64,000 bases of DNA, taken from contig CALBWK010000016.1 in NCBI GenBank assembly GCA_937969415.1, positions 35,150-99,149 of the forward strand. Direction: 5' to 3'. The notes under the pieces were generated by a model that was not told where the DNA came from, searched no databases, and saw only the letters and a list, made by a program, of their open reading frames with translations. This DNA comes from an uncultured Saprospiraceae bacterium. Lineage in GTDB: Bacteria > Bacteroidota > Bacteroidia > Chitinophagales > Saprospiraceae. This document shows positions 1 through 64,000 of the stretch, one piece after another (position 1 is the first letter of the stretch; every line of letters begins with the position of its first letter). Both the position numbers and the translations under genes were made by a program.

Positions 1-1199
1 TCGACACCCTTGTAGACATCGCCATCTGGATTTTCCGTAAAGCTGAAGTCATCGTAGAGATTCATCCTGCTCGCATAGGCGCCTAGCCCACTTTCTGATG
101 GCGCAAGATCCAAGGTCATCTTGTCTTTCTTTAATACATAGATGCCATCTACTTCTTCAAATTCCTGTGTTACTTTTAAGTCTCTGACAAAATTGAGACT
201 GATATCTTTTGTTATGCCGAGCTCTGCTTTGAGCACAGTATAGTTGTCATCATTGGAGATGTAGAGATCCCCAGTAAATCCTATGAAAGTTTTGTTTCTA
301 GGAATAAAGGCCATCTGAATAGCACTTTGATTGTTGACAACTACGGTATCGAGAATATAATATCTGTAGTAGTTGATCCCCCAAGGTGCCAACGGACTTA
401 AGAAGTCATTATCTAATAGCTTGATACTATTCTGATAGATATCTATTTCGTCATAGATTATGTCGATTCCACTATTAATCGATTCCACATCTATGGCTTC
501 ATCAAATTTTGTCATTTTGATTGCCTCCCTAATTTCTTTTTTCGAATTAGGGTCTTTTCTAAAATGTACATTAGATATGACTTCTCTCATATAGAGTGGG
601 AGATAGGCCCGACCGTTGACTTCAGAGGTGTCTAGATAATTCCACATAAACTGAAAGTTTCTGAATTGTTTTTTCTGTGTAAACTCTTCAGTTATGTTAT
701 TGATGTCTAGCTCTATTTTCTCGTGCTTCTTATAGTTGTAGAATTCAGCCTTGTCTATTCTATTCTTGTCTTTATTTTCTATGACTTTTCTGATGAGGTC
801 GACTGCAGGGTTGTCCTTTTTACGGTATCGACCTTTTTTACTGGTGATGGTAACGGCATCAGCGATAACACCTTCTTCTTCCAAGTAAAAATTGATTACT
901 TGTCGGACTCCTTTCTCTATGGCTTGAGTAGATGTCTTATATCCTAGAAATGATGCCATCAGACTATCTGATGGGATTTTCGTATTGAGAAGATATTGTC
1001 CATCAAGATCCGTAGATGCACCGACATAGGTATCCTTAAATGTGACATCGACAAAGGGTAGTGGCTCTTTTGTCACTGCATCAAAGACCTTTCCTCTGAC
1101 TATGGTTTTGTCTTGAGCCACTAGACCTTCTGACCCAAGGGTGAAGAGTATTAAGAGGCTGAATATCTTTATTAAATGGTGAAGTTTAGGCTTTTTCAA
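1..1199 (-). CDS. Carboxypeptidase-regulatory-like / DUF5686-type outer-membrane protein (C-terminus beyond window edge)
   Basis: Open minus-strand frame not in ORF track; probable TTG start at 1199; translation KKPKLHHLIKIFSLLILFTLGSEGLVAQDKTIVRGKVFDAVTKEPLPFVDVTFKDTYVGASTDLDGQYLL... = signal peptide + CarboxypepD_reg-like domain. Confidence 0.8.
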   Translation of the reverse strand, partial: MKKPKLHHLIKIFSLLILFTLGSEGLVAQDKTIVRGKVFDAVTKEPLPFVDVTFKDTYVGASTDLDGQYLLNTKIPSDSLMASFLGYKTSTQAIEKGVRQVINFYLEEEGVIADAVTITSKKGRYRKKDNPAVDLIRKVIENKDKNRIDKAEFYNYKKHEKIELDINNITEEFTQKKQFRNFQFMWNYLDTSEVNGRAYLPLYMREVISNVHFRKDPNSKKEIREAIKMTKFDEAIDVESINSGIDIIYDEIDIYQNSIKLLDNDFLSPLAPWGINYYRYYILDTVVVNNQSAIQMAFIPRNKTFIGFTGDLYISNDDNYTVLKAELGITKDISLNFVRDLKVTQEFEEVDGIYVLKKDKMTLDLAPSESGLGAYASRMNLYDDFSFTENPDGDVYKGV

Positions 1200-1340
1200 T
1201 ATGATTGTCTTTTCAATTGACTCGGACTCAATATTAACTGAATTACCGTCTATAATGTTATGTTATCGGGGCCAAAAGTACACTATGTCAGGGTGTTGAC
1301 CACGTTTCTAGCTACCTCATTTTTGTAAATCTACGGACAC

Positions 1341-2519
1341 CTAATTAGACTCTACTAGTGCAGTTAATTTGGCTTCATAAGTAGCAAATCCCTCGCTTCT
1401 TATCAACCCGATACCTCCTCCGATATCTCCGACAAAAAGTACTGCTTCTATATGAGGCTTAGCTGCTACGTAAGCTTGGGCTTTATCTTGTCCCATTACC
1501 ATCAATGCAGTAGCAATAGCATCAGCTTCCATACAGGTAGGTGCAATGACTGAGACGCCGAGAAGCGCATTCCTTTCTGGGTAGCCTGTCTTAGGATTGA
1601 TCTCGTGGCCATATCGTCGCCCTTCTACTTCGTAATAAATACGGTAGTTGCCAGATGATGCTACTGCCTTATCTTGTAACTCGATATAGCTTGAGAAATC
1701 TGTTAAGCTGCTTTCTGTTGTAGGGGTGTTGAGACCGATAACCCAGTTTTTGTTTCTAGGACTTTGCCCTTTAGCATAGGTTTCACCTCCAATTTCTACC
1801 ATCAGATTTTCTACTCCTTGTTCTTGTAAGTAGTTAGAAATATAATCTACTGCATAGCCTTTTGCTATTGCACTGAAGTCCAGTTCTGTTCCTGTAGGCT
1901 TCATACAGATGAGTCGATCAGATACTGACTCAGCAGTGACTTTTTCCATTCCTATAGTTTCTCTGATGCTGTTTATTTTCTGACTATCAATTTTGGTTAC
2001 AGGTTTCTTTGGTGTATAGCCAAATCCCCAATAATTAACCAATGGCATTACCGTAGGATCAAAATATCCATCGGTATCAAGATAGATGCGGTTAGCAACT
2101 TTATAGTTGTGTTCGAAGTGTGTATCGGCAGGCAATTCTATTTTGTCTTGAGTTGCCATCTTTCCATTAACGAGTATCTCTGTGGATTGGCCATAAATGT
2201 CACTGCGGTTAATCTTAGATATCGTAGAGCTGTCAATGTAGGTAGATACAGATTGGTTGATGCTGACTAAGATAGAGTCTATAGTCGCTTTGATTACAGG
2301 CTGGGCATAGGGCTCATAGATAATAGTATAAGTGGTGCCCATTGTCTGACCAGTAATCTTGTTATAGGTTTCTTGAGCTTGAGTCGGCTTATTGGCATCA
2401 CCCTTACAACTGGAAAAAATTAAGCCTAACAGTAATGCTATAAATAAGAACAGCCGACTATAGGCCGGCTGTTCTACTATAGCGTTATATTTTGATCCAT
2501 TATTCAAAGAAGTTTCCAT
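1341..2519 (-). CDS. apbE: FAD:protein FMN transferase (ApbE family), lipoprotein
   Basis: Lipobox-like LFIALLLGLIFSSCKGD; TGQTMGTTYTI, DFSAIAKGYAVD, VEIGGE, HEINPKTGYP, CMEADAIATALMVMG motifs; ATG at 2519 preferred over the longer ORF start. Confidence 0.92.
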   Translation of the reverse strand: METSLNNGSKYNAIVEQPAYSRLFLFIALLLGLIFSSCKGDANKPTQAQETYNKITGQTMGTTYTIIYEPYAQPVIKATIDSILVSINQSVSTYIDSSTISKINRSDIYGQSTEILVNGKMATQDKIELPADTHFEHNYKVANRIYLDTDGYFDPTVMPLVNYWGFGYTPKKPVTKIDSQKINSIRETIGMEKVTAESVSDRLICMKPTGTELDFSAIAKGYAVDYISNYLQEQGVENLMVEIGGETYAKGQSPRNKNWVIGLNTPTTESSLTDFSSYIELQDKAVASSGNYRIYYEVEGRRYGHEINPKTGYPERNALLGVSVIAPTCMEADAIATALMVMGQDKAQAYVAAKPHIEAVLFVGDIGGGIGLIRSEGFATYEAKLTALVESN

Positions 2520-3501
2520 AATCCGAATCTCCTTTTTTGGTTCTGTACTGGACTTCTTTTCTAGGCTCATTGAGATCTAATGTCTCTCCGATCTCTTCTT
2601 CGCCACCGAGGAGTAGAAGTGTGCTTTTCTTTTCATACTCTTCAAGCATAGCTAACCCCTTCTCTTCGAAAATGCCTTCTTGAAGGTCTATAGATTGCAT
2701 AAAGTCAGACGATAGCTCCATAAATCTTTCCATCTCACCAACCTTATTGGCAACATCATCAGCTACATTTTGCATAGCTTGGTCAAACATCGCTCTCTTA
2801 TCTGGATCTCCTTTGATGATGCTCATCGCAGATTTCATTGCAGAGTGTGAGGCTCTTATCGCCTTTCTTTCTTGCTCTTTTACTTTGACTTGATCCTTGG
2901 TGTCTTCAAGTAAGATCTCTGAATTAGAATACATCTTAGTCAATACTCTGTAGAGGACAGCGAGTTTGCTGTGCAGAGCTACATATTTCTTATTGGTTTC
3001 CTTGAGTCTAGCTGCCTTTCGGGTAGAGAGAACGAGTTGTTTTTCGTTACCTAACTGCTTGGCTTTTCTAGCTATAGCTAGATTTTGCTCTATCTCTTGG
3101 TTGTTATTCGCTAATTGTGTTTTGAGATTTCGCATCTGGCCCTTAAGATTGCCTATCTGCTTACCCATTTTCTTTAGGTTCTTCTCTAGGTCGGAGATGT
3201 AATTCTTAAGGATCCCCATAGGATCTATAGTGACAAAGATGCTTGTGATCTTCCGCATCACACTCTGATACATATAACTGAACAAGTTCCTTGTCCTGCC
3301 ATCTAGAGCCATAAATACTATCAGACCCAATACACCTAGCCCCACTGCCATACTCAGTGTCTGGCCTAGCGTAGCTAATATTAAGCCTCCAAATGAGACA
3401 GCTATCCACCCTATAAGAGCGGCCATAGCAATAAGAAAAATAGCACCGGTCTTGCCCTCCGGCTTACTCCAAAATGATTTAGGGTTTTGTTGATCTGGCA
3501 T
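2500..3501 (-). CDS. Membrane-anchored coiled-coil protein of unknown function
   Basis: N-terminal hydrophobic segments (AIFLIAMAALIGWIAVSFGGLILATLGQ) followed by long heptad-rich helical region. Confidence 0.75.
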   Translation of the reverse strand: MPDQQNPKSFWSKPEGKTGAIFLIAMAALIGWIAVSFGGLILATLGQTLSMAVGLGVLGLIVFMALDGRTRNLFSYMYQSVMRKITSIFVTIDPMGILKNYISDLEKNLKKMGKQIGNLKGQMRNLKTQLANNNQEIEQNLAIARKAKQLGNEKQLVLSTRKAARLKETNKKYVALHSKLAVLYRVLTKMYSNSEILLEDTKDQVKVKEQERKAIRASHSAMKSAMSIIKGDPDKRAMFDQAMQNVADDVANKVGEMERFMELSSDFMQSIDLQEGIFEEKGLAMLEEYEKKSTLLLLGGEEEIGETLDLNEPRKEVQYRTKKGDSDYGNFFE

Positions 3502-3508
3502 AATTCTA

Positions 3509-4063
3509 TTATAAGTAGGTATTTATCGTTTTGATGTCTTCAGCTATTTCTTTGGACAATACTTCATAAACGCTTAAAAACTTCTCTTTTGTTCCCGCAA
3601 TTTTCTTTGTGGCCAATTCTACATCCTGGTCGACAGAATTGACTTTCTCCGTAAATATCTCAATTTCTCTTACTAGCTCCTTAATCTTAAGCTTGTGCGA
3701 CTCTATCTTTTGTACATACTGAGATACTTCAGCCTTTCGACCTTCGACTTTTTGGCTTTGCTGACTTAAGAGTGCTGTGGCAAATGATTCTCTTTCATTT
3801 TCTAATACCCTCGCGTAATTCTGAGCTGAAGCCAATAAGGTCTCCTTGGTCAATCCCATAGTAGCTGCTGTCGTAAAAGCTGATTTGTGAGAAGTAGCTT
3901 CATCCATTTGCATCTCTTTTAGAGATTTTACAGACTGCTTATAGTGGATGTAATCAAATTTTTGACCTTCAAAATTGTTCTTAAGTGCTCTCAGAAGGGC
4001 ATAGACAGACTTTTCATCTAGATCCTTTATACCGGGAAATAAGTCTTGGAGGTTTGTGGTCAT
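3509..4063 (-). CDS. Coiled-coil hypothetical protein
   Basis: Probable start MTTNLQDLFPGIKDL at 4063; helical composition; 7 bp upstream of the 2500-3501 gene, so likely co-transcribed. Confidence 0.7.
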   Translation of the reverse strand: MTTNLQDLFPGIKDLDEKSVYALLRALKNNFEGQKFDYIHYKQSVKSLKEMQMDEATSHKSAFTTAATMGLTKETLLASAQNYARVLENERESFATALLSQQSQKVEGRKAEVSQYVQKIESHKLKIKELVREIEIFTEKVNSVDQDVELATKKIAGTKEKFLSVYEVLSKEIAEDIKTINTYL

Positions 4064-4321
4064 TAGCAAATTTGGGTCAAGATATGAACAAATGGCTAAG
4101 ATTTCGACCTTTTGATAAGCTCTACCACGACCGAAGAATGGTGGGAATGTCAATTTGAGGCATAATAATAAAATAACTTGCTTGTTTTGAGCGAAAAACA
4201 CATTATATATTATTGTAATATGTATATTTGTATGCCTATCCCATCTCCATTGTATTCAATGGATAATTTTCTATTTCCCAATTAGGGAAGTCTATTTCTT
4301 ATAATTAATCAGGTTTTATCT

Positions 4322-7300
4322 ATGAGATTAACTAGAGTAATACTTTGCACGCTATTGGTAACTATATCTATTATGGTCCAAGCGCAAACTTGTACTAGCG
4401 GCTTTGCAGCTAATTCTGCAACTTCAGGTATTTCAGGCGCATCAGCTTGGACCAATTTGCCAGGGGTGAGAAATGCCCCCAATGACATAGCAGCGACTAT
4501 CGTTCCTTTTACACCCTTAGATCCAGGTGGTAGTACTTCTAGGATTGGTGCTTGGGATTTTGGTATTGAGATACCATGTAACGCTGTTATTACTGGGTTG
4601 ACTTTTGATCTGGTACGAAGAAACAACGCAGCAGCTGGTGATGTAAGAGATGAAACCTTCTTTCTCAGATTACCTGACTTTACTGTTAGTCCAACCAATG
4701 CAGCAAATACTGCCGCCTCGTGGTCTAATCAGACTGCTGGTTTTGAGACAGTAAGCTATACTGCGGCCGATTGGGGATTGATCCTCACACCAGAGTTGAT
4801 CAATGATCCACTCTTTGGCGCCATTTTCACTGTTCAAAATATGTCTGGAACGGAAGAGGGGATGCCAGAAATCGATGCGATTTCTATGGAAGTTTGTTTT
4901 ACAGTTAATGGAACGGATAATTCGACAATAGTTGCTACAATAACTGAGACAGTTGATGATTTGTGTCCAGGAGGAGGATTAGGTGTATTAACATTCAATG
5001 CCACTGGAGGATCTGGTTCATTTGAATACTCGATAGATGGTGGCCAGATATGGCAAGTGAGTAATGTCTTTTCAGGACTGCAAACAGGTAATTACAATTT
5101 AGCTGTAAGGAATGCAGACACCAGTTGTTCTCAATTGTTAGGCAATTACTATATAGGCTGTAATGAAGGGAATCTACTTCAGATTGGAGATGCAATTTAT
5201 ACTTGCCAACCTACCTTGTTTGACCAGACTACATTAGCGATAGATAGAATCCAACCGCTAAATGATTTTTATAATGCGGGTACGTTTTTTACTGATGTAT
5301 CTCCTTTGATTCAGACTAAGTCTAGATCTTGGACAACAACAGACTTAGGTGGTTCTGTCTTTGGCGTCGCTATTGATGCTGACTTTAATATCTATACTGG
5401 TGTATCTAGTTTATTCAACATTATAGCACCAGTAGCTTCGTCTAACTTATTAAGAATAGACGCCGTTTCTGGCAATCCTACAGTTATAGCTACTCTGCCG
5501 GGAGAAGCTGGTTTAGCACAAGTAGAATACGTCCCAGGTTGTGACCAAGTCTTTGCTGCGAACTTAGATGATGGAACGATATATAGATACGATACAGCAG
5601 GAAATCTGCTCTCTACTTTTGATCCTTTAACGCCAGATGATGGGGTGTTAGGGTTAGCACCTCTTGGTGAAAGAGTGTTGGCATTAGCATATAATCCAGT
5701 AGATTCTAAATTGTATTATTCAGTCTGGGCTAATGATAGAATAGATAATGGAAACCGAAATCAAATTAGATCGATAAGTATCAATCCTGTGACTTGTGAT
5801 TTTATGCCAGGTTCGGATATGTTAGAAATAAATATGCCTTTCTTGTCTGAAACAGAAAGTACAACAAGGGCATTTAGTCACCCTGTATTGGATATAGAAT
5901 TTGATCAGACTGGTACTATTTTACTTACAGGTGAGTCTGGTTTTGACTCTACTATCCCTAGTTCTTTTTCTCACCAATCTAGAGTGTTAAACTTTGAAGG
6001 AGCTACAGGTGGGTGGATGCTAAATAATACAGTGCCTACAGGAAATCAAGACTATAGGTATCAAATCGGTACTCAAAATGATGGTACTAACTCTCTTGGA
6101 GGAGTTGATTTTGCATATGCGGGAATAGGTTCAGGTGGTTGTACTCTTGGAGAAGATACTTTCATTGCTGCTATTGCGGACGCATTGACTGGTGTTGATT
6201 GCGCATTTGGGGGTTGTTTGTATGGGATTCAGTACCTGCCTGTAGAAGGGGCTAATCCGATGAACTCAGTACTCTTAGATCTTGCAAGGGCTCCTGATTC
6301 TCAACAGAAAGGATTTTATGGTGACTTAGATGTTGTGACAGGATGTTGTCCTTGTTCTTGTATAAGCTATGATGGAGAAATCACAGCTACAGAAGAGGAA
6401 ATATGTCCAGGCGATATGACGACCCTTTGTGTTACGACAGATAATCCTAATCCGAGTTTCTTATGGTCTGATGGCTCTACTACAGCTTGTATCAATGTCA
6501 CTCCTATGGTATCATCTACCTTTTCAGTAGTTGTTTCTGACATGGGATGTACAGATGAGTTTTCGATCGGAATAGATGTCGCTGATCCTTTGACTGTTTC
6601 TATTTTAGAGACAGATGGCACTTCTTGTGATATGGATAATGGTAGTATTAATATTACAGCAACTGGAGGTGTTGCTCCTTTGGAGTATAGTATTGATGGA
6701 GGGATGAATGTCCAAGGTACTGGTCAATTTGATAACCTTATGGCGGGATCTTATATGGTTCTAGTGACTGATGATTTTGGTTGTGAGTTTACAGATAATG
6801 CGACTATAGCCGGCCCGGGCAGTCTTTCTTTAGTAGTTATTGGAGATGATCAGACCAACTGCGATTTTCCTAATGGAACTATATCGATTGCAGTTACTGG
6901 TGGCACGGCACCGTATAGTTATAGTATTGATGGAGGCACTACATTTGTGAGTTCTGATAATTTTGTAGATCTAGTAGGAGGAATGTACGCGGTTGCTGTT
7001 GAAGACGCTACTGGGTGTGCAATGATGGAAGTTATTCAATTGGCTTCTCCTGCTTGTTTTGGTACTGTCGGCGATTTAGTTTTTGAAGACACTAATGGAA
7101 ATGGAGAGCAAGACCCTGGCGAACCAGGTATAGCAGATGTTACGGTAGATCTTCTTACACCTTCTGGAGTTATTGTTTCAAAAACAAGGACAGATGGTTC
7201 TGGTAATTTTCTGTTTGATGATGTGCCAGAAGGAGATTATTATTTACAATTTGAATTTCCAGATTTCTATACTGTTACAGATCCATTTGTCTCTGCAAGT

Positions 7301-8716
7301 ACAGAAAGAGATAGTGATGTAGATAATTCAAATGGACCTAGGTCGACACCAATTTTTTCTGTTTCTGCTAATGAAATGAATCTCAGTATTGATCTAGGAT
7401 TATTTGAGTGTGTACCTGTAGGTGAGTTGGTTTGGTTTGATTTCAATGAGAATGATGTATTTGATCAAGGAGAGTCAGGTATAAATGGTGTTAAGGTGGA
7501 AATTTTTAGAAACGTAGGTGGAGATTTCTTTTTAGAAGATTTCACTTTTACAGGCAATCATCCAGAAACTGTATCGGATGATGGGTACTACAAGTTCTGT
7601 GTACCTCCTGGCGTTTATTATATCCGATACGGAGCAGTTGCTTCTGCTTTTGTAAGAGCGGTACCAAATATAGGTTTCGATGAGTCTAGAGATTCTGATG
7701 TTACAGATAGGTTTGGAAGAAATACTACAGATCAGTTTACACTGACTTCAGGAATGGGAATGTGCGAAATTGATGCAGGTTTCTATCTCGAAGGAACAAT
7801 AGCGAGTTTCTGTTGGCACGATGATAACCTTGATGGTTTGAGAGACGATGATGAGGAACCGATGGAGGGACTTACAATTCTTGCACTTACAGAAGAAGGG
7901 AATGTAATTTCTTCATCTGTGTCGGATGCTAATGGACAATACAGATTGACTGGACTTCCCAAAAATCATTATTATTTGGAGGCTATGTTTAGCAGAGATT
8001 ATACAGCTACAATAGCAAATGCAGGTGAAGATGATACAAGGGATAGTGATCTTGATGGAACTTTTGGAGAAAATACCACGAGACTATATATGGTCAATCC
8101 TGGAGATGTAATAGAAGGTGTTGATATTGGTGTTGCTTTGAATTCCTTGCCTGTCGAATGGTTGAGTATAGAAGCAATAGAAGAGTCTGGTTATAACAAT
8201 ATTGAATGGAAAGTTGCTTCAGAAACTAATGTTCTAAAATATGAAGTAGAACATTCTGCAAGAAATACACAAGATTTTCAACCTATAGGCGAGGTAGAAT
8301 CTCTTTACACAAACAGCCAAGAAATTTTGACTTATAACTGGGATCACGCAGACTATCAGAATGGAGTCAATTACTATCGAATTAAGCAAATAGATATCGA
8401 TGGTCGATTTACTTACTCTGAAGTAGCGGCAGTTACAAATAGCGGTTCTGATAGAGCAGGAAGTCAATTGCGAGTCTATCCAAATCCTACAAATGGATGG
8501 TTATATCTCTCCTTAAGCTCTGATGTTATTCAGGATGCTTACGAAGTTAAAGTTCTCGATTACCTCGGAAGAGTCATAAAATCAGAGACTGTTTCTTCTT
8601 CAGATATGACGAATGTATATAGAATGGATATGTCTACTTATAACGAAGGTCTCTACTCAGTACAATTGACTGTAGGAGGTGTAGATCTTACTAAAAGAGT
8701 CTTCTTGACGAAATAG
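4322..8716 (+). CDS. Large secreted adhesin-like protein with SprB-type repeats, SdrD B-like repeats and T9SS type A sorting domain
   Basis: Signal peptide; three ATGGxxxxxYSIDGG repeats; three GDLVFEDTNGNGEQDPGEPGI-type repeats; C-terminal LRVYPNPTNGWLYL...YNEGLYSVQL sorting domain. Confidence 0.9.
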   Translation: MRLTRVILCTLLVTISIMVQAQTCTSGFAANSATSGISGASAWTNLPGVRNAPNDIAATIVPFTPLDPGGSTSRIGAWDFGIEIPCNAVITGLTFDLVRRNNAAAGDVRDETFFLRLPDFTVSPTNAANTAASWSNQTAGFETVSYTAADWGLILTPELINDPLFGAIFTVQNMSGTEEGMPEIDAISMEVCFTVNGTDNSTIVATITETVDDLCPGGGLGVLTFNATGGSGSFEYSIDGGQIWQVSNVFSGLQTGNYNLAVRNADTSCSQLLGNYYIGCNEGNLLQIGDAIYTCQPTLFDQTTLAIDRIQPLNDFYNAGTFFTDVSPLIQTKSRSWTTTDLGGSVFGVAIDADFNIYTGVSSLFNIIAPVASSNLLRIDAVSGNPTVIATLPGEAGLAQVEYVPGCDQVFAANLDDGTIYRYDTAGNLLSTFDPLTPDDGVLGLAPLGERVLALAYNPVDSKLYYSVWANDRIDNGNRNQIRSISINPVTCDFMPGSDMLEINMPFLSETESTTRAFSHPVLDIEFDQTGTILLTGESGFDSTIPSSFSHQSRVLNFEGATGGWMLNNTVPTGNQDYRYQIGTQNDGTNSLGGVDFAYAGIGSGGCTLGEDTFIAAIADALTGVDCAFGGCLYGIQYLPVEGANPMNSVLLDLARAPDSQQKGFYGDLDVVTGCCPCSCISYDGEITATEEEICPGDMTTLCVTTDNPNPSFLWSDGSTTACINVTPMVSSTFSVVVSDMGCTDEFSIGIDVADPLTVSILETDGTSCDMDNGSINITATGGVAPLEYSIDGGMNVQGTGQFDNLMAGSYMVLVTDDFGCEFTDNATIAGPGSLSLVVIGDDQTNCDFPNGTISIAVTGGTAPYSYSIDGGTTFVSSDNFVDLVGGMYAVAVEDATGCAMMEVIQLASPACFGTVGDLVFEDTNGNGEQDPGEPGIADVTVDLLTPSGVIVSKTRTDGSGNFLFDDVPEGDYYLQFEFPDFYTVTDPFVSASTERDSDVDNSNGPRSTPIFSVSANEMNLSIDLGLFECVPVGELVWFDFNENDVFDQGESGINGVKVEIFRNVGGDFFLEDFTFTGNHPETVSDDGYYKFCVPPGVYYIRYGAVASAFVRAVPNIGFDESRDSDVTDRFGRNTTDQFTLTSGMGMCEIDAGFYLEGTIASFCWHDDNLDGLRDDDEEPMEGLTILALTEEGNVISSSVSDANGQYRLTGLPKNHYYLEAMFSRDYTATIANAGEDDTRDSDLDGTFGENTTRLYMVNPGDVIEGVDIGVALNSLPVEWLSIEAIEESGYNNIEWKVASETNVLKYEVEHSARNTQDFQPIGEVESLYTNSQEILTYNWDHADYQNGVNYYRIKQIDIDGRFTYSEVAAVTNSGSDRAGSQLRVYPNPTNGWLYLSLSSDVIQDAYEVKVLDYLGRVIKSETVSSSDMTNVYRMDMSTYNEGLYSVQLTVGGVDLTKRVFLTK

Positions 8717-8741
8717 TAGACAATTTTCTATAAAAGAAAAA

Positions 8742-11700
8742 TTAGCCCACGAGCTCGATCTTAGCGTAGCCGTGGGCATTTTTTATGAGTTTAATCTGTG
8801 TATGGATGCGCTCTTTAAGTGCTTCTACGTGGGAAATAATACCAACAGTTTTTTGACTCTCTGTTTGAAGCTTCTCCAGTGTGTTCATTGCGATATCTAA
8901 GGTGGCAGGATCTAAGGTACCAAACCCTTCATCTATGAATAAGCTATCTAGGGCTACATTCTTAGAAGCCATATCGGACAGACTTAAGGCTAGAGCTAGG
9001 CTCACCATAAAGGATTCTCCACCAGAAAGAGTAGTTACAGATCTTTTAGTTTCTCCTTGATATCTATCGACAATCTGCAGTGGTCCTTCAGATTCTGGCT
9101 TGGTCAGTAGATATCTATCTGACAGTTTATCTAAGCGCTTGTTGGCCAGTACAACTAGGTTTTGTAAAGTGAGCCCCTGAGCAAAATTAGCAAATTTGTT
9201 TCCAGTGGCATCTCCTATTAATTTATTGAGTAGTGCCCACTTCTCTTGTTCCTTGGCGAGCTTTTCGAGTTCGTTTTGGAATTCCTTAACTCTAGCTCTA
9301 TTTTTTTGGTCTTGATTAATTTTTTCATTTAGTGTGCCTAAAAGTGTAAGTATTTCTTCGCGCTGCTTTTCTTGTTGGGCCAACGCTATACTTATTACTT
9401 CTAGAGACTCAGTGCTTTTGTCAGCTTCTGTATTCAATTTGAGTTTCTGAGTCAAGGTCTTTATCTCAGTTTCTACTTTGGTGCTTTCTGTCAAAAGATT
9501 TTCTTTCTTCTGTTGTATCGCCTCCATCTCGTTTTTTTCGAGGATAAGACTTTTGAGCTGGGGTAGTGAGTTGACGTTAAATTGGCTGATAAGCGGCGTC
9601 AGCTTTTTCTTGACTATGTTGATGATTTTATTCTGACTTTGCTTTTCCATTTTGAGATTGGTAATGGTCTGCTGATGGGTTACGATGCTTGTGGTGCAGT
9701 CAGTGTATTTGGTCTGCAAGTCGTTACAGACGTCAGAGGCACTAGGTCCAGTAAAGAGACTTTTTCTCTCTTTGTTGGTAATAGAAAACCGTCGGCCTAT
9801 CTCTGAGAGTTCTTTGTAGTTCTCGAGTAGGAGAGAGGCTTCTTTCTTTTCTGCTACAGTATCGAGCATTTTTTGTTTTTCATCAAGTTGGGTTGTCGTC
9901 TTCTGTATACTAGAGTGTAGGGATGCTAGTGTTGCATCCTGTATCTGGGCTGAGGCGAGTAATTCAGTAAGTTCTGTGGTTTTTACTCTCTTTATTTCTG
10001 CATCTTTTTCACCTCTACTTATTAGTTGTTCTAGGCTGGCATTGCAAGCTGCAATTTTCTTGGTTGTTTCGATGTTTTTGGATTCTAACTCAGTCAGTAC
10101 TTTGTCGACCTTGCTAAGTTCTAAGTCAAACCCATCCTCGGTGATATCTAAGCCATCTGCATAAGGGTGAGATACGGCACCGCATAGTGGGCAGGCCTCT
10201 CCATCGACTAGTTCTTTTCTATAATCTGAAAGGCTAAAGAGTTTTATGGAGGCTTCTTTTTGTTCTTGTAAGTTTTTCCGTTGTTCTTGGAATTTTTTAA
10301 GAAGAGACTCGTCAGCGAGGTTTTGTTCTTTCAGCGTATTGAGTTGTTGAGTGAGGTCGCTGCGTTCTTTTGAATTTGATTCTAGGTTTTGAGCTATTTC
10401 CGTAAGGAACATTTTCCTTTCTGCTATCTTGCTTAGGTTGTTGAGTTTGTCCTTGAGATTTGCGATCTGTTTTGAGGCTTCTAGTATATATCTATCTGGA
10501 TCACCAAGCTTGTCTAGCTTGTTGCCAGTACTGAGGATGTTTTCCAACAGTGTGACAGCCTCAAGCGGACTGATGTCTGATTTCAGTTTAGATCTTAGTT
10601 CTTGACTTGAAGCAGAAACTTGAGTATTGATTTTGTTTCTAAGTTCGGCACCTCTGGTTTTTATATTTTTGAGATCGTTGTCTAGATTATTGACCTTGGA
10701 TTCGAAAGTGCTCATCTTTTGGAAAAAATTGCCCTCGTTAATCTCCGACTTTGTAAGATTGGCCATATCAGAAATTACTTTATTCAGCAGTTTTTTGGCT
10801 TCCTCTATTTTCTGAGCTGTCTTGATATTGTTGCCTTCTATTTCGTTGAGCTGATAAGCAGCCATATCATAGACAGTGATTTCTTTTCTATAAGGCGCTA
10901 CAATTTCGTGGGTCTTAAGTTTCTGTTCTTCTCGTTTAAAATCTTGAAGTTGTTTATTAGTCACTTCTAATTTGTACTTGAGTTGAGCTAAGGTTGCTTT
11001 TATTTCGGTAGCTTCTGTCTTGAGTTGCTTGTATTCAGCATTACTCTTAATCTTGAGGCTAAGACTTTCTACAGTTTCATTAGATTGCTTAATGTTTAGT
11101 CTGATTTCTTCTAGCTCTTCCTCCTCTATAAGTTCTACATCAGCTTGTCTGAGTTTGAAAGTCTCTATTTCTTCTTTGAGTTTTTTGTTTTTGTCATAGG
11201 CCTTTTGCCCTAGTTTCCTGTAGATACTTGTGCCTGTAATGTTCTCGAGAAGCAACCCACGTTCATTGTTATTAGCTTTTAGAAATTTAGCAAATTGTCC
11301 TTGCGATAAGATTATTGATTTTATAAATTGATCATAGTCAAGTCCAATGATGCTTTCATTTTTCTCTGGGACTTTACTTTTTTTTAGGTCTAGATATTCT
11401 CCTGTAGAGTGGTCAAAGATATCCATATGATAATCTTTGAGATTTCCTGTTCTAGCCCTGGATACTTCCCACTTAGAAGTATATAATTGATTTTTTACTG
11501 TAAAGTCAACAGTGGCATAAGAAGCTGTGGTATGCCTAGTCATCACAGATCCAGAACCTTCCATTTCCGTCTTTGTCAGTGCCTTCTTAAATCTTGGAAT
11601 CCTATTAAATAGAGCAAGCGTAATGACATCTAGTAAAGTTGACTTACCAGATCCTGTAGGCCCTACAATAGCAAACATTCCCGCTTCTGAGAGAGGACCT

Positions 11701-11771
11701 GTGGAGAAGTCTATGCTATGCTCTCCTTTGAGGTTGTTGATGTTTTTGAAGGATATTTTATTGATTTGCAT
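8742..11771 (-). CDS. sbcC: Exonuclease subunit SbcC (AAA/SMC-like ATPase)
   Basis: Walker A GPTGSGKST, zinc hook CPLCG, signature LSGGESFMVSLALALSLS, Walker B LFIDEGFGTLD. Confidence 0.95.
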   Translation of the reverse strand: MQINKISFKNINNLKGEHSIDFSTGPLSEAGMFAIVGPTGSGKSTLLDVITLALFNRIPRFKKALTKTEMEGSGSVMTRHTTASYATVDFTVKNQLYTSKWEVSRARTGNLKDYHMDIFDHSTGEYLDLKKSKVPEKNESIIGLDYDQFIKSIILSQGQFAKFLKANNNERGLLLENITGTSIYRKLGQKAYDKNKKLKEEIETFKLRQADVELIEEEELEEIRLNIKQSNETVESLSLKIKSNAEYKQLKTEATEIKATLAQLKYKLEVTNKQLQDFKREEQKLKTHEIVAPYRKEITVYDMAAYQLNEIEGNNIKTAQKIEEAKKLLNKVISDMANLTKSEINEGNFFQKMSTFESKVNNLDNDLKNIKTRGAELRNKINTQVSASSQELRSKLKSDISPLEAVTLLENILSTGNKLDKLGDPDRYILEASKQIANLKDKLNNLSKIAERKMFLTEIAQNLESNSKERSDLTQQLNTLKEQNLADESLLKKFQEQRKNLQEQKEASIKLFSLSDYRKELVDGEACPLCGAVSHPYADGLDITEDGFDLELSKVDKVLTELESKNIETTKKIAACNASLEQLISRGEKDAEIKRVKTTELTELLASAQIQDATLASLHSSIQKTTTQLDEKQKMLDTVAEKKEASLLLENYKELSEIGRRFSITNKERKSLFTGPSASDVCNDLQTKYTDCTTSIVTHQQTITNLKMEKQSQNKIINIVKKKLTPLISQFNVNSLPQLKSLILEKNEMEAIQQKKENLLTESTKVETEIKTLTQKLKLNTEADKSTESLEVISIALAQQEKQREEILTLLGTLNEKINQDQKNRARVKEFQNELEKLAKEQEKWALLNKLIGDATGNKFANFAQGLTLQNLVVLANKRLDKLSDRYLLTKPESEGPLQIVDRYQGETKRSVTTLSGGESFMVSLALALSLSDMASKNVALDSLFIDEGFGTLDPATLDIAMNTLEKLQTESQKTVGIISHVEALKERIHTQIKLIKNAHGYAKIELVG

Positions 11772-12980
11772 TTATAGACTTTCTAGTAATTCTAAAAATG
11801 CTTCCTCTACTATTTTCCTGGATGCTTCGTCTATATCTTCGCTATCTAGCCTTTTGTGAAATACATCTATAGGTTTTAGCTCCTCGATGCTAGTGCCTTC
11901 AGTAAATAGATTTGCTGTATCTAGTTGTTTGTTTTCAAATACCGTTTTGTGCTTAAGAATTTTGAATTTTTCGTTTTCATTATAGGACAACACCAGCTCT
12001 TCTATTGCAGCCAAGGTTATTGAACTAAATTCTTTCTCTGTAACCTCCACTTCTACAAAGCTAGGCAGTATGTAATTTGGTTTGTAGTTTTTTAGTTCTA
12101 GCTCAACTTCTGATAATGTTCCTGTTATCTTTTTTAGTTCTCTTGATTGTGGAACGATGATATCTGTTATTTCTGTTACTTGTCCCGCACTGGTTTCTAT
12201 TAGTAAAACCTGTTTGATATCTTCTTTCTCTGAAAAGCTTAGCGCAATGGGCGATCCAGAGTATCGAATCCGCGGATTGCTGTCTACCATCTGAGGTTTA
12301 TGTATGTGCCCTAGCGCGACATATTTAAAGTGCTGCGGAAATATGTTTGATTTTACAGCTGCTTGGTTGCCTACGTGTATTTCTCTCTCGCTTTCGCTAA
12401 CCGTAACACCGGATGCGTAAAGATGGCCCATCGCGAAGGCCATTGTATTAGGATATTCTTTAGCGCAGATTTCTCCTAGACGTGCATAGTGCAATTTGAT
12501 GCCTTCTCTGATAGCCTCCACTCTTGAGTCATACTTAGTACCATCTTCTTTTGATCTTAGGTCTCTATCCCTTAGAAAGGGAACGGCAGCGACGATCAGT
12601 TCTATATCTCCTTTTTCATTTTTTACGGGAATAAGTTCATCTGTTATAGACTCTGTAGCTCCGCCCACCACCGTAATGTTGATTGCCGATAGTATTTCTT
12701 TTGGCGCATTGAGTTCTCCAACAGAGTCGTGATTGCCGCCTGTTATAATGACTCTACATCCAGTATTGTATAGGCGTAGGACGATATCATAATATTGCTC
12801 TTTGTCCTTAATTGTGGGATTGGCTAGGTCGAAGATGTCACCTGATACTATGAGAATGTCTATATCCTCATCTACGATATAATTTATCATCCAATCAAAA
12901 AATAAACCCAGTTCTGAGGCAAGACTATGTTTATGTAGGATTTTACCAATATGCCAGTCTGCTGTATGAAGAATTTTCAT
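11772..12980 (-). CDS. sbcD: Exonuclease subunit SbcD (metallophosphoesterase)
   Basis: MKILHTADWHIGK, SGDIFD, GGNHDS, ALGHIHKPQ; adjacent to sbcC. Confidence 0.95.
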   Translation of the reverse strand: MKILHTADWHIGKILHKHSLASELGLFFDWMINYIVDEDIDILIVSGDIFDLANPTIKDKEQYYDIVLRLYNTGCRVIITGGNHDSVGELNAPKEILSAINITVVGGATESITDELIPVKNEKGDIELIVAAVPFLRDRDLRSKEDGTKYDSRVEAIREGIKLHYARLGEICAKEYPNTMAFAMGHLYASGVTVSESEREIHVGNQAAVKSNIFPQHFKYVALGHIHKPQMVDSNPRIRYSGSPIALSFSEKEDIKQVLLIETSAGQVTEITDIIVPQSRELKKITGTLSEVELELKNYKPNYILPSFVEVEVTEKEFSSITLAAIEELVLSYNENEKFKILKHKTVFENKQLDTANLFTEGTSIEELKPIDVFHKRLDSEDIDEASRKIVEEAFLELLESL

Positions 12981-13048
12981 AAAGGCTAAGTTAAGCCTTG
13001 AGTGCAAGGTGGCTGCACTATTATCCTATTTTATCAATCTTTTTGCAA

Positions 13049-14074
13049 TTAGATAAAATCTACGTCTACTTTCATTGGATGTTGGATGAGATCAATCATC
13101 GCTTTTCTAATAGGACGACCTTCATAAACAACAGAATAAAGTGTCTTCATCATAGGTGCATTGATATCTGCAGCTGTGATTATTCTATGTGCAAATTTCA
13201 ATGTTCTATATCCTTCAGCTACTTCTTCCATTATGCTTCTAATCTCTTCTACAGACTTACCTTGAGCCAAGTATCCACCAAAGGTATAATTGCGACTCAT
13301 AGTACTCGTTGCTGTAGCTATAAGATCTCCTATGCCTGCAGTCCCTAGGAAAGGTCTTACTTCTGCTCCTACGGCTTGTGCTACAAGTATCATTTCTCTT
13401 AATCCTCGTGTAATAGATAGAGCTTGCATATTAGTACCAAATCCTAATCCATTAATTAACCCTGATGCTATGGCAACTACATTTTTTAGAGCGCCTGCCA
13501 ACTCTATGCCTTTGGTATGTTGAGAGCCATAAACCCTAAACTTTCTGCTGGCTAATACTTTTATGCCTTCTTCGATGACTTCATTAAATTCAGAAGCGAT
13601 AACGGTAGCGGCAGGCTGGCCGGCCAGTATCTCTTTAGCCAGATTAGGGCCTGCTAAGGCACCAGTCCTTAGTACACTAGTTTCTTGACGTATGACTTCT
13701 GTCATTGTAAATACAGATCTCTTTATATCTAGGATTGTTTCAGATGTACCAAAATCTGATTTTACATCTAGCCCCTTTGTGCCGTGAATCATAATATGAC
13801 CTGGGCCTACGTAAGGAGATATTTTTTTTACTACTCTTCTGAAGAATTCTGAAGGTATCATAGGGAAGATCAAGCGACATTCATCTCCTAATTTTTGAAG
13901 ACTTGTGGTACCCGTGATTTTATCTGACAGTTCTATGCCTTTAAGGGTGTGCTTTTCGTTTATAAGCCTAACTGTCTCAGGATTTCTAGCATACACCAGT
14001 ACATCACAATTGTCTGCAATCAACTGAGAGATAGCAGTTCCAAAAGAACCAGCTCCGAGAACACCGATTTTCAT
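13049..14074 (-). CDS. gpsA: NAD(P)H-dependent glycerol-3-phosphate dehydrogenase
   Basis: MKIGVLGAGSFGTAIS, HGTKGLD, GPNLAKEI, ALKNVVAIASGL motifs. Confidence 0.93.
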   Translation of the reverse strand: MKIGVLGAGSFGTAISQLIADNCDVLVYARNPETVRLINEKHTLKGIELSDKITGTTSLQKLGDECRLIFPMIPSEFFRRVVKKISPYVGPGHIMIHGTKGLDVKSDFGTSETILDIKRSVFTMTEVIRQETSVLRTGALAGPNLAKEILAGQPAATVIASEFNEVIEEGIKVLASRKFRVYGSQHTKGIELAGALKNVVAIASGLINGLGFGTNMQALSITRGLREMILVAQAVGAEVRPFLGTAGIGDLIATATSTMSRNYTFGGYLAQGKSVEEIRSIMEEVAEGYRTLKFAHRIITAADINAPMMKTLYSVVYEGRPIRKAMIDLIQHPMKVDVDFI

Positions 14075-14127
14075 ATGTAGCTACATTATTCTGGTATGTA
14101 CTTCTTAGCTCTAAAGATAGAACTAAC

Positions 14128-16008
14128 CTAGCGCTTCTTTTTCTTTTTGGTTTGATTGGTCTTATTGGCCATTTCCTTTTGCTGTTTCATTGCTTCTTCC
14201 AGCCGCTCTTGGAATCCACCTTTCTTCTTTGGTTTGCTTTTATTCGCATCTAGCTCTGCTCTAAGTTTTTCGTCTTTGAAGACAAACTTCTTAGTCAGTA
14301 TCGTCTGTAAAATATTGAATACGTTACTGAAGAACATATATACAGTAAGACCTGAAGCATAACTATTGAAGAAAAATAAGAAGGTTATAGGCATAAAGTA
14401 TTGGACATATTTGATAGCCGGATTAGCTGAAGTGTCCATGTGCCGCATATTATAATACGCATAGATTATAGTTGTCAGTGCCCATAATAGTGTGAAGAGA
14501 CTGATGTGTGCTCCATATGCAGGGATCTCAAAGGGCAATCGAGTAAAGACATCATAAGAGGACAAATCATTGGCCCATAGAAAAGACTCTTGCCTAAAAG
14601 TAATAGAGGCAGGAAAGAACCTAAATAGAGCATACCATATCGGCATCTGTAGGAGCATAGGCATACAACCTCCTAGAGGGCTCACACCATATTCTCTATA
14701 CATCTTCATAGTTTCCATCTGGATCTTCTGAGAGTCATCGCCAAACTTCTCTTTTAGACCAGCTATCTCTGGCTTAAGTAAGCCCATCTTAGCCTGACTG
14801 TGTAGCATCTTGTACATCAGCGGATACAACAACATCTTAAGGATAAATATCAAGATAATGATAACCACACCTTTACTTCCTATTAGGCTTGAGAGGAAAT
14901 TAAATGCCGGTCTAATAATCCATCTATTGATACTACCAAAGAGAGACCTGCCAAAAGGTATTATCTCCTCTAGTTTATTGTCAAACTTTCTGAGTTCCTC
15001 AAATTCATTGGGACCGATGTACATTTTGGTTTCAATGGATTCATTCGCTACAAGGTCTAGAGGAATCTGATACTCGGACTTCAGCAGTTTCATATCAGCT
15101 GATTCACTATCCATAAGGACAGTTTCAAATTTTCCTTTCTCAAATTTCTTATTGACTCCTATAATTGAGGTATTAAAGAATTGGTTGACGTGTGATATCC
15201 ATTCCAACTTCTCTTCATCTAACTCTTCCGCATCGTCAGATCTACAGTTGCAATAATCAGATGACTCATCTACTTCCTTAAAGTAGATTGAAGAGTAATA
15301 CTTTTCAAAATTGGTGTTAACCTCTAGTCTGTCTAGATAATGATGCCATCTGAATTTGATTTTGTTATTGCTAGGGTCTAGCATTTGGTTGACACCATTG
15401 AATTGTAAAGCGTGGTCAACGATATAACTGCTATCACTAAGCGTATACTTCTGAACCAATGATTTGCCATCGCCCAGAGAAGCAGTCATCGTCACTTGCT
15501 TGCCATTCACTTGAGGTATGAAGTTGAGATCTGCAGTATTGATTATGCCATTGGATTGGGTAGGTATGAGATATTCGAATTTATTCTTCTCATCTTCCAT
15601 CAATGCCAAAGTAGACTTGCTTTGATTGTGCTCTTCGTCTTCCGTAATTTTGTAATGATCCTTAATTAGAGCCTCAGTAATGACACCACCTTTGCTAGAA
15701 AAGGTAAGTTTTATCTTATCATTCTCTACGGCAACAGTCTGGTTTTCTCCAACCATAGCACTACCGAAATCTCCATATTTATTATTGAGTTCAGCTACTT
15801 GGGTAGAATCTGTGGGGAGTATAGCTGCGGGAGCTGCAGCTTGGATAGGTGCTGTCGGGACACCCGTTTCTTGAGCTTTGACAAGTGCTATTGAGTCTTG
15901 TACTCTTTGGGCTTCTGCAACTTCAGCCTCAGTCGGTGCGGTTAGGTAGAAGTATCCAGCAAATACAATGAACAATAATAGTACGCCTATGCCTTGGGTC
16001 TTATCCAT
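14128..16008 (-). CDS. yidC: Membrane protein insertase YidC
   Basis: N-terminal TM, periplasmic domain, KGVVIIILIFILKMLLYPLMYKMLHSQAKM, GGCMPMLLQMPIWYALF, Lys-rich tail. Confidence 0.95.
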   Translation of the reverse strand: MDKTQGIGVLLLFIVFAGYFYLTAPTEAEVAEAQRVQDSIALVKAQETGVPTAPIQAAAPAAILPTDSTQVAELNNKYGDFGSAMVGENQTVAVENDKIKLTFSSKGGVITEALIKDHYKITEDEEHNQSKSTLALMEDEKNKFEYLIPTQSNGIINTADLNFIPQVNGKQVTMTASLGDGKSLVQKYTLSDSSYIVDHALQFNGVNQMLDPSNNKIKFRWHHYLDRLEVNTNFEKYYSSIYFKEVDESSDYCNCRSDDAEELDEEKLEWISHVNQFFNTSIIGVNKKFEKGKFETVLMDSESADMKLLKSEYQIPLDLVANESIETKMYIGPNEFEELRKFDNKLEEIIPFGRSLFGSINRWIIRPAFNFLSSLIGSKGVVIIILIFILKMLLYPLMYKMLHSQAKMGLLKPEIAGLKEKFGDDSQKIQMETMKMYREYGVSPLGGCMPMLLQMPIWYALFRFFPASITFRQESFLWANDLSSYDVFTRLPFEIPAYGAHISLFTLLWALTTIIYAYYNMRHMDTSANPAIKYVQYFMPITFLFFFNSYASGLTVYMFFSNVFNILQTILTKKFVFKDEKLRAELDANKSKPKKKGGFQERLEEAMKQQKEMANKTNQTKKKKKR

Positions 16009-16184
16009 TAAGTTTCGTTAGGTTTGGTCACAGTATCATCAATAGTTGATACTGATTTTTGGTTCGCAAAGGTACACTTTTACATGCAAGCTCTTCCAAG
16101 ATATCGGACGAAGCGCATTCAGAATAGGACTAATGTATGCATTGGCTCGTAAAGTATTGATTAATAGTTGTTTATATATAGAAA

Positions 16185-17753
16185 ATGGGCACTCAGACTC
16201 AAGAAATAGAACTTAAAATTACAGCAGATAAGCTCCATGATACACCTTATATAGAAAAACAGCTCCGTGCCAAAGCCAAAGCAAAGACTGATGATCAGCT
16301 AAGATATAAGTTGATTAAGCGTTCTATAGATGCCCGTAAGGGAAGACCTAAGTATGTTATGCGCTACCTAGTGAGCCTGCGCCATCAGCCTCAGACGGAT
16401 GCAGATAGGCTTAGAGTTTCTTTCCAGAATGTGAGTGAGAAGCAGCAAGTAATCATTGTCGGCGCAGGTCCAGCAGGATATTTTGCTGCATTGGAGTGTC
16501 TGGAGCTCGGATTATGCCCCATAATACTAGAGAGAGGAAAAGATGTCAGGGCTCGACGTCGTGACCTAAAGGCCATACAACAAGATGGTGTCGTCAATCC
16601 GGAGAGCAATTACTGTTTTGGTGAGGGAGGGGCTGGCACCTATTCTGATGGAAAATTATACACGCGATCTAAGAAGCGTGGACACATACTCAAGACATTG
16701 AGATTGCTTGTAGACCACGGTGCCCAAGAGGATATTCTGGTAGATGCCCACCCGCATATAGGTTCCAATAAACTGCCACAAATTATTTCGAGGATCAGAG
16801 AGACCATAGAGAAACATGGCGGAGAAGTGCACTTTGAGACGAAGGTAGTGGACTTCTTGATGGCCTCAGGTCGCTGCGAAGGTGTGATCACTGCTTCTGG
16901 TAAGCATTGGAAAGCACCAGCAGTTATCTTAGCGACAGGGCACTCAGCTAGAGATATTTTCGAATTACTTAATGACAAGGGTGTCTACATAGAGGCTAAG
17001 CCTTTTGCAGTAGGTGTCCGTGTTGAGCATCCTCAAGAACTCATAGACGAAATACAATACAAACAATCTCCAAGAGAAGAAAACTTGCCCGCATCTTCTT
17101 ACTCCTTGGTGACACAAGTGCGGGATGTAGGAGTCTTTTCTTTTTGTATGTGCCCAGGTGGATTGATTGTACCTGCAGCAACCGCACCAGGCGAGATAGT
17201 GGTGAATGGGATGAGCTTATCTCGACGAGATTCTGCTTACGCTAATTCTGGAATTGTAACAGCTGTGAGTGTCGAGGAATTAGAAAAAGAGGGTTATGAT
17301 GGTGTCTTTTCTTGCTTGGATTTTCAAAGAGATGTAGAACAATCACTCTTCGAAAATGGAGATGGTTCCCAACGAGCACCGGCTCAGAATCTGGTTGATT
17401 TTATTAATGGTGCTGATATGCTAGACTTGCCGGATACCTCTTATATACCAGGAATATATCGGGCTCCATTACACCAAATGTTACCGCCATTTATTTATGC
17501 TCGATTAAAGGAAGGATTAGTAGCCTTCTCACGTAGGATGAAAGGGTTTTATTCTGATGAAGCTAAAGTGGTGGCCGTAGAAAGTAGAACGAGTTCTCCG
17601 GTAAGAATACCTCGCGATAGAGAAACTTGCGTCCATACTGAAATCAAAGGACTCTATCCTTGCGGGGAGGGAGCAGGCTATGCGGGGGGTATATTATCGG
17701 CCGCAATGGATGGACAGCGAGTCGCTAAGGCTGTCTATGAAAAAATAAAGTAA
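16185..17753 (+). CDS. FAD-dependent oxidoreductase (YtfP/UbiA-associated dehydrogenase type)
   Basis: GAGPAGYFAALECLELG, GEGGAGTYSDGKLYTR, C-terminal YPCGEGAGYAGGILSAAMDG. Confidence 0.85.
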   Translation: MGTQTQEIELKITADKLHDTPYIEKQLRAKAKAKTDDQLRYKLIKRSIDARKGRPKYVMRYLVSLRHQPQTDADRLRVSFQNVSEKQQVIIVGAGPAGYFAALECLELGLCPIILERGKDVRARRRDLKAIQQDGVVNPESNYCFGEGGAGTYSDGKLYTRSKKRGHILKTLRLLVDHGAQEDILVDAHPHIGSNKLPQIISRIRETIEKHGGEVHFETKVVDFLMASGRCEGVITASGKHWKAPAVILATGHSARDIFELLNDKGVYIEAKPFAVGVRVEHPQELIDEIQYKQSPREENLPASSYSLVTQVRDVGVFSFCMCPGGLIVPAATAPGEIVVNGMSLSRRDSAYANSGIVTAVSVEELEKEGYDGVFSCLDFQRDVEQSLFENGDGSQRAPAQNLVDFINGADMLDLPDTSYIPGIYRAPLHQMLPPFIYARLKEGLVAFSRRMKGFYSDEAKVVAVESRTSSPVRIPRDRETCVHTEIKGLYPCGEGAGYAGGILSAAMDGQRVAKAVYEKIK

Positions 17754-17813
17754 GCAGACTATCAAGTCTACTTACTTCTACTGTTTTTAAGATCTGAGAC
17801 CTTAGACGGACTT

Positions 17814-18683
17814 TTATTTTATGTCGAGAAATACACCTACAGAATAGGATGGAGCAGCTGCAATAATTTCTCCTCTTACAGCTGAAGCAAAGCCTGCAGA
17901 TATACCTATTGATTTTGTAACGTAATAATTTACCTCAAGACCTAGTGCTAGGAATTCTGAGTTGTTGGCAAAAATACTCGTGCTAGTCACAGAAGAACCA
18001 GTATCACCATTTTTAAATGATTCTATAGCTGTTAGTTTTCCCGTCAGCCATAATTTGTTGTTGGCTAAGCCTAGGCCATACTCTAGTCCATATCTAAACT
18101 CTTCTGAGAATCCCTGAGTCCTGTTGTTAATTCCAACATATCCTGAGAAATATGAGTCAGAATTTCCAAGCTTGAATCCAGAGCCAAAATCTACTTGAAC
18201 GATTTGATTAAACTCGCCATCTCCTGTCTGCAAGTTACCTTGCGTTCCTCCTCCTGCGATACCCGTAGGAACCCCTAAGACAACTGAGAGTGCGACTGGA
18301 ATCCTTGCCTCTTGATTAAAAGTATACTTAAGACCTACGTCGATGTCACCTAGACTATTTAGTGCTTCTCCTTGTACCAGAATATCATTTGTCGTCCCCG
18401 ACCTTATGTTGTTCATGAAATTTCTGCTAAACAATGCACCATTAAAAGTTGCAGTGAATTTATTGCTAAGACCAACCTCTGCATAGAGAGAAGTGTTGTA
18501 GATGCCAGTCGTAACATTTGGATCTAGAAGACCTATGTCGTTATAGTGTGTATCAAATACTGTCCACCACTCAGAAAGCTTGATATATGTTTTTCCTTTT
18601 CCTTTTGCCCAAGGCCCACCGGCTTGCAATGCGCCTTGTAGGACGAGTGCCAGTACTATTGATAATATTAGTTTGTGTTTCAT
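17814..18683 (-). CDS. Putative outer-membrane beta-barrel / transporter-like protein
   Basis: Signal peptide; alternating amphipathic strands; ends YSVGVFLDIK. Confidence 0.6.
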   Translation of the reverse strand: MKHKLILSIVLALVLQGALQAGGPWAKGKGKTYIKLSEWWTVFDTHYNDIGLLDPNVTTGIYNTSLYAEVGLSNKFTATFNGALFSRNFMNNIRSGTTNDILVQGEALNSLGDIDVGLKYTFNQEARIPVALSVVLGVPTGIAGGGTQGNLQTGDGEFNQIVQVDFGSGFKLGNSDSYFSGYVGINNRTQGFSEEFRYGLEYGLGLANNKLWLTGKLTAIESFKNGDTGSSVTSTSIFANNSEFLALGLEVNYYVTKSIGISAGFASAVRGEIIAAAPSYSVGVFLDIK

Positions 18684-18690
18684 TTTCGTT

Positions 18691-19365
18691 TTAGTTTAAC
18701 TCGGCTTCTCCCACTTTTACATTAAATGGCTTGCAGTAGTACACTATAAAGTTATAGTCATTGAGCCCTACACCTTCGATTTCGTAACTATGCGCTCCTC
18801 TAAATACAGTCACTTCACCAATCTCAAAAGCATTTGATATAGAGTTTCTATTGTTAGATAAGTATATGTAAAACCCAGGCAAAGCTGAGGTAGTTACATA
18901 ATCATCAGCTATGTCTAGAAATAGGCCTGTGTCTGTTTCTGATAGGGTAAATGTCCCTTCAAGATCATAGAATGTCGTTGTGACGATTGTTCCAGTTATT
19001 GATGCTGGCTCTTCTACTACTACCGTTTCTTCACCTACCGTTACTTCTATAGAATCTGTTATGGATCGGTCTGCAGTACTGACCGAGATGATAACTGTAC
19101 CTGCACTATGAGCTGTCGCTAATCCGCTTTGAGTAATTGAAATTACTGCTGGATCAGAACTTTCCCATATGACTTCTATAGATTCTTGTTGTCCTACATT
19201 ATTCAGGAATCTATTGTCAAATTGAAATTCTGTATCTATCCCCAAAGTGTCTATCGCATTGGTGATCGATATTTCTGGTTCTACAAAATCATCAATAAAA
19301 TCATCTTCAATACAGCCAGTAAAGAGAGCAAATAGAAGTGTGCTAAAAAGAATAAAATTTTTCAT
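18691..19365 (-). CDS. Ig-like (BIg2-type) domain lipoprotein
   Basis: MKNFILFSTLLFALFTGCIEDD lipobox; VIWESSDPAVISITQSGLATAHSAGTVIISVST is a BIg2 signature. Confidence 0.75.
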   Translation of the reverse strand: MKNFILFSTLLFALFTGCIEDDFIDDFVEPEISITNAIDTLGIDTEFQFDNRFLNNVGQQESIEVIWESSDPAVISITQSGLATAHSAGTVIISVSTADRSITDSIEVTVGEETVVVEEPASITGTIVTTTFYDLEGTFTLSETDTGLFLDIADDYVTTSALPGFYIYLSNNRNSISNAFEIGEVTVFRGAHSYEIEGVGLNDYNFIVYYCKPFNVKVGEAELN

Positions 19366-19507
19366 GTTTATAAAGTTTATAAAAAATACAGCACCCTTCA
19401 TGCGCTGTATTTTTTTCTAGAATTATATATGTAAGACAACAATCGTATGTGATAAAAGTTGACTGCTTTGCGGGGGATTATTAATCTACAATAGTGTAGG
19501 GAGAGTA

Positions 19508-20056
19508 TTAAGCTGTTGCTCCTTCTAATTTAGGTGCAGCTGGGAAGTCAATTTCAAAATCAATTAGATTATGAACTAGATTGCTTATCGTTTTTTCTCC
19601 TATGGCCATTGCTACATCAATTAGATTGGCTTCATTAAATCCTGCTGCTAAGAATGCGTCTCTTTGTTGTTCGTTTACTTTTCCTTTGCTAGAGACGGTA
19701 TCAAGTGTGAATTTTGCTAAGGCATTTAATCTATTGTCAAACGGCGCTTCGCCTTGTCTAACTTTAAGGATTTCGTCAGAAGAGAACCCATTAAGTCCTG
19801 CAATAACAGTGTGTGCAGACTGGCAGTAATAGCAGCCATTGTATTCACTTACGACAAGATTAACAACTTCTTTTTCTTTTTTAGAAAGTGTGCTTTTTCT
19901 ATTTGAAAATTCAAGATAGTCACCTAGTGCATTTTCGCTCTTTGCATAGTAAGCGTATAGATTAGGTACAAAACCTAAACCCTTTTCTAGTTGATCAAAT
20001 ATCTTTTGATTTTTTTCTGAAACTTCTGCTTTTGTAGGAATTTTAAACTTAGACAT
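19508..20056 (-). CDS. Carboxymuconolactone decarboxylase / AhpD-like peroxidase-related protein
   Basis: VSEYNGCYYCQSAHTVIAGLNG CxxC...H motif. Confidence 0.85.
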   Translation of the reverse strand: MSKFKIPTKAEVSEKNQKIFDQLEKGLGFVPNLYAYYAKSENALGDYLEFSNRKSTLSKKEKEVVNLVVSEYNGCYYCQSAHTVIAGLNGFSSDEILKVRQGEAPFDNRLNALAKFTLDTVSSKGKVNEQQRDAFLAAGFNEANLIDVAMAIGEKTISNLVHNLIDFEIDFPAAPKLEGATA

Positions 20057-20206
20057 CTTTATATTTTTTTTCGTTGATAAACTATTCACGATACAAAGGT
20101 GCAGTATAAAGTGTCTCGCATATTCATCTAGATTTCCCTAGAGATATTCAATAGTTCCCTTGCCTATTATCAATAGGGCATAGGGAGTTGGCAATTCTTC
20201 CTTTAG

Positions 20207-21031
20207 CTAGATTGAGGCTCTAAAATCAGAGGGAGATGTGCCCTCGTTTTTCTTGAAGAACCTACTGAAAGATTGGATATCCTGGAACCCTATATCATAA
20301 CCAATTTCAGAAATAGGTATTTCTGTGTAGCGTAGTTTTCTTCGAGCTTCGAGCATTATCCGGTTTTGTATCACTTTGAGTGGTGACTTAGAGTTGGACT
20401 TGCCAAAGAGATTGGATAAGGTCTTTGGAGATTTATTGAGCATCTGCGCATACTCAGATACAGTGTGAGCGGTTTTGAAGTGTTGTTCTACCAGAAAGTT
20501 GAATTCTCTAATTAAGTCCGTCTCTTGAACTGGCATCGTGTCTAGATTCTCTGAGGACTTATAGATTCTTGTACATAAGATTAGAAGTCTCTTAAGTAGC
20601 ATTTGTAGCATTTCTTGTTGTAGATCATCACGAGACTCCATTTCTAATTGGACCATCTGTGTTAGGCTGCATATACTCTTAAGATCTTGTTCGTTAGGCT
20701 TCAATATTGGGAGGCTTTTTGACCCAAAAAATAGGATCCCCTTGCAACCTACTTCACTATCTTGATTGAGAATACAATAGAATGGGGAGTTGAACCTTAG
20801 GATTTTTGTCTTCCCAAGTTTATTCAATTCTACTTTGTGTAGGCTAGTAAGGCAGAGAATCTCATCCTTGTTGAAAGTACTCGGAACACTGTCAATAGTA
20901 AGTTTATTACCATCTTCTTGAAACCAGACAACAGATAGTTGGCCATCAATAGGCTTATCAAGGCCACTTGTATTCTTCATGTCAGCCTCCAAAATCTCAA
21001 AATACTCATCGGTACTTCCTACGTATTTCAT
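20207..21031 (-). CDS. AraC family transcriptional regulator
   Basis: C-terminal HTH: ISEIGYDIGFQDIQSFSRFFKKNEGTSPSDFR. Confidence 0.88.
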   Translation of the reverse strand: MKYVGSTDEYFEILEADMKNTSGLDKPIDGQLSVVWFQEDGNKLTIDSVPSTFNKDEILCLTSLHKVELNKLGKTKILRFNSPFYCILNQDSEVGCKGILFFGSKSLPILKPNEQDLKSICSLTQMVQLEMESRDDLQQEMLQMLLKRLLILCTRIYKSSENLDTMPVQETDLIREFNFLVEQHFKTAHTVSEYAQMLNKSPKTLSNLFGKSNSKSPLKVIQNRIMLEARRKLRYTEIPISEIGYDIGFQDIQSFSRFFKKNEGTSPSDFRASI

Positions 21032-21262
21032 ATATCTATCAGTATCTACTATATTCTTAAGTGGCCTTAAATATATGGGGTTGTAGGATAATTTGGATTC
21101 AGTTAAATGTCTCGGTAGCGTCTGTTGATGACTCTTTAAGACTTTGATATTACTTCAATTTGGTATTCGAAGGCGTTATTTATCCAATAGTGTCCATTAT
21201 TACAATAGGATATATATTTATTTTTAGACTATAATGATATTCCAACTTAATACATTAGAGGC

Positions 21263-21820
21263 TTGAAGCATTCAGATCCCTATATTAATGCACTTTTGAC
21301 CAACGATCAACGCGGTGTAAAGGAGATTTACGATACTTATCTACCTAGGTTGGAAGCCATTTTGGGCAAAATGGGTTGCTCGAAAGATGAAGCGTGGGAG
21401 GTCTTCCAGGAAAGTCTCATAGTCATACTCAATAAGGCACAAAAGCCTGATTTTCAGCTAAGTAGCTCGTTTTACACCTTCCTCGTCAGCATCGCTAAGT
21501 TCAAATGGTTTAATGAATCGAAAAAAAAGCATAAGAAAAACGTAACCATTGATGCGATAGGCACATTAAGTGATACAGACGACATAATGGAGTCATTATT
21601 GAAATTGGAACGATTTCAGTTGTACCAACAGAAGCTGAAGGAGCTAGATCCAATATGTCAGAAGCTATTCGAGCTATTCTTTGATAAGGTTTCACTAAGA
21701 GATATAGCAGTAGAACTGGGGCTAAATACTGAAAATGCTGCAAAGCAGAAGAAGTACAAATGCCAGAAAAAATTGATAGAAAAAATTAAAAAGGACGTTA
21801 TTTTCAAACAGTTGTTATGA
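21263..21820 (+). CDS. RNA polymerase sigma-70/ECF-like factor
   Basis: GCSKDEAWEVFQESLIVILNK region 2; LRDIAVELGLNTENAAKQKKYKCQKKL region 4; TTG start. Confidence 0.82.
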   Translation: MKHSDPYINALLTNDQRGVKEIYDTYLPRLEAILGKMGCSKDEAWEVFQESLIVILNKAQKPDFQLSSSFYTFLVSIAKFKWFNESKKKHKKNVTIDAIGTLSDTDDIMESLLKLERFQLYQQKLKELDPICQKLFELFFDKVSLRDIAVELGLNTENAAKQKKYKCQKKLIEKIKKDVIFKQLL

Positions 21821-22596
21821 ACCTCAACGAGAATAATAAATACGAAATTCTAGATAATTACCTCTCAGGAGGTATGTCGGCAGAGGATTTAGACAAATTC
21901 AGAGCTTTCCTGCAAAGTGATGCTGATCTGGCAATGGATCACCAAATAGTAGCTGAAATGAAAGAAGCTAAGGAGTTCGCACCGCTCGAATCGGACCTTA
22001 GAGCTACGCTAGCCTCAATAAAAAGTGATACTTCTGCGACAATCGAAACTTCTCCTCAACTTACTGCAACGCATAATCCTACTTCTAAGACTTCAAGCAC
22101 AAGATTCTTATATACAGCCATAGCTATGGCAGCTTCATTGCTACTATTAGTCGGTGTTTTTCTGCCCAATATGCTGGAGACAGGCGGTTCCTATGATCAA
22201 TATGCGATGATAGAACCACTTGATTTGACAACAAAGGGTGCTGCCGTAAATGATCTGACACTAACTAAGAACTTACAGGAGGCTTATAATGCACAGGATT
22301 ACAACCAAGCCCTTCCTCAAATAGAAGCCTACTTGGCGGTAGCTCCTAAGGATATGGACGTGTTACTAGCTAAAGGCATAACATTAATGGAGCTTAACAA
22401 ATTCGAAGAAGCACACGCAGCATTTGACTATATCAAGTCTCTCAATCCAAGAGTGAAGAAATACCAATGGTTTGATGCACAATGTTTCCTTAAGCAGGAT
22501 AAGATTGCAGAAGCTAAGTCTCTACTTAAGGATCTTGTCGCTACTAAAGCTTATAATCACAAGCAAGCTCAGGAGTTATTGGCTACATTTGAGTAA
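21817..22596 (+). CDS. Single-pass membrane protein: anti-sigma-like N-terminus, TM helix, C-terminal TPR
   Basis: 4-bp overlap with sigma gene; LDNYLSGGMSAEDLDKFRAFL; TM FLYTAIAMAASLLLLVGVFLP; TPR-like AYNAQDYNQALPQIEAYLAVAPKDMDVLLAKGI. Confidence 0.75.
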   Translation: MNLNENNKYEILDNYLSGGMSAEDLDKFRAFLQSDADLAMDHQIVAEMKEAKEFAPLESDLRATLASIKSDTSATIETSPQLTATHNPTSKTSSTRFLYTAIAMAASLLLLVGVFLPNMLETGGSYDQYAMIEPLDLTTKGAAVNDLTLTKNLQEAYNAQDYNQALPQIEAYLAVAPKDMDVLLAKGITLMELNKFEEAHAAFDYIKSLNPRVKKYQWFDAQCFLKQDKIAEAKSLLKDLVATKAYNHKQAQELLATFE

Positions 22597-22611
22597 GCCA
22601 AACTTGTCTTC

Positions 22612-25407
22612 TTGAGATTTGCCCTACTGATAGCACTTTGTTTATTTTCTGAATTTCTCTCAGCACAGGAATCAGCTAGGGAGACCGTAGAGCAAGGGCT
22701 ACTTCAGTACGAGTCGCTAGATCGAAATCCTCAACTGGTCCTACTCGAAGGTCTGCTCGAAAAGAGTACTAAGACCTTGACGTTCTCAGATACAACCCTC
22801 GCCAAGGTTTATAATGCTCTAGGTCAATGGCACCTTGATGGAAGGGATTATGCTGAAGCACTCGAATATTACGATGAGGCAGAAGCGATTCTTACTCAAG
22901 CTGATAAGCCTGCTCTTCTAGCACATGCATTGACTAATAAGTCCGATTGTCTTTTTCAACTTATCAGATTAAAGGAAGCAGAGAAGGCCATAAATAAGTC
23001 TATAGAGATCAATAAAGGCTTAGATAACGGCAAAGACTATAAAAACTACATACTTCTATCTAAGATATTTTATAGCCAAGGCAATTATAATCTACAAGTT
23101 AACTATGCTACTTATGCACTCAATCTTGCTGATACACCTCAGGAAAAATGTGAAGCTCATTATGAGATATTCAGAGGTAACATATGGTTAGATAATAAAG
23201 CTGCTTGTGACGAAAGTATCGATAAGCAATTGCAATTATCCAAAGCCTATGGTCTAGCTTACCATAGGGGAGCGGCTTACTTTTGTTTGGCTTGGCAGAA
23301 GGCAGAGGAGGCTAGATCTTCTAAGAAATTATACAATACTAAATTAAGAGCGCTCAGAAGTGACAAGTCACTGACTGCTGGTCAGGTGGACGAGCAGAAA
23401 ACTAGACTGAATCGGAATCGTAACGATGAGCAGATTTCTTCAGAGGCGATCAAATATTACGATAAGGCTATTTCATTTTTTCTTAAAAGTGATCACGAAA
23501 AGCGACACGATAGAATCTCTTTTTGTTACTCAGGGATGGGTAATCAATATGAAAAGATACACCTTCCAGATTATTCTATTCAGTATGCCAAGCTGGCCGT
23601 TTCGGAAAGTAATAAGTTCTATGGTGCAGATTATAAACCCGGCACAGCCATCCACTATCACAATCTAGCCGTCAAGTATATTAGAAATAAAGACCTAGAG
23701 TCAGGAATACGCCAACTGCAGAATGCCATTAAGTGTAAGCTAGATAACCCAGAGTTTTCTGACGTAAGACAAGTTGTCCCTAAAGAGGATTTTTATGGCG
23801 TCTCTTTGAAATGGGATCTTTTGCAATCTATCAAGGACAAGGCGTTATGCTATGCACATCTCTACCTTAAACATAAGAATGTAGAAGATGCCGTCAACGC
23901 TGAGAAGCATATGAGCAATGCCCTAGAGCTTATAGATGTGATGCGGGCGGAATTATCTACTGACGATGCAAAGGTTTTCTGGAGACGCAAGACACGATCC
24001 TATTACAATGATATCATAGAAATAAGCAACTGGCTAGGAGATAACGAAAAAGTCCATAAGTATATGGAGAAGAGCCGATCCTTACTGTTACTAGATGAGC
24101 TAAATCATCAGGATGCTTTAGAGCTAATTCCTGCTGAGCTAGCAGAGAGAGAGAGCCAGTTAAGAAAGACCTTTTCATCTAATACAGAGAAAAAAGATCA
24201 CTCTTCTTATAATGATTATACTAGTTTTCTAGATTCTCTAAAGGAAGCTTACCCTCACTATTACGAGTATAAGTTTCAGGTCGAGACACCAAGTATTAAA
24301 GATGTACAGAAGAATCTTGTTTCTGACTCTTCCCAGATTGTTCAGTATCATTTGACACGGGATTCACTATTTATTCATAGCATCACTAAGCAAGGGACAG
24401 AGCTATTTCATACACGTAGACCAAGAAAACTCAGAAGTCAGATCAAAAGAATGAATCTGCTTTTGGGGAATAAAGATAGCCTAGAGTACAAGGACAGCTA
24501 CAACGAGTTTTTAGAATTATCCTCTAATCTCTATGGCGTCTTACTAGATAGTCTCAGTCACACTGCCAAGCAATTAATCATCCTTGGTGATGGTCCTCTT
24601 AACAATCTTTCCTTTGAGGCGCTTGTAAAAGGCCGTAAACAGAATGGTGAACCTACCTATCTTATAGAAGATCACATCATTTCTATTGCACCATCTCTTT
24701 CTGTCCTTATGAAGCTTAAGGATAAAAAAGACTTTAATAATTTGCTCCTAGTCAGTCCCGAGAGTTTTAAAGATATGAACTTGTCCACAATGGTTCAAAG
24801 TGCAGAAGAAATCGAAATGCTGTCTACAATATCAGACACCAAAACTCTTCGAGCTGAGGAGGCTACCTTCGGAAACTTTGTAGGCGCTAGCTCAGACTTT
24901 GACGTTATCCATTTCTCTTCTCATAGTGGACTTGATTCGCTTAATAATCCTTGGATAGCATTCAATGATGCAAAGGTGCCCCTCAAAGAGATATATAAAT
25001 TAAATCTTGATGCCAGTCTAGTGACACTTAGTTCTTGTAAGAGTTCTGATGGAGAGAGCTTTGCCGGTGAGGGTCTCAATAGCTTAGCGAGGGCTTTTCT
25101 CTTTGTCGATGCCTCAGCAGTTATAGGATCCAACTGGGATCTCAATGAGTCTGCAGGATTAGAAGTCCTAGGTGATTTCTATAAAGGACTTAAGGGTGGA
25201 ATGAGCAAGCCCGAAGCACTGAGGAATGCCAAGTTAAAATATATGCAAGCCAACCCCTATAAATCCCCTTATTATTGGGCACCACTCATTGTTATAGGAA
25301 ATCCCGGGGCGCTAGAATCTGCTAACCAGCAGAGCCATTTTGGACTTATCTTATTGTTTGTAGGAGGATTCTTGATAATAGGCTTGTTGATCAAGAAATT
25401 TCTGTAG
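22612..25407 (+). CDS. TPR-CHAT domain protein (caspase-like protease) with C-terminal TM anchor
   Basis: TPR repeats; CHAT dyad candidates DVIHFSSHSG (His) and LVTLSSCKSSDGE (Cys); AFLFVDASAVIGSNW; C-terminal TM FGLILLFVGGFLIIGLLIKKFL; TTG start. Confidence 0.88.
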   Translation: MRFALLIALCLFSEFLSAQESARETVEQGLLQYESLDRNPQLVLLEGLLEKSTKTLTFSDTTLAKVYNALGQWHLDGRDYAEALEYYDEAEAILTQADKPALLAHALTNKSDCLFQLIRLKEAEKAINKSIEINKGLDNGKDYKNYILLSKIFYSQGNYNLQVNYATYALNLADTPQEKCEAHYEIFRGNIWLDNKAACDESIDKQLQLSKAYGLAYHRGAAYFCLAWQKAEEARSSKKLYNTKLRALRSDKSLTAGQVDEQKTRLNRNRNDEQISSEAIKYYDKAISFFLKSDHEKRHDRISFCYSGMGNQYEKIHLPDYSIQYAKLAVSESNKFYGADYKPGTAIHYHNLAVKYIRNKDLESGIRQLQNAIKCKLDNPEFSDVRQVVPKEDFYGVSLKWDLLQSIKDKALCYAHLYLKHKNVEDAVNAEKHMSNALELIDVMRAELSTDDAKVFWRRKTRSYYNDIIEISNWLGDNEKVHKYMEKSRSLLLLDELNHQDALELIPAELAERESQLRKTFSSNTEKKDHSSYNDYTSFLDSLKEAYPHYYEYKFQVETPSIKDVQKNLVSDSSQIVQYHLTRDSLFIHSITKQGTELFHTRRPRKLRSQIKRMNLLLGNKDSLEYKDSYNEFLELSSNLYGVLLDSLSHTAKQLIILGDGPLNNLSFEALVKGRKQNGEPTYLIEDHIISIAPSLSVLMKLKDKKDFNNLLLVSPESFKDMNLSTMVQSAEEIEMLSTISDTKTLRAEEATFGNFVGASSDFDVIHFSSHSGLDSLNNPWIAFNDAKVPLKEIYKLNLDASLVTLSSCKSSDGESFAGEGLNSLARAFLFVDASAVIGSNWDLNESAGLEVLGDFYKGLKGGMSKPEALRNAKLKYMQANPYKSPYYWAPLIVIGNPGALESANQQSHFGLILLFVGGFLIIGLLIKKFL

Positions 25408-25421
25408 GCCTAGACTAGATG

Positions 25422-27698
25422 TTATTCTTCATCAAGGATTTGTAGTCGAGCATAATCCAACATTATGCGCTTATCTGGTGATTCCTTCAGAGCATCAAAA
25501 CTAATAGTAGCGACACTGCGCTCATCGATACTCTTGACCAAGCCCTCTCCAAATTTCATATGTAAGATGCGCTGACCGACTTTGATATCTGATTTATTGC
25601 TGGGTTTAAAATCCTTGGGATCTACCGCCAATTTCTTCAACTTACTCGGTGTCATCTTTTTGAAGTTGCCCAGAATCTTAGGCTCAGCAAATGACTTCCT
25701 TCCACTTGTAATTGTCGCTTCTATATTGTCATCATTAATTTCTTCTAAGAATCGACTCGGATCATTGAAGCGCATATTGCCATACTGATACCGACTATTG
25801 GCGTAGGTGAGTGTCAGTATTTCTTCGGCTCGTGTGATGGCTACGTAAAAGAGTCGGCGCTCCTCATCCAACTGGTCTGGAGAGGAAAGAGACATATACG
25901 ATGGGAATAGATTTTCTTCGCAACCCACCACAAAGACAGACTTGTATTCTAGTCCTTTGGCAGAGTGCACAGAAAGTAAAGTGACCGTATCTGGATTTTC
26001 TTCATCCTGATCAGCATCTGTCATCAGAGATATCGTCTGTAGAAAATTAGCTAAGGTTCTTTCTTGATTGTCTATATCTTCTCCATCATCAAGTACATCA
26101 TCTTCAGTAAATTGCTGGATGCCATCAAGTAATGCATTGATGTTGTCCATCCTGTTATCAGCTTCTATAGAGTTTTCGGCTTTGAGTAATTCTGTAATGC
26201 CTGAGCGCTTGACGATGTAGACAGCCGCTTTGTAAGCATCTTCCTTTGCCGCTTTGTCTTGGCAAGCACGGATGATAGAGACGAAGTCAACAAGCTTTTT
26301 CTTAGCCGCACTGCTGAATTCTATTTGAGATAGGCATTGCCAGATCGATAATTCATTAGCATCGGCAACTTCAGTTATCTTATTGACAGTAGTCTGTCCG
26401 ATACCTCTCTTTGGGTAATTAATTATTCTCTTAAGGGCTTCATCGTCCTTAGAGTTGACAGCCATCCTTAGATAGGCGATGACATCTTTGACCTCCTTCC
26501 TCTGGTAGAAAGAAAGCCCGCCATAGATTCTATAAGGAATATTGTATCGACGCAGATGCTCCTCAAATACTCTTGATTGGGCATTGGTCCTGTAGAGTAT
26601 GGCGATCTGACTATTGCTGAGGCTGTATCGATTCTTTTGTTCTATGATGAGGTCAGCAACGCGTTTGCCTTCCTCATTATCTGTCATCGTCTTGATAAGT
26701 TTGATCTTGTTGCCATCTTCTCGTGAGGTCCATATTTTCTTCTGGATCTGTCGCTTATTGTAGCTGATGACTTCATTGGCTGCTTGGACGATATGACTTG
26801 TAGATCGATAATTTTGCTCTAACTTGAAAGTCTGTAGAGTAGGGAAGTCGTGTTCGAATTGTAAAATATTCTCGATTGTCGCTCCTCTAAATGAGTAGAT
26901 GCTCTGTGCATCGTCACCTACTATGCATAAGTTTCTTGGACTGTCCTGATATATAGTGAAGAGCTTCAGTATTTCGTACTGCAAGAAATTGGTATCCTGA
27001 AACTCATCTACAAGGAGATACTTAAACTGTCGCTGGTATCTATCCCTTACACCTTCAGGATTGGTGTAGAGTAACTTGAAGGTCTGGAGCAGTAGATCAT
27101 CAAAGTCCATTGCCCCTGCTCGCTTACATTTCTGCACATACATCTCGTAGATCTTATAGAGCATCGGCCTCCGATTCATCTTATCGTGCTCTAGAAATTC
27201 CTCATTGGCCGCATACATTTTCGGTGTTATAAGGTTGCTCTTGGAACTGGAAATGCGGGAGAGGACAGCACCTACATTGTATTCTTTTACATTGAGATTA
27301 AGTGACTTTAGTACACCTTTGATCAGACTCTTAGAGTCAGCCGTGTCGTATATGCTGAAGTCGTTGGGGTAGCCAATCTTGTGTGCTTCTCTTCTGAGTA
27401 TACGAGCAAAGATCGAGTGAAATGTTCCTGCCCACACTTTATAGGCATCACTTCCTGCGACCTTTTCTATTCGCTCCTTCATTTCCCTAGCGGCCTTATT
27501 GGTAAAAGTTAGGGCTAGAATCTGATAGGGGGGCACACCCGACTTGAGGAGATGGGCTATCCTGAAGGTCAACACCCGCGTCTTGCCTGACCCCGGACCT
27601 GCTATAACCATCACTGGCCCATCGAGAGTCGTAACAGCCTGTCTTTGGATATCATTTAGTCCATCGAGATAGTTGGTGCTCAGTTCCATTTCCTGCAT
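25422..27698 (-). CDS. UvrD/PcrA-type superfamily 1 DNA helicase
   Basis: GPGSGKTRVLTFRIAHLL, LTFTNKAAREMKERI, VDEFQDTN, SVHSAKGLEYKSVFVVG, LFYVAITRA. Confidence 0.95.
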   Translation of the reverse strand: MQEMELSTNYLDGLNDIQRQAVTTLDGPVMVIAGPGSGKTRVLTFRIAHLLKSGVPPYQILALTFTNKAAREMKERIEKVAGSDAYKVWAGTFHSIFARILRREAHKIGYPNDFSIYDTADSKSLIKGVLKSLNLNVKEYNVGAVLSRISSSKSNLITPKMYAANEEFLEHDKMNRRPMLYKIYEMYVQKCKRAGAMDFDDLLLQTFKLLYTNPEGVRDRYQRQFKYLLVDEFQDTNFLQYEILKLFTIYQDSPRNLCIVGDDAQSIYSFRGATIENILQFEHDFPTLQTFKLEQNYRSTSHIVQAANEVISYNKRQIQKKIWTSREDGNKIKLIKTMTDNEEGKRVADLIIEQKNRYSLSNSQIAILYRTNAQSRVFEEHLRRYNIPYRIYGGLSFYQRKEVKDVIAYLRMAVNSKDDEALKRIINYPKRGIGQTTVNKITEVADANELSIWQCLSQIEFSSAAKKKLVDFVSIIRACQDKAAKEDAYKAAVYIVKRSGITELLKAENSIEADNRMDNINALLDGIQQFTEDDVLDDGEDIDNQERTLANFLQTISLMTDADQDEENPDTVTLLSVHSAKGLEYKSVFVVGCEENLFPSYMSLSSPDQLDEERRLFYVAITRAEEILTLTYANSRYQYGNMRFNDPSRFLEEINDDNIEATITSGRKSFAEPKILGNFKKMTPSKLKKLAVDPKDFKPSNKSDIKVGQRILHMKFGEGLVKSIDERSVATISFDALKESPDKRIMLDYARLQILDEE

Positions 27699-27779
27699 AG
27701 AGCGAAGGTCTAGTTTTTTTAATAAAATCGTGGTGATTCTGTATGGATTATAAGTTTAATATGTTATTTCTAGCTATCA

Positions 27780-28553
27780 TTGGATTATATGGGAGTCATT
27801 TCACATTTCAAGGAGTACTTAGGATATCTCAAAAGCCCTAGCTACGAGTACAAAAGAGAGCAGCCCTTAGATCTAGTAGTTGTGACAAAGTTGTATTTTC
27901 TGGTGTTTGCTCTTGAGTTAATGATGTTTATACCTATATCATCCTTAGTTGGCCTAGAGAGTTTACCCCATGCTATGGAAGCCGTTATGGAGCAATATAG
28001 TGGCTGGCAAGTGTTTATGTTGGCAGTTATCATAGCTCCGATTGCAGAAGAGATTTTGTTTAGATTTCATTTACGCTATAGGCCTCTCATCTTTCTGTTT
28101 CTGATCATTTGTCTGACTGCTTTTAATTATTTGATTGTAGGAGAACCTATTGATATAGATTCCCACGCTGCTATGCATGACCCCACACTGGTTTTGGATT
28201 CATTGGCTAGGTACTTACCTTATTTGGGGCTTATGGCCATAATGTACTTGCTCTATTTTGTGATACCACAATTGAGGAAGTTGACTAATAGGCTGATCGT
28301 CAATGAATTTGCTTTTGTATTTTATTTGACGGCAGTGATTTTTGCTCTGGTACACATCTTCAACTTTGAGTTAGGTAATACACCGTGGTACCTGACGCCA
28401 TTATTGGTCTTGCCACAGTTTGTATTGGCGCTATATCTAGGTTATGTCAGGGTTAGGAATAACATATTCTACAGTATCTATGTGCATATGCTCAATAATG
28501 CCATCCCTATGTGCTTGCTGTTTCTTGCTTCTCTCTCTGGTAATGTGCAATGA
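27780..28553 (+). CDS. CPBP family intramembrane metalloprotease
   Basis: APIAEEILFRFHLR (EExxxR), FALVHIFNF (FxxxH), HMLNNAIP motifs; multiple TM. Confidence 0.8.
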   Translation: MDYMGVISHFKEYLGYLKSPSYEYKREQPLDLVVVTKLYFLVFALELMMFIPISSLVGLESLPHAMEAVMEQYSGWQVFMLAVIIAPIAEEILFRFHLRYRPLIFLFLIICLTAFNYLIVGEPIDIDSHAAMHDPTLVLDSLARYLPYLGLMAIMYLLYFVIPQLRKLTNRLIVNEFAFVFYLTAVIFALVHIFNFELGNTPWYLTPLLVLPQFVLALYLGYVRVRNNIFYSIYVHMLNNAIPMCLLFLASLSGNVQ

Positions 28554-28626
28554 TTGTCAGGATTCTATTAAGACGACTACTACTTATTTACTTTCTTTGC
28601 TTTTTTTAACCTATCGAGACAAGTAG

Positions 28627-29046
28627 ATGATTAAGAAGATAGCTGATTTGGCGGGGAGACTTATAATAGGCCTGTTCTTTTTTTTTGAAGCAGTTGATTC
28701 CATCGTATACTTCAAAGATATGAAGCAAACGCTATCGGCTTATGGTATCGATTGGGCACAAGAGTTTCTGATTGTTGCTTCTATAATCTTATTGGTATTG
28801 GGTTCGGTAATGGTCATCATAGGCTACTACGCGAGTATCGGAGCTGCTATGTTGTTTGTCTATTGGTTTGTGTTTACACTTACTGTGTATCCATTTTGGA
28901 TGGAAGATGTGGGCGACAAGACCTTATCCATTAAGTTTTTTAGTAGAAATATGGCGCTATGTGGAGGGCTCCTCATACTTATTGCCAATGGTGCCACAGG
29001 ATGGTCTGTCAAGCGTATACTGCATACACTAAGACTACCCAAATGA
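28627..29046 (+). CDS. DoxX family membrane protein
   Basis: LAGRLIIGLFFFFEAVDSI...YFKDMKQTLSAYGI; four TM helices. Confidence 0.75.
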   Translation: MIKKIADLAGRLIIGLFFFFEAVDSIVYFKDMKQTLSAYGIDWAQEFLIVASIILLVLGSVMVIIGYYASIGAAMLFVYWFVFTLTVYPFWMEDVGDKTLSIKFFSRNMALCGGLLILIANGATGWSVKRILHTLRLPK

Positions 29047-29720
29047 AGCAGTACGATTGGTTACTCTTTGACTTGGACAATACACTGCTAGATTTTAATG
29101 CCAGTTCTCGAGTGGCCTTCTTTTCTATTTTCCCAGATTTATCAGATGCTGACTATATACAGTACAGAGCTTATAATCATGCTGTCTGGATAGCCTTTGA
29201 AAATGGACATATTTCTAAGGAGACCTTAAAGCTCAAAAGGTGGTCAGATTTCTTTGAAGCTACAGGGATGGAGGCTGATCCCCGTCAAGTAAATGACCAA
29301 TATTTTGAGCACATAAAAATGAATCCTATATATATACAAGGGGCCTACCAGTTGATCCAAGATCTCATAGGTAAATACAGCCTTTGCATTATAACGAATG
29401 GCTTATCTGAAGTGCAAACATCTAGATTAGAACTTTCCGGCATCAATAGGCTGATTGAGCATATAGTTGTTTCTGATATGATTGGTGTAGCCAAGCCCGA
29501 AGAAGCTTTCTTTGATCATACCTTTGAGCTAATCGGGATGCCTATGCGGGAAGACGTATTAGTTATAGGTGATACTCTAACCTCAGATATACGGGGGGGT
29601 ATCGATTATGGTGTAGATACGTGCTGGTATAATTATTATAAGGGTGCAAATGAAACCACTTACAGACCGACCTACGAAGTCAAGGATACTGAGGAATTAT
29701 GGCGTCTACTGATAGGTTGA
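29043..29720 (+). CDS. YjjG family noncanonical nucleotidase (HAD superfamily)
   Basis: WLLFDLDNTLLDFN, IITNGLSEVQ, KPEEAFFDH, VLVIGDTLTSDIRGG; ATGA overlap with DoxX gene. Confidence 0.9.
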   Translation: MKQYDWLLFDLDNTLLDFNASSRVAFFSIFPDLSDADYIQYRAYNHAVWIAFENGHISKETLKLKRWSDFFEATGMEADPRQVNDQYFEHIKMNPIYIQGAYQLIQDLIGKYSLCIITNGLSEVQTSRLELSGINRLIEHIVVSDMIGVAKPEEAFFDHTFELIGMPMREDVLVIGDTLTSDIRGGIDYGVDTCWYNYYKGANETTYRPTYEVKDTEELWRLLIG

Positions 29721-29726
29721 GTAAGT

Positions 29727-30656
29727 CTATGGATTCTCTTTTTTCTGCGATGATTTTTTTTCGCGTAGTTCGGCATACGCATCGTCTATATGACTCATAT
29801 GGAGATGCTCACCGCAGAACTTACAATAGTCTGCATCGTTTTCGTGACCGCCCTTAAGACAAAAAGAACAGATTTGAGAAGAGAATTTTTCTTTGGCTTT
29901 TCTCTTTTTTCCTTTCGAAAATTCGGCAGTCACAATTCCAGTCGGTACAGCGATAACAGCATAAGCCAAGATCATCAGGAGTGAGGACAGAAATTGACCA
30001 AGAGGTGTATTAGGAGAGATATCACCATAACCTACTGTCGACAGCGTTACAACAGCCCAGTACACAGACTTGGGTATACTTGTAAATCCAGGGTGACCAA
30101 TAGGACTGCTCTTTTCGATAAAGTAAATGACACTCCCGAATATGGTAACGATAACCACTATGAAGTACATAAAGACAAGGATCTTATCCCTAGACTCCTT
30201 AAGTGCTTTGATGATCACCTGCCCTTCGAATAGGAGATTTCCAAGATTGAATATCCTAAACACTCTTAGTAGTCTCAGTGCTCTTAATATCATTAAGCCT
30301 TGTGGTGTACCCACTATAAATAGACTGAGGTAAGAGGGGAGGATAGAAGCCAAATCAACTAGCCCAAAGAATGAGGTGATATACTTCTTAGGACTATGGA
30401 CAGTATAGATTCTTAAAAAGTATTCTACTGTAAAGAATATAGTGAAGGCCCACTCTATAACTAGGAAGATCTTGACATACTTTGCAAAGGAGGGAACTGT
30501 CTCTAGCATCACAGCTATCACACTCCCTAGGATACAGACTAGAAGGACAATATCAAATAGTCTCCCAGTCTTGGTGTCTGCCTCGAAAATAATCTCATAG
30601 AGATGCTCTCTAAAAGGGCTGAATTGCTGCTGCTTTGCTGAACGTTCTGAAGCCAT
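29727..30656 (-). CDS. Voltage-gated-type potassium channel with C-terminal zinc-ribbon-like motif
   Basis: S4-like LRALRLLRVFRIFNL, filter TLSTVGYGDISP, C-terminal CSFCLKGGHENDADYCKFCGEHL. Confidence 0.9.
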   Translation of the reverse strand: MASERSAKQQQFSPFREHLYEIIFEADTKTGRLFDIVLLVCILGSVIAVMLETVPSFAKYVKIFLVIEWAFTIFFTVEYFLRIYTVHSPKKYITSFFGLVDLASILPSYLSLFIVGTPQGLMILRALRLLRVFRIFNLGNLLFEGQVIIKALKESRDKILVFMYFIVVIVTIFGSVIYFIEKSSPIGHPGFTSIPKSVYWAVVTLSTVGYGDISPNTPLGQFLSSLLMILAYAVIAVPTGIVTAEFSKGKKRKAKEKFSSQICSFCLKGGHENDADYCKFCGEHLHMSHIDDAYAELREKKSSQKKENP

Positions 30657-31115
30657 CTTGGCAGTAAAAGTCGTAAAAAAGAAAAAAGAAAACCATACAT
30701 CTAAAAAGAGTCATGGGATAATAAGAGAAGATAATTCTTCTCGGCTTTTGGAATGACCTTCGGCTTGCTTGCCGATGTACGGTTTTCTTGCTTAGTAGTG
30801 TGTCTTTAATGACACGATATAGGGACTCAAGTTTGTTGCTTATTTGAAAGATATATCATTTATATCTACACGTTCCCTAGAGTATTCAAATGTACATAGG
30901 ACAAACATATAATGAAATAACATAATTGGTATTTTACACATTATTATTTCATAAATATGTGTAATACAATTATGTATATATTATAAAATATTTTAATATG
31001 TTGTTGGTTTGTTGTGTCCTAACCTAGGACTGTCACATCGTTTTTGAGTTATGCGGACTAGTTACTACTGGACTTAGCGTATTTTCTCAATTAACAAGCT
31101 GGAGGTATACTAGAT

Positions 31116-32159
31116 CTATATCTTTCTATCTATTTCTTTATTCAGTTGGTCCTCTAGCTTTGAGTTAAAGAACGCAGGGGCGCCTGTTTCATTTTTTGCA
31201 AAGTCTGGCCAAGTCCTATTGTCCCCTTCATACCTTATCTCTTCATAAGAGTCTGAAACGCTTGTATTGAAATTACTATCACTCAAGAAGCATTCTTCAG
31301 TGTTACGTCTGACATTTTTATAAGTCGTGCTTGAGGCTGTTACTGTAACCGTTGTCGTTATTTCAGCACCATATATCTTGTCGTATATCGGTTCGTAAGT
31401 GGTTACACCAGATGTGTCCGTAATAGCGTTTTGACCTACTTCGATTTCTTTATCGAGATTCTTTCGATTATCAGATTTCTTTTCTGAAAAGGAAACTGAA
31501 TTTCTTCGGACAGAAATTTCACAATCGGCAATCCTGTCAGCTCCCCTCGGGAGTTGTTTTAAGAAGATATTGCCGCCCACTGAAGCGCCATCGTTAGCAA
31601 TATAATACACTGTCCCTCTCTCGATACATTCTTGCATTAGGTCATCAAGGTCGTTATAGAAGGTACTTCCACCATTCTTAAGGCAATCTTGATAATAAGT
31701 GTAAGCTTGTCTAGCTAGCGCTGTACTTTCTGTATCTCTTGATTCTGTGAGCAATTCATCACCAGCAAGGTGATAATACTCTGCTATGCTAAAATCCAAG
31801 TCAGATTTCTGATCGCAAAGTTGATCATAAGCCTCCCGAGCACTGCCAGCGCTGACTTTATTAGCTGCTCCTATGACCTCTAAGGTTTTGAAGTAATTTG
31901 CTTGTACCTTTTTCCAATCCTTTACTTCTGACGAAGAGATAAGCTCTGCATTAACACTAAGGGTATGATCTACAGCTTGCTGGCTTGCTCTCTTTATGAG
32001 GTCTTTGTTTTCTTCTACTTTTTTTCCTTTGCTGATATTCTTAGAAGCGAGCTTGATGGATCTGGTATAATCTGCTTTTTCAAAGGCTTTCTGAGGCGTG
32101 CTGCAGGATACAAGTAATAGAGCAAAGAAGGTAGTGCTGAAGCCTAAAGTTGTTTTCAT
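31116..32159 (-). CDS. Hypothetical lipoprotein
   Basis: MKTTLGFSTTFFALLLVSCSTPQ lipobox; no recognised domain. Confidence 0.7.
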   Translation of the reverse strand: MKTTLGFSTTFFALLLVSCSTPQKAFEKADYTRSIKLASKNISKGKKVEENKDLIKRASQQAVDHTLSVNAELISSSEVKDWKKVQANYFKTLEVIGAANKVSAGSAREAYDQLCDQKSDLDFSIAEYYHLAGDELLTESRDTESTALARQAYTYYQDCLKNGGSTFYNDLDDLMQECIERGTVYYIANDGASVGGNIFLKQLPRGADRIADCEISVRRNSVSFSEKKSDNRKNLDKEIEVGQNAITDTSGVTTYEPIYDKIYGAEITTTVTVTASSTTYKNVRRNTEECFLSDSNFNTSVSDSYEEIRYEGDNRTWPDFAKNETGAPAFFNSKLEDQLNKEIDRKI

Positions 32160-32303
32160 AAGGCAATAATGTTGATCCTTAATGAAAATAGAACTAATTC
32201 TGCTTTACAGTAGCTTAGCCGATTGGCTTAACATAGATTTATAAAATAGCCTTACAGAGTTAACATCTATCTACAAGAAACGAACGGCTGCCATTAGATT
32301 TTC

Positions 32304-33065
32304 TTATCGCGTAAATGCCAAATTGTTTTCTGCAGATAAGTCTTCTGCATAAGCATAACCCTCATAATCAAAACCCTTAAGGTCTTCCTTAGTCTTGATT
32401 TGATTTTTGCAGATATATCTAGACATATAACCTCTCGCCTTTTTAGCACTGAAAGAGATAAATTTCAACTTTCCATCCTTGTACTCTTTGAAAGTAATAT
32501 CGACAGGCTTGTGATCTAGCTTGCTTGTATCTACTGCATCAAAGTATTCGTTGGAAGCAAGATTGACCAGTAGTGAACTACCTTGCTCTTTCATAGTTGC
32601 ATTAATCTCCTTAGTAACGCGGTCTCTCCAGAATTCGTAGAGGTTGGGACCCTTTGGGTTGTGGAGGCGAGTGCCCATTTCTAATCTGTAGGGTTGCATT
32701 TTATCCATAGGTCTTAGCAAGCCATAAAGGCCAGATAGTATTCTCAGATGGTGTTGTGCATAAGTCATAGCTTTAGCATCAAGTGTATCGGCATCAAATC
32801 CTTGATAGACATCTCCTCTAAACATATATATTGCTGCCTTAGAGTTACTTTCAGTATAGCGGCTGCCAAATCTTTGGTATCTATTGTGATTGAGTAAAGC
32901 CAACTTATCGCTTATACGCATCAGATCTTTGATGTCTTTTTGAGTATGGTCTTTTAGTATCTTGACAAGCTCACTTGTATGCTTTCTGAACTTGGGGAGT
33001 TCTAAGCCAGGGTTGACTTCTGGGCCTTCTGCAAGTGTTTTGGCGGGAGATAGGAGGATGAGCAT
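32304..33065 (-). CDS. yaaA: Peroxide stress protein YaaA (DUF328)
   Basis: MLILLSPAKTL, AQHHLRILSGLYGLLRPMDKMQPYRLEMGT, LVNLASNEYF, SFSAKKARGYMSRY. Confidence 0.95.
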   Translation of the reverse strand: MLILLSPAKTLAEGPEVNPGLELPKFRKHTSELVKILKDHTQKDIKDLMRISDKLALLNHNRYQRFGSRYTESNSKAAIYMFRGDVYQGFDADTLDAKAMTYAQHHLRILSGLYGLLRPMDKMQPYRLEMGTRLHNPKGPNLYEFWRDRVTKEINATMKEQGSSLLVNLASNEYFDAVDTSKLDHKPVDITFKEYKDGKLKFISFSAKKARGYMSRYICKNQIKTKEDLKGFDYEGYAYAEDLSAENNLAFTR

Positions 33066-33145
33066 AGTATCTGTTTTAGTTATGCAATATCAACATCATA
33101 TATGGAAATAGGATTTTGATATTATGATAATTTTCTATCCAAGTA

Positions 33146-33184
33146 CAAAAAAAGCCCTCAGGGTATACCTGAAGGCTTTGATTT
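33146..33184 (-). terminator. Rho-independent terminator downstream of DUF1573 gene
   Basis: Minus-strand GCCTTCAGGTATACCTGAGGGCTTTTTTT hairpin + T-run. Confidence 0.8.
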
Positions 33185-33202
33185 TCTTTTTTGCTGAGAT
33201 GG

Positions 33203-33706
33203 TTACTTCCCTCCGCCTGGAGAAAGCATCGTCGGCTCCGTAGAAGGAACAGATTCTTCTTCATCTACTTTATTCACCTTACCTGTTACCTTGATAACGT
33301 GTTGAGGTGCATTGGCCGTTTCATTAGTGGTGAATTTCACAGTTTTAGTGAAAGGGCCTATTCTGTTTGTTGCGTATCTGATTTCTATCTCAGAAGTTTC
33401 ACCTGGCATAATAGGCTCTTTTGGCCATACAGGTACTGTACATCCACAAGATCCCTTTGCATTTGTGATAACTAAAGGCTCATTACCTTTGTTTTCGAAT
33501 TTCAAGATTCTTAATGGCTCACTATGTTGATCTATGGTTCCATAGTCCAATACAAGAGACTCAAATTCCAAGTATGGACCACCATCTTCAGGAGATCTCT
33601 CTTCTTGTGGTGCATCTGGATGTGCAATAGGAGTAGGCTTTACTTGAGAGTAAGCTAAACTTACAGTTAAGAAGCAAACAAACAAGAGTGATATTTTCTT
33701 AATCAT
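33203..33706 (-). CDS. DUF1573 domain-containing protein
   Basis: Signal peptide; EFESLVLDYGTIDQHSEPLRILKFENKGNEPLVITNAKGSCGCTVPVWPKEPIMPGETSEI. Confidence 0.92.
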   Translation of the reverse strand: MIKKISLLFVCFLTVSLAYSQVKPTPIAHPDAPQEERSPEDGGPYLEFESLVLDYGTIDQHSEPLRILKFENKGNEPLVITNAKGSCGCTVPVWPKEPIMPGETSEIEIRYATNRIGPFTKTVKFTTNETANAPQHVIKVTGKVNKVDEEESVPSTEPTMLSPGGGK

Positions 33707-33919
33707 CGTGTATTATAATTTTTCGTACTACAAAGGTAATACTATTAGCAGCAATAGTAAACTGTAAAATATTTAATGAGACGTTAATGAGACGCTAGGC
33801 CTTAAGATAACTTTAGGTATTTGGAGTCCTAGACTCATAAACACCTGAAATTGAACACTATAGAGAAGGATATAGTTCTATCTTTGTGACTCTTATTTTC
33901 TGATCTAAAAAGCCGCCCA

Positions 33920-36295
33920 ATGTTGGATTTTCCTGAGATAGCACTTACTGATTCTGTTGTTGATTCAGACACTTCATTTGTAAGGAAAGTCTTACAAGAT
34001 TTTTGGATAGCTTGTATTAGTAGAGAAGCCAGTTTGTTGGGTAGAAAAGAAGTCCTTACCGGCAAGGCAAAATTTGGTATTCTTGGTGATGGTAAAGAGC
34101 TACCACAGATAGCCTTAGCACACTTTTTTAAGAAAGGAGACTTCAGATCAGGATACTACAGAGATCAGACTTGGATGATGGCCTTAGGATTGTGCTCTAT
34201 AGAGGCCTTTTTCGCTCAACTCTATGCAGATCCTAAGCAAGATCCGTTTAGTGGAGGTAGACAGATGAATAATCATTATGCAACACCCCTCATAGACAGC
34301 CAGGATAATTGGACAACTCATACAGATAAGTATAATGTCAGTTCGGATATTTCCTCTACCGGTGGACAGATGGCTAGAGCACTAGGCTTAGCAATGGCCT
34401 CCAAAAAATATAGAAGTCTGAAAAATATCGATCCCAAGCATAGATTTTCGGACAGAGGGAATGAGGTCGTATTTTGCTCTATAGGAGATGCAAGTACCTC
34501 TGAAGGCATATTTTGGGAGACCCTTAATGCAGCTGCGGTATCCAAAGTGCCACTTGCCGTCGTTGTCTGGGATGATGGTTATGGTATCTCTGTACCTAAG
34601 GAGTTACAGACGACTAAGGGCAGTATCTCAGAAGTATGTCGTGGGTTTGAAGTTGACGCAGAAGGTAATGGCATCGATATGTATGAAGCCAAAGCCTGGG
34701 ATTATCCTTCTCTCGTTAATGTCTTTGATAAAGCCAGTGCCAAAACTAGAGCAGAACATAGGCCTTGCCTTATACACATACAAGAATGCACACAACCCCA
34801 AGGTCATTCAACCTCTGGATCACATGAGCGATATAAGAGCAAGGAACGCCTAGCGTGGGAAGTCAAATATGATTGCATCACTAAGATGGAAGAGTGGATA
34901 CTCTCCAATGGCTTTACGACCCAGGAGGCGTTAACTAAAATGCGTGCAGATGCTAAAGCTTATGTCAAGCAAGGCAGTAAAAATGCTTGGACAAACTTTC
35001 AGTCGTCTATCAAAGGGGCCAGAAAGGAATTGGTCCAGTTATATAGAGCCGCAGCAGACAATGCTGTAAAAACGGAAGGATTAAGCGAACTAGAAAGCCC
35101 CTTGCCAATGACTGGTTCTGAAGTGTTGGACCTAGCAAGACGCTTACAGACTCAATTGAAGATCCAAGGGCAGCCTGTTGCCGCAGAGCTCACAGAGTTT
35201 GTCGATAAGCATAGAGAAAAGGGCGCTGACACCTATAACACTAAGTTGTATAGTGAATCTGATAAGTCAGCACTTAATGTACCTGCACAACCCGCGGAGT
35301 ATTCTGAAGACAGTCAGCAGATGAATGGATATCAGGTCATCAATGCCTTTTTTGATCAAACTTTTGAACGGTATCCAGAGGCCATTGCTTTTGGAGAAGA
35401 TGTAGGTCATATCGGAGATGTCAACCAAGGCTTTGCAGGCTTGCAAGAAAAATATGGCAAAGAGAGAGTCTTCGATACAGGCATCAGAGAATGGTCCATA
35501 ATGGGGCAGGCCATAGGGTTGGCGATGAGAGGATTCAGACCGATAGCTGAGATTCAGTATCTGGATTATCTGATATATGGAATGCCTCCATTGAGTGATG
35601 ACCTAGCCACACTCAGATATAGGTCTAACAATCAACAAATGGCGCCAGCGATCATAAGGACTAGAGGCCATAGGTTGGAAGGCATCTGGCACGCAGGCTC
35701 GCCACTTGGTATGATGATAAATAGTTTCAGAGGGCTATACATCTGTGTACCTAGAAATTTTGTCCAAGCTGCTGGTATGTATAATACACTATTGCAATCC
35801 ACAGACCCAGCTATAGTTGTAGAAGTACTCAACGGCTACAGACTCAAAGAAACCAAACCAGATAACTTAGCAGACTTTACTATTCCGTTAGGTTCGCCAG
35901 AGGTGATGACTCAAGGAACTGACTTGACAATTGTAACTTATGGTGCTTGTGTACGCTATGCTCAAGAGGCCATCGATAGGCTGAGTAGTCTCTATTCTAT
36001 AGAATTGATAGATGTGCAGACATTGATTCCATTTGATATGGAACATACCATCGTAGAGTCACTTAAGAAGACTAGCCGTGTCTTGTTCTTTGATGAAGAT
36101 GTGCCCGGTGGGGCGACGGCTTATATGATGCAGCAGGTGCTAGAACTACAAGGAGGTTATTATCATTTGGATGCAGCTCCTCGAACTTTGACGGCTCAGG
36201 CGCATAGATGTGCTTTTGGTTCTGATGGAGATTATTTCTCAAAGCCACAAGTGCAAGATGTGGTAGATGTGATTATGGAGATGATGGAAGAATAA
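33920..36295 (+). CDS. Fused alpha/beta 2-oxoacid dehydrogenase E1 component (thiamine-dependent)
   Basis: N-half E1-alpha-like (SGGRQMNNHY, GDASTSEG); C-half E1-beta-like (AFGEDVGHIGDVNQGFAGLQEKYGKERVFDTGI). Confidence 0.92.
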   Translation: MLDFPEIALTDSVVDSDTSFVRKVLQDFWIACISREASLLGRKEVLTGKAKFGILGDGKELPQIALAHFFKKGDFRSGYYRDQTWMMALGLCSIEAFFAQLYADPKQDPFSGGRQMNNHYATPLIDSQDNWTTHTDKYNVSSDISSTGGQMARALGLAMASKKYRSLKNIDPKHRFSDRGNEVVFCSIGDASTSEGIFWETLNAAAVSKVPLAVVVWDDGYGISVPKELQTTKGSISEVCRGFEVDAEGNGIDMYEAKAWDYPSLVNVFDKASAKTRAEHRPCLIHIQECTQPQGHSTSGSHERYKSKERLAWEVKYDCITKMEEWILSNGFTTQEALTKMRADAKAYVKQGSKNAWTNFQSSIKGARKELVQLYRAAADNAVKTEGLSELESPLPMTGSEVLDLARRLQTQLKIQGQPVAAELTEFVDKHREKGADTYNTKLYSESDKSALNVPAQPAEYSEDSQQMNGYQVINAFFDQTFERYPEAIAFGEDVGHIGDVNQGFAGLQEKYGKERVFDTGIREWSIMGQAIGLAMRGFRPIAEIQYLDYLIYGMPPLSDDLATLRYRSNNQQMAPAIIRTRGHRLEGIWHAGSPLGMMINSFRGLYICVPRNFVQAAGMYNTLLQSTDPAIVVEVLNGYRLKETKPDNLADFTIPLGSPEVMTQGTDLTIVTYGACVRYAQEAIDRLSSLYSIELIDVQTLIPFDMEHTIVESLKKTSRVLFFDEDVPGGATAYMMQQVLELQGGYYHLDAAPRTLTAQAHRCAFGSDGDYFSKPQVQDVVDVIMEMMEE

Positions 36296-36405
36296 GCTTT
36301 TGCTTAATTGAGGATTTAGAACGGGTAATAGCAATCTGTCTATCAAGAATTTACACATTATAATTATTGTGCATACATTAGTGGTCAAGAAAACAAATTT
36401 TACGC

Positions 36406-37125
36406 TTGTCTAAGGTACTCGTCATCATACCCACATATAACGAAAAGGAGAACATCCAAGCCATTATCAAGGCGGTGCTCTCTCAAGACCACAACTATCA
36501 TGTTCTGGTCGTAGATGACGGATCTCCAGATGGGACTGCGGCTATAATCAAAGATCTTCAAAATACGACTTACAAAGAGGAGCTACACCTCCTAGAGCGG
36601 GAGGGAAAGCTGGGCTTAGGTACGGCTTATATAGCTGGATTTAGATATGGCCTGGATCAGGAATATGACGTGTTGATGGAAATGGATGCGGACTTCAGCC
36701 ACAATCCCAAAGATCTGCCGCGCTTGGTAGCCGCTCTATCTCAACCAGAAACGGGTATGGCAGTGGGCAGTCGCTATGTGAAGGGAGGTGGATTTAGAAA
36801 CTGGGACAAATATCGACTGATGTTGTCTTACGGTGCCTCTATTTATACAAGGATTATTACGGGAATGCCTGTCAAGGACCCTACCGCTGGATTTGTAGCT
36901 TACAAGCGAGAGACACTCGAAAAGATGGACTTGGATAAGATTCAGTTTATCGGTTATGCCTTCCAGATCGAGATGAAGTATTACTGTCACAAGCTGGGCT
37001 ACAAGATCCAAGAAGTGCCTATCACCTTTATAGACAGAGAACTCGGCGTCTCCAAGATGAATATGAGTATCGTACAAGAAGGAATCCTCGGTGTGCTCAA
37101 GATGCGTATGCGTCAATACACTTAG
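36406..37125 (+). CDS. Polyprenol monophosphomannose synthase-like GT2 glycosyltransferase
   Basis: VLVIIPTYNEKENIQAII, VVDDGSPDGTA, MEMDADFSHNPKDLP; TTG start. Confidence 0.9.
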   Translation: MSKVLVIIPTYNEKENIQAIIKAVLSQDHNYHVLVVDDGSPDGTAAIIKDLQNTTYKEELHLLEREGKLGLGTAYIAGFRYGLDQEYDVLMEMDADFSHNPKDLPRLVAALSQPETGMAVGSRYVKGGGFRNWDKYRLMLSYGASIYTRIITGMPVKDPTAGFVAYKRETLEKMDLDKIQFIGYAFQIEMKYYCHKLGYKIQEVPITFIDRELGVSKMNMSIVQEGILGVLKMRMRQYT

Positions 37126-37145
37126 AGTTAATATGCTATCTCACC

Positions 37146-37571
37146 TTATCGGATTAAGGTCAATTGGGCAGAGGCGATATCTGGATTACCATTACTAAGA
37201 CTACATTCTTCTATGAACTCTATTTCTGTTGATTCAAAAATATAGGGTAGGGAGTCGGTTTCCATCTGAATTCTAAATTCTTGATCAGGAACAGCCCACA
37301 TCTCACCCGGTACAGAAAGGCCATCAGCTAAGGTTATATCAAGAGAGTATCTGATGATGCCAGGAGAAACGCAAACAACTTCGCAAGGGCATAGCTCATT
37401 AGATATTTCTTGGATTTCTATTTCCTCTCCTGCTGGCAGGCATAAAAGGTCACCTTCTTTTATAGTTATGGTTTCATCTAGCGTAAGGTCAGTACAATCT
37501 TGTGATTCATTGCTTGTAGAGCAAGCCGCTATAAAAAAGATGAAAGAGGGAAAAAGCAGTAAGTATTTCAT
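37146..37571 (-). CDS. Hypothetical lipoprotein
   Basis: MKYLLLFPSFIFFIAACSTSNES lipobox. Confidence 0.65.
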   Translation of the reverse strand: MKYLLLFPSFIFFIAACSTSNESQDCTDLTLDETITIKEGDLLCLPAGEEIEIQEISNELCPCEVVCVSPGIIRYSLDITLADGLSVPGEMWAVPDQEFRIQMETDSLPYIFESTEIEFIEECSLSNGNPDIASAQLTLIR

Positions 37572-37630
37572 TATGATTTTTTTACTTAGACGTTAAAAAA
37601 GGAACTGCAGTTGGTTGATCGTATATCTAG

Positions 37631-38392
37631 TTAAAAGTATTTCCTAGTACCTATTTCAGCACCCATACCAAATTCTTTAATCTCGCGACCTCCAGCGGTA
37701 TAAGTAAAAGGGTTATATCGCGCTGTCATTTGTATAAATAAAGGTAACTCCTCAGCTAGATTCCATTCTGATCCTATGGATAGTACTGTTTGGACATTTA
37801 TTAAGTCGGTATCAATCTGTACAACTTTCGCTCTAGATCTCTTCTTTGTAGTATTTACGGTGCTGCCTAAATAGATTTCTGTACTCAGGCCACCTTCTAT
37901 AAACACGGCACATTTATCACTCATAAAGTGATAACGTACGAGTAAAGGTATTTCGGCTTTATACTGACGAACTTTAAATCTGTAGCCTTGAATATCGGTT
38001 TCCGCTATCTCCTGGTCTCTTTGTTCTTTGAAGGCTGTACTTGTTTCCGATGGCAAGGTGGGGAGGATAGAGCTGATGAAGGCTGGCATATTTAATCTAA
38101 GACCAGTTTTTATATAAGCGTTGGTCTGGAGAAACTTGGAGTAGTTGACGCCGAGTCTCAGATTGGTGTTTTTAGCTTGCCGCCTTTCTCTGTAGACAAC
38201 AGCATCGGTAAAGGACTCTGAAGCCTGTCCTTCCTCTATATGTCTAGTGCCCATTTCTGTGCCTACAATAAATCCAAAGCTGCCTTTAGGTTTTTTGAAG
38301 CTATAGTACTGGGCAGAAAGCGTGGATACGCAGACCAATACTAAGGCCAATAATAGTAGTACTCTCATAAGTTGTTCTTTTAGATTATTCAC
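37631..38392 (-). CDS. Outer-membrane beta-barrel protein
   Basis: Signal peptide ...VCVSTLSAQYYSF; LRLGVNYSKFLQTNAYIKTGLRLN, IPLLVRYHF porin-like strands. Confidence 0.65.
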   Translation of the reverse strand: MNNLKEQLMRVLLLLALVLVCVSTLSAQYYSFKKPKGSFGFIVGTEMGTRHIEEGQASESFTDAVVYRERRQAKNTNLRLGVNYSKFLQTNAYIKTGLRLNMPAFISSILPTLPSETSTAFKEQRDQEIAETDIQGYRFKVRQYKAEIPLLVRYHFMSDKCAVFIEGGLSTEIYLGSTVNTTKKRSRAKVVQIDTDLINVQTVLSIGSEWNLAEELPLFIQMTARYNPFTYTAGGREIKEFGMGAEIGTRKYF

Positions 38393-38975
38393 TCACTCCA
38401 TTCTAATCATATCAGGAGTGTACTTTCGAATACTTTGATAAATGAGGGTCTTGTTGCCTAGGTGTGAAATTTTTTATGGAATCCTCATTGAACGGATCCG
38501 TTGGCTTTTGTTTCACTTATATGTTATACCTGAGGCTATCTAGCCATAATGAGGGATGAATTACCCACTACTGAAACGATTTGCTAAAATCTCTCCCATT
38601 TTCTCCCACGACCCATTATATAATTAACAGTCTGAAGAAGTTGTAAATAGACATATTATAAAAATATGTAATACATTTATGTCTGATAAGCAAGGAGTAA
38701 GAAGTTGCAAATTGCATGCCAAGCATTATTGAAAGAATGGAGAAACAGCTGAGTTAAGCTTATATACCCTAGATGGCCTTTATGGATAGTGTGATCTACT
38801 TGCAAGTGTAAGTAAAATCAGGATACTGCTCAAATAGGGGCTTAGGTAGCGTACTTATTACATAAGTGACATATTATCAATGGTTTATATAAGTGAAATT
38901 AGTGCAATACATAAGTGATGCACTTACAGATATTTACGCTTTACAAAAAATTATATGTCATTTTGTAGAAAAAAA

Positions 38976-39000
38976 TGGCAAAGAGTGGGAGAAAGTGGAT
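38976..39000 (+). promoter_or_regulatory. Putative MraZ operator: three TGG boxes with 10-bp phasing
   Basis: TGGCAAAGAG-TGGGAGAAAG-TGGAT; TGG at 38976, 38986, 38996, about 40 bp before mraZ ATG. Confidence 0.65.
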
Positions 39001-39039
39001 ATCGCTGTTACTTTTGAGGTGTTGGCCACCCACAATTGA

Positions 39040-39510
39040 ATGATGAAATACCAGTTAACTGGAGAATACAAATTAAAGATGGATGCGAAAGGTCGCGTCA
39101 AGCTGCCAGCTAATTTGTTGAAACAGTTGCAGACATCTGGTAATTATGATTTTGTGGTCAACAGAGGATATGAGAAAAACTTAATTCTTCATCCTCAAGA
39201 TGTATGGGACGAAAAGACGAATCGCTTAAACCATCTCGACATCAACATTGAAGCAAATAGGAGAGCAGTCCGATATTTTTATCGTGGAGCAACAGCGGTT
39301 ACAGCCGATGCTTCAGATAGGATACTACTGCCAAAGTTTTTGATCCAATACGCAGGTATTGAAAAACAGATTGTTTTGCTCGCATTTTTAAATCAGGTAG
39401 AAATCTGGTCCGAGGATGCGTACCAAGAAATGATTGCTGAGGAGCCAGATAGTTTTGGTGAATTATCAGAGCAATTGTTTAGGGAGTCAAAGCCGAAAGA
39501 CAGCCAATAG
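39040..39510 (+). CDS. mraZ: Division/cell wall cluster transcriptional regulator MraZ
   Basis: LTGEYKLKMDAKGRVKLPANLLKQL; second half ATAVTADASDRILLPKFL; precedes rsmH. Confidence 0.95.
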   Translation: MMKYQLTGEYKLKMDAKGRVKLPANLLKQLQTSGNYDFVVNRGYEKNLILHPQDVWDEKTNRLNHLDINIEANRRAVRYFYRGATAVTADASDRILLPKFLIQYAGIEKQIVLLAFLNQVEIWSEDAYQEMIAEEPDSFGELSEQLFRESKPKDSQ

Positions 39511-39512
39511 CC

Positions 39513-40412
39513 ATGTCAGAATATCATGTGCCGGTGTTGCTTAAGGAATCTGTAGATGCATTGATTACGGATACTGACGGAGTGTATGTAGATGTCACCT
39601 TTGGTGGCGGAGGACATTCCCAAGAGATATTAAAACGACTCAGTCCCGAAGGGCGGCTGATAGTATTTGACCAGGATGGTGAAGCTAAAGGAAATGCCTT
39701 GGAGGATGAGCGGTTGATATTTGTGAAAGCAAATTTTCGCCACATCTACAGGTATTGGAGATGGTTGGATGTTCCTAAGGTGAGCGGAGTGCTTGCGGAT
39801 TTAGGAGTTTCTTCTCATCAATTTGATGTCGATTATAGAGGCTTTTCTTATCGCTTTGAGGCGGATCTCGATATGCGAATGAATGAGAAAAGTGCACTCA
39901 CGGCAGCACTAGTGCTTAACAATTATGAAGAGAAAGATCTAGTATCCGTATTTTCTGAATACGGAGAAGTTAGAAACTCTAAGAAGTTGGCCAGAGTGAT
40001 TTGTGATGAGAGACGTCAACAAGGTGGTGTCAAAACTACTCAGGATCTTAATGTGATTCTAGATAGTGTTGTGATAGGAGAGCGGAGTAAATATTTTTCT
40101 CAGGTCTATCAAGCATTAAGAATAGAGGTCAATGATGAGATGGGAAGTCTTAGGGAAATGCTAGAAGGCGCACTGAGAATACTAGATACTCGATCTCGGT
40201 TAGTGATTATTAGTTATCACTCTCTGGAAGATAGATTGGCTAAGAGATTTATCAGGAGTGGAAGAGTAGATGGAGTAGCGCCTAAAGATGACTTTGGTAG
40301 ATCTCTGGCAGAAATGAAAAATGTAGGAAAAATAATTCTTCCTAATGAGGAAGAGCAAAAAATAAACTCTAGATCTAGAAGTGCAAAGATGCGGATAGGA
40401 GAGAGAATCTAG
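39513..40412 (+). CDS. rsmH: 16S rRNA (cytosine(1402)-N(4))-methyltransferase RsmH
   Basis: YHVPVLLKESVDAL, VDVTFGGGGHSQEIL, GVLADLGVSSHQFD, RLVIISYHSLEDRLAKRF. Confidence 0.96.
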   Translation: MSEYHVPVLLKESVDALITDTDGVYVDVTFGGGGHSQEILKRLSPEGRLIVFDQDGEAKGNALEDERLIFVKANFRHIYRYWRWLDVPKVSGVLADLGVSSHQFDVDYRGFSYRFEADLDMRMNEKSALTAALVLNNYEEKDLVSVFSEYGEVRNSKKLARVICDERRQQGGVKTTQDLNVILDSVVIGERSKYFSQVYQALRIEVNDEMGSLREMLEGALRILDTRSRLVIISYHSLEDRLAKRFIRSGRVDGVAPKDDFGRSLAEMKNVGKIILPNEEEQKINSRSRSAKMRIGERI

Positions 40413-40429
40413 ATCATAACCCCTTAGAA

Positions 40430-40699
40430 ATGAAACTGATTTTAAAGCATACTGGATTTATTTTACTGATGACGATACTGGGTGTGGTGTATATATTTAA
40501 CACTCACTCTGCTGAAGGAAAATTAAGAAATATCGCTAAACTCAAACGAGAGGTAGCTGATTCTAAGTCTAAGTATCAAGAGGTAAAAAGTGATATAAAC
40601 TATAGGTCGACTGAATCTCAGTTGGCGAAGAGACTTGAAAAGTCAGGTCTTAAGAAACTTGAAAAATCACCTATGGTCATAGCGACCAAGCAAAGCTGA
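40430..40699 (+). CDS. ftsL: FtsL-like small bitopic division protein
   Basis: Position between rsmH and ftsI; single N-terminal TM plus coiled coil. Confidence 0.75.
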   Translation: MKLILKHTGFILLMTILGVVYIFNTHSAEGKLRNIAKLKREVADSKSKYQEVKSDINYRSTESQLAKRLEKSGLKKLEKSPMVIATKQS

Positions 40700-40712
40700 T
40701 CAGCTCGGCACA

Positions 40713-42857
40713 ATGGAAAGAAAGAACGAATTACTCATACGGGTTTATCTGATTTTCTTCGGATTTGTACTGATGGCAGCATTGATTATCGGAAAGGTCT
40801 TCAAGACGGCTATTCTTGAAGGAGACCAGTGGCGTGCTAAGGGCGAAAGGACGATGAAGTGGATGAGTGTAGAAGGAGAGCGCGGTAACATATATGATGT
40901 TAACGGAAATCTTCTTGCGACATCGCTGCCTTATTTCGATGTCAAAGTTGATTTGCTAACAGCTACAGATAAGAACTTCAATGCAAATATTGAAGGTTTG
41001 TCTGCGCGATTGGCTGAGCACTTTGGAAAGTCCAAGCAAGAGTGGAAATCTACTTTGGTTAATAAGAGACGCGAGGGAAAGGCTGTGCTAAAGAGGAGGA
41101 AGAATGGAGAAGAAGTTTTTAGCAATGCCGGCTATTATCCACTGATGAACAAGCTCTCAAGAGATCAACTGGATTTGCTCAAAAGTTTTCCTCTCTTCAA
41201 TTTAGGAAAATATAAAGGCGGCTTAATTGCTATAAGAAAAACGAGAAGGGAAAAGCCTTATCGCTCTCTAGCAAGCCGTACGATAGGGATAGAAAGAGAA
41301 GAGAATATGGTTGGCCTCGAAAGGACTTTTGATAAGTTTCTCAAGGGTGAAACAACTAAGAGATTAATGAGAAAGGTACCACCTAATGAGACGTGGTTAC
41401 CAGTGATGGAAGCATCGGAAATGTTGCAAGAGAAGGGTTCCGATATCGTCACAACCATTGACATGAGTATTCAGGATATTGTTCACGAGGAACTACTTTC
41501 CACACTTGAATTAAATAATGCCAAAGGCGGTGTTGCTATAGTGATGGAAGTAGGGACGGGTTCGATTAAGGCTGTATCCAATTTGTCTAAGATGGGAGAT
41601 GATCCTGTGTATCGAGAGTATCATAATGATGCGATAGGTACGGCTACTGAGCCCGGGTCTACATTTAAGTTGCTTACAGCGATGATGATGTTGGAAGAAG
41701 GTAAGGTGGATTTGGATACAGAAGTGCAGCTATTTGGCGGTAAAAAGAAGTTTTACAGTTCAAATATGTATGATTCAAATCGTCACGGAATTACAACAGC
41801 TACCTTCAAAGAAGCATTTGCAATTTCTTCTAATGTGGGAATGGGTTACACAGCCTATCAGCATTATGGAAATAAGTCAGAGGGATGGATGAATTTTTAT
41901 AAATCGCTAAGGGACTTAGGTGTGATGGAGCAGACGGGAATAGAGATTTACGGAGAGAAAAAGCCTTTTATTAAGCATCCACGTAAAGTGTATGCGAAGG
42001 CGGAAAAAAATTGGTCAGGAACAACGGTTCCTTGGATGGCCCACGGTTATGAATTGACGATGACACCATTGCAGATCCTGAATTATTATAATACCATCGC
42101 CAATGATGGAAAGATGATGAGGCCCCACTTAGTGAGTGAGATAGTGCATATGGATGGAAGTAGAACGATGTATGGCCCGCAGGTAATGAGAGAACAAATA
42201 GTGAGCGCATCCACAGTGATGAAAACTCAAGAATTATTAAAGGCTGTCGCCGAAAGCGGAACAGCGAAAGGATTGAAAGTTGATGGTTTGACCTTCGCAG
42301 GGAAAACTGGAACCACGAAATTAGAATATTGGAAAGCCAAAGAGAAGTATGACTACAATGCCTCTTTTGCAGGCTACTTCCCTGAGAAGAATCCTAAGTA
42401 TTCTATGATTGTAGTTGTCTACGAACCAGAAGGTGTTGATTACTACGGAGGTAAAGTGGCTGGTCCTGTTTTTCAGAATGTAATGAAGAGATTGTCCACA
42501 TCTACAAAGGTAGTAGCAGAATCTTCTGAGGATACACCTAAAATACGATATGCACACTCTGGATTTAAGAGTGATTATAAGAAGGTCTTAGATTATATCG
42601 GATTGGATTATGAAGAGAGCGGTAAAGGGAAGTGGGTAGAAATGAAATCGAAGAATGGAGAGATGCAATTGGTATCTAAGGATGTAGATAGAAAGTTGGT
42701 GCCAGATGTGCGGGGAGAAGGACTTAGAGATGCTATGTATATCTTAGAGAATATGGGATTCAAAGTGGAGGCAGAAGGATACGGAAAGGTTGTGAAGCAA
42801 TCAGTTGCACCCGGTACGGCCATCAAAGGAAGGGAAATTAAAATTTATTTAAGCTAA
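40713..42857 (+). CDS. ftsI: Division-specific peptidoglycan transpeptidase with C-terminal PASTA-like domain
   Basis: GTATEPGSTFKLLTAMMML, SSNVGMG, FAGKTGTT; VPDVRGEGLRDAMYILENMGFKVEAEGYGKV. Confidence 0.94.
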   Translation: MERKNELLIRVYLIFFGFVLMAALIIGKVFKTAILEGDQWRAKGERTMKWMSVEGERGNIYDVNGNLLATSLPYFDVKVDLLTATDKNFNANIEGLSARLAEHFGKSKQEWKSTLVNKRREGKAVLKRRKNGEEVFSNAGYYPLMNKLSRDQLDLLKSFPLFNLGKYKGGLIAIRKTRREKPYRSLASRTIGIEREENMVGLERTFDKFLKGETTKRLMRKVPPNETWLPVMEASEMLQEKGSDIVTTIDMSIQDIVHEELLSTLELNNAKGGVAIVMEVGTGSIKAVSNLSKMGDDPVYREYHNDAIGTATEPGSTFKLLTAMMMLEEGKVDLDTEVQLFGGKKKFYSSNMYDSNRHGITTATFKEAFAISSNVGMGYTAYQHYGNKSEGWMNFYKSLRDLGVMEQTGIEIYGEKKPFIKHPRKVYAKAEKNWSGTTVPWMAHGYELTMTPLQILNYYNTIANDGKMMRPHLVSEIVHMDGSRTMYGPQVMREQIVSASTVMKTQELLKAVAESGTAKGLKVDGLTFAGKTGTTKLEYWKAKEKYDYNASFAGYFPEKNPKYSMIVVVYEPEGVDYYGGKVAGPVFQNVMKRLSTSTKVVAESSEDTPKIRYAHSGFKSDYKKVLDYIGLDYEESGKGKWVEMKSKNGEMQLVSKDVDRKLVPDVRGEGLRDAMYILENMGFKVEAEGYGKVVKQSVAPGTAIKGREIKIYLS

Positions 42858-42890
42858 ATAAAGTTTATCAAACGTGATAAATGATTTTTA

Positions 42891-44345
42891 TTGAAAAAAC
42901 TGGAAAAAATACTAGAGTCTATTAGGTTTTTAAATGAGGTTGAAAATATCTCATCTGAAATCAATGGAGTCCATATTGATTCGAGGACTTGCAGTGCAGG
43001 TAGTTTATTTATTGCTTACAAGGGTACTACGCTTGATAGTCATAACTACATCTCCTCCGCAGTAAGTAACGGTGCTTCTCACATTATTATTGATGACGAC
43101 AGTTATCTAGATAAGGAAGATGCCCACTATATTCTGGTTGATAATTCTCAACATATCATCAGTACTGTAGCTTCAAATTATTATGGACATCCATCTAGAG
43201 AGATGACTGTTATCGGTGTCACAGGAACAAATGGGAAAACTACAACTGCAAACTTACTTTATAAGCTGCTTTTTCGACTAGGACACAAATGCGGACTGAT
43301 CTCTACAATAGAAGTGCTGTACAATGACGAGGTTATTCCTTCTCAATTAACGACACCTGATGCGATAAGTCTTCAGAGACTTTTTAGACAGATGTTGGAT
43401 GCTGGAGTGACTTATGTATGTATGGAAGTGAGTTCCCATGCTATAGATCAAGGTCGTGTAGACGGAGTTGATTTTGATCATGCGATATTTACAAACCTAA
43501 CACATGACCATTTAGATTACCATAAAGATTTTATGGCATATCTGACAGCAAAAAAACTTCTTTTTGATAGACTTTCTAAAGTAAAAACTGCACTAGTGAA
43601 TAGGGATGATCACAACGGTCTCGTGATGGTCCAAAATTCAAAAGCTAAAGTTTTTACTTATGCACTAAAGCGACCTGCTTCTTATAAGGGCAAGATATTG
43701 TCTAATGATTTATCTGGCTTACAGATGACTATAAATCAGAAAGAAGTATTCCTTAGGATGGTTGGTGGTTTTAATGCATACAACGCCTTGGCGGTGTATG
43801 GTACAGGGGTCATCCTTGGTATCGATGAGCAAGAGATATTGACTTGCTTAAGTACCTTGACTACTGCAGATGGAAGATTGGATATGGTCTCAAAGCCAAA
43901 TGTTCCTTATAAAGCAGTTGTTGATTATGCTCATACACCAGATGCGTTAGATAATGTCTTAGAGACTCTAGTTACAACAAAAGATAAACAAGTCAGACTA
44001 ATTACCGTAGTCGGCTGCGGTGGAGACAGAGACAGGGCAAAGCGTCCTGTTATGGCTCGACTCGCAGCAGAAAAAAGTGATGTAGTGATATTGACTTCTG
44101 ATAATCCACGAAGTGAAGAGCCTATGACCATCATAGAAGAAATGCTAAGTGGTGTTCCTCAAGATATTTTGAAAAAAGTATCTGTAGAACAAGATAGAAG
44201 TGACGCAATTAGAAAGGCCTGTGCTCTAGCTCTACCCGGTGATATTATATTAATTGCTGGTAAAGGCCATGAGAAATACCAAGAAATTAAAGGAGAGAAG
44301 TTTCCTTTTGACGATAAAAAGATTGTCTTAACTCATATGAGTTAG
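42891..44345 (+). CDS. murE: UDP-N-acetylmuramoyl-tripeptide synthetase MurE
   Basis: VTGTNGKTTTANLLYKLL, VDYAHTPDALDNVLETL, DNPRSEEP; TTG start. Confidence 0.95.
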   Translation: MKKLEKILESIRFLNEVENISSEINGVHIDSRTCSAGSLFIAYKGTTLDSHNYISSAVSNGASHIIIDDDSYLDKEDAHYILVDNSQHIISTVASNYYGHPSREMTVIGVTGTNGKTTTANLLYKLLFRLGHKCGLISTIEVLYNDEVIPSQLTTPDAISLQRLFRQMLDAGVTYVCMEVSSHAIDQGRVDGVDFDHAIFTNLTHDHLDYHKDFMAYLTAKKLLFDRLSKVKTALVNRDDHNGLVMVQNSKAKVFTYALKRPASYKGKILSNDLSGLQMTINQKEVFLRMVGGFNAYNALAVYGTGVILGIDEQEILTCLSTLTTADGRLDMVSKPNVPYKAVVDYAHTPDALDNVLETLVTTKDKQVRLITVVGCGGDRDRAKRPVMARLAAEKSDVVILTSDNPRSEEPMTIIEEMLSGVPQDILKKVSVEQDRSDAIRKACALALPGDIILIAGKGHEKYQEIKGEKFPFDDKKIVLTHMS

Positions 44346-44368
44346 CGATCTGTAAGAATAGGTTCTAT

Positions 44369-44466
44369 TATCATTCTCAGGTTGGTTTTAACAGTTGCAG
44401 TGGGGTTAACGCATAAAAAAAGTTTTATGTACCCACTGTACACTGTTTTTTAGGAAAAGAATGATA
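44369..44466 (+). other. Long nested hairpin with U-run in the murE-mraY gap (terminator or cis-regulatory RNA candidate)
   Basis: Arms TATCATTCT/AGAATGATA, AACAGT/ACTGTT, CAGTGGGGT/ACCCACTG, CATAAAA/TTTTATG; TTTTTT follows the inner stem. Confidence 0.7.
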
Positions 44467-44555
44467 CCCCACCATCCCAAAACGATTTTGTACTAAAGAA
44501 ATAGACGAACGTAACTAAGTGTAGTAATGGCTGCGCTTAGGCAATCATAAAGCAA

Positions 44556-45788
44556 TTGTTATATCATTTATTTGAATATCTACAAGTCAATTATGATCTC
44601 CCGGGAGCTGGACTTTTTAAGTTCGTTTCGTTTAGGGCGGCAATGGCAATACTGATGTCCTTAGGGATTTCACTTGTCTTTGGTGATCGTATAATAAGTT
44701 CTTTGAGGAAATTGCAAGTTGGAGAAACTGTCCGGGACTTAGGTCTTGATGGCCAAAAAGAAAAAGAAGGTACGCCAACTATGGGCGGCTTAATGATTCT
44801 CATCTCTATTCTTATGCCTACAATATTATTTGCAAGATTAGATAATATTTATGTTTTGTTATTGGTGTTTGCAACCATATGGTTTGCTGCTATAGGCTTT
44901 CTTGACGATAGACTGAAGATCCTCCGTAAGAATAAAGACGGTCTCAGAGGGAAGTATAAGATTTTAGGGCAAGTTTTTATGGGGCTTATCGTAGCGCTCG
45001 CAATGTTGCTGCACCAAGATATAGTTGTTAGAGTTCCTGTCCAAGATGCACAGTCTATGGGCTGGGAAATTACCAAATATCTTGAAAGTGAATCAAACGA
45101 AAACGCTTTGGTGCATGCTAAGGCACCGATTACAAATGTTCCCTTTCTTAAGGATAATGAATTGGACTACTCGATTTTTGTTGGTAGGAATCTCAATTTA
45201 CTTTGGTTGGCATTCATTCCTATAGTCATCTTTATTATAACAGCTGTATCGAATGCGGCTAACCTTACAGACGGATTAGATGGTTTGCTGACTGGAATTG
45301 CAGCTATAATAGGTGCGACACTTGCCGTGTTGGCTTGGGTGTCAGGTAATGCTATTGTAGCTGATTATTTAAATATCTTATTCATACCTAGCTCAGAAGA
45401 GATTGTAATATATGCTTCGTGTTTTATCGGAGCGACAATAGGATTTCTTTGGTATAACTCTTATCCAGCTAGTGTCTTTATGGGAGACACAGGTAGTTTG
45501 ATGATAGGTGGTGTTATAGCTGTAATGGCTGTGATGCTCAGAAAAGAAATATTAATCCCAATACTATGTGGAATACTTCTGGTAGAAAGTCTATCAGTGA
45601 TTATGCAGGTAACCTACTTTAAGTATACCAAGAAAAGGACCGGTACGGGACAACGTATATTTTTAATGTCTCCTCTTCATCATCATTACCAGAAGAAGGG
45701 GTGGCACGAAATGAAAATCGTTATTCGCTTCTGGATACTTGCAATTTTATTGGCAGTATTGACAATCATAACTCTTAAGTTGAGATAG
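44556..45788 (+). CDS. mraY: Phospho-N-acetylmuramoyl-pentapeptide-transferase
   Basis: [54 protein letters not shown]. Confidence 0.96.
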
Positions 45789-47108
45789 ATGCAGTCAGTA
45801 GTTGTCTTGGGCGGCGGAGAGAGTGGGGTAGGTGCGGCGTTGCTTGCAAAGAAAAAAAACTTGTCAGTATTTGTTTCCGATTATGGAAGTATATCTGATA
45901 ACTATAAAGAAGAATTAAATAATAATAATATTCTCTTTGAAGAAAGGGGACATAGTTTTGAAAAATTAGTTTCTGCTGATGTAATCGTAAAGAGTCCTGG
46001 TATACCGAATAATTCTGAGATAATTAAGAAACTTCATAGTGAAGGTGTTTTGATTATTTCTGAAATAGAATTTGCTTCGAGATATTATGATGGTAAGGTT
46101 GTGGCAATAACAGGGAGTAATGGAAAGACAACGACGACTAGTCTGACTTATCATCTTCTCTGTGAGTCAAATTTTTCTGTGGGTCTTGGCGGTAATATCG
46201 GTCATGCGTTTTCGAGATTGCTTATTTCTGAAGTGTCCTATGATTGGGTTGTTTTAGAGATCAGTAGTTTCCAGTTAGATAACGTGAAATCCTTCTCTGC
46301 TGATTTAGGGATGATTCTCAATATAACGCCTGATCACCTGGATCGATACGATTACATTATGCAGGCTTATGCAGAGGCTAAATGGAAGTTGGCTAAAGCA
46401 ATTAAGGCTGAAGGCACTCTATTCTTGAATTCTGATGATATATGGTCTCAGGATATGCTCAAAATAGATATGGTTTCTTGTGAGATTGTAAATGTTTCTT
46501 TCGAGGAGCCTTTGTTGAGTACTGAAGACGCAATTGATATAAAGAAGCACTTTCAGTTGAAGGGAGATCATAATTTGTTTAATGCAACTATGGCAGTTGG
46601 CGTGGCGCAAAGAGTTGGCCTTTCTACTATGGCAATTGAAAAGAGTTTGTCATCATTTAAAGGTATTCCACATAGGTTGGAATTCTTTGGTGTCGTAGCC
46701 GGAGTTGAGTTTGTCAATGATAGCAAAGCAACTAATGTTGAGGCAGTTAGTGTCGCATTAGGCGCAATGGATAAGCCAGTAGTCTGGATAGTAGGTGGAG
46801 TAGATAAAGGAAATGACTATTCCCTGTTAAGGGAGATTGTAAAGACAAAAGTTAAGGGTATTGTTTGCTTAACTAAAGATGATAGCAAGATACGAGATGC
46901 TTTCGGAAGTGATGACATCAAAATAGTATCTACACAAAACGTAATGGAAAGTGTAGGTCTTTCTATGGAGTTTGCAAGTAGTGGCGATGTAGTATTGTTA
47001 TCTCCAGCTTGTGCAAGTTTTGATTTATTTGATAATTATATAGATAGAGGAGATCAGTTTAAAAAAGCTGTAAGAGAATTTGGAAAGAGTATTAAACATA
47101 GTACATAA
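45789..47108 (+). CDS. murD: UDP-N-acetylmuramoylalanine--D-glutamate ligase
   Basis: VLGGGESGVGAALLA, ITGSNGKTTTTSL, NDSKATNVEAV, LLSPACASFDLF. Confidence 0.95.
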   Translation: MQSVVVLGGGESGVGAALLAKKKNLSVFVSDYGSISDNYKEELNNNNILFEERGHSFEKLVSADVIVKSPGIPNNSEIIKKLHSEGVLIISEIEFASRYYDGKVVAITGSNGKTTTTSLTYHLLCESNFSVGLGGNIGHAFSRLLISEVSYDWVVLEISSFQLDNVKSFSADLGMILNITPDHLDRYDYIMQAYAEAKWKLAKAIKAEGTLFLNSDDIWSQDMLKIDMVSCEIVNVSFEEPLLSTEDAIDIKKHFQLKGDHNLFNATMAVGVAQRVGLSTMAIEKSLSSFKGIPHRLEFFGVVAGVEFVNDSKATNVEAVSVALGAMDKPVVWIVGGVDKGNDYSLLREIVKTKVKGIVCLTKDDSKIRDAFGSDDIKIVSTQNVMESVGLSMEFASSGDVVLLSPACASFDLFDNYIDRGDQFKKAVREFGKSIKHST

Positions 47109-48312
47109 TTTAAAAGGCGATAAGACCATTTGGTTTATTGTTGCGATGTTGGGGTTATGCTCCATCTTATCGGTGTATAGTGCTATAGGTAGTATGGCCT
47201 ATACGACACGTGGTGGAAATACTGAATATTTCTTATTGCAGCAGATGGTATTTATAACCCTAGGATTAGGATTCATGTATTTGGCATATAAGTTTAATTA
47301 TATGTTCTATAGTAAGTTGGCTCCTATTCTTCTTGTTATTACTATTCCCCTTTTGATTTTTACTATTGGGTTCGGTGTTGAGATCAACTCAGCAAGGAGA
47401 TGGTTAAACATTCCATTTATAGATAAAACTTTTCAGACTTCGGATCTAGCTCGATTAGCATTGATTGTTTATATCGCAAGAACTGTCTCACTTAAGCAAG
47501 ATGTAATCAAAGATTTTAAATCTGCTTTCTTACCGATAATAATACCAATCGTGATGGTATGCCTATTGATCGCACCTGCTGATTTAAGTACAGCAGTATT
47601 ACTATTTACTACTTGCGTGTTGATGATGATTATCGGTAGAGTTTCTTTGAAGTATATCGGAATTATGATCGCTATCGGGGTGGTTGGAATGGTGTTGTTG
47701 ATGGCTATTGGATCAATTTTTCCAGAGGTAGTAAGAGTTGAAACTTGGATCTCAAGAATCAATGAATTTCTATACAACTCCGAAGGTGGGTGGCAAATCC
47801 AGCAAGCCAAAATTGCTATTGCAAATGGTGAATGGTTTGGCTTAGGTCCAGGCGGTAGTATGCAGAGGGATTATTTGCCTTACCCTTATGCAGATTTTAT
47901 TTATGCGATTATCTGTGAAGAGTATGGATTGTTAGGTGCATTCACAATTGTGGCACTATATCTAGGATTATTGCATAGATGTACAGTGATAGTTACGAAG
48001 TGCTCTAAGACTTTTGGTGCCGTGTTGGCGATAGGATTGTGTCTCAATATTGTGATACAGGCTTTTGCTAATCTAGCTGTGTCCGTACATCTTGTACCTG
48101 TTACGGGCTTGACTTTGCCTATAATTAGTATGGGTGGTACCTCAGTAGTGTTTACGTGTATTTCATTAGGAATAATTTTAAGTGTAAGTCGATATGTGGA
48201 GGAGTACAGTACATATGAGATAATGCAAGAGGAAGCTCAAGTGGCAGCAGAGGAGTCAAAGGAAACTAAAAAGAGTCCTAAGAAGAAGTTGAAGTATGAA
48301 AATTATTATTAG
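47080..48312 (+). CDS. ftsW: Lipid II polymerase/flippase-type division protein FtsW
   Basis: Multiple TM; NSARRWLNIPF, LPYPYADFIYAIICEEYGLLGA, PVTGLTLPIISMGGTSVVFTCISLGIIL; TTG start overlapping murD. Confidence 0.94.
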   Translation: MERVLNIVHNLKGDKTIWFIVAMLGLCSILSVYSAIGSMAYTTRGGNTEYFLLQQMVFITLGLGFMYLAYKFNYMFYSKLAPILLVITIPLLIFTIGFGVEINSARRWLNIPFIDKTFQTSDLARLALIVYIARTVSLKQDVIKDFKSAFLPIIIPIVMVCLLIAPADLSTAVLLFTTCVLMMIIGRVSLKYIGIMIAIGVVGMVLLMAIGSIFPEVVRVETWISRINEFLYNSEGGWQIQQAKIAIANGEWFGLGPGGSMQRDYLPYPYADFIYAIICEEYGLLGAFTIVALYLGLLHRCTVIVTKCSKTFGAVLAIGLCLNIVIQAFANLAVSVHLVPVTGLTLPIISMGGTSVVFTCISLGIILSVSRYVEEYSTYEIMQEEAQVAAEESKETKKSPKKKLKYENYY

Positions 48313-49393
48313 TGGTGGTGGAACAGGCGGACACGTTTATCCAGCAATAGCCATTGCTAATGCACTAAAAGAAAAGGGAATAAAAGATATTCTCTTTGTA
48401 GGAGCAGAAGGAAAACTCGAAATGGAAAAAGTCCCTAAAGCGGGCTATAAAATTGAAGGTTTAGATATACAGGGATTTCATCGAACTCGTAAGTGGAGAA
48501 ACATTCTTTTTCCATTTAGATTAATAAAGAGTCTGATGAAAGCTCGAAAGATCATTGACAAGTTTGGCCCCGATGTAGTTGTTGGAGTAGGTGGATATGC
48601 TAGCGGTCCTGTATTAAGGATGGCTCAGAGAAAAGGTATTTCCACTGTTATCCAAGAACAAAATTCTTATCCAGGCATAACAAATAAACTCTTAGCCAAA
48701 AAAGCTATTAAAATATTTGTGGCTTACGATAGGATGGAGAGATTTTTTGACCGAGCAAAGATGTTGGTTACTGGAAATCCAGTAAGAACAGATTTGTTGG
48801 ATTTAAGTGGAGCTCGTGCTGAGTCCTATAATCACTTTGGTCTGGACTCTGCAAAGAAAACAGTGTTCTTAACTGGAGGAAGCCTTGGTGCAAAAGCTAT
48901 AAATCAAGCTGTTGCCTTTCAGAAAGAGTTTATCTCTTATTTGGAGGATGTACAATTTCTTTGGCAAGTCGGTAAGATCTACTACGATGAGTATTCTAAT
49001 GGTGAGTTAGCTCAGCTTGAGCACATTCACGTATTGCCTTTTGTAGATAGAATGGATTTAGCCTATGCTGCGGCAGATCTTGTCGTGTGTAGGGCAGGTG
49101 CTCTGACAATTTCAGAGTTGACACTTGTTGCTAAGCCGACCATACTCTTACCCTCACCTAATGTTGCTGAGGATCATCAGACTAAAAATGCTATGGCCTT
49201 AGTGGAATCTAATGCCGCTATTTTGATCAAAGATGAAAATGCAAACAAGGAAATGATTCCTCAAGCTCTAAGCTTATTAGGTGATGAGCTCCAGATGCAA
49301 TTGTTAAGTGATAACATCAAGAAATTAGGGAAACCTGATGCTCGTGATGTCATAGCAGATACAATAATAAAAATTGGTCGTAATGAAGCTTAG
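48296..49393 (+). CDS. murG: UDP-GlcNAc transferase MurG
   Basis: ISGGGTGGHVYPAIAIA, GVGGYASGPV, EQNSYPGITNK, CRAGALTISELTLVAKPTILLPSPNVAEDHQ. Confidence 0.96.
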   Translation: MKIIISGGGTGGHVYPAIAIANALKEKGIKDILFVGAEGKLEMEKVPKAGYKIEGLDIQGFHRTRKWRNILFPFRLIKSLMKARKIIDKFGPDVVVGVGGYASGPVLRMAQRKGISTVIQEQNSYPGITNKLLAKKAIKIFVAYDRMERFFDRAKMLVTGNPVRTDLLDLSGARAESYNHFGLDSAKKTVFLTGGSLGAKAINQAVAFQKEFISYLEDVQFLWQVGKIYYDEYSNGELAQLEHIHVLPFVDRMDLAYAAADLVVCRAGALTISELTLVAKPTILLPSPNVAEDHQTKNAMALVESNAAILIKDENANKEMIPQALSLLGDELQMQLLSDNIKKLGKPDARDVIADTIIKIGRNEA

Positions 49394-50747
49394 GGATTGT
49401 AAGAGGATTTACTTTTTAGGAATAGGCGGCATAGGTATGAGTGCTTTAGCCAGATATTTTAATGATATAGGCGTAAAGGTACAAGGATATGATTTGGTCA
49501 ATTCAGCCTTGACGCAACAGCTAGAGATTGAAGGCATTAGTATTAACTATACAGATGATATCAGTGAAATACCTGATGATATTGATCTAGTGGTGATGAC
49601 GCCTGCAATTCCAGAAGACAACAATCAATTGAGTTACTTAAGAACCCAAAATATACCAGTAAAGAAGCGTGCTGAGGTATTGGGTATGCTTAGTAGAGAA
49701 AGAAAGACAATTGCTATTGCTGGGACGCATGGAAAGACAACAACGAGTTGTCTATTGGCGCATATGTTGACACAGGCTGGCTTAGGAGTCTCCGCTTTTT
49801 TAGGTGGTGTACTAGTAGAGGAAAAGACAAATTATATAAAAGGATCATCGGATATAGTTGTATTAGAAGCTGATGAGTATGATAGATCCTTCTTGCATCT
49901 TAGTCCGCAGATATTGGTCATCATTTCTATGGATGCTGATCACTTGGACATATATGGTGAAGTTGAGCAAATGTATCTTGCTTATAGACAATTGACAGAG
50001 AAGATACTTGAAGGTGGTACTTTGATTTTAGGTCCTAATGTATATGAGTTGATGAGTGCAGAGTGGATTTCTGATCTTAATGAAAAAGGTATTACAGTAC
50101 GTAGAATACATATTGAATTTGACTACGAGTCAGTTGTAGTTAAGGATCACAGATTTCAGTTTGATTTTAAGACAAACTCACAGAAAAGTTTAGTGAGTGT
50201 AGATTCTAATCTGCCTGGATTACATAATGTTATTAATACGACTCTTGCGTTAGAGGTAGGTAATAATTTAGATGTAAGTCTGTCCGATTTGACAAAGCCG
50301 CTTACTTCTTTTAAGGGAATACAGAGAAGATTTGAGACGGTTTTTGATAAGCGTAGAATACTGGTGGATGATTATGCGCATCATCCTGAGGAAGTTAGTT
50401 ATGCAGTGAAAACTATAAAGCAATTGTATCCTAATGATAAAGTTCTTGGCATATTCCAGCCGCACCTTTACAGTAGGACGAATGATTTTTATAGAGGATT
50501 TGCTTATGAGTTGAGCGGTTTAGATGGTGTTTTATTGATGCCTATATATCCAGCTAGAGAAAAGCCAATGGATGGTGTAGAGTCAGAATTGATTTATAAT
50601 CTTATGACTATTGACGATAAAGAATTAGTCAACGAAGCATCTTTAATTGATGCAATAAAAATTAGAAGTGACTATAAGGTAATTATGACAATCGGGGCGG
50701 CAGACTTAGAAAAATATCATACAGACATTATTGAAGTAATAAATTAG
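49383..50747 (+). CDS. murC: UDP-N-acetylmuramate--L-alanine ligase
   Basis: IYFLGIGGIGMSALARYF, IAGTHGKTTTSCLLAHM, EADEYDRSFLHLSP, VDDYAHHPEEV. Confidence 0.96.
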   Translation: MKLRDCKRIYFLGIGGIGMSALARYFNDIGVKVQGYDLVNSALTQQLEIEGISINYTDDISEIPDDIDLVVMTPAIPEDNNQLSYLRTQNIPVKKRAEVLGMLSRERKTIAIAGTHGKTTTSCLLAHMLTQAGLGVSAFLGGVLVEEKTNYIKGSSDIVVLEADEYDRSFLHLSPQILVIISMDADHLDIYGEVEQMYLAYRQLTEKILEGGTLILGPNVYELMSAEWISDLNEKGITVRRIHIEFDYESVVVKDHRFQFDFKTNSQKSLVSVDSNLPGLHNVINTTLALEVGNNLDVSLSDLTKPLTSFKGIQRRFETVFDKRRILVDDYAHHPEEVSYAVKTIKQLYPNDKVLGIFQPHLYSRTNDFYRGFAYELSGLDGVLLMPIYPAREKPMDGVESELIYNLMTIDDKELVNEASLIDAIKIRSDYKVIMTIGAADLEKYHTDIIEVIN

Positions 50748-50760
50748 AAATAAATAAATC

Positions 50761-51543
50761 TTGCGAAAGAAAAAAGGTAGTATAACCAGTGTTCATTTTG
50801 GAGTAAAGCTAGCAGTGGCCTTAGCTTTAATGGCATTCCTATCTTTTGCAATCATCGAAAGACAGGCTAGTCACTTGCAGCGGGTATCTATAAAGATAAA
50901 GACACGTGATGACAACAAGTATCTGATATCTAAAAAAGAGGTGCGACAATTACTAGCTGATGAATTGGGATTTGATCTATCTATTGCCAAGGTTAAGCAG
51001 ATAGATCTATATAGGCTCGAAAAACGATTGGAGGCTGATGATAGAGTTAATCGAGCAGAGATTTTTATTGATAAGCGTAATAGGATGACTATCGGGATTA
51101 TTCAGAACCTTCCCATAGTCCGTGTGCATGTGAATGGAGGAGATGATTACTATTTAGATGCTGATGGGAGTAAGGTCTCAAAAACTGAACAACTCCGTGT
51201 GCCTGTAGTAACTGGCGCTGTGGATAAGTACAGGCCTGACTTTAAAGATAGGAAGGAAAGTAATTTGAATTACGTGCTAACCTTGTCAAGAATGTTATAT
51301 GAGGATGACTTTTTGAATGGGCTAGTAGGGCAAGTAGAAATTGATGAAAACGATGAGATTGTCTTAGTTCCAATTATGGGGCGAAAAAAAATAAATCTAG
51401 GGCCTCAAGAAGGCTTGGATGAAAAGATATACAAACTGAAGAAGTATTACGAAAAAGGTATAAAGAACATAGGAATTGACCGGTTTGATTTACTTGACTT
51501 ACAATATGACGGCCAGATCGTCGGAAGTAGAACTGAATCCTAA
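50761..51543 (+). CDS. ftsQ: FtsQ/DivIB-like division protein
   Basis: Position murC-ftsQ-ftsA; N-terminal TM; POTRA-like VRQLLADELGFDLSIAKVKQIDLYRLEKRLEADDRVNRAEIFID; TTG start. Confidence 0.88.
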   Translation: MRKKKGSITSVHFGVKLAVALALMAFLSFAIIERQASHLQRVSIKIKTRDDNKYLISKKEVRQLLADELGFDLSIAKVKQIDLYRLEKRLEADDRVNRAEIFIDKRNRMTIGIIQNLPIVRVHVNGGDDYYLDADGSKVSKTEQLRVPVVTGAVDKYRPDFKDRKESNLNYVLTLSRMLYEDDFLNGLVGQVEIDENDEIVLVPIMGRKKINLGPQEGLDEKIYKLKKYYEKGIKNIGIDRFDLLDLQYDGQIVGSRTES

Positions 51544-51566
51544 AACTAAAAAGCTTAAGTCCTATT

Positions 51567-52871
51567 ATGAAGGAGAACCAAACTCAAAAGAAATCAATAG
51601 CTGTGGCAGTCGACATAGGTACGACTAAGGTATGTGCTATCGCAGGCTATCGTAACGAGTACGACAAAGTAGAGGTACTTGGTGTCGGAGTCGTAAAGTC
51701 TGAAGGGGTAAACAGAGGCGTTGTCTCTAATATCAACAAGACTGTAAAAGCAATCGACGACGCTGTGAAAATCGCTGAGGCTAGCTCAGGGATTAAATTT
51801 GACAAAGTACATGTCGGTATTGCAGGTCAACATATTAAGAGTGTACACCATCATGGTATTCTAGTAAGGAATAATCCTGACAAAGAAATTGATAGAGCTG
51901 ATATTGATAAGCTCATCGAGGATATGTATAAACTCGTCTTACCTCCAGGGGATAAGATATTACATGTATTCCCTCAAGAATTTTCTGTAGATGATGAGTC
52001 AAAGATAATTGACCCTATAGGAATGTCTGGTGTTAGATTGACCGCTAATTTTCATGTAATTACTGGACAGATAGGCGCTTCCCGTGACATAATTAAGTGT
52101 GTAGAAAAGGTAGGCCTTGAAGTTGCAGACATTACGCTAGAGCCTATCGCTTCCTCTAAGGCCGTTCTATGCCAAGAAGAGAAAGATGCTGGGGTAGTTC
52201 TTGTAGACATCGGCGGCGGTACTACAGATATTTCCATCTTCAAAGATGGCATTATCAGGCACACATCTGTTATCCCATTTGGTGGTAATGTCATAACCAA
52301 CGATATCAAAGAGGGCTGTATGGTCATGAAAGACCAAGCAGAAAAACTCAAAGTCAAATTTGGTTCTGCCATGTCAGAAGAGGTAATGGATAATCGAATA
52401 ATTACAATCCCGGGATTTAAAGGAAGAGACTATAAGGAAATATCTGAAAAGAACTTGGCTAAGATTATTGAGGCTCGTCTAGAGGAGATATTTGATTATG
52501 TTCTGTGGGAGATTAAGAGAAGTGGTTATGAAGGTACACTGATTGCAGGAGTAGTATTAACTGGGGGCGGTTCTTTACTTAAGAATATAGAATTGTTATC
52601 TGAATACTATACTGGAATGCCTACTAGAATAGGTCAACCTATCGAGCATTTGGCTCACGGATATACAAGTCAGATTGCTAGCCCAATATTTTCTACTTCA
52701 GTTGGTTTGCTCAGTATTGCAATAAATTACGCTGAAGCCGATTGTCAATTTCATGAGGAGTGCGATGTGTCTGACGAAGAAGAAAACGAAAGTATAGAGG
52801 ATGGAATGATCCAAAAGATTTTTGCTAGAACAAAGGAGTTTTTCGGAGCGACTACAGATTCTGAATTTTAA
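51567..52871 (+). CDS. ftsA: Cell division protein FtsA
   Basis: AVDIGTTKVCAIAG, VLVDIGGGTTDISIFKDG, GVVLTGGGSLLKNIELL; C-terminal helix MIQKIFARTKEFFG. Confidence 0.96.
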   Translation: MKENQTQKKSIAVAVDIGTTKVCAIAGYRNEYDKVEVLGVGVVKSEGVNRGVVSNINKTVKAIDDAVKIAEASSGIKFDKVHVGIAGQHIKSVHHHGILVRNNPDKEIDRADIDKLIEDMYKLVLPPGDKILHVFPQEFSVDDESKIIDPIGMSGVRLTANFHVITGQIGASRDIIKCVEKVGLEVADITLEPIASSKAVLCQEEKDAGVVLVDIGGGTTDISIFKDGIIRHTSVIPFGGNVITNDIKEGCMVMKDQAEKLKVKFGSAMSEEVMDNRIITIPGFKGRDYKEISEKNLAKIIEARLEEIFDYVLWEIKRSGYEGTLIAGVVLTGGGSLLKNIELLSEYYTGMPTRIGQPIEHLAHGYTSQIASPIFSTSVGLLSIAINYAEADCQFHEECDVSDEEENESIEDGMIQKIFARTKEFFGATTDSEF

Positions 52872-52898
52872 ATTAGTTAACACCATTAATATATAAAT

Positions 52899-54302
52899 AT
52901 GAACGATTTGTTTGAACCTATGAACTCATCAATAATAAAAGTAATTGGTGTAGGTGGTGGCGGAAGTAATGCCGTTGGATATATGTACAAGCAAGGTATA
53001 GTCGGTGTTGACTTTGCTGTTTGTAATACGGATAAGCAAGCACTTGAGGCTAGCCCTGTAAATAATCGTGTACAACTAGGTATCGCCTCCACAGAAGGTC
53101 TAGGTGCGGGATCTATTCCTGAAGTCGGCAGACAGTCTTGTATAGAGTCTATCGATGACATAAGAGAGTTTTTGCAAAACGACACTAAGATGTTGTTTAT
53201 TACGGCAGGTATGGGTGGTGGAACTGGGACTGGTGCTGCGCCTATTATTGCTAAAGCAGCTAAAGAATTAGACATATTGACTGTTGCTATCGTTACAATG
53301 CCATTCAAGTTTGAAGGTACAAGACGTTCTGCGCAAGCAATTGATGGACTAGAAGAATTAAAAAAGAATGTAGATTCTCTTTTGGTCATTTCTAATGAGC
53401 GACTTAAGTCTATGTATACGGATCTTAGTATGAAAGCGGCTTTCGCTAAAGCTGATGATATACTCACTACAGCCGCAAAAGGTATCGCAGAGATTATTAC
53501 TGTACCTGGTTATATAAATGTTGATTTCCGTGACGTGAATACTGTAATGAAGTGCAGTGGTGTGGCATTAATGGGTTACGCAGAGGCAGAAGGAGAAGAT
53601 CGAGCTCTTACGGCTGTAAAGAATGCTATAGCTTCTCCACTTCTAGAAGATAATGATATACGTGGTGCTCAGCACATACTACTTAATATCAGTTCTGGAA
53701 GTAAGGAAATCACAATGGGTGAGATAAGTGATATTACAGAATATATTTCTGAAGAAGCGGGATATGGTACTGACCTTATCTGGGGTAACTGTGAAGATGA
53801 AAGCTTAGGTGATAAGCTTAGTGTGACGATTATAGCAACAGGTTTTGATAAGAAACCTGACTGTAAGCCAGAGAAGGTGGTTGTCAGTATAGATGATGAG
53901 TTTGCTGTATCTACAAACGAGGTTTTTGATCTGAAAGAGATAGCTGAAAGTCCAAATGCTAACGTTATAGAGTTTGATGACCTAGAACCAAGGGTAAGAA
54001 CTGCAAATACTGAATCTATCAATACAATAAGAAGAGAAGAACCTTTACCGCCAGAAGGCCGAATTATAAGAAGGGTAGTTAGAAGGGTACGAGCAGATGG
54101 TAAACCCTTGTCTAAGCCACTTGATAGTCCAAGAGATATCGCTGAGTTGGAAGATGTTCCAGCGTATAAAAGGAAGAATATCACATTAAACGATAGTAAA
54201 GAACTTAAGGATACAGCACAGTCAAAACTAAGTATCAATCTAGATGCTGAAGGGCCTATCGTACAGAGAAATAATTCTTTTTTCCATAATAACGTGGACT
54301 AA
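52899..54302 (+). CDS. ftsZ: Cell division protein FtsZ
   Basis: IKVIGVGGGGSNAV, FITAGMGGGTGTGAAPIIA, NVDFRDV. Confidence 0.97.
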   Translation: MNDLFEPMNSSIIKVIGVGGGGSNAVGYMYKQGIVGVDFAVCNTDKQALEASPVNNRVQLGIASTEGLGAGSIPEVGRQSCIESIDDIREFLQNDTKMLFITAGMGGGTGTGAAPIIAKAAKELDILTVAIVTMPFKFEGTRRSAQAIDGLEELKKNVDSLLVISNERLKSMYTDLSMKAAFAKADDILTTAAKGIAEIITVPGYINVDFRDVNTVMKCSGVALMGYAEAEGEDRALTAVKNAIASPLLEDNDIRGAQHILLNISSGSKEITMGEISDITEYISEEAGYGTDLIWGNCEDESLGDKLSVTIIATGFDKKPDCKPEKVVVSIDDEFAVSTNEVFDLKEIAESPNANVIEFDDLEPRVRTANTESINTIRREEPLPPEGRIIRRVVRRVRADGKPLSKPLDSPRDIAELEDVPAYKRKNITLNDSKELKDTAQSKLSINLDAEGPIVQRNNSFFHNNVD

Positions 54303-54330
54303 AGATGATTGACGACCGGAGTGCTTTAGA

Positions 54331-54516
54331 TGATAGAACCACGCTTGACATTTATCAAGCCATCAACTAAGGATTTCGTCTTTTTAAAGTCCTAGTTCTC
54401 AGAAGTGAGAATCTGGCAAATAATTCTTTTCTAACCCAATATTACTTTGGGTTTAAGAGATTGGTTTATTGATTGAGTTTATAGTCCCGCCTCTCCGGTG
54501 GGACTTTTTTATTGGA
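54331..54516 (+). ncRNA. Candidate structured RNA, copy 1 of a tandem pair, with own intrinsic terminator
   Basis: ATAGAACCA/TGGTTTAT closing helix, GCTTGA/TCAAGC, TTCTC/GAGAA, AACCCAA/TTGGGTT hairpins; terminator GTCCCGCCTCTCCGGTGGGACTTTTTT. Confidence 0.6.
54484..54516 (+). terminator. Intrinsic terminator of RNA element copy 1
   Basis: GTCCCGCC-TCTCC-GGTGGGAC followed by TTTTTT. Confidence 0.85.
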
Positions 54517-54610
54517 CATATGATAAAAAATCGAAATATATTGCTTAATATAGATTTTGACTTAATCAAACCTGAGCGCAGAGAGAAATAGTGATGAAGG
54601 TGTTGAGATC

Positions 54611-54798
54611 TTTGATAATAGAACCAAACCGCTTGACCTAAGTGTCGAGCCTATGGATTAAGGATTTCGTCTTTTTAAGTCCGGATTTTCTAAAGTGAAA
54701 ATCAGGTTTTAAACATTTTCAAATCCCGACACTCGTCGGGATCATAAGATTGGTTTATTGATTGAGTTGTCCCGTCTGGAGAGGCGGGACTTTTTTTT
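54611..54798 (+). ncRNA. Candidate structured RNA, copy 2 of a tandem pair, with own intrinsic terminator
   Basis: AATAGAACCAA/TTGGTTTATT, GCTTGA/TCGAGC, ATTTTC/GAAAAT, ATCCCGAC/GTCGGGAT; shared linker TAAGGATTTCGTCTTTTTAA; terminator GTCCCGTCTGGAGAGGCGGGACTTTTTTTT. Confidence 0.6.
54769..54798 (+). terminator. Intrinsic terminator of RNA element copy 2
   Basis: GTCCCGTC-TGGAGA-GGCGGGAC followed by TTTTTTTT. Confidence 0.88.
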
Positions 54799-54910
54799 GC
54801 CCTCTACTTACAAGAATCTCAACTATTGATGTATCATTGATGTAATTAGGAAACTACTGCTCAGGCTAACAACTGATACCTTAGTTTCTATATCAATCAA
54901 CCATTTGAAA

Positions 54911-56224
54911 ATGAATAATAAGTATACCAAAGCTGTCATTGTCGTTACCTCGCTTTTCTTTATGTGGGGTTTTATTACCGTATTAGTGGATTCATTAATA
55001 CCACGGTTAAAGGAAATTTTTGAATTAACTTTCTTTCAGGCTGGGCTAGTGCAGTTTGCTTTCTTTATTGCCTATGGGTTGATTTCAATTCCGGCAGGCT
55101 CACTATTGTCTAAGATTGGCTATAAAAAGGGTATGCTATTGGGCCTTGCTGCGATGGGTATAGGTTGCTTGTTATTTATACCTGCAGCATCGATGCGGAT
55201 GTTTCCCCTCTTTATGTTGGGTTACTTTGTATTAGCTGGCGGAATCACAGTATTACAAGTAGCGGCTAACCCATATGTATCTGTGTTGGGTCCTGAAAAG
55301 ACTGCTTCAAGTCGATTGATTTTGTCCCAAGCATTTAACTCATTAGGTACGGCTATAGCGCCAATAATAGGGGCTGTATACTTACTCAGTGACAATATCA
55401 AAACAAGTACCGAGATTAAGGCACTGGCAGAAGGGGATAAGTTAGCCTACTTTAGTGCAGAAGCTGCTGCGGTCAAGACACCTTTTGTTGTCCTAGCAGG
55501 TAGCTTGCTGTTGCTAGCAATGCTGATTGCTATATTTAAACTTCCTCAGATATTAGGTGAAAAGAATATAGAGGGTGGATATGCCAAGGCCAGGACAAAC
55601 CAGAAGCTGATGATGGGTGCCTTAGGTATTTTTGTTTATGTCGGTGCAGAGGTATCGATAGGTAGCTATTTGGTCAATTACTTCTTGGATATGAATCTGG
55701 CTGAAAGCATTAAGTCTAGCACCTCTATGAGCAGTCTTTCTTCGACATTGCTAAAGCAAGACTTAAGTGCCGTAGATAGTAAAGGTATCGTAGCTGCTTT
55801 TGTTACATTTTATTGGACAGGTGCTATGGTAGGTAGGTTTATCGGCTCATTGCTCACAAGAGTAATTGCTCCAGGTAAGGTATTGGCATTTTTTGGACTA
55901 GGTGCAATCTTAATGATTTGTCTGTCTATGACTACTACTGGATTTGTTTCTATGTGGAGTATTCTAGCGGTAGGTTTATTTAACTCTATAATGTTTCCTA
56001 CAATATTCACTATAGCGATAGAAGATCTAGGTGAGCTCAAGCCACAAGGGTCTGGAATCTTATGTACGGCCATAGCGGGCGGTGCTTTTATTCCTCCTAT
56101 GTATGGTTTCCTTACAGACAATGTCGGATTTAAAATGGCCTTTGTCTTAGTGATACTTTGTTATGCATACATACTGTATTATGGATGGAAACATCGAAAC
56201 CCTCAATACAATACAGCAACTTAA
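54911..56224 (+). CDS. FucP/GluP-type sugar MFS transporter
   Basis: LFFMWGFITVLVDSLIPRLKEIFELTFFQAGLVQFAFFIAYG; about 12 TM helices. Confidence 0.9.
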   Translation: MNNKYTKAVIVVTSLFFMWGFITVLVDSLIPRLKEIFELTFFQAGLVQFAFFIAYGLISIPAGSLLSKIGYKKGMLLGLAAMGIGCLLFIPAASMRMFPLFMLGYFVLAGGITVLQVAANPYVSVLGPEKTASSRLILSQAFNSLGTAIAPIIGAVYLLSDNIKTSTEIKALAEGDKLAYFSAEAAAVKTPFVVLAGSLLLLAMLIAIFKLPQILGEKNIEGGYAKARTNQKLMMGALGIFVYVGAEVSIGSYLVNYFLDMNLAESIKSSTSMSSLSSTLLKQDLSAVDSKGIVAAFVTFYWTGAMVGRFIGSLLTRVIAPGKVLAFFGLGAILMICLSMTTTGFVSMWSILAVGLFNSIMFPTIFTIAIEDLGELKPQGSGILCTAIAGGAFIPPMYGFLTDNVGFKMAFVLVILCYAYILYYGWKHRNPQYNTAT

Positions 56225-57399
56225 CGGACGATAAGATCGGATATAATATCTAGAGTGGGAACGTACTCTTGATTGGTATTGTCGGCAATAGACTGCGCTA
56301 GTGAGATCATTTCTCTTGCTTTACTGTCTTGTCCATTTTTATAATAAAGAAGTGAGAGTACATCATAGCGCAGAAAAGTACCATCTTCTTTGATGCTTTT
56401 CTTTACGGAATAGATGAGATCGTCAAAATCTATTCTACGTCTATTAGAGCTAATGAGCAATCTGATAACAGAGGCAAACAATACATTTTCGTCTGCTGTT
56501 TCCGGATAGTCACGCAGTAATTTCATCGAGTAGGTGACAGAAGGGCCTCTACCCCAAAGGAGGTATTTGATTTTAACAAAGTTCTCCAGTTTGTCCACTC
56601 CTTCTATTCTGTGCTTTTTGAACCACTTACGGACAGGTTTATATTCGAACTTGGCTCGACCACGCTTATCTGTGTCTATAGAATTAATAAATATGTTGAA
56701 GGCAAGGTTTTCCTTAATTGTGGTGCTATCAAATATTTCGAAAAACTTAAAATGATATTTACTTAGAAACTTTAAGTACTTCTTATCGAGGTAGAAGTAC
56801 TCTTTAATTAGGTACATACTTTCTGGATCTCTCCAATCTGTTCCTTTCTTATCTAGGTACATCTTGGCTAAGTTTTTGGCTTCGTAATCATCTCTATAGT
56901 ACTCTACAGAATCGATTAATGAGAGGATGTTACTCCTATTGGCAGACAAAGAAAGGGTATCTAAATTTTCCCTTAGGAATCGGCTGTTTGATCTTGTTTT
57001 TGATAGCGTTTTGAGAAAACTGTCTACGTCCTTATAACCTTTAGTTCTGACAATTACCTCACCCTGCCAATCCATAACTAAAAGAGTAGGGTAGGCGTGA
57101 ATATTATATCTTTCAGTAAACTGTTTTTTGCGAGCTCCATTGATGGCTACATTTTCATAATCAGCAGATAATTCGTGCTTTATAAGTGGATCGGTAAACG
57201 TCGAATCTATCATCCTTTTGCTTGGAATAGACCAATCTGTATAGACAAAGGCAAACACAAGTTTACCTCCAAACTTGGATGCCCGCATCGCTTTTCCAGC
57301 TGTTGTATGCGTAAATAGCTCAGGAACCAGCGCTTCGCTTTGAGCTTCGGCGCTGCCCATTCCTAATGTGAATAGTAGTATGAAGAATATTGTTTTCAA
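56221..57399 (-). CDS. Thioredoxin-fold secreted protein lacking the CxxC motif
   Basis: Signal peptide; FAFVYTDWSIPSKRMIDSTF...YNIHAYPTLLVMDWQGEVI; WSIPSK in place of WCxxCK. Confidence 0.75.
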   Translation of the reverse strand: MKTIFFILLFTLGMGSAEAQSEALVPELFTHTTAGKAMRASKFGGKLVFAFVYTDWSIPSKRMIDSTFTDPLIKHELSADYENVAINGARKKQFTERYNIHAYPTLLVMDWQGEVIVRTKGYKDVDSFLKTLSKTRSNSRFLRENLDTLSLSANRSNILSLIDSVEYYRDDYEAKNLAKMYLDKKGTDWRDPESMYLIKEYFYLDKKYLKFLSKYHFKFFEIFDSTTIKENLAFNIFINSIDTDKRGRAKFEYKPVRKWFKKHRIEGVDKLENFVKIKYLLWGRGPSVTYSMKLLRDYPETADENVLFASVIRLLISSNRRRIDFDDLIYSVKKSIKEDGTFLRYDVLSLLYYKNGQDSKAREMISLAQSIADNTNQEYVPTLDIISDLIVR

Positions 57400-57435
57400 T
57401 TGACTGAGAGTTCAGCCTAAAATAGAATATAACCC

Positions 57436-57466
57436 TTTAAAAAAGAAATCCCCTGAAGGGGGATCT
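57436..57466 (-). terminator. Intrinsic terminator downstream of the response regulator
   Basis: Minus-strand GATCCCCCTTCAGGGGATTTCTTTTTT. Confidence 0.75.
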
Positions 57467-57648
57467 CACGCGTAATTATAACAGATTAAGTTGTCTAAAG
57501 GGTTTAAACCCCTCGGCTAGTGTAATTCAAGATTATTAATAATCAATCTAAAAGTCTAGTTTTCAGCGAGTTATGATGTGAGTGTGTTGTATTTTAGTGT
57601 AAACGTGTCGGAGAAAACATCATTTACGGTCTTAATATAGATAGCTGC

Positions 57649-58338
57649 TTATTTTAGAGAATCCTTGAATTCTTTGATTCTCCTGCTTGCAATCGGAATT
57701 TCTTGCCCTCCCTCCATAACGGCTAAGCCTGTTCGACCTTCCTTGACTTGCACGATTTTATGGGTATTAACCATATGTGATCGATGGCATCTCTTAATCC
57801 AATCAGGCAATAGTTGTTCTAGTTGATTAAGTGAAAAATCACTTACAATCTTCTCCTCTGACCTGTAGATTATACTCAAATTTCCATATGCTTCTATATG
57901 AATAATATCTTTGTGACGTATTACCCAGATGGTTTTTCCTTGATTGACTATAAGTGCTTCTGTTTCTTTGTCTTTCTCTGACTCTATTTTCTGAGCAGCT
58001 CTTATAACTACTTTTTTGAGTTCATCTAAATCTATGGGCTTTAGTAGATACCCAAAAGCTCCATAGTTTATTGCTTTCATAGCAAATTCTTCATATCCTG
58101 TAGCAAAGCAAATCATATAGGCATCATTATCCAATTTGTCTAACAACTCAAAGCCATTCATGTCTGGCATTTCTATATCTAAAAATATTAGATCTGGATT
58201 TATTTTATTGATCTCAAACAGTGCTTCACTTGCTGACCCTGACATTGTAATTTCTTCTACTTCAGGGCAATAGGCTTTTAGTAAGGTATGCATTAGTTCC
58301 CTGCTATTTTTTTCATCATCAATTATTAGTGTCTTCAT
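57649..58338 (-). CDS. LytTR family response regulator
   Basis: MKTLIIDDEKNSRELM, LIFLDIEMPDMNGFELL, LLKPID; C-terminal LytTR IWVIRHKDIIHIEAYGNLSIIY...RCHRSHMVN. Confidence 0.93.
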   Translation of the reverse strand: MKTLIIDDEKNSRELMHTLLKAYCPEVEEITMSGSASEALFEINKINPDLIFLDIEMPDMNGFELLDKLDNDAYMICFATGYEEFAMKAINYGAFGYLLKPIDLDELKKVVIRAAQKIESEKDKETEALIVNQGKTIWVIRHKDIIHIEAYGNLSIIYRSEEKIVSDFSLNQLEQLLPDWIKRCHRSHMVNTHKIVQVKEGRTGLAVMEGGQEIPIASRRIKEFKDSLK

Positions 58339-61165
58339 TATTTGATTTTGATAATTTAATTGTTGCACGCGTGCCCGTCGCCGAATTGGCATTCATTCCC
58401 TCTATAGTAAAAGAGGATAAAGCTTTAGCGTTTTTGTTAATTATATTAATCCTTTCTCGAATTATCTTAAGTGCCGACGGACCTTCTCTTTTAGGAATAT
58501 TGGTAGGGTCATAGCCTGATCCATTATCCTCTATAATGAGTGTGATGTAATTATTGTCCTCGTCTATCTGAATCAATAATTGACCGTCAAGCTGATTTTC
58601 TATACCGTGCTTAATGCTGTTTTCTAATAAAGGTTGAAGTAGTAGGGGAGGTATTTTTAAGTTTAAAATTCCATCATGCGCGATGTTGATATTATAGGTA
58701 AATTTATTTTCAAATCTCATCTGCTCTAGCTCTAAGTAGTTTTCTAAGAAGTTAAGTTCTGTCTCTATAGTTATGTATTCTAATCCACTGAGTTTAAGGC
58801 TACTTCTCATGAGCTTTCCAAATCGTGATAAAAGATAGTTGGCCATTTCAGGGTCACCTTTAAAGATGTAGTTTTGGATAGAGTTAAGCGTATTATATAT
58901 AAAATGAGGATTCATTTGATTTCTGAGGGCATTGAGCTCTGCCGCTTTGGTTTGAAGCTTAGCATTTTGTAGTTCCACTTCTTGTTGAGCTCTTTTTAGT
59001 AATGTCTTTTCGCGAGCCTTATATAGAAAATATGCTAATAGTAAAAATAGAAGAAGTACAATGAGTTTAAACCCAATAGTTTGAGAGTAATGTCTTTGTA
59101 TGCAAAATTGTAGTTTAATTGGAGTGCTAGTGAAGTCGCCATTGCTGTCACAGGCCTGAACAGAAAATAAGTAGTCCCCTGCGGTAAGGTCAATAAATTG
59201 TGCTTCTCTATTGTCCGTATAGTTTATCAAAGAATCTTTTCCGTCTTTTGTAAAAATAGTTTTATAAAATGATCTATCAATAGGTTTGCTATATGAGATC
59301 CCAGTGTAATGAATGTCTATATTGTTCTTGTCATATTTAAAATTTAAATTTTGCCTTAAATTGACATCGATATTGTTCACCTTGAGTTTATCATAATATA
59401 TAGAAGCCTGTTTTGGAAGAAGGTCTAGTTCGTCATATTTGAAGTAAAAAATTCCTGATTTCGTAGTGACCCAGATCTCTTCATTCCAAAAAGCTATATC
59501 TAAAATATAATTACTAGCGAGTCCATTAGATTTATTAATTGTTGATATAGAATTGAGTATTAGACTATCTTCGTTTATTGTGTAGTTAATTCTATCAAGC
59601 CCTTTTGTACTGCCAATCCACAATATGCTATCGTTCTCTACCTTGATAATATTTATTGTGTTGGATGAAAGTCCTTGTTCCGTATTTATTTCTTGAGGAC
59701 TTGTTTCGTTGTCACTTTTATATATTAGACCAAACCCTAGGGTGCTCATTAAAAGTCCAGAGCTATAGTTGTTTTCTAAAGAAATTATGTTATTAATTTT
59801 TCTTTGATATATAGTGTTTGATTTTTCTAAATCTTCAATAAAGTGGGGGTCAGTAAATTTCTTTAGGCCTTTGGATGTCCCTAGATAAATTACATTGTTT
59901 TTAGTCTTATACATAGATTCTATGCTGTAATCTATATTTTGTATAGATCTCGTTTTTGGTTTGTTCAAGTCTACACTTACCAAAGAACTGAGTGTAGGGC
60001 AATACCATTTGTTGTTGCCTATGTATACACTTTCCCTAAATACAGCGTAGGTCCCATTTGTATTTGTTATTGCAGATGGGGTATATTCAAACAAATCTCT
60101 GTCTTTTTGATAACTCAATTTTCCTAGGTTACAGAAATATAGATCATCATCAATGGATTTGCTCCAGCTATAAAATAATCGAGCTACATTATATTTTTCA
60201 AAAGCGGGTTCAAGTTCTTCATTTAGTACTATCAAACCCTCTTCATTTTTTGCTGTTATTACTAGGTGATTATTCCATACTCTTAGGTTGACAGGATCGA
60301 AATTTTCTTGAGTTAGCTTATGGTTTTTGATAGCAAGTGAAGGAATGAAATAGACACCATTATCTTGTGTGCTTACCCAGTAATTATTCTGAGGACCTTT
60401 TAGAAATTTAGTGATGAAATTTCCTGATAGTATGGACTTAGATTTATTGTCTTTTTCTAATTCGATTATCTTAAGCCCGTTATTGGTGCAGAGATATAGA
60501 TTATTATTGTCACAATTTACTTCCACAGTGTAAGTCTCATTGAGTTGATTATAGAGAGTTGAATTTGCTCCTAAGACTTTTGTTACAGAGAATAGTCCAG
60601 TTTTTTGCGCCATATCTCTACCGACATAGCTTATTGTGTCATTAAGTTCATATGGGAAGAAAGTAAAATAGTTTTGATCTAGACCTATTCCATATTTTTC
60701 TGAATGTAAGACTGTAGTATCTTGTTCTAATGGCTTGAATGAGCTGAGATCTATGTAGCTTATTGTGTTTTGAGAAATGTCGTATTCATAGATGTTAACA
60801 TTGCAATCATCTCTAAATATTGTAGTGCCTACAAGCGTGTAAGGTATAAGGAGATATTTGTCATCAGATAGTTGTATAATCTGTTCTATCCAGTTGGTAT
60901 AGTTTATCTTTTTTAGTTCTTCATTAATGCCAGCAGGCTTTATAGTTTCACCATCATAATAGGATAGTGTCCCATTATAAGCAGTAAACCATAGCCATCC
61001 TTTGTTGTCTTTTACAATTTCAAAGTTTGTATTATCTGTCAAACCATCTTCTATTCCATAGTTAGTAAAGGTGTAGCCATCATAAACTGATACTCCTCGA
61101 TCACTAGTAAACCACATTCTACCAAGATTATCTGATTCAATATCATATATCTCGTTGGTTGGCAT
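58319..61165 (-). CDS. LytS-type sensor histidine kinase with beta-propeller and Y_Y_Y sensor domain (true start probably upstream, non-canonical)
   Basis: Propeller repeats; ALRNQMNPHFIYNTLNSIQNYI; LLLQPLLENSIKHGI; frame open upstream of 61165 encoding KVRQYIISSILFLITINGQSQVIPQRIFGIDDG. Confidence 0.9.
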   Translation of the reverse strand: MPTNEIYDIESDNLGRMWFTSDRGVSVYDGYTFTNYGIEDGLTDNTNFEIVKDNKGWLWFTAYNGTLSYYDGETIKPAGINEELKKINYTNWIEQIIQLSDDKYLLIPYTLVGTTIFRDDCNVNIYEYDISQNTISYIDLSSFKPLEQDTTVLHSEKYGIGLDQNYFTFFPYELNDTISYVGRDMAQKTGLFSVTKVLGANSTLYNQLNETYTVEVNCDNNNLYLCTNNGLKIIELEKDNKSKSILSGNFITKFLKGPQNNYWVSTQDNGVYFIPSLAIKNHKLTQENFDPVNLRVWNNHLVITAKNEEGLIVLNEELEPAFEKYNVARLFYSWSKSIDDDLYFCNLGKLSYQKDRDLFEYTPSAITNTNGTYAVFRESVYIGNNKWYCPTLSSLVSVDLNKPKTRSIQNIDYSIESMYKTKNNVIYLGTSKGLKKFTDPHFIEDLEKSNTIYQRKINNIISLENNYSSGLLMSTLGFGLIYKSDNETSPQEINTEQGLSSNTINIIKVENDSILWIGSTKGLDRINYTINEDSLILNSISTINKSNGLASNYILDIAFWNEEIWVTTKSGIFYFKYDELDLLPKQASIYYDKLKVNNIDVNLRQNLNFKYDKNNIDIHYTGISYSKPIDRSFYKTIFTKDGKDSLINYTDNREAQFIDLTAGDYLFSVQACDSNGDFTSTPIKLQFCIQRHYSQTIGFKLIVLLLFLLLAYFLYKAREKTLLKRAQQEVELQNAKLQTKAAELNALRNQMNPHFIYNTLNSIQNYIFKGDPEMANYLLSRFGKLMRSSLKLSGLEYITIETELNFLENYLELEQMRFENKFTYNINIAHDGILNLKIPPLLLQPLLENSIKHGIENQLDGQLLIQIDEDNNYITLIIEDNGSGYDPTNIPKREGPSALKIIRERINIINKNAKALSSFTIEGMNANSATGTRATIKLSKSNNEDTNN

Positions 61166-61337
61166 ACCATCATCTATTCCAAATATCCTTTGAGGTATTA
61201 CTTGGGACTGTCCATTGATGGTTATTAAGAATAGTATTGAGCTTATTATATATTGTCTTACTTTCAGAATTATGGCCTTTATTTGTTGATCGATAATGAT
61301 ACTAAGGTAATTTTATACAAATTTGCATATAATTTAA

Positions 61338-61411
61338 GGCCCTGTAGTTCAACTGGATAGAATATCAGATTTCGGCTCTGAGGGTTGGGGGTTCGAATCC
61401 TCCCAGGGTCA
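61338..61411 (+). tRNA. tRNA-Arg (anticodon UCG)
   Basis: Cloverleaf: acceptor GGCCCTG/CAGGGTC, anticodon arm TCAGA-TTTCGGC-TCTGA, T arm GGGGG-TTCGAAT-CCTCC; no encoded CCA. Confidence 0.93.
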
Positions 61412-61419
61412 CAAGGTAG

Positions 61420-61446
61420 CTCCTGTAAGTCATTGATTTACAGGAG
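61420..61446 (+). repeat. Inverted repeat immediately 3' of tRNA-Arg
   Basis: CTCCTGTAA-GTCATTGAT-TTACAGGAG. Confidence 0.75.
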
Positions 61447-62095
61447 TTTGCATTTCGCCCGAATAGAAATAGTGATTTATGAAATCGTACTATTAGTGAA
61501 GGACTAACTTGTATGATGTAAGATGACAATTTTCAATAATGGATGCAATCTAGTAAGGCTTAGATTATTCATGGTCATTGTTTCGATTAGTCAGTTATTT
61601 TCCAATCTCGCTAGTGGTTGCTAAAGCTATGATTTTGAGTTTCTTGCATATTTGACTGAAGTTTAGAGTTTTGTTTTGAAGTTGTTTACTTATGGTTGAG
61701 GTTTGTATGCATTGCACTATATAGATCGATCTTACGAGGATTATAATTAAGTATCGTAAAAGGAGTTGAGATAAGATGATAATTTGTATCTTATGTTATA
61801 TGAATAGATGTTACCTATAATTATATTGTTTTAGTTTACAGTTTAATATTTGGATAGTTGGTTTTTTAATGCCTAGTTATAAGTTAATATGACAAAATTT
61901 TAGTGATCCATATAATTATAAGTGCTGCAATTTTTTAATCTACAAGAAATAGTAAGAATGATAAATACGGTAATTCAATTCATCTCTGTTAGTGATCAAT
62001 GTCTCCCTAACTTCTACGTAAAAAGTTTGTGTAGAACTAAAGCAGATATTTCGAAGGTCCAACCAATGTCAATTGGTCTTGATATATATGACGAT

Positions 62096-63325
62096 ATGAA
62101 AGAAACAGCAATGAAGTATGTATTAATATTACCATTATTGCTTATATCTGTGTACGGATATTCTCAAAATCATGCTAGCTGTTACATAGAAAATTATATG
62201 ACCCAAGATGTTTCCGACTTTCAGATGGAGACTAATAAACTTGAATATAGATCAGGTCACAATGATGTTATAAATGTCAGAACTGTCTTTCATATCTTAT
62301 ATGGAAGTCAAGCAGAAAATATTGAAAATGATAGTATCCACACTATTGTAGATAATGTTAATAATATTTTTTGTGGTATAGTGGATACATTATCAATACA
62401 TGAGAGATTTAGACACCTCATAAATGACACAGGGATTAGGATCTGCCTCGCAACTGAGGACGAAGATGGTAATCCTACAGAGGGAATAACAAGAACTGAA
62501 GTTGATATGGCATTTGACATAAATGATCCACTTGAATCTCTCAAGTCTGATGATCTAGGAGGGAAAACCCCTTGGGACACAACTAAGTATTTTAATATTT
62601 GGTTAATGCCTACCACTAGTACGCTTTTCACTAGTAATTACGGAATTCCACTTACAGGCTATTTACCCCTAGATACTTTTGTTGACCCTATAAGTATACC
62701 AGGTGTAGCACTGGATATTGCTGTCTTTACAGGTGGAAATTTAGGTGCGGCTAGCACTGGACAAGGTATATTGGCTCATGAAATTGGACATGGATTAGGG
62801 CTACTCCATACTTTTGGCACAGGCGCCTCAGGAGTTGATATTTGTAGCATTGATGATTTTGCTGAAGATACACCAGTGTGTAGGGTTTCATTTTTTTGTG
62901 ATGGTGTTGAGGATAATACTTGTATTGAAATGGAGGATGATGAAATTGATATGTCTTCAAATTCTATGAATGTAGGCTGTATGATATTTTTTACTCCTGA
63001 TCAGACAAGTTTTATGCGTGAGAATTTAATGAAGACACCTGAACTCCATTCTACAGACTGTGATGATCTGTCCTCAACTAATAGCATATATAGTAAAACA
63101 GAACGACTTATATTTCCAAATCCAAATCGAGGTGAATTTGAGGTATTATTAGATCATCAAGCTAGTAAGATTAAATTATATGATATAACGGGTAGACAGG
63201 TACCAATAATAACTTCAATCAGTGAAACAGGTATTAAAATTGAGCTAGTTGATAAAAGTGTTGATGGCCTTTATTTGCTTTCTATTGATGGAATATCTTA
63301 TAAAGTTATTTTGGGAAGTATTTAG
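62096..63325 (+). CDS. M43-like zinc metalloprotease with T9SS sorting domain
   Basis: Signal peptide MKYVLILPLLLISVYGYSQ; GILAHEIGHGLGLLHTFG; NSMNVGCMIFFTPDQTSFMR; C-terminal LIFPNPNRGEFEVLL...VDGLYLLSIDG. Confidence 0.85.
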   Translation: MKETAMKYVLILPLLLISVYGYSQNHASCYIENYMTQDVSDFQMETNKLEYRSGHNDVINVRTVFHILYGSQAENIENDSIHTIVDNVNNIFCGIVDTLSIHERFRHLINDTGIRICLATEDEDGNPTEGITRTEVDMAFDINDPLESLKSDDLGGKTPWDTTKYFNIWLMPTTSTLFTSNYGIPLTGYLPLDTFVDPISIPGVALDIAVFTGGNLGAASTGQGILAHEIGHGLGLLHTFGTGASGVDICSIDDFAEDTPVCRVSFFCDGVEDNTCIEMEDDEIDMSSNSMNVGCMIFFTPDQTSFMRENLMKTPELHSTDCDDLSSTNSIYSKTERLIFPNPNRGEFEVLLDHQASKIKLYDITGRQVPIITSISETGIKIELVDKSVDGLYLLSIDGISYKVILGSI

Positions 63326-63334
63326 TTCTTGATC

Positions 63335-63604
63335 TTACTCTGTCTTAGCGAGCTTCCTTTTTAACTCTGCTATCTCCTGTTTTGGTGACTTTCCTTTCAA
63401 ACCGAGTAGTTTTTGATCTAAGTTACCATATTTCTTTATCCACTTACGAATACCGGAAGGTGAAACATCATACATCTTAGCTGCTTGGTTGGCCGAGAGC
63501 TGGCCATTTTCAACTTGATCCACAATGGCTACCTTGAATGCGTATGAATAGCCCTGATAAGTAGGCTTTTTAGTGCTTAGTGTAATGGTCTTTTTACCTT
63601 TCAT
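63335..63604 (-). CDS. IS3-family OrfA-like HTH transposase fragment
   Basis: YAFKVAIVDQVENGQLSANQAAKMYDVSPSGIRKWIKKYG; no orfB in the adjoining sequence. Confidence 0.7.
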   Translation of the reverse strand: MKGKKTITLSTKKPTYQGYSYAFKVAIVDQVENGQLSANQAAKMYDVSPSGIRKWIKKYGNLDQKLLGLKGKSPKQEIAELKRKLAKTE

Positions 63605-63627
63605 TTGACTAGTTTTAGTTATAAAAC

Positions 63628-63652
63628 TGTCAACCTATTTCAGGACGGGACA
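63628..63652 (-). repeat. Probable IS terminal inverted repeat (single end)
   Basis: Minus-strand TGTCCCGTCCTGAAATAGGTTGACA about 24 bp upstream of the OrfA start. Confidence 0.5.
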
Positions 63653-63742
63653 TCTTTGTCACTTGCATGTAACGTGAATGATATCGAGAGTCTGACCAAA
63701 GGGAAGATTCTCTGATATCTATTGTTCTCGATAGTTTTTAAT

Positions 63743-64000
63743 CTATTTGTGTTGATAGCAATATCCACCATCTTTTACTTTTCTTTTACAATATCCACCA
63801 GTTTTGGTTTTTGCTCCACAAGTTGTGCTGACAATTTTGGAACTCCTTGAATAACTATTATTTGAACTACTATTCTGTTTTGTGTGCTGATAGCAATATC
63901 CGTTAGCAAGTCTTGTTTTATGCTTGCATCGTGTGCCTTTTTGAGTGTAACCTTTGCACCTTACAGAAGTAGAAGTTCCAACTGCCTTATTTGATGAATT
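63743..64000 (-). CDS. Edge-truncated Cys/His repeat protein (DUF5763-like zinc-binding motifs), N-terminus beyond window
   Basis: Not in ORF track; minus frame RCKGYTQKGTRCKHKTRLANGYCYQH...TTCGAKTKTGGYCKRKVKDGGYCYQHK*. Confidence 0.7.
   Translation of the reverse strand, partial: NSSNKAVGTSTSVRCKGYTQKGTRCKHKTRLANGYCYQHTKQNSSSNNSYSRSSKIVSTTCGAKTKTGGYCKRKVKDGGYCYQHK

Follow-up and report, generated by a model that had tools for sequence, protein, structure and literature searches.

Comparison with related genomes indicates that two tandem units directly downstream of ftsZ, in the 64,000-nucleotide stretch of an uncultured Saprospiraceae genome analysed here (the window), are a functional RNA that has not been described previously. 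The conserved part of this RNA is a pair of linear motifs, M1 (GGATTTCGTCTTTTT) and M2 (GAGATTGGTTTATTG...), and not its multi-stem body. We prefer to read the units as a 3'-UTR module that is co-transcribed with ftsZ and recognized by a trans-acting partner that would set the fate of the ftsZ message, a reading to which we give about an even chance of being right.

The window contains a dcw-type cluster with the gene order murD-ftsW-murG-murC-ftsQ-ftsA-ftsZ, as read from its open reading frames; at the locus, Pfam confirmation covers ftsZ (Tubulin and FtsZ_C domains) and the downstream MFS gene, and the other cluster genes are named from their ORFs. The ftsZ gene, which ends the cluster and is the conserved neighbor of the element, occupies 52899-54302 of the + strand, and the MFS gene lies at 54905-56224. 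The gap between them holds the two units, each approximately 188 nt long, 72% identical to each other and both on the + strand: unit 1 at 54325-54512, through the end of its U-tract, and unit 2 at 54612-54799.

Unit 1 has hairpin a (GCTTGA/TCAAGC; 54343-54360), a variable, genus-specific feature, followed by M1 (GGATTTCGTCTTTTT; 54371-54385) and by the covarying hairpin b (TTCTC-AGAAGT-GAGAA; 54396-54411), whose loop is RAWG-like. A CTTTTC block at 54426-54431, kept in most units, could pair with the GAGA of M2 to form the base of hairpin c (AACCCAA/TTGGGTT; 54433-54453), which is predicted by folding and is missing from some homologues. M2 (GATTGGTTTATTGATTGAGT; 54459-54478) then leads into an intrinsic terminator with its U-tract (54483-54512), identified by covariation and by terminator search. 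Unit 2 repeats this arrangement with hairpin a (GCTTGA/TCGAGC; 54631-54650), M1 (54662-54676), a hairpin b that is compensatory relative to unit 1 (ATTTTC/GAAAAT; 54685-54702), hairpin c (ATCCCGAC/GTCGGGAT; 54723-54742, present in the fold and in homologues), M2 (54748-54767), and a terminator with U-tract at 54769-54798, supported as in unit 1. Upstream of unit 2, an arm at 54560-54572 on the + strand (ACTTAATCAAACC) is a partial, weak complement of M2 (p 0.085), and similar arms precede about half of the units in the genus. Most units of the genus also have a YTGATAATAGARCC block ahead of them (54613-54625 of the window is an example), which may be a promoter-like element or may pair with M2 as the 5' side of a helix.

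Both units fold more stably than expected, with z-scores of -4.77 for unit 1 and -3.77 for unit 2, and none of 200 dinucleotide shuffles was as good. The region contains two intrinsic terminators (54483-54505 and 54769-54790), where 0.5 would be expected. When 20 distinct units are aligned, the middle hairpin and the stem of the terminator covary: 11 of 12 pairs carry changes on both sides, the double-changed cells number 62, and 93.7% of cells are paired; structures slid along the alignment as controls reached at most 58% paired, and the covariation score was reached by 0 of 500 shuffles. A first-pass annotation, made from the letters alone, had placed two units with shared blocks between ftsZ and the MFS gene, had given each its own terminator and had seen compensatory changes between their stems. 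Alignment bears out its positions and shared blocks, the stem pairs are present, and the compensation extends across the 20 homologous units.

That annotation had also proposed a closing helix, ATA(G)AACCA/TGGTTTAT, bracketing each unit. The helix is present in both copies, but across units its 3' strand is invariant and its 5' strand is absent from several, and complementarity of M2 to the upstream region was only slightly above that of shuffles (mean z -0.71, 22 units), so that a long-range closing helix is weakly supported. Pairing between M1 and M2, as proposed by RNAalifold for minimal forms of the element, was set aside because every pair is invariant and G-U-rich and offers no covariation by which to judge it. 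M2 adjoins the terminator in every unit, and the terminator stem is not overlapped by M2.

A DNA search for homologues covering 61 relatives returned real homologues confined to the MAG's own genus; among the weak matches outside it, some were clearly due to chance (coding sequence and the flank of a tRNA, for example). The element lies directly 3' of ftsZ in 13 congeneric Saprospiraceae genomes, in two copies in ten of them and in one copy in three. G004, the only congener that lacks the element, has an incomplete assembly, and no FtsZ was found in it either. The genes downstream of the element differ between genomes, with no constant downstream gene. In five genomes (G002, G007, G010, G011 and G012) the two copies are closer to each other than to units of other genomes, a sign of recent duplication or gene conversion. 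The copies of G000/G001, G003, G005 and G008 are older, 71-77% identical (71-75% in G000, G005 and G008), with both motifs intact, and because such old, diverged copies each keep M1 and M2 exactly, both copies are under selection. Both are presumably transcribed.

The first 14 nt of M1 (GGATTTCGTCTTTT) and the 20 nt of M2 (GATTGGTTTATTGATTGAGT) are unchanged in all 23 genus units, and this absence of change contrasts with an FtsZ protein identity of mostly about 60-70% within the genus. Across the family, an M1 core (CGTCTTTT) and the GAGATTGGTTTAT portion of M2 are kept. The hairpins covary or disappear across homologues and the motifs stay constant, which implies that the motifs, rather than the exchangeable stems, are what gets read; a protein and other RNAs are the candidate readers.

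To follow the element beyond the genus, we searched the family with two covariance models. The first (R1) matched 93 of 399 genomes at E<=1, and the second (R2) added further genera. Every ftsZ-form member whose context could be verified lies 3' of ftsZ, the exceptions being those where a contig end cuts off the context. A looser pattern tally, which tolerates up to 3 mismatches per motif and may therefore include a few spurious diverged units, gave 92 units at 61 distinct ftsZ loci (38 single, 16 double, 6 triple and 1 quadruple). In 24 of the 61 loci the first unit starts no more than 20 nt past the ftsZ stop codon, often 2-20 nt past it. The first-pass annotation had argued for a functional RNA over chance hairpins and had suggested a covariance-model search of Bacteroidota genomes; this search yielded homologues with covariation 3' of ftsZ, and their spread through the family, the controlled covariation and the constant position after ftsZ uphold the argument. 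The multi-stem architecture that it described is accurate for this genus and specific to it: outside the genus the element is reduced to about 62-95 nt, and the linear motifs are what persists. The minimal form consists of TTCGTCTTTTTCTGAGATTGGTTTATGG and a terminator, as at locus L312 (1742-2140, in genome G140), where four minimal copies follow ftsZ head to tail with a period of 115 nt.

At several loci (L126, L132, L133, L155, L308, L309 and L323) the element often sits at a contig end, a pattern that tandem arrays would produce by breaking assemblies. Copy numbers are probably underestimated. Covariance-model and pattern searches of other families gave no convincing member; the weak model matches there are generic terminators, and membership outside Saprospiraceae was rejected. 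Exact M2 matches in other phyla fall mostly within coding frames, and none has a recognizable element around it. A mobile repeat was likewise rejected, since the MAG's own genome holds two copies only and no viral contig carries the element pattern.

Related modules occur at other genes. In several other Saprospiraceae genera, TTTTAGGTCGTCTTTTTTTTCATGAGATTATGATT(T)GTT followed by a terminator lies 3' of a surface-protein gene (loci L238-L243, L245, L248, L249, L305, L308 and L314); the gene upstream of most copies encodes a large surface protein, and the one upstream protein that we tested has DUF11, DUF7619 and Por_Secre_tail domains in Pfam. In the genus g135 (L329 in G226 and L331 in G148), a second copy of M2 (CATGAGATTGGTTTAT) with a terminator lies about 18 nt past the stop codon of a SPOR-domain protein gene. 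These cases show that the module can occur away from ftsZ, though its place is a 3' end in every case.

The first-pass annotation could match the element to no RNA class, and a search with Rfam 15 agrees: across the whole window the only match at threshold was a tRNA gene (61338-61411). The best sub-threshold scores at the units were anti-hemB (26.3 bits, gathering score 49.5) and GcvB (25.6 bits), and 12 homologous loci gave one weak match and none at threshold. GcvB, at 25.6 and 21.5 bits against a gathering score of 42, was rejected as an identity, and its scores and those of anti-hemB stem from a generic hairpin-terminator shape. An RNA motif called ftsZ-DE has a name that hints at a link with ftsZ; the Rfam 15 matches included no model named for ftsZ. 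A riboswitch or attenuator was rejected as well, because no aptamer-like fold is conserved outside the genus, the downstream gene is not constant and M2 stays clear of the terminator stem. The element does have the location of a 3'-UTR-derived sRNA, lying in a 3' UTR and ending at the gene's intrinsic terminator.

In a full-text literature search that took in few subscription papers, no account of an RNA located downstream of ftsZ in this group turned up. E. coli reportedly has a sponge RNA, FtsO, within ftsI, and it would resemble the present element as an RNA regulator from a division-gene transcript and differ from it in lying, by the same account, inside a coding sequence and in Gammaproteobacteria. 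The FopS/GibS RNAs of Bacteroides thetaiotaomicron are multicopy paralogous sRNAs with a constant linear block, one of them 3'-UTR-derived; most FopS genes are intergenic and have canonical promoters, and the genes, scattered through the genome, give RNAs of 65-70 nt that carry an R1/R1' seed and an RbpB-bound 41-nt motif and repress susC-type mRNAs (PMC11697453). Our element would likewise consist of short RNAs of Bacteroidota in several copies per genome around a constant linear block, a likeness in description, but its copies are in tandem 3' of ftsZ and have no promoter or target signal. In Rhodobacteraceae, UpsM is a single-copy sRNA produced from the dcw 5' leader by early termination (PMC5089854). 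UpsM and the Saprospiraceae element are both non-coding RNAs within a dcw transcript and restricted to one bacterial family, but UpsM derives from the 5' leader whereas the element follows ftsZ at the 3' end, in one to four copies. By analogy, the FopS cluster and UpsM are the nearest functional comparators, and neither shares both position and anatomy with the element.

In the preferred reading, ftsZ is the host transcript. The module, in the order M1, one or more exchangeable hairpins, M2 and an intrinsic terminator, would be transcribed from the ftsZ promoter or promoters, and transcription that reads through the first terminator would reach the second of the two tandem copies found here. 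M1 and M2, mostly unstructured, would flank a hairpin near the transcript's 3' end and share one trans-acting binding partner, most probably an RNA-binding protein, whose contact would determine the fate of the ftsZ message through 3'-end formation, protection from exonucleases or decay. The position 3' of ftsZ, invariable apart from contig ends, the constraint on both copies and the presence of modules at envelope- and division-type genes favor such a 3'-UTR role. On the other side, invariant blocks of 14-20 nt exceed typical protein sites and would also fit RNA-RNA pairing, and M2 is predicted to be partly paired in the long forms (unpaired probability 0.19-0.54). Efficient termination at copy 1, which would leave copy 2 poorly transcribed from ftsZ, sits uneasily with the conservation of copy 2.

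An sRNA pair was one of the two options that the first-pass annotation had offered, the other being a tandem cis-element. Tandem sRNA genes with their own promoters, adjoining ftsZ by happenstance, would account for a terminator in every unit and for the YTGATAATAGARCC block common upstream in the genus. That block is missing outside the genus, however, and the Bacteroidota-type -7 motif (TAnnTTTG), which would correspond to the canonical promoters of FopS, is not enriched in the 23 inter-copy spacers (1 observed, 1.2 in shuffles), some of which are only 42-57 nt long. In 24 of the 61 loci the first unit follows the stop codon so closely that a promoter would have to lie within the coding region, and these 2-20 nt distances together with the lack of promoter signal in the spacers make independent sRNA genes improbable and favor the 3'-UTR module. 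Chance hairpins or generic terminators of no function are the least probable account, to be entertained only as a very slim prospect: intrinsic terminators are common 3' of genes, and the weak matches in other families are of this kind, but the fold z-scores, the controlled covariation and the 14-nt and 20-nt motif sequences that never vary among the 23 units contradict it. A role for M1 and M2 as a nut-like or factor-binding site that tunes read-through of the adjacent terminator seems unlikely, if less so than independent genes. Tandem copies would then be serial gates that end the dcw operon and insulate downstream genes or couple them conditionally, in keeping with M2 standing right before the terminator in every unit, with copies multiplying along with their terminators and with downstream genes varying by genome; yet M2 lies outside the terminator stem, we saw no conserved alternative pairing, and no conserved downstream gene presents itself as the object of control.

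The main and serious rival is a trans-acting sRNA derived from the ftsZ 3' UTR, which we consider possible but clearly less probable than the reading that we prefer. Released by processing or from an internal promoter, it would pair through M1 and/or M2 near the start codons of other mRNAs and couple division-gene transcription to other genes, the tandem copies raising its dosage or diversifying its expression. The small size of the minimal forms, their terminator and their constant accessible motifs recall the FopS sRNAs (PMC11697453). The reverse complement of the core, CAATAAACCAATCTC-ATG-AAAAAGACG, resembles a translation start, and several pattern matches away from ftsZ are antisense to gene starts. 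In G006 a gene for a secreted protein is a possible antisense target, its start codon lying within 16 nt (L337, around 687-702) that are exactly complementary to M2. That gene has no orthologue in 11 congeners, however, and near-complete or whole-M2 antisense sites are not shared between genus genomes. In 0.8 Mb samples each of G080 and the MAG's own genome, with shuffled seeds and mid-CDS windows as controls, complementarity at gene starts showed no excess: at -12 kcal/mol, M2 matched 18 and 32 start regions, respectively, compared with 14.3 and 32.9 when the seeds were shuffled, and M1 fell below shuffles. Start-codon antisense as a global rule, hinted at by the pattern matches, is not supported by this controlled test. 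Conserved pairing of the element with the ftsZ coding region or start was not found either (mean z above 0). From sequence alone, we prefer the 3'-UTR module over the trans-acting sRNA.

To our knowledge, how Bacteroidota set FtsZ levels is poorly understood. A family-wide module at the 3' end of ftsZ, often multiplied together with its terminator, implies that the dcw operon ends in a control step as yet undescribed, one that would act on the ftsZ message or start from it, and the natural minimal versions of about 62-95 nt make its function testable with small deletions and reporters. More speculatively, and in our estimate doubtfully, the motifs plus terminator may be a 3'-UTR address tag on ftsZ and, in certain genera, on further messages for division or the envelope, such as those of the SPOR-domain gene and the type IX-secreted surface-protein gene, to be read by a lineage-specific RNA-binding protein that coordinates their abundance. 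If this is true, the tag would amount to a division regulon that acts post-transcriptionally through 3' ends.
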